From: Magnetococcales bacterium
GTDB taxonomy: Bacteria > Pseudomonadota > Magnetococcia > Magnetococcales > Magnetaquicoccaceae
NCBI GenBank assembly: GCA_015231915.1
Contig: JADGAR010000025.1
Span: 1 to 48,446, forward strand
DNA: 48,446 nt
Reading direction: 5' to 3'
This document shows, piece by piece, positions 1-48,446 of this stretch (position 1 is the stretch's first letter; every line of letters starts with the position of its first letter). The translations under genes were made by a program, and so were the position numbers. The notes beneath the pieces were generated by a model. That model was given only the letters and a program-made list of their open reading frames with translations, did not search any database and was not told where the DNA came from.

Positions 1-122
1 ACATGGACTACAACTTTGTGGACGAAGAGAACTGGAAGTGCTTCGTCAACAGCCGCATCGAACCGACCACCGGTGAGTGGTCCGTGTTCAAGCGCGCCCA
101 CAAGGACCTGGTCGCCAAGTAA
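1..122 (+). CDS. C-terminal end of a protein, possibly adenylylsulfate reductase alpha subunit (partial)
   Basis: An open frame enters from the left edge (first full codon at 3) and stops with TAA at 120-122, leaving 39 readable residues. They include DEENWKCFVNSRIEPTTGEW followed by SVFKRAHKD. From memory this resembles the extreme C-terminus of dissimilatory AprA, the flavoprotein subunit of APS reductase, which sulfur oxidisers use to turn sulfite plus AMP into APS. The flavocytochrome c genes at 2513-4516 fit that reading. Only the tail is visible, so no FAD-binding motif can be checked. The assignment is tentative, but the reading frame itself is convincing because it ends just before a strong hairpin and a new gene. 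Confidence 0.5.
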   Translation, partial: MDYNFVDEENWKCFVNSRIEPTTGEWSVFKRAHKDLVAK

Positions 123-131
123 TGCATGCCA

Positions 132-157
132 TTGGGGGGGGAGCGATCCCCCCCCAA
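132..157. repeat. G/C-run hairpin between genes
   Basis: A perfect inverted repeat: TTGGGGGGGG (132-141), loop AGCGAT (142-147), CCCCCCCCAA (148-157). It lies 9 bases after the stop of the preceding gene and 20 bases before the next start. There is no T-run, so it is not a classic intrinsic terminator. It could act as a processing or stabilising hairpin, or be a member of a dispersed palindromic repeat family like the pair at 48400-48445. Confidence 0.6.
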
Positions 158-177
158 CCCCCCTCGAGGTACTTACC

Positions 178-1065
178 ATGTCGGACAATCCTTCCCCCCA
201 TTTCGAGCGCGATCAGGCCCTGGTTCTGGATCAGGCCATGCGGGACATGCCCCGCGAAGTGCGCAACATCCTGCACCCTGTCAAGATGGGGACGACGGAT
301 CGCTTCTGTTTCCGCTGCCATCCGGAGATCGATTGCTTCAACGCCTGCTGCTCGCAAATCGAGATCATCCTCACCCCCTATGACATCCTGCGCCTGCGCC
401 GGCGCTTGAATCTGGCGACCGAGGCCTTTTTGTTCGAATACGCCACGCCCTACACCCTCGCCAAGGGCCAACTCCCGGTGCCGCTCCTGCGCATGGATGA
501 GGAAACGGGCAAATGTCCCTTCAACACCCCCGCAGGATGCACGGTCTACTCCGACCGCCCGGTGGCCTGCCGTTACTATCCCATCGGCCTGGCCCTCATG
601 CGCGAAGAAAAAGCCTCTGCCACCGATGAATTTTTTTATCTCATAAAAGAACCCTTTTGCCATGGCCATCAGGAGACCCGCTCCTGGACCGTCGGCGAGT
701 GGCGCGCGGACCAAGGCTCGGACGGTTATGATGTGCGCAATCAGGGCTGGATGGAGCTGATCCTCAAGCGTCGTTCCGCCGGGGACGGGGTATCCACCTC
801 GTTGCAGATGTCCGAATTCTTCTACATGGCCTCCACCAACCCGGACGCCTTCCGCCGTTTCGTTTTCGACTCCTCCTTCCTGCAACGCTACGCCGTGGAC
901 CAGGAGACCCTGACCCGCATCCGGGAAGACGACGAGGCCATGATCGACTTCGCCTGCGACTGGCTCAAGACCGTGCTCTTCGGCGACCGGAAGATTCCCT
1001 TGCAACCCCAGGCACTGGCCGAACTGGCCCAACGCAAGGCCGCCGGCTCCCCCCCCCGGACATGA
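178..1065 (+). CDS. YkgJ-family cysteine-cluster protein
   Basis: A 295-residue protein. Two groups of cysteines define the YkgJ/UPF0153 type metal-binding domain (Zn or Fe-S): C44, C47, C53, C57 and C58 (FCFRCHPEIDCFNACC), then C113, C121 and C131 (KCPF...GCTVYSDRPVACRYYPIG). The second group has the typical C-x7-C-x9-C-R-x-Y/F-P arrangement. There is no signal peptide, so it is probably cytoplasmic. The molecular function of the family is not settled; a role in metal cluster handling or oxidoreductase maturation is often suspected. ATG at 178 is chosen because the open frame upstream runs through the preceding gene's tail. The stop overlaps the next start (ATGA at 1062-1065), indicating translational coupling with the NUDIX gene. 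The position behind the putative aprA may hint at a link to sulfur metabolism, but this is only context. Confidence 0.8.
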   Translation: MSDNPSPHFERDQALVLDQAMRDMPREVRNILHPVKMGTTDRFCFRCHPEIDCFNACCSQIEIILTPYDILRLRRRLNLATEAFLFEYATPYTLAKGQLPVPLLRMDEETGKCPFNTPAGCTVYSDRPVACRYYPIGLALMREEKASATDEFFYLIKEPFCHGHQETRSWTVGEWRADQGSDGYDVRNQGWMELILKRRSAGDGVSTSLQMSEFFYMASTNPDAFRRFVFDSSFLQRYAVDQETLTRIREDDEAMIDFACDWLKTVLFGDRKIPLQPQALAELAQRKAAGSPPRT

Positions 1066-1508
1066 TCCGGACCACCATCCGCCCCTGCGGGTTGCTGGTG
1101 CGCGAGCAGCGCCTTCTGACGCTCTTGTACCAGTACGAAGGCCACGACCGCCATAACCTGCCAGGTGGCAATCTCGAACCGGGCGAGGCCGTCCTCGACT
1201 GCCTCGTCCGCGAGTTTGCCGAGGAGCTCGACCTTGCCGTTCAACCCGGCGAACTGCTCTTTGCCGCCGAGACCCTCGCCGGGGAGAAACACACCCTGCA
1301 CCTCGCCTTTCGCCTCACCTGCCCGGCGTCCACCCCCAGGCTCAATCCCGACCAGGTCAAGGCCAGCAGGCTCTGCTGGCTGGATGCCGATACGCTGGAA
1401 CGGGTTGCGCTCTACCCGGCCATCGGCTTTGCCCTCGCCCCTTTGCTGCGCGGCGCACCCATTGTCCCGGCCTTTCTGGGCCGAGTCATGCAGCCCTGGT
1501 ATGGCTGA
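1062..1508 (+). CDS. NUDIX hydrolase
   Basis: A 148-residue single-domain NUDIX protein. The Nudix box is at residues 36-58: G-x5-E-x7-R-E-F-A-E-E-L-D-L, with the last conserved glycine replaced by aspartate. The glutamates that bind the catalytic Mg2+ are all present. Proteins of this size hydrolyse nucleoside diphosphates linked to another moiety, such as oxidised nucleotides, ADP-ribose or dinucleoside polyphosphates. The substrate cannot be told from the sequence. The start codon shares ATGA with the stop of the YkgJ-family gene, so the two are almost certainly one transcript. After the stop the sequence turns abruptly AT-rich, so this is probably the last gene of its operon. Confidence 0.85.
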   Translation: MIRTTIRPCGLLVREQRLLTLLYQYEGHDRHNLPGGNLEPGEAVLDCLVREFAEELDLAVQPGELLFAAETLAGEKHTLHLAFRLTCPASTPRLNPDQVKASRLCWLDADTLERVALYPAIGFALAPLLRGAPIVPAFLGRVMQPWYG

Positions 1509-1876
1509 ATGACACATTAACATCATGTTAAAAAATTTTTTTTGCCCTTTTTTTAACATAATAAATGAGTACAATAGAATCATTTTCCAACCCATGGCCG
1601 CCATGTGCGGCTTCTTGCATGGGTAATCACGAAGGGTTCTGCAGACCTTTTTTTTATCAACTCATTGTTATTGAAAAATATTTTTTGCAACACAAACAAC
1701 ATCAAATAATTGTGCAAAACATACTGAACAACAAATTTGAAATTATTAGAATATAATAATATTATAAATTAATGATTAACAGGCATTAAATTAAAAGGTT
1801 GACAGAAGCCACGCTCGCGTTTCATCCTCTCTACGCAACAGTTTGTCACGTCACTTAACCGTAACGGAGGTTACAG
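1509..1876. other. AT-rich non-coding stretch
   Basis: About 370 bases without a convincing gene and far richer in A+T than the flanks. Directly after the NUDIX stop there is a small inverted repeat, TTAACATCATGTTAA, followed by A and T runs; it may end transcription. A short open frame at 1565-1756 has low-complexity, AT-driven composition and no ribosome binding site. A TTGACA box at 1799-1804 is a possible -35 element for the DUF302-fcc genes, but no good -10 follows at 16-18 bases. Confidence 0.5.
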
Positions 1877-2458
1877 ATGGGGCTGATCAGAAATATTCTG
1901 GCCGTGCTGGGCCTGGTGGTGCTTTTGGGTGGGGGATACGGGTACGCGAAGATGTCCCCGATCCTGGCGCAAATGGATCCCGGTTGGCGGGAGATGTACA
2001 CGGATTTCGCGACCCGGCTCCTGGCAACCCTGGACCCGGGGGAGGCCATGACCTGGTCGGTGCCGGTGGAAAATCCGGACCTCAGCCCGGAAGATGTCAA
2101 GGAGTCCTTGAAGAGCCTGGCATCGGCCAACAATTTTCTGTTTGTGGGCGAAGCCAAATTCTACAAGCAGGTGGAAGCCATTACCGGTCAACCGTACCGG
2201 CACGTCGAGTTCCTGTCGTTCTGCGACGCGAGCGTGGGCAAGATGATGGCCGACTATCGAGACGCGTATACCGCGTTCATGCCCTGCCGAATCGCGCTGG
2301 TGCGGGACAAGAACGGCAAATTGTGGCTCCATTCGATGAACCTGGATATGATGATTCATGGAGGCAGGCAACTTCCACCCGAACTGAAGAAGGAGGCCTT
2401 GCGGATTCGTGACGTGCTCAAGAAACTGATGGCTGGTGCTGCCAAGGGAGAGTTCTGA
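1877..2458 (+). CDS. Membrane-anchored DUF302 protein
   Basis: A 193-residue protein with one N-terminal hydrophobic segment (about residues 5-23, GYGYAK just after) and a periplasmic DUF302-like domain, recognised by the pattern around RHVEFLSFCDASVGKMM and the following FMPCRIALVRD. DUF302 proteins are small alpha/beta proteins of unknown biochemical role that recur beside sulfur-oxidation and cytochrome genes. GGAGG at 1866-1870 sits 6 bases before the ATG, a strong ribosome binding site. The gene is 54 bases upstream of fccA on the same strand, so it is probably part of the flavocytochrome c operon and may act as an accessory factor in the periplasm. The family call is from pattern memory. 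Confidence 0.7.
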   Translation: MGLIRNILAVLGLVVLLGGGYGYAKMSPILAQMDPGWREMYTDFATRLLATLDPGEAMTWSVPVENPDLSPEDVKESLKSLASANNFLFVGEAKFYKQVEAITGQPYRHVEFLSFCDASVGKMMADYRDAYTAFMPCRIALVRDKNGKLWLHSMNLDMMIHGGRQLPPELKKEALRIRDVLKKLMAGAAKGEF

Positions 2459-2512
2459 CGGCCATCTCCAATGCGAAAGCTGTTTGCCAATTCAAATCAA
2501 GCGGAGGAAACC

Positions 2513-3208
2513 ATGCAACTGAAAAAGCTCCACATGTTGATCGTCGCAGGTGGATTGCTGGCCGGGACGACTTTTGCGGTTGTCGCCCAGGCGGCTGACG
2601 CACCATCGGCGGCGGATGCAGAAAAGGCCGCCAAGGAGGCCGCCAAGGCCGCCGCCATCGCCGCACCGCCTGCGGATGGCGCCATTCTGGCCAACACCTG
2701 CGCCGGCTGCCATGGCACCAATGGCGTTTCGGCTGGGCCAGCCATGCCCACCATCGCCGGCATGCCAACCACCTATCTGCAGAAGATCATGGCCGACTTC
2801 AAGAGCGGCAAGCGTCCCTCCACCATCATGGGTCGCATTGCCAAGGGGTATACGGAAGAGGAGACCAAACGGATCTCCGACTATCTTTCCAAGGCCAAGT
2901 GGGGCGATTCGGTAAGTCATGCGAACTCCGTGACGGCCACCAAGGTGAATGCCGAAAAGGCCAAGAAGGGCAAGAAGCTGGTGGATGCCCAGAAGTGCAG
3001 CAAGTGCCACGAGGACGATGGGCTGACCCAGGACGAGGATACCCCGCGCATGGCCGGACAATGGGTGGATTATCTCCTGATCAAGATGCAGGACTTCAAG
3101 AACCAGCATCTGACCATCCCGCAGCCGGAAAAGATGCAGAGAGCCATCGAGAAGCTCTCGCTGCAGGAACTGGAAGACGTTGCCCATTTTTACGCCAGCA
3201 AGAAGTGA
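2513..3208 (+). CDS. fccA: Diheme cytochrome c subunit of flavocytochrome c sulfide dehydrogenase
   Basis: A 231-residue secreted diheme cytochrome of the c4/FccA type. The Sec signal peptide covers about residues 1-27 (cleavage after AQA). The haem motifs are CAGCH (C63, C66, H67) and CSKCH (C162, C165, H166), each heading a class I cytochrome domain. Candidate methionine ligands lie in TIMGR and PRMAGQW. FccA takes electrons from the FAD subunit and passes them to soluble periplasmic cytochromes. An upstream in-frame ATG at 2471 would add 14 residues before the signal peptide. ATG 2513 is preferred because GGAGG stands at 2503-2507 and the signal peptide then begins properly with MQLKKLH. 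An Ala/Lys-rich linker separates the signal peptide from the first haem domain. The flavoprotein gene follows after 27 bases. Confidence 0.88.
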   Translation: MQLKKLHMLIVAGGLLAGTTFAVVAQAADAPSAADAEKAAKEAAKAAAIAAPPADGAILANTCAGCHGTNGVSAGPAMPTIAGMPTTYLQKIMADFKSGKRPSTIMGRIAKGYTEEETKRISDYLSKAKWGDSVSHANSVTATKVNAEKAKKGKKLVDAQKCSKCHEDDGLTQDEDTPRMAGQWVDYLLIKMQDFKNQHLTIPQPEKMQRAIEKLSLQELEDVAHFYASKK

Positions 3209-3235
3209 TCAGCCGGCTCAAAGGAGGCCATGACA

Positions 3236-4516
3236 ATGTCGAATATCACACGTAGAGGATTTGTCAAACTGACCGGCGGCATCGCTGCGTTGGGGATGGT
3301 TACCCTGCCCGCCCGGCGCGGCTGGTCGGCCCCCAAACGGGTGGTGGTGATCGGTGGCGGCTACGGCGGCTCCATCGCCGCCAAGTACATCCGCCTGTCG
3401 GATCCCAACATCCAGGTCACCCTCATCGAACAGAACAAGGATTACTACTCCGGGCCGCTCTCCAACTGGATCATTGCCGGCTTCCGCAAGCTGGAGGTCC
3501 AGAAGTGGGGTTACGACGGGCTGAAGAAGCACGGCGTGAACGTGGTGATCGACCAGGTGAACGCCATCGATCCGGCCAAGAAGACCGTAGGCACGGCCGG
3601 CGGCAAGAGCTTCGAGTACGACAAGCTGATCGTCTCTCCCGGCATTGGCTTCAAGGACATCGAAGGCTACGATGCGGAGGCCCAGAAAAAGATCGTGCAT
3701 GCCTGGTTCGCCGGGCCGCAGACCACCCAGCTGGCCAGCCAACTGGCGGCCATGCCGGATGGCGAACCTTTCATCATGGTGGCCCCGCCGGATCCTTATC
3801 GTTGCCCGCCCGGTCCCTACGAGAGGGCCAGCCTGGTGGCGCACTATCTCAAGAAGAACAAGCCCAAATCCAAGGTGATCATCCTCGATCCCAAGGACAA
3901 GTTCTCCAAGCAGGGTCTCTTCACCGGCGGATGGCAGAAACTGTACGGCTACGAAACCCCGAACAGCCTCATCGAATGGGTCCCGGCTGCGCAGGGCGGC
4001 AAGATCACCCGCGTGGATGCCAAGACCATGACGGTCTATACCGACATGTCGGAATTCAAGAGTTCCTGCATCAACATCATCCCGCCGAACAAGGCCGGGG
4101 CGATTGCCGAAAAGGCCGGCCTGACGGACGACAAGGGGTTCTGCCCGGTCAATCTGGAGACCTTCGAGTCCAAGATCCACAAGGACATCCATGTGATCGG
4201 CGACGCTTGCGTGGCCCCTGGCCTGCCCAAATCGGGCTATGCCGCCAATTCGGAAGCCAAGGTGTGTGCGGCGGCGGTGGTGAATCAACTCAACGGCAAG
4301 CCGGTGGGGATTCCCTCCTATGTCAATACCTGCTACAGTCTGATCAGCCCGGAGTATGGCATCTCGGTGGCAGGGGTATACAAATTGCACGAAGGGAAAA
4401 TCGTCGAGGTCGCTGGCGGCGTTTCCGACGGCAAGGCCGAGGAGTTCGTGCGCAAACAGGAAGCGCTGTACAACGAAAGCTGGTATCAGAGCATCATGGC
4501 CGACACGTTCGGCTGA
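3236..4516 (+). CDS. fccB: Flavoprotein subunit of flavocytochrome c sulfide dehydrogenase
   Basis: A 426-residue FAD-dependent sulfide dehydrogenase that oxidises sulfide to sulfane sulfur in the periplasm. It has a Tat signal (TRRGFVKLTGG), a dinucleotide-binding motif VVVIGGGYGG just after the mature start, a second FAD motif (HVIGDAC), and the two cysteines expected for the active-site disulfide: C190 in YRCPPGPYER and C366 in NTCYSLISPEYG. The C-terminal domain matches the FCSD flavin-binding family. An in-frame ATG at 3230 is only two bases after the GGAGG at 3223-3227. ATG 3236 gives an 8-base spacing and is preferred. The protein should be exported folded through Tat with its FAD and joined to FccA. 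A perfect terminator follows, making this the last gene of the DUF302-fccA-fccB unit. Confidence 0.92.
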   Translation: MSNITRRGFVKLTGGIAALGMVTLPARRGWSAPKRVVVIGGGYGGSIAAKYIRLSDPNIQVTLIEQNKDYYSGPLSNWIIAGFRKLEVQKWGYDGLKKHGVNVVIDQVNAIDPAKKTVGTAGGKSFEYDKLIVSPGIGFKDIEGYDAEAQKKIVHAWFAGPQTTQLASQLAAMPDGEPFIMVAPPDPYRCPPGPYERASLVAHYLKKNKPKSKVIILDPKDKFSKQGLFTGGWQKLYGYETPNSLIEWVPAAQGGKITRVDAKTMTVYTDMSEFKSSCINIIPPNKAGAIAEKAGLTDDKGFCPVNLETFESKIHKDIHVIGDACVAPGLPKSGYAANSEAKVCAAAVVNQLNGKPVGIPSYVNTCYSLISPEYGISVAGVYKLHEGKIVEVAGGVSDGKAEEFVRKQEALYNESWYQSIMADTFG

Positions 4517-4544
4517 TCTTCTCCAGCCCGGTACAGTGACCTTG

Positions 4545-4575
4545 CAAGGCGGGGCGTTCATGCCCCGCCTTGTTT
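4545..4575 (+). terminator. Intrinsic terminator after fccB
   Basis: A perfect 11-bp stem, CAAGGCGGGGC (4545-4555) and GCCCCGCCTTG (4562-4572), with a 6-base loop and a short T-rich tail (TTTCGTT). It lies 28 bases after the fccB stop. Confidence 0.85.
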
Positions 4576-4610
4576 CGTTGACCACCGTACCAGACATGGG
4601 TGTCGGCTCG

Positions 4611-6446
4611 ATGGATGATTCCCGCAAAAAGATCCTCATCGTCGATGATGAATCGATCAACATCAGCATTTTGCAGGAATTGCTGGCGGAGGACTTTCAG
4701 CTCCGAAGCGCTGCCAATGGTCAGGAAGCCCTGAACCAGGTGGCTGCCTGGATGCCGGACATGATCCTTCTGGATGTCATGATGCCGGTGATGGACGGTT
4801 ACACGGTCTGCAAGCGGCTCAAGCGCCACTCTGCCACCCGCGACATCGCGGTGATCTTCGTCACGGCCAAGAGCGACTCCGAGGACGTGGCGCTTGGCAT
4901 GTCCCTCGGTGCGGTGGACTACATCTCCAAACCTTACCGCCCCACGATCATCAAGGCCAGGATCCGCAGCCACATGCAGCGGATCCAGGTGCAACAGGAT
5001 CTGGCCCTGGAGATCAAACGCGACCTGAAGGCCGTGCAGTCCAGGTTGGCCATCAGCGCCCTGCTGGAAACCTCCCTGGAGCAACTGCCCCTCCAGAGGC
5101 AGTTGACCGTGGCCCTGGACATCATTCTCACCATTCCCTGGCTGGCTGTGGAGTACAAGGGATCCATCCACCTGTGGAACGCACAGACCCAGCGTCTGGA
5201 ACTGGCTGCCCACCGCAATCTGGCCAAGCCGCTGCTGACGGCCTGCGGCAACCTGAAGCTGGGACAGTGCCTGTGCGGCCTGGCGGCTGAGCGGCGCGAG
5301 ATCGTCTTCAAGGACGATCTGGATACTGACCATACGGTCTCCTTCAACGGCATCCGTCCCCATGGCCACTATTGCACTCCGATCCTCTACCAGGACACGT
5401 TGCTGGGTGTGCTCAATCTCTACGTGGCCAGCGGCCATCGCCGCTCTCCGGAGGAGGATGCCCTGCTGGCCACTCTGGCCAACACCCTGGCCGGGATCAT
5501 CCGCCATCGCCGCACCGAGCAGGCCCTCCACGAGGAGCGGCAGTTCATCGCAGCCATCCTGGAGACCACCTCGGCCCTGGTGGCGGTCCTCGACCCGCAG
5601 GGATCGATCGTCCTGTTCAATGCCGCCTGCGAGCTTCTGACCGGGCACACCCAGGAGGCGAGCTGCGGCAGGCCGTTCTGGGATGCGGCCTGGACTCCGG
5701 AGGAAGATGCCACAAATGCCCGGGAGACCATTCTCGCCACGGTTGCGGATCCGGCCACGGTGGCCTTTGCCTGTCGTTGGTTCGCCGCCGGGCAGGAGCC
5801 GCGCCACATCTCCTGGACCCTCACGTATCTGCTCCAGGCGGATGGCCGTCTGAAGCACCTCATCGCCACGGGGATCGATGTCACCGAACAGATGTTGGCC
5901 CAGCAGAGCCTCGAGCGTCTGGCCCATTATGATCCATTGACCGGCCTGCCCAACCGGCGTTTGTTCCATGTTTTTTTGCAGCAATCCCTGGCGCGCGCCC
6001 GCCGTCACAACGGCGACCTGGCTCTGATGTTCATGGATCTGGACCGTTTCAAGGCGGTCAACGACGGATTCGGGCACGACATCGGCGACCTGCTGTTGAC
6101 CGAGGCCGCGTTGCGCATTCGCGGTTGCCTGCGGGAAAACGATGTTGTGGCGCGTCTGGGCGGGGACGAATTCACGGTCATCCTTGCCGACGACCAGTTG
6201 TCGCCGGAAACCATCGGATTCGTTGCGCAAAAAATCATCGATTGCTTGCAAATTCCGTTTCATCTGCGTGACAATGAGTGTCGGATCGGTTGCAGCATTG
6301 GCATCAGTCTGTTTCCGGGGCATGGCGACCATCCTGATCAATTGCTGAAAAGGGCCGATCTTGCTCTTTATGCCGTCAAGAAGGCGGGCAGGAATCACTT
6401 TTTGATGTATCAATCCGACATGGATTCCGAGGTGAACGGCTCATGA
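4611..6446 (+). CDS. Response regulator with GAF, PAS and GGDEF domains (diguanylate cyclase)
   Basis: About 611 residues. The N-terminal receiver domain (1-125) has the acidic pair in ILIVDDE, phospho-acceptor D55 in ILLDVMMP and lysine in SKPYRP. A GAF-like domain (about 160-310) and a PAS domain (about 320-435) follow. The C-terminal GGDEF domain has an intact GGDEF at 517-521 and the inhibitory-site motif RxxD (REND, 508-511) exactly five residues before it. It should therefore make cyclic di-GMP with product inhibition. No EAL domain is present. The start is uncertain: ATG 4611 gives a normal receiver N-terminus (MDDSRKKILIVDD), ATG 4596 would add five residues, and neither has a strong ribosome binding site. 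The stop overlaps the start of a cytochrome c gene (ATGA at 6443-6446). No partner kinase lies next to it. Confidence 0.88.
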   Translation: MDDSRKKILIVDDESINISILQELLAEDFQLRSAANGQEALNQVAAWMPDMILLDVMMPVMDGYTVCKRLKRHSATRDIAVIFVTAKSDSEDVALGMSLGAVDYISKPYRPTIIKARIRSHMQRIQVQQDLALEIKRDLKAVQSRLAISALLETSLEQLPLQRQLTVALDIILTIPWLAVEYKGSIHLWNAQTQRLELAAHRNLAKPLLTACGNLKLGQCLCGLAAERREIVFKDDLDTDHTVSFNGIRPHGHYCTPILYQDTLLGVLNLYVASGHRRSPEEDALLATLANTLAGIIRHRRTEQALHEERQFIAAILETTSALVAVLDPQGSIVLFNAACELLTGHTQEASCGRPFWDAAWTPEEDATNARETILATVADPATVAFACRWFAAGQEPRHISWTLTYLLQADGRLKHLIATGIDVTEQMLAQQSLERLAHYDPLTGLPNRRLFHVFLQQSLARARRHNGDLALMFMDLDRFKAVNDGFGHDIGDLLLTEAALRIRGCLRENDVVARLGGDEFTVILADDQLSPETIGFVAQKIIDCLQIPFHLRDNECRIGCSIGISLFPGHGDHPDQLLKRADLALYAVKKAGRNHFLMYQSDMDSEVNGS

Positions 6447-6868
6447 AGACCGGACATGTCCTCTCTTTGATCATGGTGGCGTTGCTTGCCCTGTTGGGGG
6501 GCATGGCCTTGAAGCGGTGGCAGGGCGACCCGGATATGGGCAAGCGTCTGGCCGAGAACAACTGTGGTGTCTGTCACGACATGACCGCGAACCGCAAGCA
6601 CGACAAGGGACCCTATTTGTGGGAGATCGTCAACCGGCCTGCCGGGGTGGTGGATTATCCTTTCAGTCAGGCCTTCAGGAAGCTGGCCGAGGAGGCTCCT
6701 TTCCTTTGGGACGAGGCGCATCTCGACCGTTGGCTGACCGATCCGGCTACCTTCATACCGCGCACCAGGATGACGCAACAGACCAAGGAGCACCCGCTTT
6801 CTTTCGACGGCATCAAGAGTGAGGGCAACCGCAAGGATCTCATTGCCTATCTGAAGACTTTGCATTGA
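6443..6868 (+). CDS. Small membrane-anchored or secreted c-type cytochrome
   Basis: A 141-residue class I cytochrome c. An N-terminal hydrophobic segment (about 7-23) is followed by a charged stretch without a clear signal-peptidase site, so it may stay as a membrane anchor. The single haem motif is CGVCH (C41, C44, H45), and M110 in PRTRMTQQ is the likely sixth ligand. The size and pattern (PYLWEIVNRPAG, FSQAFRKL) are those of the mitochondrial/c2-like group. It probably carries electrons between periplasmic dehydrogenases and oxidases. The start codon overlaps the stop of the GGDEF gene, so the two are translationally coupled. It converges on the nuclease gene on the other strand with a gap of under 40 bases and no clear terminator. 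Confidence 0.88.
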   Translation: MKTGHVLSLIMVALLALLGGMALKRWQGDPDMGKRLAENNCGVCHDMTANRKHDKGPYLWEIVNRPAGVVDYPFSQAFRKLAEEAPFLWDEAHLDRWLTDPATFIPRTRMTQQTKEHPLSFDGIKSEGNRKDLIAYLKTLH

Positions 6869-6905
6869 GTGGCCAGGCGCGGAACACACCCTCGCGTAAG
6901 ATCAC

Positions 6906-7901
6906 TCATTGAAAGAGTGCCTGCAACGAGTCGGCCCTGAAGATTTTGCGCGCCCAGGCATTGATGTCATCCGGATTGGCGGACGTCACCTGTTTTCGAA
7001 CGGCCTCCGGCACCAGGCCGAAGCGCTCCTGGAGCAATTGGAGCAACATTTCGGCCTTGCCTTCCTGTCGGCCTTCCTGTCGGCCTTCCTGTCGGCCTTC
7101 CTGTCGGCCTTCCTGTCGGCCTTGTTGCTTGTAATCCTGTGCCCACTGCTCGACACGCGCCGCCAACATGATCACCACCTCCTGAAGATCGTCGGGGATG
7201 GCCGGCAAGGGATCCACCTCGAGTCGATCCAAGCCGGCCAGCAACAATTCGAGGAACATCTCCTTGACCGGAGGGCCGTCCGGATGCCGCTTGAACCACT
7301 CCGTCAGGTCCTGGGCGGCTCGCACCATGGCTTCCGGATTGTCCGGATGCTCCATGCGGAAAATGATGGCGGTCAGGGCCGGGCTTTCTTCCAACAGCGC
7401 TTTCGGGTAACCGCCTTCGTCCATGGTATAATAGCGTATTTCCGGTTGGAAACGCCACAAGGAAGAGTCCCTTGGCAAGCGGATCAGATCCCGCAGGCTG
7501 GTGGCGGCATTCCAGCGCGGTTCGCCGTTGTAGAGGAGGATGGGGAGCACGGGGGGCAGGCCATCGACGGCTTTCAATTTGCGCTCGGAGACCAGTTGCT
7601 GATAGAGCAGGCTGGTGTAGACGGAAACGCGCAGGGCCATCCATTCGTCGATTTCGGACTGGAACTCCATGATCAGCAATACAAACAGGCTCGATCTGTG
7701 CCGGGTCGGGATCTCCCATGCGATATCGCTGCGGCGACGCTGGCCCTTTCGGGTGGTGAACTTGGTGTTGTGGCGCTTCAGGTGGTCCAGATCGAGTTCC
7801 GCCAGCATGGCCGGTTCCAGAAAGCCGCGCAGCAGGTCGGCGACCATCTCCGGGTGGGCGAAGAAGCGGTGGTAGAGAGAATCCGACGACGCATGGGTCA
7901 T
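6906..7901 (-). CDS. Rpn/YhgA-like PD-(D/E)XK nuclease family protein
   Basis: A 331-residue protein of the recombination-promoting nuclease (Rpn, 'Transposase_31') family. The N-terminal domain has the start pattern HRFFAHPEMVADLLRGFL and the nuclease core D59 (RRSDIAWE) with E79-F-Q81 (LIMEFQ), the PD-(D/E)XK signature. The C-terminal part (QERFG...AWARKIFRADSLQALF) matches the DUF4351-type tail. Between them lies a run of RQEG repeats encoded by perfect 12-base DNA repeats. ATG at 7901 is chosen because the frame upstream lies inside glyS and [14 protein letters not shown] is the normal family start. That ATG overlaps the glyS stop as ATGA, so the gene appears translationally coupled to glycyl-tRNA synthetase. 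Rpn proteins are DNA nucleases linked to recombination, and some have been linked to phage defence. They move easily between genomes, so the link to glyS may be accidental. Confidence 0.85.
   Translation of the reverse strand: MTHASSDSLYHRFFAHPEMVADLLRGFLEPAMLAELDLDHLKRHNTKFTTRKGQRRRSDIAWEIPTRHRSSLFVLLIMEFQSEIDEWMALRVSVYTSLLYQQLVSERKLKAVDGLPPVLPILLYNGEPRWNAATSLRDLIRLPRDSSLWRFQPEIRYYTMDEGGYPKALLEESPALTAIIFRMEHPDNPEAMVRAAQDLTEWFKRHPDGPPVKEMFLELLLAGLDRLEVDPLPAIPDDLQEVVIMLAARVEQWAQDYKQQGRQEGRQEGRQEGRQEGRQEGKAEMLLQLLQERFGLVPEAVRKQVTSANPDDINAWARKIFRADSLQALFQ
7059..7118. repeat. Five perfect 12-bp tandem repeats inside the Rpn-like gene
   Basis: The unit GCCTTCCTGTCG (plus strand) is repeated five times without change at 7059-7118, followed by half a unit. 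On the coding (minus) strand it specifies a run of four-residue RQEG-type units at about residues 262-281. Copy number changes would stay in frame and only lengthen or shorten a charged linker, so this is a likely length-variable site in the population. Confidence 0.95.
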
Positions 7902-10000
7902 GCCGGCAACTCCAGCCGGCTGACATCCGCAACCTGACCAAAACTCTCCCGGATCATGCGCAACAAGGCCAAACGATTGCGACGCGTGGCAGTGTCGGGA
8001 TCCATCACCAACAACTCGTCGAAAAAGCGATCGATGGATTCCCGCAGGGTGGCCAGAATGGCCAGGGCAGCACCATAATCCCGCACCTCGACCAACGACG
8101 TGGCCTGACCGGCACAACGGGTCAACTCGGCCCACAACCCCTGTTCCGCCGGATGAGTCAATGCACCCTGCTCCACCTCGGCCTGACGATCCTCCAGGGG
8201 CGCCTTGGCCAAAATGTTGACGATCCGCTTGTTGGCGGCCACCAGGGAAACGAAAGAATCGGATCGCTTGAATTCGGCCAACGCCCGCACCCGGTCCACC
8301 ACATCCCGCAAATCGTCCTTGCCCAACGCCTGCACGGCATCGATGGAATCATGATCGAAACTCTGCCGCAAATAGACCTTGAGCCGGCCATAGAAGAAAT
8401 CCAAGACCGCAGCACCGACACTCCCGGCATCCTGCTCCAACACCCCAGGCGCATAGGCTTCATGGGCGATCCGCACCGTTTCCAGCAAAGGCAAACGCAA
8501 CCCCTCGCCATCCAGAACCATGCGAATCACCCCCAGGGCGGCACGCCGCAACCCAAAAGGATCCCTGGTCCCGGTGGGCGCCAGACCGATGGCGAAACAT
8601 CCCGTCAGGGTGTCCAACTTGTCGGCCATGGAAACGATCCTGCCCAGGAGCGTCTCGGGCAGGGCATCCGACGGACCTTGCGGTCGATAATGATCGCGAA
8701 TGGCCTGAGCCACATCGGGATTTTCCCCGGCATGCAGGGCATAATAGCCCCCCATGATCCCCTGCAACTCCGGAAACTCCCCCACCATCCCGGTCACCAG
8801 ATCACACTTGGCCAACATGGCCGCCTTGGAGGCCAGACCGACCTGCGCGTCTGCGAGGGCAAACCGTTCGGCCAGATGACCGGCCAACGTGGCCATGCGC
8901 ATCGCCTTTTTGTGCAACGTCCCCAGTTTGGCCTGGAACACCACCGTTCGCAAAGCGGAAAGACGCTCCGGAAGCGGGGTCCCCCGATCCTCGCGCCAGT
9001 AGAAGGCGGCATCCTCCAACCGGGCGCGCAACACCCGCTCATAACCCTTCACCAACACCGACGGATCGGCAACCTCCAGGTTGGCCACGGCCACGAAATG
9101 CGGCAACAGCTTGCCATCCAGGCCATGCACGGGAAAATATTTCTGATGATACTTCATGGAGGTGGTCAAGACCTCCGGGGGAATCTCCAGATACCTGGGA
9201 TCGAAACGACCCAGCATGGGCACCGGCCACTCGGTCAGACCGGCATTTTCGGTCAGCAGGCCCTCATCCGGAATGGCACGCCCCCCCGCCTGTTCCGCCA
9301 GCCGCTCCACCCCGGTTCGGATGGTCTGTTTGCGCGCTTCCAGGGAGAGCATGACCCGGCCTCGTTCGAGGGCCGCGAGATACTCCCCGGCGTTGCGCGC
9401 CACGAAGGGACCAGGCGCCATGAAACGATGACCACGGGTGGCGTCGGCGGCCACCAGACCGTCCACCGTGGCCACCGGAATCACCTCCCCATCCAGCAGG
9501 GCCACCATCCAGCGCACGGGACGCACGAAACGCATCTGTCCGCTCCCCCAGCGCATCGACTTGGGCCAGGCGAAACGGGTCAGGATCCCGGCCAGCAGAT
9601 CGGCCAGCATGACCCGCGCCTCGACCCCAGGGGTGCGCAGGGTGCAGGCCAGATAACTCCCCTTGGGGGTGTCGAGCCGCTCCAGCTCGGCCACCTTCAC
9701 CCCGCACACCCTGGCGAACCCCTCGGCGGCTGGGGTGGGCATGCCCTGGGCATCGAAGGCCCGCTCCACGGGGGGACCCCGCCGCTCCTCGGCCCGGTCG
9801 GGCTGGCGCTCCCGCAGCCCGGCGACGGCGATGGCCAGACGCCTGGGCGTGCCATGACACCATTCGACCCGGGTGGTTTCGTCCCACAATCCGGACTGGC
9901 CCAGGACCTCCGACACGGTGGCCTTCAGTTGCGCCACGGCCTCCGGCAGCATGCGCGAGGGGATCTCCTCGCAGCCGATCTCCCACAACAACGCGCTCAT
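7898..10000 (-). CDS. glyS: Glycyl-tRNA synthetase beta subunit
   Basis: A 700-residue GlyS of the bacterial alpha2-beta2 glycyl-tRNA synthetase. The family start [21 protein letters not shown] is clear, and the body contains the expected conserved blocks, such as [31 protein letters not shown] and [18 protein letters not shown]. The length is normal for the family. The beta subunit binds tRNA-Gly and is needed for aminoacylation by the catalytic alpha subunit. Its start overlaps the glyQ stop by the ATGA arrangement (9997-10000), and its own stop overlaps the start of the Rpn-like gene. The long open frame on the opposite strand through this gene is a GC-driven shadow. Confidence 0.97.
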
Positions 10001-10884
10001 GCCCTTTCTCCCGCCGGCTGCTGGATGAGGGGATGACCCAATGCCTCCCGCTGGGCCGCGAACCCCTCTGCGGAGACCTTGGCCAGGTTCCGCACCCGAC
10101 CGATGTAACGGGCACGCTCCGTGACGCTGATGGCCCCCCTGGCATCCAACAGGTTGAAGGCATGCGATGCGCGGATCACCTGATCATATGCCGGACCTGG
10201 CAGCCTGCGCTCCACCAGAGCCAATGCCTCTGCCTCGAAGGTGGCAAACAGGGAAAACAACTGCTCCACGTTGGCGCCACTGAAATTGTAATGGGAATAA
10301 TCGACCTCTTCCTGGCGATGGACATCCCCGTAGGTGACACCGGGCGTCCATGTCAGGTCGTAGACGTTTTCCACCCCCTGAATGTACATGGCCAGACGCT
10401 CCAGGCCGTAAGTCAGTTCGCCGGAGACCAGGGGCAGATCCAACCCGCCCACCTGCTGGAAATAGGTGAACTGGGTCACCTCCATGCCGTCGAGCCACAC
10501 CTCCCATCCCAGGCCCCAGGCCCCCAGGGTGGGACTCTCCCAGTCGTCCTCCACGAAGCGGATGTCGTGGGCCGCCGGATCGATGCCGATGGCGGAGAGC
10601 GAATCCAGATAGATCTCCTGAATGTCGTCCGGAGAGGGTTTGAGTATGACCTGGAATTGATAATAACGCTGCAACCGGTTGGGATTGTCGCCGTAACGTC
10701 CATCCTTGGGTCGGCGCGAAGGCTGCACATAGGCGACGTTCCAGGGTTCCGGCCCCAGGGAACGCAGAAACGTGGCCGGATGAAAGGTCCCGGCGCCCAT
10801 CTCCATGTCGTAGGGCTGCAAAATGGCGCACCCCCGATTCGACCAGTAACGGTGCAAGGATAGAATGAGTTCTTGGAAAGTCAC
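9997..10884 (-). CDS. glyQ: Glycyl-tRNA synthetase alpha subunit
   Basis: A 295-residue catalytic alpha subunit of the heterotetrameric glycyl-tRNA synthetase. It begins [13 protein letters not shown] and contains the class II motifs in [37 protein letters not shown] and [10 protein letters not shown]. The open frame continues to 10959, but the family start fits a GTG at 10884, which is preceded on the minus strand by AAGGAG at a good distance. The extra upstream residues are not family-like. It is the first gene of glyQ-glyS, with a promoter candidate at 10919-10947 and a divergent protease gene on the other side. Confidence 0.96.
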
Positions 10885-10918
10885 TGTCCGCTCCTTGTGG
10901 CTCGTGAAAGAATGAGAG

Positions 10919-10947
10919 ATGATCCCTCCTTGCGGCACAAGTGTCAA
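10919..10947 (-). promoter_or_regulatory. Candidate sigma70 promoter of glyQS
   Basis: On the minus strand a perfect -35 box TTGACA (10947-10942) is followed after 17 bases by GATCAT (10924-10919), which matches the -10 consensus at four of six positions. Transcription would start near 10912, about 28 bases before the GTG start of glyQ. Confidence 0.5.
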
Positions 10948-10976
10948 TTCCTCGCGCAAGGGTTGGGGGGTTGCCC

Positions 10977-12227
10977 ATGACCATGCTGGGTCTTTTGATT
11001 CTGCTCGCCATGCTGACGAGCTTCGGACTGGATGTCACCGCCGGGGTGCTCAACCTGCGCGCCCTCGCCCCGCACCCTCCGGAGCGGTTCGCGGACGTGA
11101 TCGACCAGGCGGCCTGGGAACGGGCCAGGGCCTATACCCGGGATCGGACCATTCTGGATCTGACCGCTTCCGGGTTCATGCTGGCGATGCTGCTCGTCTG
11201 GTGGTTCATGGGGGGCTTTCCCTGGCTGGATCGGGTGATCGGGGCCTGGAAACTGGGGATACTCGGTTCCGGGGTGATCTACATCGGTGCGCTGTTTCTT
11301 CTGGCCAAGCTGATCGCCTTGCCCTTCAAGATCATCGGCACCTTCCTGGTGGAGGCGAGGCACGGCTTCAACCGGACCAGTATCGCCACCTTCGTTGGCG
11401 ACAAGGCCAAGAGCTTTCTGCTCTCTTTGGTGCTGGGCGGTCCCTTTCTGATCGCGGTGCTCTATTTTTTTCAGTACGCGGGACAATGGGCCTGGCTGGC
11501 CTGCTGGGGATCGGCGAGCGTGTTTTTGATCTTCATCCAGTATCTGGCGCCCGCCTGGCTGATGCCCCTGTTCAACCGGTTCGTGCCCCTGCCGGAGGGA
11601 CCCCTGCGCGTGGCAATTCAGGAATATCTGCGCGGTGTCGGCTTTTCCGCGCCCAATGTTTACGAAATGGACGGTTCGCGCCGCTCCACCAAGGTCAACG
11701 CCTTCGTGACCGGCTTCGGAGAGCGGCGCAGGATCGTGCTGTTCGACACCATGATCGCCAGGCATGAGGTGCCCGAGGTGGTGGCGGTGCTCGCCCACGA
11801 GGTGGGTCATGCCCGATTGCGCCACATCCCCAAAATGACGCTCTATGCCGTGCTCTATCTGGGGATCATGTCCCAGATTCTGGCCATTGCCATGGGGATG
11901 CCCGACCTGCACCAGGCCTTTTACATGGAACATCTCACCCTGCACGGCGGACTGATCTTTTTCATGCTGCTGGTGGTGCCGCTGGATCTGCTGCTGGGTC
12001 CGGCGATGAAGTCCCTGACCCGCCGTTACGAATTCGCCGCCGACCAATTCGCCGCCACCACCCTGGCCGACCCGGGCGCTTTGGCTGCGGCCTTGAAGAA
12101 GCTGGCCGCCAGCAACCTGACCCACCTGACCCCCCATCCGTTCCATGTGTTTCTCCACGACTCCCACCCGCCCATTCTGCAACGCATCGAGGCCATCGAG
12201 CGATGTGCGCGGGGGGAGTCCGGATAA
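10977..12227 (+). CDS. M48 family membrane metallopeptidase (Ste24/CAAX protease-like)
   Basis: A 416-residue integral membrane zinc protease. There are several hydrophobic segments: the N-terminus, about 60-80, 100-125, 150-200 and 300-345. The active site is HEVGH (H274, E275, H278), and the third zinc ligand is E352 in YEFAADQFA. The pattern [19 protein letters not shown] before the HExxH is typical of the Ste24 branch. Bacterial members act in membrane protein quality control rather than on prenylated proteins. An in-frame GTG at 10941 exists, but ATG 10977 lies behind a G-rich stretch and gives a proper hydrophobic N-terminus; ATG 10983 is also possible. It is divergent from glyQ and followed by ppk2 after about 90 bases. 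Confidence 0.92.
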
Positions 12228-12315
12228 ATTGTGTCTGGCGATGCATGGATTTTGATGATATACAGACCCTGCTCTGACAATGAGGAAATGTCCCAATTTA
12301 GCATAGGAGATCAGC

Positions 12316-13254
12316 ATGACGGATCAAGAAAACGCAACACCGGAAGAACTCGAGGCCCCCGAACCCAAGGAAGCCAAACCGGCCAAGGTCGCCAAGGTCA
12401 AGAACGACAAAGAGGCGGCAGCCTCTGCCGATGGAGAAGGCAAAGTGAAAAAGGAAAGCAAGGTCGCCAAGATCAGCGAGGCGGACTATCTCAAGGAGTT
12501 GGCCAAGCTGCATGTCGAGCTGGTCAAGCTGCAGGAGTGGGTCAAGGTCAAGGGGTTGAAGGTGGTCATCCTGTTCGAGGGACGGGACGCTGCTGGCAAG
12601 GGTGGGGTGATCAAGCGGATCACCGAACCCTTAAGCCCCCGCATCGCCAGGGTGGTGGCTCTGGGGACCCCCACCGAGCGGGAGAAGTCCCAGTGGTACT
12701 TCCAGCGCTATGTGCCCCATTTGCCCGCCGCAGGCGAGATGTGCCTCTTCGACCGCAGCTGGTACAACCGCGCCGGGGTGGAGCGGGTGATGGGCTTTTG
12801 CACCGAGGACGAATATCGCGAATTTCTGCGTTCCTGCCCGGAATTCGAGCGCATGCTGGTGCGTTCCGGCATCATTCTCATCAAGTACTGGTTCTCGGTG
12901 AGCGACAAGGAGCAGGAAAAGCGTTTCCTGAGCCGCACCAAGGATCCCACCAAGCAGTGGAAGGTCAGCCCCATGGACCTGGAGTCCCGCATGCGCTGGG
13001 AAGACTACTCCCGCGCCAAGGACGCCATGTTCTCCTACACCGACACCAAGCAGAACCCCTGGTTTGTGGTGGACGCGGACATCAAGACCCATGCCCGCCT
13101 CAACTGCATCAGCCACCTGCTGAGCCAGATTCCCTACGAGGATCTGCTGACCGTCAAGGATCCGCTGAAACTGCCGCCGCGCAAGAAGTCCTCCGGCTAT
13201 GTGCGTCCCCCCATCGACGAGCAGACCTGGGTGCCTTACAAGTATCACGGCTGA
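12316..13254 (+). CDS. ppk2: Polyphosphate kinase 2 family protein
   Basis: A 312-residue PPK2. Residues 1-52 are a charged Ala/Lys/Glu-rich extension of no recognisable fold. The kinase domain then has Walker A GRDAAGKGG (89-97), the lid region with TPTEREKSQWYFQRY, and Walker B DRSWYNRAG (146-154). PPK2 uses polyphosphate to phosphorylate nucleotides, commonly ADP or GDP to the triphosphate, or the reverse. The single PPK2 domain fits the class I group, but substrate preference cannot be read off. AGGAG at 12306-12310 provides a good ribosome binding site. The gene probably forms its own unit and ends before the hairpin at 13277-13312. Polyphosphate metabolism fits organisms that store phosphate granules. 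Confidence 0.93.
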   Translation: MTDQENATPEELEAPEPKEAKPAKVAKVKNDKEAAASADGEGKVKKESKVAKISEADYLKELAKLHVELVKLQEWVKVKGLKVVILFEGRDAAGKGGVIKRITEPLSPRIARVVALGTPTEREKSQWYFQRYVPHLPAAGEMCLFDRSWYNRAGVERVMGFCTEDEYREFLRSCPEFERMLVRSGIILIKYWFSVSDKEQEKRFLSRTKDPTKQWKVSPMDLESRMRWEDYSRAKDAMFSYTDTKQNPWFVVDADIKTHARLNCISHLLSQIPYEDLLTVKDPLKLPPRKKSSGYVRPPIDEQTWVPYKYHG

Positions 13255-13568
13255 TACGCCGCAATTGTTGTCGCATGCCTCACCGGGGGAGGTCCGTCTC
13301 TCCCGGTGAGGCGTGGGCACTGGGCTGCTGCTTTAGCGCAAATACCGTCCTCATCCGCAAGATCGCTTCCGCCATAAGTGGTTGGTCCCTTCTGAAGCCC
13401 CAATTTGACATCTGGCGCCTCACCTGTCGCCCTCAATGCCCGCCCCGCCGTTCAACCGAAATGCGCGCGTGCAACACCCGCATGCGGGAGTTGGACACCC
13501 ACCTCCCTCTCATGCTATAGTGAGAGGATGGCAGGATTTCGAATTCCCGATGGAGTGGGGCCTCTTGC
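13255..13568. other. Intergenic region with two inverted repeats
   Basis: No convincing gene is seen in these 314 bases. An 11-bp stem, GCCTCACCGGG (13277-13287) with CCCGGTGAGGC (13302-13312), stands 22 bases after the ppk2 stop. It is terminator-like but lacks a T-run. A second palindrome, CCTCTCA (13506-13512) with TGAGAGG (13521-13527), encloses the possible -10 element of the next gene. Confidence 0.6.
13491..13527 (+). promoter_or_regulatory. Candidate promoter/operator of the radical SAM gene
   Basis: TTGGAC (13491-13496) and TATAGT (13516-13521) are spaced by 19 bases, slightly long for a sigma70 promoter. The -10 box lies in the loop and arm of the palindrome CCTCTCA...TGAGAGG (13506-13527), which could be a repressor site. 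The gene start is at 13569. Confidence 0.35.
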
Positions 13569-14522
13569 ATGAATGTGTTTTTATACCATGTGGAAAAGTG
13601 GACCGGATGCCCGGAGCTGCGCGGTCGCACCCTGGAGACGCTGCAGGTCAATCTCGGGCTGCGCTGCACCCTGGAATGCCACCATTGTCACCTGGGCGCC
13701 TCGCCGCGGCGCAAGGAGACGATGAGCGGCGCGGTGATGGACCGCCTCCTGGAGTGGCTGCGCCACGCCCCCTGCAAGACCGTGGACATCACCGGGGGCG
13801 CACCGGAACTCCATCCCCGGCTGCGACCGTTCATCGCCGGATTGCGCGGCATGGGCATCGACATCCTCCTGCGCACCAACCTGGCGGTCATGACGGAGCC
13901 GGAACAGGAGGAGCTGCCCCGCTTCCTCGCGGACATGGGGGTCCACCTGATCGGCTCCCTGCCCTGCTATCTGGAACGGAATGTCGATGCGCAGCGTGGC
14001 ACGGGGACCTTCCGGCGTTCCCTGGAGGGGATCCGGCGCCTCAATCGTCACGGTTACGGCCTGCGGCCCAACCTGCCGTTGACCCTGGTCTACAACCCTG
14101 CCGGCCCCTTCCTGCCCCCGGACCAGTGCAAGCTGGAACAGGAGTACCGCCGCATCCTGCAAAAGGATCACGGCCTCTCCTTCAGCCGGCTCATCGCCAT
14201 GGCCAACATGCCCATCGGTCGGTTCGGGGCCATGCTGCGCCACCAGGGCGAGGAGAAGGCCTATCTGACCACCCTGGAACGGGCCTTCAATCCCCACACC
14301 CTGGAAGGCCTCATGTGCCGCAATCAGATCAGCGTCCGCTGGGACGGACAGTTGTTCGACTGCGACTTCAACCTGGCCCTGGACATGCCGGTCAACACCG
14401 GTTCTCCCGGCGAGGCACGGCTCGACGACGCCCTGGCGGACCGGCTCATCGTGACCGGCAATCATTGCCTGGCCTGCACCGCCGGGGCAGGATCCTCCTG
14501 TTCGGGCGCGCTGGCAGCGTGA
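13569..14522 (+). CDS. ArsS-like radical SAM protein (arsenosugar biosynthesis family)
   Basis: A 317-residue radical SAM enzyme. The 4Fe-4S/SAM motif is C33-x3-C37-x2-C40 (CTLECHHC), followed by the GGAPE motif (TGGAPELHP). The C-terminal DUF3641-type cysteine region ends CLACTAGAGSSC (C300, C303, C311), the hallmark of the radical SAM/Cys-rich family now named ArsS. ArsS is thought to attach the 5'-deoxyadenosyl group of SAM to a methylated arsenical on the way to arsenosugars. The usual partner, the methyltransferase ArsM, is not next to it here. In some relatives a cysteine in this region is selenocysteine; here all are ordinary TGC/TGT codons. No TGA readthrough is needed. The gene is followed after five bases by an uncharacterised gene. 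Confidence 0.82.
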   Translation: MNVFLYHVEKWTGCPELRGRTLETLQVNLGLRCTLECHHCHLGASPRRKETMSGAVMDRLLEWLRHAPCKTVDITGGAPELHPRLRPFIAGLRGMGIDILLRTNLAVMTEPEQEELPRFLADMGVHLIGSLPCYLERNVDAQRGTGTFRRSLEGIRRLNRHGYGLRPNLPLTLVYNPAGPFLPPDQCKLEQEYRRILQKDHGLSFSRLIAMANMPIGRFGAMLRHQGEEKAYLTTLERAFNPHTLEGLMCRNQISVRWDGQLFDCDFNLALDMPVNTGSPGEARLDDALADRLIVTGNHCLACTAGAGSSCSGALAA

Positions 14523-14527
14523 CCACC

Positions 14528-15070
14528 ATGAGTCAGGGCCAGATTCATCAATTGCAGGCCTCCTACTCTGCACAGGAGGATCGGCTGCTGTTGCGGGTCA
14601 GCACTTCGGACCACGCGGAATTCCGTTTCTGGCTGACGCGCCGCTTCATCCAGCGGCTCTGGGAGGGGTTGCGTCACCACCTGGAAAACCGGCACCGCAT
14701 TGCGGAATCGGACCCGCAAGCCCGCGCCGCGCTCCTGGAGTTCATGCACCAGAACGCCACCGCGCAGGTCGATTTCGCCTCGCCCTACCAGGAGACCCCG
14801 GAGACCGACACCCCACTGGGCCGGGAACCGATCCTGGTGGTTCGCGCCACCCTGGGCGTGGTGCCGGAACAGGAGGAACTCGTCCGGCTCGGCCTGAACC
14901 CGGCAGAAGGCGAGGGGATCGAATTGACCCTGGACACGCAACTTATGCACGGTTTTTGCAAACTGTTGGCGGACGCCATGAGCCAGGCCGAATGGGATCT
15001 GTGTCTGGGCTTCATCAATGCCGATCCGGTTCCGGCGCTGCCCGAACGGGGAGGCCAGGTTCTGCACTGA
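14528..15070 (+). CDS. Conserved hypothetical protein
   Basis: A 180-residue protein that I cannot assign to a named family. There is no signal peptide or membrane segment. The N-terminal part reads like a beta-strand followed by a helix-rich segment (QEDRLLLRVSTSDHAEFRFW, then LTRRFIQRLWEGL). The middle is acidic and glutamine-rich, and the C-terminus has LMHGFCKLLADAM. Similar short cytoplasmic proteins of unknown role occur in Alphaproteobacteria, to my recollection. ATG 14528 follows the radical SAM stop by five bases, and no strong ribosome binding site is present, so translation may be coupled. The trigger factor gene starts 79 bases downstream; whether they share a transcript is unclear. 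Confidence 0.7.
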   Translation: MSQGQIHQLQASYSAQEDRLLLRVSTSDHAEFRFWLTRRFIQRLWEGLRHHLENRHRIAESDPQARAALLEFMHQNATAQVDFASPYQETPETDTPLGREPILVVRATLGVVPEQEELVRLGLNPAEGEGIELTLDTQLMHGFCKLLADAMSQAEWDLCLGFINADPVPALPERGGQVLH

Positions 15071-15149
15071 CCGCCATTTCACGCCGGCCCCCCGACGGAT
15101 CGGGAGGCGGGCATTTCATTCATCTTCACGCAATCGTATCGGGGATGTC

Positions 15150-16478
15150 ATGCAAGTCACTGTGGAAAAAACGGCTACCTTCGACCGCCAGGTCACCATC
15201 CGGATACCTGCCGCCGAGGTGGATCACCAACTGGACCAGGAGTTGCAACGCCTGGCACAAACCGTCAAGCTGCCAGGCTTTCGTCCCGGCAAGGTGCCCA
15301 GACACCATCTGGAATCCCGCTTCCGGGACCATCTGAACGGCGCGGTCATGGAGCTGCTGCTCAAGGAGAGCTATCCCAGAATGCTGCGTCAGGAGTCCCT
15401 GGTCCCGGTGGACGAACCCGACATGAACCTGGGTGAGCTGCAGCGGGGCCACGATTTCGTCTACGTGGCCAGGATCCAGGTGATGCCCGATGTGGAGCCG
15501 CAAGGATACCGGGGGCTGGAGTTGACCCGGCGCACCCCCCTTGTGACGGATCAGGACGTGGATGCGGCGCTGGAAAAACTGCGCGAGTCCATGGCCCACT
15601 TCGAGGCGCAAGAAGGGGCATCGGCCAATTCGGGCGACCAGGTGGTGATGGATTTCACCGGTTTCGTGGATGGCGAGGCGTTCGAGGGAGGGGATGCCAA
15701 GGGGTATGTCCTGGAACTCGGCAGTGGCCGCTTCATCCCCGGTTTCGAGGATCAGCTCGTCGGCAGTGCCGCCGGCGAGGAACGGGAAGTCCGGGTCACC
15801 TTCCCGGAGCAGTACGGCGCCCCCCATCTGGCCGGCAAGGATGCCCTGTTTCGCTGCAAGATCACCGAGATCCGGTCACGGGTGCTGCCCCCCCTGGACG
15901 ACACGCTGGCCGAGGCGGCCAATGTCGCGGAAGGGGGCCTGGCGCGCCTGCGCGAGTCGCTGGAGGAAACGATCCGGGAAGAAGCGACAAGAGGCGCGGA
16001 ACGACTCCTGCATCGACAGATCCGCAATCTGCTCCTGCAAGCCAATCCCATGGAACTCCCGGAGCGGATGGTGGAACGGGAACGCAACTCCATGGTCGAA
16101 TATGCCAAGCGGGAGTACCAGATCAAGGGATTGGATCCGGCGCAGGCCGGCCTGACCGACGAAGTGCTGGCGGCTGGCTTCAAGGACGCGGCGGCCCGGC
16201 GCGTGAGCCTCGGTCTGCTGCTCTCGGCCATTGCCGCCAAAGAGAACCTCAAGGCGGACGAGGCCAAGGTGGCCATGCGGATCGGCCAACTCGCCGCCGC
16301 CTACGGTCCCCAGGCGGGGAACTTCAAGAAATGGCTGCAAAACGACCCGAATCGCATGGAGGAGATCCGGGATACCGTCCTCGAGGATACCGTGTTGGAA
16401 TGGATCGTGCAAAATGGTGTGGTCACCGAGGAGAGCTGCGCCGCCGGAGAACTGTTCGACCAGGATGAGCAAGCATGA
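15150..16478 (+). CDS. tig: Trigger factor (ribosome-associated chaperone, prolyl isomerase)
   Basis: A 442-residue trigger factor that binds nascent chains at the ribosome exit tunnel. The N-terminal ribosome-binding domain starts [20 protein letters not shown] and carries the tunnel-binding loop [11 protein letters not shown] near residue 45. The FKBP-type isomerase domain follows (about 155-245, with [20 protein letters not shown] and [10 protein letters not shown]). The C-terminal helical chaperone domain completes the normal length. The open frame extends upstream to 15018, but ATG 15150 gives the exact family start. The stop overlaps the clpP start (ATGA at 16475-16478). The order tig-clpP-clpX-lon is the classical arrangement in Proteobacteria. 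Confidence 0.97.
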
Positions 16479-17101
16479 AGGATGATACGACGATGAATCT
16501 CGTGCCTATGGTGATCGAGACCACCAACCGTGGAGAGCGGGCCTACGACATCTACTCTCGACTCCTCAAGGAAAGGGTGATATTTCTGGTGGGACCGGTC
16601 AATGATCATTCGGCCAATCTGGTCATTGCCCAGCTGTTGTTCCTGGAATCGGAAAATCCGGAAAAGGACATCCACTTCTACATCAACAGCCCCGGAGGAC
16701 TGGTGACCGCCGGTCTGGCGATCTACGACACCATGCAATTCATCCGACCGGATGTCAGCACCCTGTGCATCGGCCAGGCCGCCAGCATGGGTGCCGTGCT
16801 CCTGGCCGCCGGCACCCAGGGCAAGCGGCTGCTGCTGCCGAACTCCCGCGTCATGATCCACCAGCCCTCGGGCGGGTTCCAGGGACAGGCCGAGGACATC
16901 CAGATTCAGGCCAAGGAGATCATGCGCATCCGGGAACGACTGAACGCCATCCTGGCCAAGCACACCGGCCAGTCGGTGCGACGCATTGCCCGCGACGTGG
17001 ACCGGGACTACTTCCTGGAAGCCAAGGAAGCCTGCGATTACGGCCTGGCCGACCGGGTGATCGAACAGCGGGAGCTGCCCAAATCCGATGACGAAGCGTA
17101 A
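16475..17101 (+). CDS. clpP: ATP-dependent Clp protease proteolytic subunit
   Basis: A 208-residue serine protease that forms the two-ring 14-mer degradation chamber used by ClpX. The catalytic triad is S104 (GQAASMGA), H129 (MIHQPSGG) and D178 (DRDYFL). The start overlaps the tig stop. An in-frame ATG at 16493 (MNLVPMVIE) would remove six residues that are probably part of a short propeptide. Either start gives a full enzyme. The clpX gene follows after 30 bases. Confidence 0.98.
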
Positions 17102-17131
17102 TTCCACTCCAGCAATGACGAGTCAAGATCC

Positions 17132-18406
17132 ATGGCGAAGAAACTGACCGATCCGGGAAACGTCCTGCACTGCTCCTTCTGCGGCAAGACCCAGCATGAG
17201 GTGCGCAAGCTGATCGCGGGACCATCGGTGTTCATCTGCAACGAATGTGTCGAGCTGTGCCGCGACATCATCAAGGAGGAGAAGAGCGACGGCAGCACGC
17301 GCAAACAGCGTCCCGGCATTCCGCCGCCCCGGGAGATCAAGGATATCCTGGACGAATACGTCGTCGGTCAGGAGAAGGCGAAACGGATCCTGTCGGTGGC
17401 GGTGTACAACCACTACAAACGGCTGGAGAGCCAGCAGGGCGGCAACAAGGATGAGGTGGAGATCGCCAAGAGCAATCTTTTGCTCATCGGCCCGACCGGC
17501 TGCGGCAAGACCCTGCTGGCCCAGACCCTGGCGCGCATCCTGGATGTCCCCTTCACCATCACGGACGCCACCACCCTCACCGAGGCCGGCTACGTGGGCG
17601 AGGATGTGGAAAACATCATCCTGCGTCTGCTGCAGGCCGCCGACAACGATGTGGAAAAGGCACAAAGGGGGATCGTCTTCATCGACGAGATTGACAAAAT
17701 CTCCCGCAAGTCGGAAAATCCCTCCATCACCCGTGACGTTTCCGGAGAGGGGGTCCAGCAGGCCCTGCTGAAGATCATCGAAGGGACCATCGCCAGCGTC
17801 CCGCCCCAGGGTGGCCGCAAGCATCCGCAGCAGGAATACCTGCAAGTGGACACCACCAATATCCTCATCATCTGCGGTGGCGCTTTCAATGGTCTCGAAA
17901 AGGTGATCGAACGGCGCTCCAACAAACACCACGGCATCGGCTTCGGCGCGGAAGTGAAAGCCGCCGGCGAGTCGGGCCGCAGGGTGAACGAACTGCTGGC
18001 CATGCTGGAGCCGGAAGATCTGTTGCAGTTCGGTCTGATTCCGGAGTTCGTGGGTCGCCTCCCGGTGATTGCCACCCTGGACGAGCTGGATCAGGACGCG
18101 CTGATCCGGATCATGCGGGAGCCGCGCAACGCCCTGCTCAAGCAGTACGCGAAGCTGTTGGGCATGGAAGGGGTCAAGCTGACCTTCACGGACGAGGCGG
18201 TGCGGGCCGTGGCCAAAAAAGCCATCAAGCACAAGACCGGCGCCCGGGGACTGCGCGCCATTCTGGAAGCGGTCCTTCTGGGAGTGATGTTCGACATCCC
18301 CTCCATTCCCGGCGTCACGGAAGTGGTGATCAACCAGGAGTGCATCGAGAACAAGGCGGAACCGCTCCTCATCTACGAAGAGACCGCCCGCGAGTTGCAG
18401 GCCTGA
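17132..18406 (+). CDS. clpX: ATP-dependent Clp protease ATP-binding subunit ClpX
   Basis: A 424-residue AAA+ unfoldase that recognises tagged substrates and feeds them to ClpP. The N-terminal zinc-binding domain has C14, C17, C36 and C39. Walker A is GPTGCGKT (120-127) and Walker B is in [10 protein letters not shown]. The pore loop and the IGF-type ClpP-contact loop (HGIGFGAEV) are visible. Length and domain order are normal. It lies between clpP and lon on the same strand. Confidence 0.98.
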
Positions 18407-18443
18407 CCAGACAATACCTTCAGGGAGCAAGAGTACTACCCCC

Positions 18444-20909
18444 ATGACCAATCCCAAGGATCTGTTCGCTGTCCAGTTGGTGCGTATTCCGGTCTTGCCG
18501 TTGCGAGACATCGTGGTCTTCCCCCATATGATCGTGCCGTTGTTCGTGGGACGGGAACGTTCCATCCGGGCGCTGGATTCGGTGACCGGCAAGGAGGAGA
18601 GTCGTCAGATTCTGCTGGTTGCCCAGAAGAACGCCACCGCCGACAATCCGGAACAGGAGGACATCCACACGATCGGGGTGTTGGGGACGATTCTGCAGGT
18701 GCTGAAGCTGCCGGACGGGACGGTCAAGATCCTGGTGGAAGGGGGTCAGCGGATGCGGATTCACCGCTATCTCCAGAAGGATCCCTATTATCTGGCCGAA
18801 TGCCGCCTGCTGCGCGACGAGCCGTCCGACGACACGGAGAGCGAGGCCCTGATGCGCTCGGTGATCGAGCAGTTCGACACCTACGCCAAGCTGAACAAGA
18901 AGGTGGCCCCGGAAGTGCTCACCACCTTCCAGTCGATCCAGGAAGCGGGTCGGCTGGCGGACATCGTGGCCACCCACGTGGCGCTGAAGGTGGCGGACAA
19001 GCAGGAACTCCTGGAAATCCCCACGGTGAGCGGACGGCTGGAACGGCTGCTGCTGGCGCTGGAACAGGAAGTGGACGTGCTCCAGGTGGAAAAACGGGTG
19101 CGTGGCCGGGTGAAGCGGCAAATGGAGAAGAGCCACCGGGACTACTACCTGAACGAGCAGATGAAGGCGATCCAGAAGGAACTGGGCGACCGGGACGAAG
19201 AAAAAGACGAGATCAACGAATTGACGGAGAAGATCGCCACCGCAGGCATGAGCGAGGAGGCGCGCAAAAAAGCCGAATCGGAATTGAAAAAACTCAAGCA
19301 GATGGCCCCGATGTCCGCCGAGGCCACGGTGGTGCGCAACTACGTGGACTGGCTGGTCAGCCTGCCCTGGAGCAAAACCACGGAGCTGAAACACGACCTG
19401 GAACGGGCCGAGGAGATCCTGGAAGAGGACCACTGGGGCCTGGAAAAGGTCAAGGAACGGATTCTGGAACAGTTGGCGGTGCAGTTGAAGGTGGAGAAGA
19501 TCAAGGGACCGATCCTCTGCCTGGTGGGACCGCCCGGGGTGGGGAAGACCTCCCTGGCCAAGTCGATCGCGCGGGCCTCGGGCCGGGAGTACGTGCGCAT
19601 CTCCCTGGGAGGGATCCGGGACGAGGCGGAGATCCGGGGACACCGCCGCACCTACATCGGCTCGCTGCCCGGCAAGATCATTCAATCGATGAAGAAGGCC
19701 GGCTCGAACAATCCGCTCTTTCTGCTGGACGAGATCGACAAGGTGGGATCCGATTTTCGTGGCGATCCCTCCTCCGCGCTGCTGGAGGTGCTGGATCCGG
19801 AGCAGAACGCCGCCTTCAACGATCACTATCTGGAGGTGGATTACGACCTGTCGAAGGTGATGTTCATCACGACGGCCAACTCTCTCAACATCCCGCGTCC
19901 GCTCCTGGACCGCATGGAGATCATCCGGCTGGCCGGCTACACCGAGCAGGAAAAGCTGCGCATTGCCAGCAAATACCTGATCCCCAAGGAGATGGAGATG
20001 CATGGCCTCAAGGACGGGGAATTTTCCCTCTCCACCGGGGCGTTGCTGGACATCATCCGCTACTACACCCGGGAATCCGGGGTGCGCAATCTGGATCGGG
20101 AGATCGCCAGTCTGTGCCGCAAGTCGGCCAGGGCGATCCTGGCCGACCCGGAGCGTCCCCGCAACGTCATCGGCGCCAAGAGTCTCGCCAAGTACCTCGG
20201 GGTGCGGCGGTACCGCTTCGGACTGGCCGAGGACGAAGACCTGGTGGGGGTGGCCACCGGCCTGGCCTGGACCGAGGTCGGGGGCGAGCTGTTGACCATC
20301 GAAAGCATGCACATCGAGGGCAAGGGCAAGCTGACCATCACCGGCAAGCTGGGTGACGTGATGCAGGAGTCGGCGCAGGCCGCCCTCACCTACGCCCGCT
20401 CCCGGGCCAAGGAGTGGGGGTTGCGCACCGAGGATTTCTTCCAGAAACGGGACATCCACATTCATGTGCCGGAAGGGGCCACGCCCAAGGATGGACCGTC
20501 GGCGGGGATTGCCATGTGCACCGCGCTGGTGAGCGCCCTGCACGGCATACCGGTGCGCAAGGACGTGGCCATGACCGGCGAGATCACCCTGCGGGGCCGG
20601 GTGCTGGTGATCGGCGGTCTCAAGGAGAAGCTGCTGGCCGCCCATCGTGCCGGCGTCAAACACATCATCATCCCGGAGGAAAACGTCAAGGACCTCAAGG
20701 AGATCTCCCTGAGCATTCTCAAGGATCTGGAAATTCATCCGGTCTCCCACATGGACGAGGTCCTGAAGCTGGCCTTGCGGGGCGAGTTGCAGACGGAACA
20801 AGGGGTTGCGCAACAGGAGGCCATGCTGCCCGCGCCCTTGGAAGAGCAGCAGGCCTCGCTGCTGATCAAGCCGGATCCTCCCCTGGAGGCCCCGTCCGTG
20901 ACCCATTGA
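18444..20909 (+). CDS. lon: ATP-dependent protease La (Lon)
   Basis: An 821-residue Lon protease, combining an N-terminal substrate-binding domain (about 10-205), a helical segment, an AAA+ module with Walker A GPPGVGKT (362-369) and a C-terminal Ser-Lys protease domain. The catalytic serine is S686 in [10 protein letters not shown], and the lysine lies about 43 residues later in [18 protein letters not shown]. It degrades damaged and regulatory proteins. The last 30 residues (ATG-rich Pro/Glu/Ala tail, ending APSVTH) extend beyond the usual end and look unstructured. It starts 37 bases after clpX without a strong ribosome binding site and ends before a strong terminator. Confidence 0.98.
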
Positions 20910-20924
20910 GGGTTGTGCGCATAC

Positions 20925-20983
20925 CGGTTGCCCGACCTGCGCGCCGCTGTCATGGGCGGCATGGCCGGGCAACCGTTTTTTTT
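20925..20983 (+). terminator. Intrinsic terminator after lon
   Basis: Outer stem CGGTTGCCCG (20925-20934) pairs with CGGGCAACCG (20966-20975). An inner GCCGC/GCGGC stem lies between, and eight T residues follow at 20976-20983. It ends the tig-clpPX-lon unit 16 bases after the lon stop. Confidence 0.9.
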
Positions 20984-21086
20984 GTTCCCTTTGCCCCTTC
21001 TTGCGTGCTTTCGCAGGCTTTCCGCGTGCATGGCTCCCCTCTCGCATGAATAATCGAAAAATGTAAGCTTGCCAGCAGAAAACCGC

Positions 21087-21114
21087 TTGACACCGTAAAA
21101 TCGCAACGTATAGT
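21087..21114 (+). promoter_or_regulatory. Sigma70 promoter of the HU gene
   Basis: A perfect -35 box TTGACA (21087-21092) and a -10 box TATAGT (21109-21114; five of six matches) are spaced by 16 bases. Transcription would start near 21121 and leave a leader of about 74 bases before the TTG start at 21195. Confidence 0.75.
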
Positions 21115-21194
21115 TACCTGCAAATCGCGCAGTACCCCCAAAGGGGTAGTCGCTCCATGCATCCTATGAACGTCAATACAGGGGAGAGAGTCCA

Positions 21195-21581
21195 TTGAAC
21201 AAATCCGAACTCGTCGATTCCGTTGCTGCGGAAGCCAAATTGACAAAAGCCCAAGCCGCTGAAGCCATTGACGCCGTCATCAATGCCATCCAGGCTACAT
21301 TGAAGGCCGGCAATCAGGTGAGTTTGGTTGGATTCGGCTCCTTCATGGTCTCGGAGCGGGCAGCCCGTACCGGTCGCAACCCGCGCACCGGCGTGGAGAT
21401 CAAGATCCCCGCAGCCCGACTGCCGAAGTTCAAGCCCGGCAAGCTCCTCAAGGATGCGGTGGCCGTTCCGAAACCGGCACCTGCCCCGGTGGCGAAACCC
21501 GCTGCCGCCGCAGCGCCGAAAAAGGAGGCCGCCCCCGCCGCCGATGCCAAGAAGCCGGTCGCGGCCAAAAAGAAGAAGTGA
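21195..21581 (+). CDS. HU-family DNA-binding protein with basic C-terminal tail
   Basis: A 128-residue histone-like protein that bends and compacts DNA. Residues 1-90 are a complete HU fold: start MNKSELVDSVAAEAKL, beta-arm with RTGRNPRTGVEIKIPA, and LPKFKPGKLLKDAV. Residues 91-128 are an extra tail rich in Ala, Pro and Lys ending in KKKK, which is not present in standard 90-residue HU. The tail resembles histone H1-like extensions and may add non-specific DNA contacts. The start is a TTG at 21195, placed by the family N-terminus and GGGGAGAG at 21181-21188. It sits in the usual place after lon, but with its own promoter. Confidence 0.93.
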   Translation: MNKSELVDSVAAEAKLTKAQAAEAIDAVINAIQATLKAGNQVSLVGFGSFMVSERAARTGRNPRTGVEIKIPAARLPKFKPGKLLKDAVAVPKPAPAPVAKPAAAAAPKKEAAPAADAKKPVAAKKKK

Positions 21582-21590
21582 ACCCACCCC

Positions 21591-21612
21591 CCGTGCGTTG
21601 CATGACGCACGG
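21591..21612 (+). terminator. Hairpin after the HU gene
   Basis: A perfect 8-bp stem, CCGTGCGT (21591-21598) with ACGCACGG (21605-21612), and a 6-base loop, 10 bases after the HU stop. There is no T-run, so it may be a weak terminator or a transcript-stabilising hairpin before the tRNA gene. Confidence 0.45.
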
Positions 21613-21630
21613 CAGAGGTGGCAGGTGCGC

Positions 21631-21706
21631 GGGCGGGTAGCTCAGCCGGGAGAGCATCGGCTTTACACGCCGAGGGTCACGGGTTCGAACCCTGTTCCGC
21701 CCACCA
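21631..21706 (+). tRNA. tRNA-Val (anticodon TAC)
   Basis: A complete 76-base cloverleaf with encoded CCA end (21704-21706). The acceptor stem GGGCGGG pairs with TCCGCCC (one G-T). The anticodon loop CTTTACACG reads TAC, for valine. The T-arm is ACGGG TTCGAAC CCTGT. Confidence 0.96.
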
Positions 21707-21816
21707 AACCCATTTCGCGACAAACGGCGTAGGCCATGGGCAGGTTTTTTTATCCCAGACTCACGGCAGCCATTGTCTTCCGAATTGGAGAGTGATAGAT
21801 TCGGCCAATACAGCAA

Positions 21817-21893
21817 GGGGGCGTAGTTCAGTCGGTTAGAATGCCGGCCTGTCACGCCGGAGGTCGCGGGTTCGAGCCCCGTCGCTCCCGCCA
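21817..21893 (+). tRNA. tRNA-Asp (anticodon GTC)
   Basis: A complete 77-base cloverleaf with encoded CCA (21891-21893). The acceptor stem GGGGGCG pairs with CGCTCCC (one G-T), and the discriminator is G. The anticodon stem-loop GCCGG CCTGTCACG has anticodon GTC, for aspartate. A terminator follows 15 bases later. Confidence 0.96.
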
Positions 21894-21908
21894 ACTTGAA
21901 GCACAATG

Positions 21909-21953
21909 AACGGGTAAACAACGGTCACAACTGTGCCGATTTACCCGTTTTTT
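21909..21953 (+). terminator. Intrinsic terminator after tRNA-Asp
   Basis: A 10-bp stem, AACGGGTAAA (21909-21918) with TTTACCCGTT (21940-21949), followed by a T-run. It separates the tRNA pair from the ATP citrate lyase genes. Confidence 0.85.
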
Positions 21954-22006
21954 GTTACTGCTTCAGCAATTCAACAGTGTCAATAAAAGAGTGAGGAACC
22001 GCACCG

Positions 22007-23284
22007 ATGCAAATTACTGGCATGAAATGGGGGGCCAAGTTACTCAAGTATGTCGATTTCCCGACCGCTGAGATACTTGGCCCGGAAGCGTCACCGGAAG
22101 AGATCCAGGCCTTGATCGACAAATGGGGTGGCTGCCTGATTAAACCTATTTTCAAGGGTGGAATCGGTAAAAAGGGCAAAGCCGGTCTTGTGGGCAAAGC
22201 GACCGACCTGCGCACCGCCCTCAAGGAAAAGGAACGGCTCTATTTTGCAGAACACACCCATGGAAATCAGTCATCCAAGTCCGAAGGGGTCACTTTTGAG
22301 AGCTTCGTGAAAGCAGAACACGAAATTTATGTCTCCATCACGGACAATACTCAATACCGCGCCCCCACCCTGACCATTACCCACCATGGCGGGATGGACA
22401 TCGAGGAACTGCCCTCCCACCAAATTGCGGTGGTGCCATTTGATCCGTTGACCGGATTGAAGGGCTTTGTCATTTCCAACGCTCTGGACAAGATGAACGC
22501 CCCGAACGAAATCCTCAGCCCCCTGGTGCAAAACATCACCAAGCTGTGGGATCTGTTCAACAATTACGGTATGACCACCCTGGAGATCAATCCGATCCGC
22601 ATCTACCGCGATCCGGTATCGAAACGCCTGATCCCCATGGCCTGCGACTTCAAGTGCGCCTTCGACGGCGACGACCGCAACTCCAAACGCCTCAATCTGC
22701 CGGCCAACCTGGACAACACCAATCTTTCCGAATACGAACTGGAGGTCAATCAGCTGCGGACCTATCAGGGCCAGTCGGACGTGTATGTCATCAATCCCGC
22801 CGGGACCATCACCGCCATGACCTTCGGCGGCGGTGCCAACGCCCTGGTGACCGAACTGCTGGGAGACCGTGCCACCATCTCCTCCGACTTCGGCGGCAAC
22901 CCCCCCTACGCCAAAATGAAGCAGATCAGCGACATCACCTATCGGCACTGGCTGCCGCAAACCAATGTCCTGTTCATCATCGGCGGCAAGGCCAACAACA
23001 CCGACATCTACGAAACGTTCCGCGCCATGGGTGACGGTCTGCGCACCTATTTCAACGAACGCGGCCCCACCCCATTGTTCGTGGTGGTGGGACGCGGCGG
23101 TCCCAATCTCATTCAGGGCATGGGCTACATGAAGGACACCCTCGATTCGCTGGGGTTGCCGCATGCCATGTTCGGTTACGACTCTGCCATGAGCGAAGTG
23201 ATCAACTATGCCCAGGCGGTCGATGAATGGATGAGAAATGGCGGACGGGAAGTGATCGCCAAAAAGCTTGGCGTCAAGAAATAG
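22007..23284 (+). CDS. aclB: ATP citrate lyase, ATP-grasp (small/beta) subunit
   Basis: A 425-residue subunit corresponding to the ATP-grasp and CoA-ligase beta part of ATP citrate lyase. ACL splits citrate to acetyl-CoA and oxaloacetate with ATP and CoA in the reductive TCA cycle. The N-terminal part has the ATP-grasp pattern (GGCLIKPIFKGGIGKKGKAG and later TTLEINPIRI). The C-terminal part is a succinyl-CoA-synthetase-beta-like domain with FTFGGG-type MTFGGGANAL and VVVGRGGPNLIQGMG. The match to human and Chlorobium ACL order is clear by eye. The gene precedes the large subunit by 38 bases and follows a terminator, so aclB-aclA form one unit. The leading G/C content is lower over the first 150 bases than in the rest. 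Confidence 0.9.
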   Translation: MQITGMKWGAKLLKYVDFPTAEILGPEASPEEIQALIDKWGGCLIKPIFKGGIGKKGKAGLVGKATDLRTALKEKERLYFAEHTHGNQSSKSEGVTFESFVKAEHEIYVSITDNTQYRAPTLTITHHGGMDIEELPSHQIAVVPFDPLTGLKGFVISNALDKMNAPNEILSPLVQNITKLWDLFNNYGMTTLEINPIRIYRDPVSKRLIPMACDFKCAFDGDDRNSKRLNLPANLDNTNLSEYELEVNQLRTYQGQSDVYVINPAGTITAMTFGGGANALVTELLGDRATISSDFGGNPPYAKMKQISDITYRHWLPQTNVLFIIGGKANNTDIYETFRAMGDGLRTYFNERGPTPLFVVVGRGGPNLIQGMGYMKDTLDSLGLPHAMFGYDSAMSEVINYAQAVDEWMRNGGREVIAKKLGVKK

Positions 23285-23322
23285 GCCGAATCGTTGAGCA
23301 ACTAACGGGAAAGAGGTATTCC

Positions 23323-26091
23323 ATGCCATCATTTCATACACAGCCCCGTGAAGGGCAAAATTTCATGCTGCCCCGCGGCGAGAAGGAATTTCCCTATTTT
23401 GTGGGCATTCACTCGCTGGCCGACATGGCCACCAAGGAAGACCGGGTATGCGTTCTCAACATCCTGGGAGGCGAAAGCACCACGGTCACGCCGATCAGCC
23501 ATGAGTATTCCGGGGGCAACATCGTCTGCGGCGTGATGCCCGGACGCTCCGGCTCGGTGATGAAGACCAAGGTGGGCGACATCCCGGTCTACAACAACGT
23601 GCTGGAGGCCATCAACGACGGCAAGCGTTTCAACGTGGCCGTGGTCTATGTCCCGCCGGACGGGGTGAAGGACGCGGTGATCGAGGCGGTGCGTGTCAAT
23701 CCCGACCTCAAGAAGGTGGTGATCCTGACGGAAAAGGTGAAGGTGAAGCATGCCCGCATGATCCGGCAGTATTGCCAGTGGCGTGGCGTGGACGTGTTCG
23801 GCGCCAACTGCCTGGGGATCGGCGATGCCCACAACCATGTCCGCATTGGCGGCGCGCTGGGCGGCAACGCCCCGCACGAGTCCCTGGTGCCCGGGTCGAT
23901 TGCCCTTTATTCCAACTCCGGGAACTTCACCACCACCATCGCCACCTATCTGCTGACCGCCGGTTGGGGGACCACGGTCTCCCTCTCCTCCGGCAAGGAT
24001 GTCTACATCCATTTCGCGGCCCCGGAATTCACCCACGCCATGCACAACGACGACCGCTCCAAGGCGGCGGTGATGTACATCGAGCCAGGTGGATATTACG
24101 AGAAGGACCTGGTCTTCCAGAAGCCGGTGGTGGCCTGCGTGGTGGGCCGCTGGAAGGCCAAGCTGACCCGCTCCTGCGGCCATGCCGGGGCCATCGCCGG
24201 TTCCGGCGACGATGCGGCGGCCAAGGAGAGGTGGTTCATGGAGAAGTTCGGGGTCAAGGCGATCTTCACCCCGGAGACTCCCGCCTGCTCGGCAAAGGGC
24301 GCTGTGGTGACCAACATCGCCCACATCCCGCAGGCCATGACCTCGGTCATGATGATGAACGGCATCCGCCCCGACTTCGAGCCGCGGGGCAATCTGGCGC
24401 CCAAGTGCTGGTTCTTCAGCCCGCAGGATATCGAACTGCCCAAGGAGCTGCAATTGCCGGTGGTGGAGGCCCTGGAGCCTTACAACCAGCAGATCGCGGC
24501 GTTGGGCAGGCAGGTTGGTGCGATCTTCCCGCGTCAACCGATGAAGGATTGCTCCGGCGCTTCGCGCATGGACGCGGCCACCCAGGTTTCCCAGCTGCAT
24601 GGGGTGAGCGTTCTGGATGCGGCCACGCATACCCTGGAGGAGAATCTTGTCCTCGCCCTGATCCGCGAGTATCCCAACGCCATGGGCGCGGCCATGGCCA
24701 ACGTGGCCATGAATGCCTTCGTCAACCAGAGCGGCACCACCGGCCTGCTGGCCGCCGATGCGGCGCGGGAGGCGGGGAGCAGCCCCAACGTGGTGCTTTC
24801 CACGGGTGTGGCCATTGTGGGTCCCAACGAGGTGAAGCCGGCCCGTGAAGCGGTGCAGGCGTTCATCGATCTGTTCGGCATGTCGGGCATGACCGATCCG
24901 GCCAATCTCTCCTTCGATCTGCAGCCGGTGTTGGCCAGGGCCTCCCAGGATGGGATCCGGGAGCGTCTGGTGGGCAGCAAGAGTGGCAAACGTGGCAAGG
25001 CCATGCTGACCGCTTTGGAGAATCGGGGTTGCAAGTCTGTGTTTCTGGAGTTCCTCAAGGCCCTGACCGACGGTGTGGATGGCGGGTTGCGGGACAGCAC
25101 GGTGCTGGCGGCCATTTGTTGCCATCTGGGCTGGCGTCCCCTCATGAAGCGGCGTCTGTCGGTGACCACCATGCTGGCCATGCCGTGGCATTTTCGTATT
25201 TTCAGCACCCTGGTCGGGTGCGTGGTGCCTTCGGACAGGCAGGACAAGAAGGCGTTCCAGGGCGTGGATAACGGGGAGTTGATGGACTCCTGGAGCTTCA
25301 CCGAGACCGCGTTTCTGGCGTTGTTGGGTCGGCGTCCCACTGAGGAGGAGTTGTTCGGGTTTTCCGTCTTGGTGGGCTTGCTGGTCACTAATGGTCCGGG
25401 GACCATCTCCGCGCAGGGTCCCAAGGGTGCGGTCAGTGCCGACGGTCCCATGGACCCAGGCCGCATTCAGGTCAACAAGGGCTATATCGGTTTCCTCACC
25501 CACACCGGGTATGCCCACGGCGGCAACGGCTACGAGGCGATCGCGTTTTTGATGGAGCGGTTCAAGGATTCCGGTCTGACCGATCCGGGCAACCCGAATC
25601 ATGGCCTGAATCTGGACGCCATGGCCATGGCCTTCGCCACGGAGTACAAGGCGTACAAGGCCAAGGCCAAATTCGCCGGGAGCATGGATTACGCCAAGAT
25701 CCCGTGCGTCAATCATCCGGTCTTCAAGGGCAAGCCGGAGAACTTCGACCCTCGCGAGGTGTTCGTGGACAATCTCTTCAAGGGGAGAAAGTCCTACAAC
25801 ATCTTCCAGGATTTCTATCATCGTCTGGTGCATGCCTTGTTCAAGAGCGGGATCAGCACCAACGTCTACTGCGTCAACGTGGATGCGGTGATCGCCGTGA
25901 TCCTGCTGAAGATGCTGTGGAAGCCTTATGCGAACGGGGAGATCACCGCCTCCGCCCTGGAGAGCGCCGCGTTCACCACCTTCCTGTTCGGTCGCATGAT
26001 CGGCTCTGCCGCAGAGATCGACGATCACACCAACCGTGGCCGTGACATGGATACCCGTACTGCGGCCAGCGCCTGTTCGTTCGTGTCGTAG
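23323..26091 (+). CDS. aclA: ATP citrate lyase, large (alpha) subunit, enlarged form
   Basis: A 922-residue subunit, about 300 residues longer than the usual AclA of around 610. Residues 1-350 form the CoA-binding and succinyl-CoA-synthetase-alpha part, with the phosphohistidine H287 in CGHAGAI. The C-terminal citrate-synthase-like domain (about 650-922) retains the catalytic histidine H798 (CVNHPVFKG) and aspartate D854 (CVNVDAVIAV). The intervening segment, roughly 420-640, is additional; its pattern (ALIREYPNAMGAAMANVAMN, then STGVAIVGPNEVKPAREAV) looks like a degenerate second citrate-synthase-like copy. In the active domain the TADHG-type motif of ordinary ACL is replaced by TNGPG. ATG 23323 is chosen because the open frame upstream overlaps aclB. 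To my recollection a divergent ACL of this kind is known in Magnetococcus. Confidence 0.9.
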   Translation: MPSFHTQPREGQNFMLPRGEKEFPYFVGIHSLADMATKEDRVCVLNILGGESTTVTPISHEYSGGNIVCGVMPGRSGSVMKTKVGDIPVYNNVLEAINDGKRFNVAVVYVPPDGVKDAVIEAVRVNPDLKKVVILTEKVKVKHARMIRQYCQWRGVDVFGANCLGIGDAHNHVRIGGALGGNAPHESLVPGSIALYSNSGNFTTTIATYLLTAGWGTTVSLSSGKDVYIHFAAPEFTHAMHNDDRSKAAVMYIEPGGYYEKDLVFQKPVVACVVGRWKAKLTRSCGHAGAIAGSGDDAAAKERWFMEKFGVKAIFTPETPACSAKGAVVTNIAHIPQAMTSVMMMNGIRPDFEPRGNLAPKCWFFSPQDIELPKELQLPVVEALEPYNQQIAALGRQVGAIFPRQPMKDCSGASRMDAATQVSQLHGVSVLDAATHTLEENLVLALIREYPNAMGAAMANVAMNAFVNQSGTTGLLAADAAREAGSSPNVVLSTGVAIVGPNEVKPAREAVQAFIDLFGMSGMTDPANLSFDLQPVLARASQDGIRERLVGSKSGKRGKAMLTALENRGCKSVFLEFLKALTDGVDGGLRDSTVLAAICCHLGWRPLMKRRLSVTTMLAMPWHFRIFSTLVGCVVPSDRQDKKAFQGVDNGELMDSWSFTETAFLALLGRRPTEEELFGFSVLVGLLVTNGPGTISAQGPKGAVSADGPMDPGRIQVNKGYIGFLTHTGYAHGGNGYEAIAFLMERFKDSGLTDPGNPNHGLNLDAMAMAFATEYKAYKAKAKFAGSMDYAKIPCVNHPVFKGKPENFDPREVFVDNLFKGRKSYNIFQDFYHRLVHALFKSGISTNVYCVNVDAVIAVILLKMLWKPYANGEITASALESAAFTTFLFGRMIGSAAEIDDHTNRGRDMDTRTAASACSFVS

Positions 26092-26120
26092 TCGTCACCT
26101 CTGACAGGTTGTTTCAAACA

Positions 26121-26148
26121 AAAACGGCCACCGCAAGGTGGCCGTTTT
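26121..26148 (+). terminator. Intrinsic terminator after aclA
   Basis: A perfect 12-bp stem, AAAACGGCCACC (26121-26132) and GGTGGCCGTTTT (26137-26148), with a GCAA tetraloop. The A/T ends make it work in both directions. It lies 29 bases after the aclA stop. The following 150 bases up to the defence module hold nothing I can support. Confidence 0.9.
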
Positions 26149-26298
26149 GCTGCGGAAGAGGGCATGGAGGGTTATTTGAAGGTGTAGGCATAACGCACCT
26201 CTGCCGGGCAGGTGGATGACCTGCGTGAATGGCAGAGAATTGTTGAGGCGTCAAGGGGCAGAGGTCATCAATCATGATGGACTCTGCCTAGCAAAAAA

Positions 26299-28044
26299 TT
26301 AATCCTGTTGTGTTTGTTTACGCCATCCATTGACAGCCGCCGGAATCGAGTTGACTGGTGTACCCTTGGACCAGGCATCCCAGAAAGCGACGGTTCCGCT
26401 ATTCGGACGAGCTTTAGGCTCAGCGATTCGGGTACGGGTTGGCAGAAGGCTCGCATCACCCACCACCAGGGCCTCACCGGTATCCAAGATGGGCAATAGA
26501 TCGCTGAAACCGCCCAAGCTGTCCGGGAGGAGTCGTCGCACGACGCTTTGATCCTCGGCATTGGTCAAGCGCATCGCTATCAGGTTGTTACACTGGCTGA
26601 GAACCGTTCGATTGACTTCCGAGGGACGCTGACTGATCACAACGAGACCAACGCCATATTTACGCCCCTCCTTGGCAATGCGTTCAAAAATAGAGATGGA
26701 TATCTCGCTGGAAGCATCACTTTGCGCGCGTTCTGGCATATAAAGGTGCGCCTCATCACAGAAAAGGGCAACCGGATGCCGTTTTCCCGGCGGAGTCCAT
26801 TGCTGAAGAGTAAATACAAGCTTTGCGACAAGACTGACTATCAGTGGAAGGATATCCGAGGGCACTTCGGAGAAGTCGATCACCTTCACGCCACCTTTCT
26901 TGTCAGGCTGTTCCTGGCTGCCGCCGACAAGCATCAGACAGAGCTTTTCCAGCCATTCGAACTTCATAGTCTCGGCACCGCCTTGAAAGAGAAAACCAAG
27001 CCGACGATCTGTCCGCTTATTCTCCAATCGGGCTACCAAGCGGCTCAATTTACCATAAAATTCTCCTTGTTTTTCACCTCTAGATCCTTGCTCCATCTTC
27101 GTATTTAATTGGTTTAGCGTTCCAACCACTGAATCGAAATCAAAAGGGACCGGACTGTCAATTGTAAAATTATCAATAAGATCATTGCGGAAAATTTTTT
27201 CAAGAAAATTTTTCTTTTCTTCTATAATCGTCCTTGATATAATCATAGTCTGATTAGGGGCATTTTGATCGCTGCTCTCGACAAACATGGAAATCATGGC
27301 TTCATAGCCCAAAAGCCAAAAGGGCAAATAGACAATACCATTCTCTAGATCTGTGCCTTGCTCAAGATCTCCTGGACCGGCAATGCGAAAGTGCCGGACA
27401 CCATTACCATCAAGTGTGGTGTACTCACCGTGAAGATCAAAAACGAGCGCATTCGCTCCTGGCAATTCGGCAACCTGCTCAAGAACACTCGCTGTCGTCC
27501 ACGACTTTCCCGAGCCTGTACTGCCAACGATGATCGCATGGCGTTGAAAAAACTTGTTACCATTCAAATATGCCTTGGCTCGCTCATCCAACGTATAAGT
27601 TCCAAGAGTCAACCTTTGTCCGTCATTCGCGATATTAGCAATGATGCGCATAAATTCAGTCAGGTTGTCTCCTTCAATAGCAAAACAGTTTGCATCAATT
27701 TCCGGCACGGTCTCCAATGTTCGCCTAAAAACATTTTTCTCGGTTCCTTTCCGGTCACTGTGCGTACCGATCAAAACGATGCGCACGATATTCTCCTCAG
27801 GCCACTGATTTTCCTCTGCATCTGTATATTCACCAATAAATTTTGCTTCTTTCATTGATCGCATGATTTTTTGAATGAAGCCGATTAAATATTCTCCAGC
27901 CCGACTGCTTTGCAGTGCGACAAGCCGGTTGACTTGCATGCGTCGCAGTTTCTCCACATCGTCAGCACGAACCACTACCATGGCAGTATCAACTGCGATG
28001 ACTGTCCCCAAGGCATCCGTGTCCTCATAGTTGAAGATCGTCAT
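26299..28044 (-). CDS. HerA-like ATPase of a SIR2-HerA defence pair
   Basis: A 581-residue HerA/FtsK-type DNA translocase. The N-terminal HAS-barrel-like domain (about 1-95) is followed by the ATPase with Walker A GSTGSGKS (174-181), Walker B VALFCDEAH (DEAH 430-433) and the sensor/arginine region ISQRPSEVNRTVLSQ. In SIR2-HerA systems HerA forms a hexamer that binds the SIR2 protein and controls its nuclease and NAD-consuming activity during phage infection. The start lies one base after the SIR2 stop, and AAAGGAG inside the SIR2 gene end gives it a good ribosome binding site. The gene is AT-richer than the flanks, a sign of horizontal transfer. It ends convergently with the acl operon. Confidence 0.9.
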   Translation of the reverse strand: MTIFNYEDTDALGTVIAVDTAMVVVRADDVEKLRRMQVNRLVALQSSRAGEYLIGFIQKIMRSMKEAKFIGEYTDAEENQWPEENIVRIVLIGTHSDRKGTEKNVFRRTLETVPEIDANCFAIEGDNLTEFMRIIANIANDGQRLTLGTYTLDERAKAYLNGNKFFQRHAIIVGSTGSGKSWTTASVLEQVAELPGANALVFDLHGEYTTLDGNGVRHFRIAGPGDLEQGTDLENGIVYLPFWLLGYEAMISMFVESSDQNAPNQTMIISRTIIEEKKNFLEKIFRNDLIDNFTIDSPVPFDFDSVVGTLNQLNTKMEQGSRGEKQGEFYGKLSRLVARLENKRTDRRLGFLFQGGAETMKFEWLEKLCLMLVGGSQEQPDKKGGVKVIDFSEVPSDILPLIVSLVAKLVFTLQQWTPPGKRHPVALFCDEAHLYMPERAQSDASSEISISIFERIAKEGRKYGVGLVVISQRPSEVNRTVLSQCNNLIAMRLTNAEDQSVVRRLLPDSLGGFSDLLPILDTGEALVVGDASLLPTRTRIAEPKARPNSGTVAFWDAWSKGTPVNSIPAAVNGWRKQTQQD

Positions 28045-28045
28045 A

Positions 28046-29110
28046 TTAAACTCCTTTATAATCTATAGTATTTTCCAAAAACCCTTTTAAACTCCAAAGA
28101 TCGATGTTCGGAAGCATCTCTCCTTTTGGATAATTATTTGATAACATGAATGTACCTGTCTTGGATTCCTCAAAGGCCAAATATGGGGCGTCCTTTGCAT
28201 CTTGCAGCATCTGTTTTGCTGATTCACTTAATTTTTTTGTAAGCATAACCAACAATACATCATTTTTTTGCCATCTTCCTATAAGTTTTGGACAAATGTG
28301 AGTATCATTAAATCCAAAACCGATACATAAGAAGGCATTTGCTTTTGATAGCACTTCATCAGCACTAGAAATGATGGTGCGAAAAGGTTCTAAATGTGTT
28401 TGTAGATATTTTTTTATTCCTGGAGTAACAATAGCAGGTCGACAGTTTGGTGGAATCTCTTTGGCAGAAGTAATAGCAACAACATTATTATTGGGATCTA
28501 TAAACCAATCAAGGCAACCATGCACTTTCCAAATATTGATCATACGAGAAGAAAGGCGTTGATAATGCTTAGGAATCTGCTGGCGTTCAAAAGACCATTG
28601 CCGCACATACCCATAGCCGAAGCCTTTGAAGTGTGAAAATCCTGCCATGTCGGATGCATACTCTGCCAACCGGTCATAGTTGGGCGTCACAACAGAGAGA
28701 ATTTTGTTTGTGCTTTTAAATAAATATTTATAAAGTTTTATTAAATTTAAAATTATATTATTATCAATAATCTCTGCAAATACTTCTGTATCTTTTTGAC
28801 ACACCTGCACCCATGTATCCTGCACCACACGATCAAAAAGCGGTTCTGAAAGCTCGTTCTCCTGAAGCGCACTTTCAAGGTCTTTACTGGCGAGCAAGCC
28901 AATGAATCTTTTCCATTGATTCTGCTCGACATCGGACAACTTATTATCAAATTTCAATTTTTTCAATGAATTCGCCAGATCTCCCATGCTCGGCAATCCA
29001 TAGGGAATTGAGGCACCACTTCCCAGCACGATCAAAGGAAACGCTTTGAGACATCTCTGGCCCTCCTGAATCGCAAACTCGGTTGGTTGCACGGAAGGCT
29101 TGCTTCTCAC
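28046..29110 (-). CDS. SIR2-family protein of a SIR2-HerA defence pair
   Basis: A 354-residue SIR2-like protein. The NAD-binding motif is GSGAS (30-34, in VLGSGASIPYGLPS), the catalytic asparagine/aspartate pattern is TPNYD (142-146) and the catalytic histidine is H197 in KVHGCLDW. Stand-alone SIR2 proteins paired with HerA act in antiphage abortive defence by NAD depletion and DNA cleavage. The GTG at 29110 is used: GGAG lies 9 bases before it, and upstream in-frame ATGs run into a stop. The low GC content contrasts with recD next door. A likely promoter and an operator-like palindrome lie at 29154-29192. Confidence 0.9.
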   Translation of the reverse strand: MRSKPSVQPTEFAIQEGQRCLKAFPLIVLGSGASIPYGLPSMGDLANSLKKLKFDNKLSDVEQNQWKRFIGLLASKDLESALQENELSEPLFDRVVQDTWVQVCQKDTEVFAEIIDNNIILNLIKLYKYLFKSTNKILSVVTPNYDRLAEYASDMAGFSHFKGFGYGYVRQWSFERQQIPKHYQRLSSRMINIWKVHGCLDWFIDPNNNVVAITSAKEIPPNCRPAIVTPGIKKYLQTHLEPFRTIISSADEVLSKANAFLCIGFGFNDTHICPKLIGRWQKNDVLLVMLTKKLSESAKQMLQDAKDAPYLAFEESKTGTFMLSNNYPKGEMLPNIDLWSLKGFLENTIDYKGV

Positions 29111-29467
29111 TTCGTTTCACTCCATAACATAATAGTCATTGAATCACAAACTAATAATGAATTTGTTGCAACACAAATTCATTATCATTATATAGCTTAT
29201 CATAAATATTGCATGATTTATAATTTCTTAATTAAATAAAAATATATTAAATTATTGTTACTTTCTATTTTGCCCTTGTCAACTATCGCAACATCATCAG
29301 CATGATGGAATGAAGATTAGCCTTGATTGAAAATCAAGTCAAGCACAATTTACGAACACCAACAACCAACTAATGATGCGCATAACCTAAGCAGCCTTCT
29401 TAGGCATGACATCATCCAGACAAAACGTCCGGCAAGTCCGCAAAAGGCCTAAGATATTAATATCGTT
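29111..29467. other. AT-rich junction between the defence module and recD
   Basis: About 350 bases without a supported gene. It holds the SIR2 promoter/palindrome, then an AT-rich stretch (29200-29270), a small hairpin CTTGATT/AATCAAG (29322-29338), a 5-bp hairpin CCTAA/TTAGG (29386-29403) and a 12-base palindrome GATATTAATATC (29453-29464) just after the recD stop. Composition changes sharply at about 29405, near the left border of the GC-rich recD region. Confidence 0.5.
29154..29192 (-). promoter_or_regulatory. Promoter -10 box and operator-like palindrome of the SIR2-HerA pair
   Basis: Reading on the minus strand, a perfect TATAAT stands at 29192-29187, with only a weak -35 behind it. 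Transcription would start near 29180. That point lies inside a perfect 13-bp inverted repeat: ATAATGAATTTGT (29154-29166) and its complement at 29173-29185, with a 6-base centre. Such an overlap is what a repressor-controlled promoter looks like. The SIR2 start is at 29110. Confidence 0.55.
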
Positions 29468-31462
29468 TCACAACCAAGCATCCACCCGCTGCCCCACCAC
29501 GCGACGGGTGACCGCCTGTTCCAGCAGACGGGCGTCCGAGGCGCTCGCCAAAGAGAAGCCGTCGCGGGCACGGGTGATGCCGGTGTAGATCAGCTCGCGG
29601 GTCAGAACAGGATGGAAACGATCCGGCAACACCAAGACCACCTGCGCAAACTCCGAGCCTTGCGACTTGTGTACGGTCAGGGCATAGACCGTCTCCACCT
29701 CGGCAAGACGGGCCGGGGCGAACCAGCGCACCCCGTCGGGACCAGGAAAGACCACCCGTGTCACCCAACCCCCGGCAACCGGCACCTCCAGCGTGACGCC
29801 AATGTCACCATTCATCAGGCCAAGATCATAGTCATTGCTGGTGACCATCACCGGACGGCCCGCATACCAGCCTTCCTCGGCGGGGATCAGTCCGGCGGCG
29901 CGCAAATGCCGGGCAATGCGCCGGTTCAGCCCCTCCACCCCCCAGGGACCCTGCCGTATCGCACACAAAACCTGAAAACCGGCATGGGCGCGCAACACCA
30001 TGGCCCCCCAGCGATCCAGGGCCGCACGATCCGCATCCCCGGCAGGTCGCTGCCGCGCCATGGTCTCCAGATAGACCCGATACCCACCGCGTCGCCTTCC
30101 CCGGCCATCCTCTCCATCCACCGTCAGATCCCGCAGGATCCCCTCCCCGGCAGCCAGCGACACCCAGCTCAACTCCGGACACCCCTCGCCCCAAAGCGTC
30201 TCCATGGCCGCCGTATCCCCCCCGTTGACCGCCATGGCCAGACGCCCGATGCCGCTGCCCGCCGCAAACCGATAGGTATCCCGCAACATCACCACCGCCT
30301 GATCCGGCAAACGCCCCTCCGGGTCGATCCAGCTCTCGTCCAACTCCTGGCCGCAGGCCCGGCTCAGCCACTCCCCGATGGCAGGGGTGTAATGCCCCCC
30401 GGCGGCCCGCCGACACAGCTCCCCCAGGGGCGATCCCGCCTCCACCGCAGCCAGCTGGTCCTTGTCGCCCAGCAACACCAGCCGCGCATCGACCGGCAAC
30501 GCGAGCAACACGGCGGCCAACAGCTCCAGACCCACCATGGAGGCTTCGTCGATGACCAACACATCGATCCACAAGGGATGATCGGCATCGTGGCGGAAAT
30601 GACGGCTGTCGCGACGGCGACCCATGAGCCGATGCAGGGTCGTCACCTTGCGGGGGATCGCGGCAAGCGCCCGCTCCCGCAAGGCAGGATCCCGCCAGGT
30701 CAGTTTGCCGATGGCATCGGCGATGGACTCCCCCAGGCGGGCCGCCGCCTTGCCGGTGGGGGCGGCCAGCCGGATGCGCAAGGGGCGTCCGTCTTGCGCC
30801 AGGGACAAGGTCTGCAACAAAGCCAGCAACCGCGCCACCGTGGTGGTCTTGCCGGTGCCGGGACCGCCGGTGATCACCCCGAACCTCGACCGGGCCATCA
30901 GGGCGCAGGCCACCTTCTGCCAGTCCACGCCAGGCCGCCCGCTGTCTGGCCAGATCTCCTGCAACGCGTCCAGCACCTCCCCGGGCGATGCCTCCCATTC
31001 CCCAGGCCGGGTCAAACGTGCGGCAATCCCGGCGCGCACCTCCTGTTCGCACTGCCAGTAACGGCGCAGATAAAGCCGCGTTCCAACCAGCACCAGCGGC
31101 GCGCGTGACGCCTCCTGGCCGGGCATCTCGGCCACCAGCAGGGAATTTCGCATGCTCTCCCGCCAGGAGGCCGCATCCAACCCGGCAAGGCGCGCCGCCG
31201 GCAAATCCCCATCGCCGGGGTCCGGGTCGGCTGCCCCTGGAGGGGGAATCCCCAAAGTCAGCGCAGGATCCCGCGTCACGACCGCCAGATCCATATGGGT
31301 CTCGCCCCGCCCGGCAAGATGGCTGACCAGGGCGGCGGCAAGCAGCAGCCGGGGATCGGCATCCGGGACCTCCTGCCGCAACAGGCCCGCCAACGCCGCA
31401 TCCACCGGACGCAACCATCCCCGCTCCACCCACCGGTTCGGCAGCTCCACGTCCACGGACAT
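29468..31462 (-). CDS. recD: Exodeoxyribonuclease V alpha subunit (RecD)
   Basis: A 664-residue superfamily 1B helicase that moves 5' to 3' in the RecBCD enzyme. The Walker A motif GGPGTGKTTT is at about residues 193-202, DEAS motif II is in VLVIDEASMVG, and the C-terminal UvrD-like part includes YALTVHKSQGSEF and TGITRARD. Length is normal. The ATG at 31462 overlaps the recB stop (TGATG); a GTG one codon earlier at 31465 is possible too. It is the last gene of bcp-mutM-recC-recB-recD. Confidence 0.95.
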   Translation of the reverse strand: MSVDVELPNRWVERGWLRPVDAALAGLLRQEVPDADPRLLLAAALVSHLAGRGETHMDLAVVTRDPALTLGIPPPGAADPDPGDGDLPAARLAGLDAASWRESMRNSLLVAEMPGQEASRAPLVLVGTRLYLRRYWQCEQEVRAGIAARLTRPGEWEASPGEVLDALQEIWPDSGRPGVDWQKVACALMARSRFGVITGGPGTGKTTTVARLLALLQTLSLAQDGRPLRIRLAAPTGKAAARLGESIADAIGKLTWRDPALRERALAAIPRKVTTLHRLMGRRRDSRHFRHDADHPLWIDVLVIDEASMVGLELLAAVLLALPVDARLVLLGDKDQLAAVEAGSPLGELCRRAAGGHYTPAIGEWLSRACGQELDESWIDPEGRLPDQAVVMLRDTYRFAAGSGIGRLAMAVNGGDTAAMETLWGEGCPELSWVSLAAGEGILRDLTVDGEDGRGRRRGGYRVYLETMARQRPAGDADRAALDRWGAMVLRAHAGFQVLCAIRQGPWGVEGLNRRIARHLRAAGLIPAEEGWYAGRPVMVTSNDYDLGLMNGDIGVTLEVPVAGGWVTRVVFPGPDGVRWFAPARLAEVETVYALTVHKSQGSEFAQVVLVLPDRFHPVLTRELIYTGITRARDGFSLASASDARLLEQAVTRRVVGQRVDAWL

Positions 31463-34400
31463 CACCCCCCTCCCCCGCCGGGCGCACCCCGGAACATGGC
31501 ATCCAGCTCCTCGAACAGCCCTTCTGGCGGACGCATGGTGATCAAACCCTGGCCGGGCGCGGCAAAACCCCGCATGAACAAACAGATCGCCCCGCCCATG
31601 TGGGTGTCGAACCGATAGCCGGGCAGCCGCTCCCGCAGGTGCCGATGCAGCGCGAACTGATAAATCACCCCTTGCAGGTCATAGCGTGCATGGCACATGG
31701 CGGTCTCCAGCGCCTGCGGGACATAGGCGGCATCCCCGGCTCCCAGGCGGTTGCTCTTGTAGTCCACCACGTAATGACGCCCCTCGTGCTCCAGGACCAG
31801 ATCCATGAACCCCTTGAGCATGCCGTTGAGCATCTTTTCACCAAGCGACGGACGCGGCTGGCCCGGCAGAACATGCGCCCGAATCAAGCGGTCCAGGCGG
31901 TCGGCCCGCACCCGCCGCGCGGGCAACCAGAACTCCATCTCCGTTTGCCACGCCGTCAGCGCGGACAAACGGAGCGGCCCGGCCCCGGACACCCCCCACG
32001 GGGTGGTCACGATCCGCCCCAGCCACTCGCACAGGGTCTCATGCCACGCCTCCCAGCCGCGCATCCGGCAGCGCCGCTCCACCATCTCCCGCAACCCGGC
32101 GGGATCCTCGGCCACATTGCGAAACCCCCGCAGCGCCATCCAGCCCAGCAACTCGTGGAGAAAGGTCCCGGCCCTGGCCCCGCGCGGAAAGGCGTGCGGT
32201 CCCTGGCCCTGCCCGCAGGGTTCTTCCTCGAAAACCGCATCGATTTCATGAAACACCTCCTCGACCGGGGTCTCCGGCGCCTCCCGCGTCCCGGTGCGGG
32301 TGCGCAGCCAGGAGTAGCTGCCGATGGACCACGGCTCCCGCGCCACCCGCGCCGAGCGGCGCGCCTGGCCGATGGGTTGCAGCCGCTCCGGCGGCTGATA
32401 GACCGTCCCGCCCTCCTCCGGGGCCTCGACGACCCGGATCGAGGCATCAAGCCCCTGCAAATCCACCAGACCGCCCCTCCCCAAAAGACGGCCCAGGGCG
32501 CTATGCTCCAAAGCGGCGGGCGGGGCCATCCCCACCCAGGTGGCGAAGCGGGCGCGGGTCAGGGCGACGTACAGCTTGCGCATCTCTTCCCGCAGCCACT
32601 CTTTGGCCACCCGTTCGGCCACCCCATCCCCCCCGTCGAAGGCCACGTGCCGCTCCCCCTGCTCGTCCCGCCAGATCAGCGGATAGGTGGGATTCCGCCG
32701 CGTCCCGATGGCAAGCGGAAAAAAAACCAGCGGATACTCCAGCCCCTTGGACTTGTGCACCGTGACGATGCGCACCAGATCGGCATCGCTTTCCAGGCGG
32801 ATCAGCCGCGCCTCCTCCCCTTCCGCGTCCCGGGCATCGGTCAGGCACTGCTCGTCCAGATAACGGATCAGGGCCTGCTCCCCTTCCCGCGCGGCAATGC
32901 TGGCCTGCAGCAACTCGGCCAGATGCAAGAGATTGGTCAGGATCCGCTCCCCGCCGGGGACCGTGTCGCCAAGCAGCCGCTCGGCCACGCGGAAATCCCG
33001 CAGCAAACCGCGCAGCATGGGCAACACCCCGCGCCCGCGCCACGCCTCGCGATAGCCGTGAAACCGCCGCATGGCCGCCTCCAGGGCCTGCTCGTCCCGG
33101 TTCAGGGCCTCGATCTCCTCCCAGCTGGCCCCAAGCGTCCCGGTGGCCAGGGCGGTCTTCAACAAACGGGGATCCTCCGGCATGGCGCAGGCGGCCAGCC
33201 AGTGACGCAGCTCCACGGCCTGCGGGGTCCGATACACCGACTCCTTGTCGGACAGATAGACCGAGCGCACCCCATGGGCCATGAGCGCCTCGGCCATGGC
33301 CAGACAGTGCCGCCGGCCATGCACCAGCACCGCCAGGTCCGCCGGGCGCAGGGGCCGCGACTCCCCGTCATCGCTCACGAACGCCGCCCGGCCCGTCCGA
33401 CCGGATTCCAGCAGACATGCGATTTCGTGGGCGCACCGTCCGGCCATCTCCCGCAGGGCCTCGCTGCTGGTCCACACCCCCGGCCTGCCGTCGGGCCGTT
33501 CCGGCGGGGGGGGCAGCTGCCAGAGGGTCAGGGCGTTGTGCTCCCTCCCCTCCACCAGCAAACGCTCTGCGCGGCCCCGCGCCGTGGCTGGCAGAAACGG
33601 AATCGGATCCTCCTCGCCGCTTTTGTGCAGAAAAGAGTCATCGGACAGGCCGAACAGGGCGTTGACCGCCTCGACCATGGCGGTGGTGGAGCGGTAGTTG
33701 GTCCCCAGGGTGTGAATCCGGCCCTTGCAGGCCCGCCGGGCCGCCAGATAGACATGAATGTCCGCGCCGCGAAAGGAGTAGATCGCCTGCTTGGGATCCC
33801 CGATCAGGATCAATGCGCCCTCTGTCCCCTCCGGATAGACCAGGGAAAAGATCCGGTACTGCACCGGATCGGTATCCTGAAACTCGTCGATCATGGCCAC
33901 GGGAAACTGGGTGCGGATGACGGCGGCCAGCCGGGCGCCGTTGGCGCCGCCCAGGACTGCCGCCAGGCGTCCCAGCACGTCGTCGAACTCCATCAGGGCC
34001 AGGCGTTCCTTTTCGCTGGCGAAGCGGCGGGCGATCCAGCGCACGGCATGCCCGAGCACCAGGGGATGACGCCGGGCCAGGGCTTCGCGTTGCAGGCGCA
34101 TTTGTTCCAGGTCGGCCAGCGCGGGGTGGCTCAAGGGCCGGCCCCGGTTTTTCTTCAAGGCGTCGGCCATCCCGTCCGGGGTCAGGCGGTTCCAGGCGGT
34201 GGCATCCAGTTCCGGGACCGCGCGATGGGGATTGCACGCCCAGGCCGTCAGGGCGTCCAGCCATTTTCTCCAATTGTCGTTGGGAAACAGATTCCCCTTG
34301 AGCGCCCCGACCGCCGCCTGCTCCTCGAACCAGGCCAGCAGCTCCGGCAGCCATTTTTGCCAGTTTTTTTTCACCCGTTCCATGGGCAGGGCGTTCGCAT

Positions 34401-35049
34401 CCGGCACAAAGGCCGCCGCCGGCTCCAGGGTGGCGTCGATCCGCTCCGCATGGGAGAGCAGGGGGCGCACCCCGGCCAGCAGCGCCGCCACGTCCGGCCA
34501 GCACGTCAGGGCGTTCTGGGCCGACGCGGCATCCAGGGGGGCGAGAAACACCCGCCAGTAATCCCGCACCGCCTCTTCCAGCAGGGCCTCCTGCATGGGG
34601 ACCAGTTGCTGAGAAAACAGGCTGTCGCTGTCGAAGGCGTGTTCCCGCAGCATGCGGTTGCACCAGCCGTGGATGGTGTCCACCGCCGCCTCGTCCATCC
34701 ACTCGGCGGCCAGTTGCAGCCGGCGGGCGCAGCCGGGCCAGGCAGCGGCGGGATAGGCGTCACGCAGGGCGACCAGCAAGGGATCGGGAAGCGTTTCCTC
34801 CCGAAAGCAGGCAGCCGCCTCGGCGAGCCGCAGCCGGATCCGGTCGCGCAGCTCACGGGTGGCGGCCTTGGTGAAGGTGACCACCAGGATCTCCGGCGGA
34901 TCGCGGGGCGGCAGGGACGTGCCATGGCCCAGCACCAGCCGCAGGTAGAGCATGGCGATGGTATAGGTCTTGCCCGTGCCTGCGCTGGCCTCGATCAGTT
35001 GGCGGCCATGCAGGGGAAAAGCCAATGGATCGACTTCCGGGGGATTCAT
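31462..35049 (-). CDS. recB: Exodeoxyribonuclease V beta subunit (RecB)
   Basis: A 1195-residue helicase-nuclease. Walker A is ASAGTGKT (21-28). Helicase motif II is in MIDEFQDTDPVQYRIF, later motifs include HKSKGLEYPLVF and LYVALTRARF, and the C-terminal RecB nuclease has VVDYKSNRLG near residue 1095. It processes double-strand breaks and degrades linear foreign DNA together with RecC and RecD. The open frame extends upstream to 35307 inside recC, but ATG 35049 gives the family start and overlaps the recC stop (ATGA). Confidence 0.96.
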   Translation of the reverse strand: MNPPEVDPLAFPLHGRQLIEASAGTGKTYTIAMLYLRLVLGHGTSLPPRDPPEILVVTFTKAATRELRDRIRLRLAEAAACFREETLPDPLLVALRDAYPAAAWPGCARRLQLAAEWMDEAAVDTIHGWCNRMLREHAFDSDSLFSQQLVPMQEALLEEAVRDYWRVFLAPLDAASAQNALTCWPDVAALLAGVRPLLSHAERIDATLEPAAAFVPDANALPMERVKKNWQKWLPELLAWFEEQAAVGALKGNLFPNDNWRKWLDALTAWACNPHRAVPELDATAWNRLTPDGMADALKKNRGRPLSHPALADLEQMRLQREALARRHPLVLGHAVRWIARRFASEKERLALMEFDDVLGRLAAVLGGANGARLAAVIRTQFPVAMIDEFQDTDPVQYRIFSLVYPEGTEGALILIGDPKQAIYSFRGADIHVYLAARRACKGRIHTLGTNYRSTTAMVEAVNALFGLSDDSFLHKSGEEDPIPFLPATARGRAERLLVEGREHNALTLWQLPPPPERPDGRPGVWTSSEALREMAGRCAHEIACLLESGRTGRAAFVSDDGESRPLRPADLAVLVHGRRHCLAMAEALMAHGVRSVYLSDKESVYRTPQAVELRHWLAACAMPEDPRLLKTALATGTLGASWEEIEALNRDEQALEAAMRRFHGYREAWRGRGVLPMLRGLLRDFRVAERLLGDTVPGGERILTNLLHLAELLQASIAAREGEQALIRYLDEQCLTDARDAEGEEARLIRLESDADLVRIVTVHKSKGLEYPLVFFPLAIGTRRNPTYPLIWRDEQGERHVAFDGGDGVAERVAKEWLREEMRKLYVALTRARFATWVGMAPPAALEHSALGRLLGRGGLVDLQGLDASIRVVEAPEEGGTVYQPPERLQPIGQARRSARVAREPWSIGSYSWLRTRTGTREAPETPVEEVFHEIDAVFEEEPCGQGQGPHAFPRGARAGTFLHELLGWMALRGFRNVAEDPAGLREMVERRCRMRGWEAWHETLCEWLGRIVTTPWGVSGAGPLRLSALTAWQTEMEFWLPARRVRADRLDRLIRAHVLPGQPRPSLGEKMLNGMLKGFMDLVLEHEGRHYVVDYKSNRLGAGDAAYVPQALETAMCHARYDLQGVIYQFALHRHLRERLPGYRFDTHMGGAICLFMRGFAAPGQGLITMRPPEGLFEELDAMFRGAPGGGGG

Positions 35050-38000
35050 GGCAGGGCCTCCCCGCTCTTCAGCAGAGGACGCAGCAGGCGATCCGCCAGG
35101 GTGGCGAACTCCCCGCTTTCGGTCAGGGCCGTAAAATCCGGATAGACCAGGGGCAGATGGGGGCCGCGCATCCGCTCCCCCTCGCCCCCCCGTGCCGGCT
35201 CCTCGCCGGTGCCCTCGTAGGTCGAACGCGCCTTTTGCTCCCCTGCCGTCAACCAGGTCAGGCCGGTCTCCGGGGCCAGGGGCAGGGGGCGTTGCATGCC
35301 CGACCACCAGGCCTGCAGGAGGGCGGCAAGGTGTTTTTCAGCCAGCTCCCGGTGCAAGGGGCGCAGCTCGATGCCGCCCTTTGCCCCCAGCAGCAGCGTG
35401 GTGACGGCACCATGGGCGAGATTCAGCGCCAGGTGCTCCACCCAGGCAACGATGGCCCGATGGTAATGGCAACCCGCCTTGTCCACCAGCGTCCCGGCCA
35501 TGGCCATCACCCGGCCCGCCTCCCCCGAGGCGGCGATGCGCGGATTGGCCACCCGGTCCTCCAGCCCGATCCATGCGCCGGGTTCCACCTCCACCCGCAG
35601 CACGACCTCCACCTCCCCGGCCCCCGGCAGTGGCCAACGTGTCAACCCCTCTGCCTGACGCGCGGCCAGCTCCTCCAAAGGGGCGGCCAGATGATCGGCG
35701 AAGACCCGTCCGCACCCCCCTTCGGCCAGATCGCCCCGCAGCCGGATCCGTTCCAGGGCCGCAGCCCGCGCCGCGCCGACCGCCTCGCCTTGTTCCAGCG
35801 CCCGGCCCTGACAACGGATCAGCTCGTCCAGAAGCCGCCAGCGCTCCAGGGCGTCCGGCGCGAAAGGCTCCTGGTCCCCGGCAAAAGGATCGCCACTCTC
35901 GAAAAACACCCCCAGCCGCTCCTGATAAAAGGCGCGCACCGGATCCTTGAGAAACCGGGCCAGATCGAGCAGGGTCAGGGGTTCCTCCCGCGTCACCGGC
36001 GGCAGAGGCCGGTTGTGAGACGTCACGCACTCCGGCCCGCCTGGCCGCCACTCCCGGGCATAGGTGAAAAACGGGGAGTCCGGTTGGGCCGGAGTGGCAA
36101 AATAATCGCGGCTGAAGGGTTGCAGACGATGCTCGACGGTGAGCGCCCCCAGGAGGTCGCCTCCCCCGGCCAGCCGCCAGCCTGCCGCCAGGTGCTCCCG
36201 CAACCGCCCCACCAGCACCGAGGGCGGCGCCACGGAGTTGTCGTGGATGCTCCTGCCCACCCAGGAGACGTACAGAAGCTCGCGGGCCGACAGCAGCGCC
36301 TCCAGAAAGAGATAGCGGTCGTCCTCCCGGCGCGAGCGGTCCCCCGGACGACGGTTGCGGGCCATGAGGTCGAAATCCATCGGGGTCGTGGGACGGGGAA
36401 AGGCGCCGTCGTTCATCCCCAGCAGACAGACCTGCCGGAACGGAATGGCCCGCATGGGCATCAGGGTGGCGAAAGTCACTGCCCCGGCGAAAAATCCCTG
36501 GGACAGCCCGCCCTCATCGATGCTCGCCAGCCAGGTCTCCCCCACCACGGAGAGGGGCAGCGGTTCGCTCAGGCCCGCCTCCTCGCACGCCTCCCGCCAC
36601 GGCTCCAGGGCGGCCTCCAGTTGCAACAGGGTATACCCCTCCTCCCCGTCGTCCGGAAGAAAGAAGGTGTCCAGCAAGGTGCGCAGACGCTGGCACCATT
36701 CGCCGACCGGAGCCGGCAGGCTGAAGCAACGCCAGGTCTCCTCCAAAGCATCGATCAGCCGGATCAGGGCACCCAGCGGACGGACGCAGCCGGCGTCGAT
36801 CTCGTCGTAGGGATCGATCCCCCGCCAGGGATGACCCCGGTCGCCCACCGCATACCCCAACAGCATGCGCCGCAACCCGAAGCGCCAGGTGTTGCGGGAC
36901 TCCTCGCCGTGGATTGCGCCCGGCAGACCCAGGGCGGCCCGATGCTCCCCGTGCAAGCCCCAGCGGATGCCGGAACCGCGAATCCAGCGATGCAGAAGCG
37001 GCAGATCCTCGGCGACGATGGCGAATTTCCGGCGCAGGGCCGGCAGCTCCAGCCAATCGATCAGCTCGCTTGCCGTCAGCCGGGAGCCGGGCAGGGCCAG
37101 CAGCCGCTCCACCGCGCGCAGCAAGGGATCGGCCCCGCGCCGCGCGCGATTGACGATCACGAAGGGGATGCGGCGCTCATCCGCAGGGTGATGCAGCCCG
37201 AACACGGCCTGAATGTGGGCGGCGTACTCCTCGATGTCCGGCACCATGACCAGGATCTCCCTGGGGGTGAGGGTGGCATCGGCGTTCAGGGCCGCCAGCA
37301 GCTGGTCGTGCAGGATCTCCACCTCGCGCAGCGCGCCGTGGGCCACGTGAAAACGCAGCGAGCGGTCGCGACTCGGGTCCACCGCCGGCCAGGCCTCCCG
37401 GGTTTCGTGCAGGGGGCGCAGCTCGTGGATGTCGTCCTGCAACTGCTGCAACAGCGTAGCGGCCTCTTCCCCGGCAAGCTCGAAACGCTCCGCGCGTTCC
37501 ACCAGGTCGAAGCCGTCGCTGGCCAGTTCGTCCAGCAGGCCGATGAAGTCCCGGCCCTGTCTGCCCCAGGCGGCCAGCAGCGGCTGGGCGTGCAGGTGCA
37601 AAAGCTCCCCGGCGACAACGTCCGGAAAGCCGGGACGCGCCTTCGCGCCCGCGCGTCCGGCGCGCAGCAGCTCCCGTTCCGGCACGATGTCGGCCCAATA
37701 GTACTGACAGGGATTGTGGATGTACATCACGACCCGGGTCCAGCGGCTCAACACCAACAACACCTCCAGGGACTGCCTGGGCAGGGAGGTGATGCCGAAC
37801 ACCGTCACCCGGCGCGGCAGACCGGGGGGCCGGCGTTCGTCGCCCAGCCTGCCGGCATGGCGCAGAAAGGCGGCGTGGACCTCGGCGCGTCCGGCGTGAT
37901 GGCCCATGGTGGTGCGTTCCACGTCCGCGAGGAGGGCGCGCCAGAGGGCGGGCTGCCAGCGCTGTTCCTCAGGCAGGGGTTCCCCTCCCCCGCGGGCGTC

Positions 38001-38477
38001 GATCAGGTGATCCTCGCCCCTGGCCCAGGCATCCAGCCAGTCGGCGCGGTAGACCTGGTACTGGTCGAAAAGATCGCTCAACCGCTCGGCCAGTTGCCAG
38101 CGCTTGCGCAAATCGGCGTCCTGTTCCAGAAAGCGACGCAGGGGTCGATAGGGTTCGTGGGGCAGGAGCGCCGGGAGCATGCGCATCAGCCGCCAGGAGA
38201 GCCGCGCCTTGTCGAACGGCGACTGGTCCGGCGCCCCGGCCACGCCCAGCACCCCCCGGTAGACCCGCCACAAAAAACGCGCCGGCAACAGCATCTCCAG
38301 GGCCGCCGCGATCCCTCCCCCTCCGGCCTCGGCGATCCCCAGCCTGAGCCACTGCGCCATGCCGTTGCTTTGCACCAGGATGATCTCGTTTGCCAAAGGC
38401 GGCAGCGGATCGGCCCGCATGCGTTCGGTCAGGTCGTCGCGCAACCGTTCCGGGCGGTTGCCGTGGACGAGGAGCAT
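35046..38477 (-). CDS. recC: Exodeoxyribonuclease V gamma subunit (RecC)
   Basis: A 1143-residue RecC, the subunit that holds the complex together and scans for Chi. The N-terminus LLVHGNRPERL resembles the E. coli start, and the family blocks ILVQSNGMAQWLRL, SDLFDQYQVYRADWL, ITSLPRQSLEVL and RQVCLLGMNDGAFPR are present. An in-frame ATG at 38498 would add seven residues. ATG 38477 is preferred because AGGAG stands at a suitable distance before it and the result aligns with the E. coli N-terminus. The order recC-recB-recD with overlapping ends is a common one. It is preceded by mutM with a short gap. Confidence 0.95.
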   Translation of the reverse strand: MLLVHGNRPERLRDDLTERMRADPLPPLANEIILVQSNGMAQWLRLGIAEAGGGGIAAALEMLLPARFLWRVYRGVLGVAGAPDQSPFDKARLSWRLMRMLPALLPHEPYRPLRRFLEQDADLRKRWQLAERLSDLFDQYQVYRADWLDAWARGEDHLIDARGGGEPLPEEQRWQPALWRALLADVERTTMGHHAGRAEVHAAFLRHAGRLGDERRPPGLPRRVTVFGITSLPRQSLEVLLVLSRWTRVVMYIHNPCQYYWADIVPERELLRAGRAGAKARPGFPDVVAGELLHLHAQPLLAAWGRQGRDFIGLLDELASDGFDLVERAERFELAGEEAATLLQQLQDDIHELRPLHETREAWPAVDPSRDRSLRFHVAHGALREVEILHDQLLAALNADATLTPREILVMVPDIEEYAAHIQAVFGLHHPADERRIPFVIVNRARRGADPLLRAVERLLALPGSRLTASELIDWLELPALRRKFAIVAEDLPLLHRWIRGSGIRWGLHGEHRAALGLPGAIHGEESRNTWRFGLRRMLLGYAVGDRGHPWRGIDPYDEIDAGCVRPLGALIRLIDALEETWRCFSLPAPVGEWCQRLRTLLDTFFLPDDGEEGYTLLQLEAALEPWREACEEAGLSEPLPLSVVGETWLASIDEGGLSQGFFAGAVTFATLMPMRAIPFRQVCLLGMNDGAFPRPTTPMDFDLMARNRRPGDRSRREDDRYLFLEALLSARELLYVSWVGRSIHDNSVAPPSVLVGRLREHLAAGWRLAGGGDLLGALTVEHRLQPFSRDYFATPAQPDSPFFTYAREWRPGGPECVTSHNRPLPPVTREEPLTLLDLARFLKDPVRAFYQERLGVFFESGDPFAGDQEPFAPDALERWRLLDELIRCQGRALEQGEAVGAARAAALERIRLRGDLAEGGCGRVFADHLAAPLEELAARQAEGLTRWPLPGAGEVEVVLRVEVEPGAWIGLEDRVANPRIAASGEAGRVMAMAGTLVDKAGCHYHRAIVAWVEHLALNLAHGAVTTLLLGAKGGIELRPLHRELAEKHLAALLQAWWSGMQRPLPLAPETGLTWLTAGEQKARSTYEGTGEEPARGGEGERMRGPHLPLVYPDFTALTESGEFATLADRLLRPLLKSGEALP

Positions 38478-38504
38478 GCCCCTGCTCTCCTGACTCATGG
38501 CCCG

Positions 38505-39323
38505 TCACCCCTGACAGCGGGGACAAAAACAGGTGGAGCGCTGTCCGATCCGGCATTGCCGGATCGGCTCCCCACAGACCGGACATGGCGCATGCGCCCG
38601 CCCATAGACTTGCAATGATTGGACAAAATAACCGGGTTCTCCATCCGCCTGGCGGAAATCCCGCAACGTGGTCCCCCCCTGGGCGATGGCCTCCCTCAGG
38701 ACCGTTTGCACTGCCTCGACGAGGGCCTGCCAATGCAGCGCGGAAAGTTCCCCCACCGTGCGACCAGGATGGATGCCGGCCCGGAAGAGGGCCTCGGCGG
38801 CGTAGATGTTCCCCACGCCCGCCACCATCCGGCCATCCATGAGCCAGCTTTTGACCGCCACCCGGCGCCCGCGCGCCTTTTCCAGGCAATAGTCACCGGA
38901 AAAATCCCGCTCCAGCGGCTCCGGCCCCAGGCCTGCCAGCAGCGGATGGTCCCGCCACTCCCCTGCGGCCCACAACACCGCGCCGAAACGACGCGGATCC
39001 GTCAGGCGCATTTCCGCGCCCCCCTCCAGGTGCCAGACCACGTGCTGGTGGGGCCGCAACGGCTCCGGCCCGGCCAGCCAGGTCAGCCGTCCCGACATGC
39101 CCAGATGAATCAGGAGATGGCCGGCGCCACAGGCCAGCAGGAGATACTTGCCCCGCCGCCCGATCTCCCGAATGACCCGGCCATCCGTGGCAACGGCCAG
39201 TTCCCGAACCGGCACCGGCCAGCGCAGGCGCCCATCGAGCACCCTGGTTTCGCGCAGGGTGCGGCCCACCAGCAAGGGGGCCAAACCCCGCCGGATGGTC
39301 TCGACCTCCGGGAGTTCCGGCAT
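38505..39323 (-). CDS. mutM: Formamidopyrimidine-DNA glycosylase (Fpg/MutM)
   Basis: A 272-residue base-excision glycosylase/AP lyase that removes 8-oxoguanine and ring-opened purines. It begins MPELPEVETIRRGL with the catalytic P2 (after Met removal) and E3. The H2TH region has SWLMDGRMVAGVGNIYAAEALF. The C-terminal zinc finger has CPVCGEPI and CPRC. The frame upstream of 39323 overlaps bcp and is not family-like. It lies between bcp and recC on the same strand with short gaps, so oxidative-damage defence and break repair share a transcript. Confidence 0.96.
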   Translation of the reverse strand: MPELPEVETIRRGLAPLLVGRTLRETRVLDGRLRWPVPVRELAVATDGRVIREIGRRGKYLLLACGAGHLLIHLGMSGRLTWLAGPEPLRPHQHVVWHLEGGAEMRLTDPRRFGAVLWAAGEWRDHPLLAGLGPEPLERDFSGDYCLEKARGRRVAVKSWLMDGRMVAGVGNIYAAEALFRAGIHPGRTVGELSALHWQALVEAVQTVLREAIAQGGTTLRDFRQADGEPGYFVQSLQVYGRAHAPCPVCGEPIRQCRIGQRSTCFCPRCQG

Positions 39324-39331
39324 GGCCCGCC

Positions 39332-39793
39332 CTACCCGCCCAGGTCCGCCAGCACCTGCGCCGCATGCCCCTTGGTCTTGACGTTGGGGTAGACCCGCCG
39401 GACGGCTCCTGCGGCATCCACCACGAAGGTGGTGCGCACGATGCCCATGCTGGTCTTGCCGCACATGGTCTTCTCCTGCCAGACCCCGAAGGCTTCGCAC
39501 AGGGCGCCTTCCCCATCGGAGAGCAGCGTGAATCCCAGGCCGTGTTTGGCGCAAAAACCGGCGTGGGATTTCACGGAATCCCGGGAAATCCCGATCACCG
39601 TGTACCCCGCCTGCGCGAAGGCCCCGCTCAGGGATTGGAAATCGTTCGCCTCCAGGGTACACCCCGGCGTGTTGTCCTTGGGATAGAAATAGACGATCCC
39701 GCCCCGTTCGCCCAACAGCTCACGCAACCCACGCGACCGGCCGGTCTGATCCGGGGCCGCCAAATCCGGTATGATCTCTCCGCTCGCCAACAT
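39332..39793 (-). CDS. bcp: Thioredoxin-dependent thiol peroxidase (Bcp/PrxQ family)
   Basis: A 153-residue peroxiredoxin that reduces hydrogen and organic peroxides. The peroxidatic motif is YPKDNTPGCTLEAND with C45. The second cysteine five residues later, found in E. coli Bcp, is asparagine here (N50). Any resolving cysteine must therefore be elsewhere (FCAKHG, LCEAF or TMCGKT), or the enzyme is of the one-cysteine type. AAGGAG stands at a good distance before the ATG. It is the first gene of the bcp-mutM-recCBD unit and divergent from the PotD-like gene. Confidence 0.94.
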   Translation of the reverse strand: MLASGEIIPDLAAPDQTGRSRGLRELLGERGGIVYFYPKDNTPGCTLEANDFQSLSGAFAQAGYTVIGISRDSVKSHAGFCAKHGLGFTLLSDGEGALCEAFGVWQEKTMCGKTSMGIVRTTFVVDAAGAVRRVYPNVKTKGHAAQVLADLGG

Positions 39794-39958
39794 GGCATGG
39801 ACTCCTTGATCCTCGCAAGAAATGGGGATGTTCGCTCAAGCCAAGGATCGGATATTTCCGCAACCGGGGCAACCCTCGATCCGAGCCTTTGCCATGCATT
39901 CGGCGAGGGAGTATCCTGTCAGCGATTCGCCAGGCAAACACCCGAACAGGAGGGGAAC

Positions 39959-41029
39959 ATGTGGAATCGACGTCGGATGCTGATGGGCGGTCTGGGATTA
40001 CTGGCCGCCACGCTGCTGCCTGCGCGCTCAGGCTGCGCCGAGGGGGAGAAAAAAACGGAACTGGTCATTCTGACCTGGTCGGACTATCTGGACCCGGACG
40101 TGGTGAAGGCCTTCGAGGCGCGCCACCCGGTCACGGTGCGCCAGGTGTTTTTCGACAGTGACCAGGCGCGGGATCAGCAGGTGATGCGCAAGGGGAGCGA
40201 TGCCTTCGACATCATGGTCGTCAATGCCATCAATCTGGCCTCCTACGCGCATCAGAACTGGCTGACCCCCCTGGACAAGGGACGGCTGGCCAACTTCGCC
40301 CAGCTCGATCCGCTGTGGCTCGCCGAGGCGGAATCGCAGGGCAAACTGCTGGGGCTGCCCTACTTCTGGGGCGACATCGGCCTGGCCTACCGAGAGGACC
40401 TGATGCCTGCCGCGCCGACCAGCTGGATGGATTTCTTCCGGCCTGCCGAACCGCTGCGGGGCCATCTTGGCGCCATCGCCACCAACCGGGAGTTGGTGGG
40501 GCTGGCCCTGAAGGCGTTGGGCCATTCCGTCAACACCGAGGATCCCGCGCACCTGGCCGAGGCCGAAACGCTCCTGATGCAACAGAAGCCATACGTCACC
40601 AGCTATCCCTACATCGACATCAGCCAGGAGTCGCCGCTGGTCACCGGGGCGGTCAAGCTGGCCATCGTCTACAACGGCGACGCGCTGAAACTGCGGGAGT
40701 TCGATCCCCGCATCCGTTACGTCAATCCCGGTGAGGGAAGCATCAAGTGGGTGGATTTCCTGGCCATGGGCACCAACACCGCCCGCCGGGAGGTGACCCA
40801 TGCCTTTCTGGATTTCCTGAACGATCCGGCCATGGCCAGCAGGAACGCCGGATTTCTGCACTTCGCGACCCCCAACCGCGGGGCGTTGGCGATGGCCGAT
40901 CCCGGCTATCTGGCGGATCCGGTCATCTTTCCGCCCGAAGAGGTGCTGCGCAAATCCGAGACCATCCGGCCCGTGGCCCCGCGCACCCAGCGCAAGATCA
41001 ACGAGATCATGGCCCGGCTGCAACGATGA
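39959..41029 (+). CDS. PotD-like periplasmic substrate-binding protein
   Basis: A 356-residue extracellular solute-binding protein of the spermidine/putrescine type. The N-terminus has a Tat-like signal ([11 protein letters not shown]...). The mature part begins [20 protein letters not shown], a standard PotD/PotF opening, and contains [16 protein letters not shown] and [18 protein letters not shown] just upstream of ATG 39959 is a strong ribosome binding site; the frame upstream runs into the divergent bcp gene and is not used. No permease or ATPase genes accompany it. Its stop overlaps the start of a hybrid histidine kinase, as in NspS-MbaA-type systems where a PotD relative senses polyamines for a membrane signalling protein. 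The ligand is inferred only. Confidence 0.88.
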
Positions 41030-44000
41030 GGATTTCGTTCCAGTGGGGAGCGCACAACCTGCAAAGCCGTCTGGCCTTGTTGATCCTGCCCCTGCTGCTG
41101 CTCTCCCTGGCGACCCTGGGCCATTTGGCCTACGGGGAGCTGCGCGCCTCTTTGCTGAACGCGGCCAAGGGTGAGGTGCGCAATGCCCTTGCCCAGGCCA
41201 CGACCGGCATCCGGGCGCGTCTGGAGGCCCTGCACTCCCACCTGGAGGTGTTTTCCCAATCCGAAATTCTGGAAAAATATCTGCATTACACCAATGAGGA
41301 AGAGCGCTACACCCTGATGCAGCCGACCCTGATCCGGCTGTTCGCGGGATTTCAACGGGCCGTCGAGGAGTACTACGAGGTGCGCCTGTTGCTGCCGGAC
41401 GGCTTCGAGGATACCCGGGTGACCACCTTCGATCTGCCCAACCGCACGGAACAGGAAGCGGACAACCCGTTTTTTCAACGGCTGAAAGGGCACGATGCCA
41501 CACCCATGCACCTTGTGACGGTCAATCCGGACAACGGGGAGTGGGTGGTGATGGCGGGCCAGGCGCTTCACCATGATTCGAAAGAGGCGCATGGTTATCT
41601 GGCCGTCACCATGCGGCTGGGCTTTTTGGAAAAACTGAGCCGGACCCCGGTGGGCAGGGACGGCGGTTTCCTGATCGCGGATGGCCAGGGGCGGATCCGT
41701 TTCGGTCATCTGCCGACGCTGCGGGGCAGCCTGCTGCCTGCAGAGCTTCTGGCCTGTGCCGCGCGGGGGTGTCCGACGCGGGAACCGTTGATCGTGGAGC
41801 TGACGGGCAGGCGTCACCTGGCGGCGGTGGAGGCGCTGGAACCCGACCTGCTGGTGGCGGTGGCGGTGCCTTTGGATACCTTGAGCGAGGAAATGGAAAA
41901 ACTGCTCGTTCTGACCCTGCTGCTTGGCGCCCTGGCCACCTTGATGATGAGTCTGGCCCTGCTGACGGGCCTCAAGCGGATGGTGGTGGCGCCGTTGCGG
42001 GAGTTGCGCCGGATCAGCGCCCTGCTCGGCAGCGGGGATTTCTTCACGCCGGTTCCTGTGCTGGGCAGAGACGAGATCGGCCAGGTGGCCCAGTCCATGG
42101 ATGGCATGCGGCTGCAACTGGCGTCGCTTTATCAGGAGCAGATCCGGGCCAGGGACCTGGCGGAGAGCGCCAATCAGGCCAAGAGCGCGTTTCTGGCCAA
42201 TATGAGCCACGAGATCCGCACCCCCATGAACGCCATCATCGGCATGAGCCACCTGGCCCTGCAGACCGACCTGAACCGGAAACAAAGGGATTACATCGGC
42301 AAGATCCACGCCGCAGCGCAGGCGCTGCTGGGGATCATCAACGACATCCTGGACTTTTCGAAGATCGAGGCGGGCAAGCTCACCCTGGAGCGAATCCCGT
42401 TTCGCCTGAGCGAGGTTCTGGACAACCTGGCCAATCTGATCGTGGTGAAGGCGAGCGAGAAACGGCTGGAGCTGCTGATGGCCACCCATCCCGGCACCCC
42501 GGACGATCTGGTGGGGGATCCGCTGCGGCTGGGGCAGATTCTCGTCAATCTGGCCAACAACGCAGTCAAGTTCACCGAGCGGGGCGAGATCGTGCTGCGG
42601 GTGGAGCCGGAGGAGGTTTGCGACCAGGAGGTGGTATTGCGTTTTTCGGTCACCGACAGCGGCATCGGCATGAGCGCGGAGCAGATGGGCAGGCTGTTCC
42701 AATCCTTCAGCCAGGCGGACAGCACCACGACGCGCAAGTACGGGGGAACGGGGCTGGGTCTGGCCATCAGCAAGCGGTTCGTGGAGATGATGGAGGGGTC
42801 GATCCGGGTGGAGAGTGAACCGGGCAAGGGGAGTGCCTTTGTTTTCACGGCGCGGTTCGGGTTGGCGTCCGCAGAGGGGGAGAGGCGGTTGGTGCGGGAG
42901 TACGACGTGAGCGGCAGTGCTGTTCTGGTGGTGGACGACAGCCCCATGGCTTTGGAGATCATCCAGCAGCTTGCCGAACATCTTTTTGCCGAGGTGGAGG
43001 CGGTCGGCGGCGGGCAGGAGGCGTTGGAGCGGATCAGCCGTCGTGATCGGGAGGGTCGTCCGTTCCGGACGGTATTTCTCGACTGGCTGATGCCTGGCAT
43101 GGACGGCATCGAGGTGGCGCGCTGGATCCGCGCCGCGCCGTTGCAGGCGCCGCCCAGGGTGGTGATGGTGACCGCCTTCGATCAGGAGGTGATGCTGCAG
43201 CAACTCCGGGATACCCGGGTGGACGGGGTGCTGACCAAGCCGGTCACTGCCTCGACCTTGCTGGATGCCGCTTTGATGGCGCAGGGATTCGTTGCCGCCG
43301 CGTCCCCCGGTCGGGGTGGGGATCTGGGGCTGGGGGCGGTGGCGGGGCTGCGCGGGGCACGGGTGCTGCTGGTGGAGGACAACGAGGTCAACCAGCAGGT
43401 GGCCATGGAACTGCTGGAGATGGCGGGCATGGTGACCGTGGTGGCCGGGAATGGCCGCATCGGCGTGGAAAAGGCCTGCCAGGAGCCGTTCGATGTGGTG
43501 CTCATGGACGTGCAGATGCCGGAGATGGACGGCTACGAGGCCACGCGGCGGATTCGGCAGGAGGCCTCCCTGGCCGGACTGCCGGTGCTCGCCATGACGG
43601 CCAATGCCATGGCCAGCGACCGGGCGCGGTGTCTGGAAGAGGGGATGAACGATCATGTGGGCAAGCCGATCGATCCCAAGGAGCTGTTCGCGGTCCTGGC
43701 CAGGTGGATCAAGCCGCGCGCCGGGCTGGGAGGGGAGGCGCCTGCGCTGCCACCGCCCGTTGCGGACAGGGTGGCCCCCTTGCCGGAAATGCCGGGCATC
43801 GATGTGGTCAGCGGGATCGAGCATGTGGGTGGCACGATTGGCATCTATCGTAAAATATTGCAAAAATTCAGTGAGAACCAACGCGACATCCTGCAGCGGA
43901 TCCGTGCGGCCCTGGATGCGGGCGAGCACAAGGAGGGGATCCGGCTGGCCCACACCCTGAAGGGGGTGGCGGCGACCATCGGGGCCAGGGATTTGAATCT

Positions 44001-44364
44001 GCTGGCCGCGCGCCTGGAAGCGGAAATGAAGCAGCAGCCGGGAATCCGCAACGACCCTCTGCTGTCGGGGGTGGAAAGCGAACTGGAGCGTGTCCTGGAG
44101 GTGATCCGTCCGGTGGTGGAGGGGACCGGGGTGTCCGGTGGCGGGGTCAGTGGTTATCCATTACCGAAATTGGAAGCATTGCGCGCACTATTGATGGAGT
44201 ATAATCTGGAATCGGAGGAGTTTCTGGACGGGATTCTGACGGAGCTTGCCGATGGCCATGTCAGGGAGGCTTTGGCGCCATTGCGGCACAACATCCGTCA
44301 ATACGATTTCGATGGAGCGATCCGGGAACTGGAACGTCTTCTGACGGAGTGGAAAACGCCATGA
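41026..44364 (+). CDS. Hybrid sensor histidine kinase with two receivers and HPt
   Basis: A 1112-residue membrane kinase. TM1 is at about 16-34, a large periplasmic domain (35-290, Cache-like by its pattern) follows, and TM2 is at about 293-317. HAMP is followed by HisKA with H395 in [14 protein letters not shown] and an HATPase with the N, G1 and G2 boxes ([28 protein letters not shown]). Two receivers have phospho-acceptors D686 ([11 protein letters not shown]) and D828 ([11 protein letters not shown]). A C-terminal HPt has H976 in [10 protein letters not shown]. The phosphorelay components are all intact. The start overlaps the PotD-like gene stop (ATGA), and the stop overlaps the response regulator start. 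The periplasmic domain is the natural docking place for the binding protein. Confidence 0.93.
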
Positions 44365-44825
44365 GTGATGCGGTTGCCAGGCAAGTGATTCTGGCCATTG
44401 ACGATGCCCCGGAAAATCTGGATATCATCAAGAATATTCTCGTGCCGGAATACACGGTGAAAGGTGCGGTCAACGGGACGATGGCCCTGAAGATCGCGGC
44501 GATGCAACCGCCGGACCTCATTCTGCTGGACCTGCTGATGCCGGAGATGGACGGTTACGAGGTGTGCCGGAGGCTCAAGGCGGACCCGGTGACCGAGGAG
44601 ATTCCGGTGATTTTTCTCACGGCTCAGGATACCGTGCTGGAGGAGGCCAAGGCGCTGATGCTGGGGGCGGTGGATTTTCTGCTCAAGCCCGTGATGCCGC
44701 AACTGCTGATCTCGCGGGTGCGGGTGCATCTCATGCAGGTCAGGCGTTGGAAGGCGCGGGAGGCGAAACTGAGACACCGCATCGAGGAACTGGAGGCGGA
44801 ATTGGGCACGAGGAGGCAGGCATGA
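44361..44825 (+). CDS. Single-domain response regulator with C-terminal coiled coil
   Basis: A 154-residue receiver protein. The acidic pair is in AIDDAPEN (D14, D15), the phospho-acceptor is D57 in [13 protein letters not shown], and the lysine is in LKPVMP. Residues 120-154 form a charged amphipathic helix ([20 protein letters not shown]), likely a short coiled coil. There is no DNA-binding or enzymatic output domain, so it probably acts through protein contacts. Start and stop overlap with neighbours (ATGA on both sides), so it is made together with the kinase and the cytidylyltransferase. An in-frame ATG at 44349 lies inside the kinase gene and is less likely. Confidence 0.9.
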
Positions 44826-45550
44826 ACACCCGGCAACCGCAAATTCTCGGCCTGACTTTGGCGCGGGGGGGATCCAAGAGTGTGCCGCGCAAGAACATCC
44901 AGCCGTTGCTGGGGCTGCCGCTGATTGTCTGGACCATTCGCGAGGCATTGAAGAGCCGGCACATCACCCGTTATCTGGTCTCCACGGACGACCCGGAGAT
45001 CGGGGAGGTGGCGCGGCGGCATGGGGCGGAGGTACCGTTTTTGCGGCCTGCGGAGTTGGCCACGGATGCGGCCAGTTCGGTGGCGGCCATGCGGCATGCC
45101 GTGGCCTGGGCCGAGGCTGATGCGGGCGTGCGATACGATTATGTTGTCGAGTTGATGTGTACCAACCCCATGAAGAATGTGGAGGATATTGACGGTGCAC
45201 TGGAAAAGCTGATGGCAACCGGCGCCGATTCGGTGATTGCGGTTCACCAATTGGAGGATCACCATCCCATTCGCATCAAAAAGATCGTCGATGACCGGAT
45301 TGTGGATTTCAGTCTGCCCGAGACCCCGGAGACGCGGCGTCAGGATCTGAAGCCGGACGCCTACATTCGCAGCGGGGCCATTTACGCCTTGCGGCGGGAT
45401 CATCTGATGGTGGACGGGCGGCGTTATGGTTCGGTGGAGAGTCGTCCCTGGATTCTTGCGCCGGAAAAGGGGGTGAACGTCGATTCCCCGGTGGATTTCA
45501 AGGTGGCGGAATTTCTGTTGGCCGCACGTGAAGCAAGGAGCAACGCATGA
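44822..45550 (+). CDS. Acylneuraminate cytidylyltransferase family protein
   Basis: A 242-residue nucleotidyltransferase of the NeuA/PseF/KdsB-like fold. The N-terminal CTP-binding signature is LTLARGGSKSVPRKNIQPL. STDDPEIGEVARRHGAEVPFLRP and the VELMCTNPMKN region follow the family pattern. It should activate an acidic sugar (sialic, pseudaminic, legionaminic or related acid) or another acid with CMP. No sugar-synthesis genes (synthase, epimerase) are nearby, so the substrate is open. The overlap with the response regulator on one side and with the dehydrogenase on the other places it in a signalling operon, which is unusual for this family. Confidence 0.85.
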   Translation: MNTRQPQILGLTLARGGSKSVPRKNIQPLLGLPLIVWTIREALKSRHITRYLVSTDDPEIGEVARRHGAEVPFLRPAELATDAASSVAAMRHAVAWAEADAGVRYDYVVELMCTNPMKNVEDIDGALEKLMATGADSVIAVHQLEDHHPIRIKKIVDDRIVDFSLPETPETRRQDLKPDAYIRSGAIYALRRDHLMVDGRRYGSVESRPWILAPEKGVNVDSPVDFKVAEFLLAAREARSNA

Positions 45551-46548
45551 GACCCCGCATTCTCGTCATCACGCCGGTGCGGCACATTGCCAATGTCCCT
45601 GCCATTCTGGAGGGGATTGGCGAGGTGACCTGGCTGGATCATCCATCGCTTGCGGAGGTGACGGAGCGTATTGCCGGGTATCAGGCCATATTCACCAATC
45701 CGAACAAGTCGAACGTTTTTCTGGGGCGGGAGGTATTGGAGGCCGGGAGGGATCTGCGGGTGATCTGCACGGCCTCGACCGGGACCAATCACATCGACAA
45801 GGCGTTGGCTGCCAGTCGCGGGGTGCGGATTCTTGCTTTGACCGAGGAGCGGGAGTTCATCAACCGCATCTCTTCCACTGCCGAGCATGCCTTTGCCTTG
45901 ATGATGGCGGCCTTGCGTCACATTCCGGAGTCGTTCGCCTCGGTACGGGAGGGGGAGTGGGACTATACCCGTTTCATTGGTCGGCAGGTGGATCATTTGA
46001 CCATTGGTGTTGTCGGGTATGGTCGGTTGGGTGGGATGTTTGCCCGGTATTGTCGGGCGTTCGGGGCGCGGGTATTGGTGGTGGATCCGTACAAGCGGGT
46101 TGAGGAGCCGGGGATCGAGCAGACCGATCTGGACATTTTGCTGGCGGAAGCGGATGTGATCAGTTTGCATGTGCATGCCACGCAAGAGACCCAGGGGATG
46201 GTGGATGCCGGGTGGTTTGCCCGCATGAAGCCGGAGGTGTTATTGGTCAACACGGCGCGGGGAGACGTGGTGGATGAGGTGGCGTTGTTGGCTTTTCTGG
46301 ATGCCAACCCCGGCGCGCGCCTGGCCACGGATGTCCTGGCCAACGAGGTGCGCGGCAAGGGGGAGAGTCCCCTTCTGGCCCGCGCCAGGGTTTCCGACCG
46401 GATCCTGATCACGCCGCACATTGGCGGCATGACCCGCGAAGGCCAGGAGATTGCCTACGGTCATGCCGCCGGGATGCTGCGACGTTTTTTCACCGATGGA
46501 CAAGGCCAGGTCACAGGCCCATCCGGCCATGCCCTTGCGGCGTCATGA
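45547..46548 (+). CDS. D-2-hydroxyacid dehydrogenase (phosphoglycerate dehydrogenase-like)
   Basis: A 333-residue NAD-dependent dehydrogenase. The Rossmann motif is VVGYGRLGGMFARY, the catalytic arginine is in NTARGDVVDE, and the histidine is in PHIGGMTREG. The substrate could be 3-phosphoglycerate, a 2-keto sugar acid or a similar 2-hydroxyacid. The overlap with the cytidylyltransferase stop (ATGA at 45547-45550) suggests a shared pathway, perhaps for making or modifying an acidic sugar. Its 3' end overlaps convergently by 38 bases with the small secreted protein gene on the other strand. Confidence 0.86.
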   Translation: MRPRILVITPVRHIANVPAILEGIGEVTWLDHPSLAEVTERIAGYQAIFTNPNKSNVFLGREVLEAGRDLRVICTASTGTNHIDKALAASRGVRILALTEEREFINRISSTAEHAFALMMAALRHIPESFASVREGEWDYTRFIGRQVDHLTIGVVGYGRLGGMFARYCRAFGARVLVVDPYKRVEEPGIEQTDLDILLAEADVISLHVHATQETQGMVDAGWFARMKPEVLLVNTARGDVVDEVALLAFLDANPGARLATDVLANEVRGKGESPLLARARVSDRILITPHIGGMTREGQEIAYGHAAGMLRRFFTDGQGQVTGPSGHALAAS

Positions 46549-46804
46549 CCAGCAGGGCGGGGGTTGTGTCGGCCTGACGGCTCCAGAAGGTGGTATCGAC
46601 CGGATCGGTCAGGGGATCCCGATCATCGCCCGACACGCGCCAGAAAGCACGGGTCACCGCCATGATCAACGGGTCCTGCCCTGCCGGCATGGCTTCCGTA
46701 TCCTGGAAGGCCCGTTCGAACACGGTGATGGGGGATTCGGCGGCTTGCGCCGAGGTCACGCCGACAGTCAGGGTGGCGAGCAGTGCGAGAATGGTTTTTT
46801 TCAT
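46511..46804 (-). CDS. Small secreted protein of unknown function
   Basis: A 97-residue protein with a clear Sec signal peptide (MKKTILALLATLTVGVTSAQA, cleavage after residue 21) and a short mature part of about 76 residues without cysteines (starting AESPITVFERAFQDTE). I know no family for it. An in-frame ATG at 46825 would put seven residues before the signal peptide; ATG 46804, with a purine-rich AGGAAAA before it, is preferred. A sigma54-type promoter lies about 70 bases upstream, and the divergent gene encodes a sigma54 activator. This suggests it is the regulated target of that activator. The end overlaps the dehydrogenase gene. Confidence 0.7.
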   Translation of the reverse strand: MKKTILALLATLTVGVTSAQAAESPITVFERAFQDTEAMPAGQDPLIMAVTRAFWRVSGDDRDPLTDPVDTTFWSRQADTTPALLVMTPQGHGRMGL

Positions 46805-46870
46805 GGTTTGTTTTCCTTTCGTCACATGGAGAGGGAACGAGATGTTCTTTCCGGTCTTGCCTTTCCTATC

Positions 46871-46885
46871 GCAACGCCAGTGCCA
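46871..46885 (-). promoter_or_regulatory. Sigma54 (RpoN) -24/-12 promoter
   Basis: On the minus strand the sequence reads TGGCAC, five bases, TTGC. This is the canonical RpoN promoter, with GG and GC 12 bases apart. The -12 GC is near 46872, so transcription would start near 46860 and run into the small secreted protein gene, whose ATG is at 46804. Confidence 0.8.
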
Positions 46886-46937
46886 TTTTTTATCTTATTG
46901 ATAATCTTGAATTTCTCTTGAAAACGCCAGCCCTTTT

Positions 46938-46976
46938 GTTCACACTGAACAGTTCAGTGAACAGTTCAGTGTGAAC
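46938..46976. promoter_or_regulatory. Palindromic upstream activator sequence
   Basis: A 39-base palindrome with 18 of 19 arm pairs matching. Its outer arms are GTTCACACTGAAC (46938-46950) and GTTCAGTGTGAAC (46964-46976). It contains two copies of the 11-base palindrome TGAACAGTTCA at 46946-46956 and 46958-46968, so centres are 12 bases apart, about one helical turn. It lies roughly 97 bases upstream of the predicted sigma54 start site and 16 bases before the activator's own ATG. It could serve as enhancer for one gene and autoregulatory operator for the other. Confidence 0.8.
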
Positions 46977-46992
46977 ATTACGCGGAGACGCC

Positions 46993-48339
46993 ATGGGGTC
47001 ACCCTTCGCACTGTTCGCTCCGTTCCTGAATGCCCTGGAAGAAGGGGTGCTGTTCCTGGACCGGGAACGGCGCCTGGTGGAGATCAACCGGGCCGCCACG
47101 GAAATGCTTGGCGAGGAGCGGGAGCGGGTGGTTGGTCGGCTTTGTCCGAGCCTGTTCAAGGGGACGGCCTGTGCCCGTGCCTGTCTGAAGCGCAAGGATT
47201 GCACTCTGCTGTCCAGCCACGAGCGGGAGACCCCCACGCAAACCCTGGATGTGACCCTGGAGCGGTCGGAAGGATCGCGCTTGACGGTACGCATGTGGGC
47301 GATCCTGCTCCCGGAAGCGGAACCGGAGGCGTGCGTGGCTGTGATCCTGCGCGACCGCACCCGGGAGGTACTGCTGGAAGAGGAGGTGAGCGAGCGGATG
47401 CGTCTGGGCAAACTGGTGGGACATGGCCCGGCGATGCGTGCGCTCATCCGTGAGCTGCTGCGGGCTGCCCAGAGCGACGCCACGGTGTTGTTGCAGGGGG
47501 AGAGCGGCACCGGCAAGGAGCTGGCGGCGCGTGCCTTGCACGAGAACTCCCAGCGGCAGCGCGGACCCTACATTCGGGTGCATTGTGCGGCCTTTCCGGA
47601 GCATCTGTTGGAGTCCGAGTTGTTCGGGCATGCGCGCGGGGCTTTCACCGGAGCGGAAAGTGCGCGCATGGGCCGTTTCGAGGCGGCGCATGGTGGTACG
47701 ATTTTGTTGGACGAGATCGGTGAGATCTCGCCTGCCATTCAGGTCAAGCTGTTGCGGGTGCTTCAGGAGCGGGAGGTGGAGCGGCTCGGGGAGAACGTTC
47801 CGCGACCGGTCGATGTACGGGTGGTGGCTGCCACCAATCGGGATTTGCGGGCCATGGTGCGGGCGGGGGATTTCCGGGAGGATCTCTACTACCGGCTGAA
47901 TGTCTTGCCGATCCGGATGCCCGCGTTGCGGGAGAGGCCGGAGGATGTGCCGTTGTTGGCGCAGACCCTGTTGGAGAATTTTGGCAAACCGTCCGGTCGG
48001 GAGCGGGTGCGGCTTTCCGAGGAGGCGTTGGTGGTACTTCAGGCTTACGTTTGGCCCGGCAATGTGCGCGAGTTGGGCAATGCGCTCGAGTATGCCTTGG
48101 TGCATGGCGACGGGGAGTGGATCCTGCCGCGGCATTTGCCGGCGGAGGTGACGGTCCCGGCAGATGCGCGGGGCGAGGAGGCAAGGACCCGTTACTATCG
48201 GCCTTCCCATATGGAGGAGGAGCGGACGGTGATTCTGCGTGCCCTGCAGGCGGCGGGAGGCAACAAGGTGGCGGCGGCCAAGGCGTTGGGCATGTCGCGC
48301 ACCACTTTGTGGAAACGGCTGAAGCGTCTGGGAGAGTGA
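46993..48339 (+). CDS. Sigma54-dependent transcriptional activator with Cys-containing PAS domain
   Basis: A 448-residue bacterial enhancer-binding protein. The N-terminal PAS-type sensor domain (about 5-125) carries four cysteines at C51, C60, C64 and C70 (CPSLFKGTACARACLKRKDC). This spacing is known from PAS domains suspected of binding metal or sensing redox, though its role here is unproven. The AAA+ domain has Walker A GESGTGKE (169-176), the sigma54-contact motif GAFTGA (216-221), LLDEIGE and the arginine finger region. A Fis-type HTH ends the protein (GGNKVAAAKALGMSRTTLWK). There is no receiver domain, so it senses directly. ATG 46993 has GGAG at 46984-46987. It is divergent from the small secreted protein gene. 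Confidence 0.94.
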   Translation: MGSPFALFAPFLNALEEGVLFLDRERRLVEINRAATEMLGEERERVVGRLCPSLFKGTACARACLKRKDCTLLSSHERETPTQTLDVTLERSEGSRLTVRMWAILLPEAEPEACVAVILRDRTREVLLEEEVSERMRLGKLVGHGPAMRALIRELLRAAQSDATVLLQGESGTGKELAARALHENSQRQRGPYIRVHCAAFPEHLLESELFGHARGAFTGAESARMGRFEAAHGGTILLDEIGEISPAIQVKLLRVLQEREVERLGENVPRPVDVRVVAATNRDLRAMVRAGDFREDLYYRLNVLPIRMPALRERPEDVPLLAQTLLENFGKPSGRERVRLSEEALVVLQAYVWPGNVRELGNALEYALVHGDGEWILPRHLPAEVTVPADARGEEARTRYYRPSHMEEERTVILRALQAAGGNKVAAAKALGMSRTTLWKRLKRLGE

Positions 48340-48399
48340 GGAATCCTTTTGACTTTCCCTGCTCGAAACTGCATGATTTCGATTGCAACTTTTACGGGT

Positions 48400-48445
48400 C
48401 CAGGGGGATTATCCCCCTGGTGGGATCCAAGGGCGAAGCCCTTGG
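48400..48445. repeat. Pair of palindromic hairpins (REP-like)
   Basis: Two adjacent perfect hairpins: CCAGGGGGAT (48400-48409) with ATCCCCCTGG (48411-48420), and CCAAGGGC (48427-48434) with GCCCTTGG (48438-48445). They stand about 60 bases after the activator stop. Paired palindromes of this make are typical of dispersed REP-type elements; the GG-run hairpin at 132-157 is similar in type. They may also end transcription. The element probably continues beyond the right edge. Confidence 0.6.
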
Positions 48446-48446
48446 T

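Follow-up and report, generated by a model that had tools for sequence, protein, structure and literature searches.

Organization of the locus

The window analyzed here is a stretch of 48,446 nucleotides from a metagenome-assembled Magnetococcales genome (assembly GCA_015231915.1, contig JADGAR010000025.1), in which two neighboring genes on the forward strand encode the small and large subunits of an ATP citrate lyase (ACL)-type enzyme. The first (positions 22007–23284, +) specifies an AclB-type protein of 425 residues with ATP-grasp and citrate-binding domains, as recognized by Pfam (ATP-grasp_2, 2e-16; Citrate_bind, 4e-16). The second (23323–26091, +) translates into 922 codons without a stop and was identified as the AclA-type subunit from its open reading frame, its Pfam and PDB matches and an alignment with 27 relatives. 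Its ATG lies 38 bp downstream of the end of the AclB gene and is preceded by the sequence AAAGAGG (23310–23316, +), which on direct reading resembles a ribosome-binding site. An alternative start at the upstream ATG 23227, giving a protein of 954 residues, was rejected because it would overlap aclB, which ends at 23284; this start is also opposed by several close relatives (L003, L004), in which the open frame holds no start codon upstream of the 23323-equivalent. The large-subunit gene is present in one copy in the source genome. With 922 residues, the protein exceeds by about 300 residues the counterparts from Sulfurovum (600 residues) and in PDB entry 6hxj_B (617 residues), and the remark in the initial annotation that it is oversized relative to a normal length of ~610 residues is therefore upheld.

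Directly downstream of the ACL genes, two adjoining reverse-strand genes (26299–28044 and 28046–29110, −) encode HerA-like ATPase and SIR2 proteins (PADLOC E-values of 4e-239 and 1e-114), a predicted pair resembling the SIR2-HerA anti-phage defence pair. Beyond them, open reading frames for a RecD-like (665 residues) and a UvrD/RecB-like (1281 residues) helicase (29468–35307, −) suggest a recBCD-type cluster beside the putative defence genes.

Distribution and assignment to type II ACL

Among the records compared, the closest match to AclA is 96% identical (WMHbin3), and full-length relatives at 66–96% identity are found in most of the Magnetococcales, including strain UR-1 (L022, partial). 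A genome-contig scan with exact peptide patterns returned only Magnetococcales. One Magnetococcales genome holds an ortholog pair of the same length with 67% (AclA) and 74% (AclB) identity, and same-length relatives at 51–57% identity are carried on plasmids of Microvirga, Sinorhizobium, Paraburkholderia, Gemmobacter and Polymorphobacter, where they adjoin an AclB-type gene in every annotated region examined.

An AclA-type subunit of ~900 residues, its position next to an AclB with ATP-grasp and citrate-binding domains, and full-length homology to Magnetococcales proteins of that name identify the gene pair, at the level of sequence, as the postulated "type II" ACL. According to the passages found, UR-1 is the strain of the paper that gave the Magnetococcales proteins this name, type II ACL corresponds to Mmc1_3638/3639 in Magnetococcus marinus MC-1, and citrate cleavage was detected in MC-1 even though genes for classical ACL, citryl-CoA synthetase (CCS) and citryl-CoA lyase (CCL) are absent (PMC6783814); the divergent ACL that the initial annotation mentioned for Magnetococcus is this enzyme. 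Passages in two further papers place type II ACL in tubeworm symbionts and some Chromatiaceae as well (PMC3522073; PMC6315080).

The synthetase module resembles citryl-CoA synthetase

Residues ~33–325 of AclA (23419–24297, +) constitute a succinyl/citryl-CoA synthetase alpha-like domain, defined by the Pfam families Succ_CoA_lig and CoA_binding. Among PDB entries, this N-domain matches the CCS small subunit best (6hxq_A, 9e-32, vs 9e-9 for ACL, 6hxj_B), and AclB matches the CCS large subunit best (6hxq_B, 2e-32), followed by ACL (6hxi_A, 1e-23). Alignments place AclB Asn331 (22997–22999, +) at the position of Phe347 in human ACLY, the surrounding motif reading ANNTD in AclB, ANNT in CCS, ANFTN in ACLY and ANFTD in the other ACLs compared. 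Both subunits thus resemble CCS more than ACL, given the matches to 6hxq and the Asn at position 331. His287 of the GHAGA motif (24181–24183, +), the phosphohistidine predicted from its enzyme family, and Glu254 of the same module are both invariant in the 27 relatives.

Phylogenetic analysis of the N-domain grouped type II with CCS (support 99/99), whereas the tree placing type II with ACL had a p-AU of 0.149 and could not be rejected. Descent of type II from CCS, as opposed to ACL, is accordingly not asserted firmly here; with the long branches and this p-AU value in mind, an origin from CCS, and hence an independent fusion, is the favoured reading of the sequences. In a Pseudomonadota genome (G001, contig C7), locus L087 has individual genes for CCS large, CCS small and CCL that follow one another; its CCS small protein is 36% identical to the AclA N-domain, and its CCL has Ala at the DHG His.

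The C-terminal domain retains a citrate-synthase-type catalytic set

The C-terminal residues 629–922 (25207–26088, +), hereafter copy 2, form a citryl-CoA lyase-like domain that is predicted to be catalytic. In hhalign, copy 2 matched a CCL profile built from citryl-CoA lyase-like proteins at 21 genomic loci (prob 97.3, E = 2.1e-11), and residues 643–870 matched the citryl-CoA lyase model NF004869 (1.7e-7). A citrate synthase (CS) profile gave weak hhalign matches to copy 2.

A joint alignment identified four catalytic-type positions, all of them invariant in the 27 relatives: His732 of HGGN (25516–25518, +), a His of the citrate-synthase/CCL type; His798 (25714–25716, +), at the position of ACLY His975; Arg811 of DPRE (25753–25755, +), an Arg conserved in CS, CCL and ACL; and Asp854 (25882–25884, +), at the position of ACLY Asp1026. 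The initial annotation had named His287, His798 and Asp854 as present, and each holds up. Beyond its list, two positions of copy 2 deserve attention. The HGG His represented by His732 is shared with CS and 13 of the 21 CCL-like proteins and is Phe in the two ACLs compared, and the position of ACLY His900, occupied by His in CS, ACL and 20 of the 21 CCL-like proteins, is an invariant Asn in copy 2 (Asn690; 25390–25392, +). With Asn690 replacing a nearly universal His, the lyase chemistry of copy 2 may differ.

Eight proteins matching the CCL model (L065, L071, L073, L074, L075, L077, L078 and L080) have neither the HGG His nor the catalytic Asp. Judging from these residues, a citryl-CoA lyase annotation may in some cases hide a protein with other chemistry.

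An additional lyase-like domain without catalytic residues

The initial annotation had proposed that residues 420–640 are a duplicated, non-catalytic lyase-like copy. An extra unit does exist, but its bounds are better placed at ~398–628 (24514–25206, +; copy 1), with a profile match over 425–613, and it is preceded by a conserved linker (321–398). No Pfam family matched residues 340–640 in a single-sequence HMM search, and phmmer matches of the segment to integrin beta-8 in the PDB were judged to be due to chance, as neither profile nor fold searches supported them. We compared profiles built from the alignment of 27 full-length relatives, six of which are plasmid proteins, using non-overlapping segments (residues 395–628 against CCL and against 629–922). 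Copy 1 matched the CCL profile colinearly over 183 columns (score 52.3, prob 92.5, E = 4.8e-7; 19% identity) and its own C-terminal domain with a score of 52.9 (E = 4.7e-7), these and the other hhalign E-values being those of single comparisons. The maxima from 100 column shuffles were about half as high (28.9 for CCL and 24.7 for copy 2), and the controls scored lower still (reversed profiles, 13.8 and 12.2; N-domain windows, 18.4). No hhalign match of copy 1 was obtained with small profiles of ACL (2 sequences) and CS (5 sequences), and therefore the relationship passes via CCL.

Structure prediction points in the same direction. An AlphaFold2 model of residues 331–922 (17 sequences, pLDDT 64) returned a Foldseek list headed by citrate synthases and CCL. 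For copy 1 modeled alone (residues 400–639; pLDDT 73, pTM 0.72), all 50 matches listed belonged to ACL, as the lyase module or as the complete enzyme, to CCL, or to citrate and methylcitrate synthases, with probabilities of 0.94–1.00, query TM scores of ~0.4–0.5 and a best E-value of 4.6e-3 among the matches listed. The models are thus of modest quality, yet the matches listed are confined to one superfamily. In a tree of lyase domains, copies 1 and 2, both on long branches, fell on one side of a branch (97/94) from CCL, ACL and CS, as expected for an internal duplication. Together, the profile comparisons, the fold comparison and this grouping support the proposed duplication.

None of the catalytic positions is preserved in copy 1; in the protein encoded here, Gln469 stands at the first and Glu503 at the second, a deletion runs through the GHR motif and no invariant Asp is found. 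By these residue criteria, copy 1 is a homologous domain that is predicted to be dead as a lyase. It is nevertheless under purifying selection despite the lost catalytic positions. The full-length relatives contain no internal stops, and dN/dS over residues 418–628, calculated for seven pairs, was 0.03–0.14; it exceeded the value for copy 2 in six pairs and matched it in the other, but stayed far below 1. Conservation is lower in copy 1 (mean majority 68%, 9% of columns invariant) than in copy 2 (78% and 29%), and at least one relative (G089) carries an insertion around residue 540, where copy 1 is variable. The exception is a near-invariant stretch at residues 404–417, RQxMKDxSGASxMD (24532–24573, +), detected by column conservation; across residues 402–417, the mean majority is 89% and 62% of columns are invariant, vs 9% in the remainder of copy 1.

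Metabolic setting

ACL has a key role in the reductive TCA cycle. The source genome encodes two KorA/PorA-like 2-oxoacid:acceptor oxidoreductases, and RuBisCO was not detected in it. A separate, full canonical citrate synthase, GltA, is encoded in the same genome (L060, G000:C89:41179-42276), so both directions of citrate metabolism appear to be encoded. The combination of KorA/PorA-like enzymes, GltA and no detected RuBisCO would fit a reductive TCA cycle that operates alongside the oxidative one.

The plasmid-borne pairs of Microvirga and Gemmobacter (L054 and L056) lie near genes for a tripartite tricarboxylate transporter and an acyl-CoA thioesterase, with either a two-component regulator or TcuA/TcuB and 4-oxalomesaconate tautomerase as further neighbors. 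This gene context suggests that type II ACL-like enzymes may also be used in tricarboxylate catabolism, outside carbon fixation.

Discussion

We consider it probable that type II ACL is a CCS fused to a tandem pair of CCL domains, the dead first member of which serves as an intramolecular partner of the second. The reaction, the two-site mechanism and the pseudo-dimer are all inferred. AclB and the AclA N-domain would convert citrate, ATP and CoA to citryl-CoA via phospho-His287, and copy 2, using His732, His798 and Asp854, would then split citryl-CoA into acetyl-CoA and oxaloacetate, the products feeding the reductive TCA cycle. Lyase domains of the CCL and citrate synthase type normally dimerise. 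Copy 1, a tandem lyase-domain duplicate no longer equipped for catalysis, would most likely pack on copy 2 as a covalent pseudo-partner in place of one subunit of the lyase dimer, and its RQxMKDxSGASxMD stretch could possibly be lent to the active site or the CoA site. A more far-reaching reading, which we regard as rather unlikely, gives the dead copy a function of its own, contributing residues to the copy 2 site or binding CoA or a regulator, takes Asn690 as a sign of shifted chemistry, and makes type II ACL a CCS joined to a pseudo-heterodimeric CCL that is convergent with ACL.

In one current view of human ACLY, cleavage takes place in the synthetase domain, with Phe347 as a key residue and the citrate synthase homology (CSH) module acting allosterically, and the CSH module has been argued to load CoA and release acetyl-CoA (PMC10115795). 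By analogy, copy 1 could be mainly an allosteric or CoA-handling module that binds CoA or a regulator beyond supporting copy 2, a possibility that draws on the work with ACLY-D1026A (PMC10115795) and on the far better conservation of residues 404–417 relative to other copy 1 residues. We think this unlikely, as Phe347 is replaced by Asn in type II AclB, and copy 2 has the full citrate-synthase-type His/His/Asp set that ACLY does not. Because type II lacks Phe347 but has this triad, we favour the lyase domain as the site of cleavage.

Two other explanations concern the role of the enzyme and the origin of the extra segment. That type II ACL is not mainly a citrate lyase of the reductive TCA cycle, and serves in some carriers for the catabolic use of citrate or a related tricarboxylate, would fit the heterotroph plasmids, on which its relatives lie beside tricarboxylate transporters, a thioesterase, the tricarballylate genes TcuA/TcuB or 4-oxalomesaconate tautomerase. 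These neighbors, however, would fit citrate as the substrate too, and both the oxidoreductases and missing RuBisCO of the source genome and the citrate cleavage reported for MC-1 in the passages found (PMC6783814) argue against it, so that we hold a mainly catabolic role to be quite improbable. Least plausible of all, and in our judgment very improbable indeed, is an unrelated helical insertion at residues 398–628 that resembles a lyase by chance: the missing Pfam family, the spurious integrin matches and the 19% identity to CCL would be expected of such a segment, but not profile scores roughly double the highest reached by 100 shuffles, colinearity over ~183 columns or 50 listed fold matches within one superfamily.

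If the preferred reading, a tandem CCL pair with a dead first member, is true, an internal pseudo-enzyme accounts for the size of type II ACL, for which no account was found in the literature covered, although the enzyme has had its name and served as a marker gene for more than a decade. CCS and CCL may then have given rise to fused citrate cleavage on two occasions. Type II ACL would also become a natural comparison in the dispute over the site of citryl-CoA cleavage in ACL (PMC10115795), because it has neither Phe347 nor His900 of ACLY but does have the citrate-synthase-type triad.

Comparison with known systems

The type II ACLs of MC-1, tubeworm symbionts and Thioflavicoccus comprise the same gene pair in the same order as here. 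The enzyme type is thus already known; the passages found call it novel, putative or postulated and do not describe tandem lyase domains. Our literature search, which did not extend to key reviews, returned no description of this architecture, which may have been noticed earlier. Canonical ACL (Chlorobium AclBA, human ACLY) shares the phospho-His synthetase-like part and the C-terminal citrate-synthase-like lyase domain, but its large subunit has ~600 residues and one lyase domain, as opposed to 922 residues and two lyase-type domains here. ACLY His900 and Phe347 correspond to Asn690 and AclB Asn331, and the two ACLs compared have Phe where His732 of HGG stands here. CCS and CCL of Hydrogenobacter, by contrast, are separate proteins without a second, degenerate lyase domain; it is nonetheless CCS (6hxq) that provides the best PDB match of both subunits, and the CCL profile that best matches the lyase domains. 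Citrate synthase (GltA) belongs to the same fold superfamily and has the same His/His/Asp set as copy 2.
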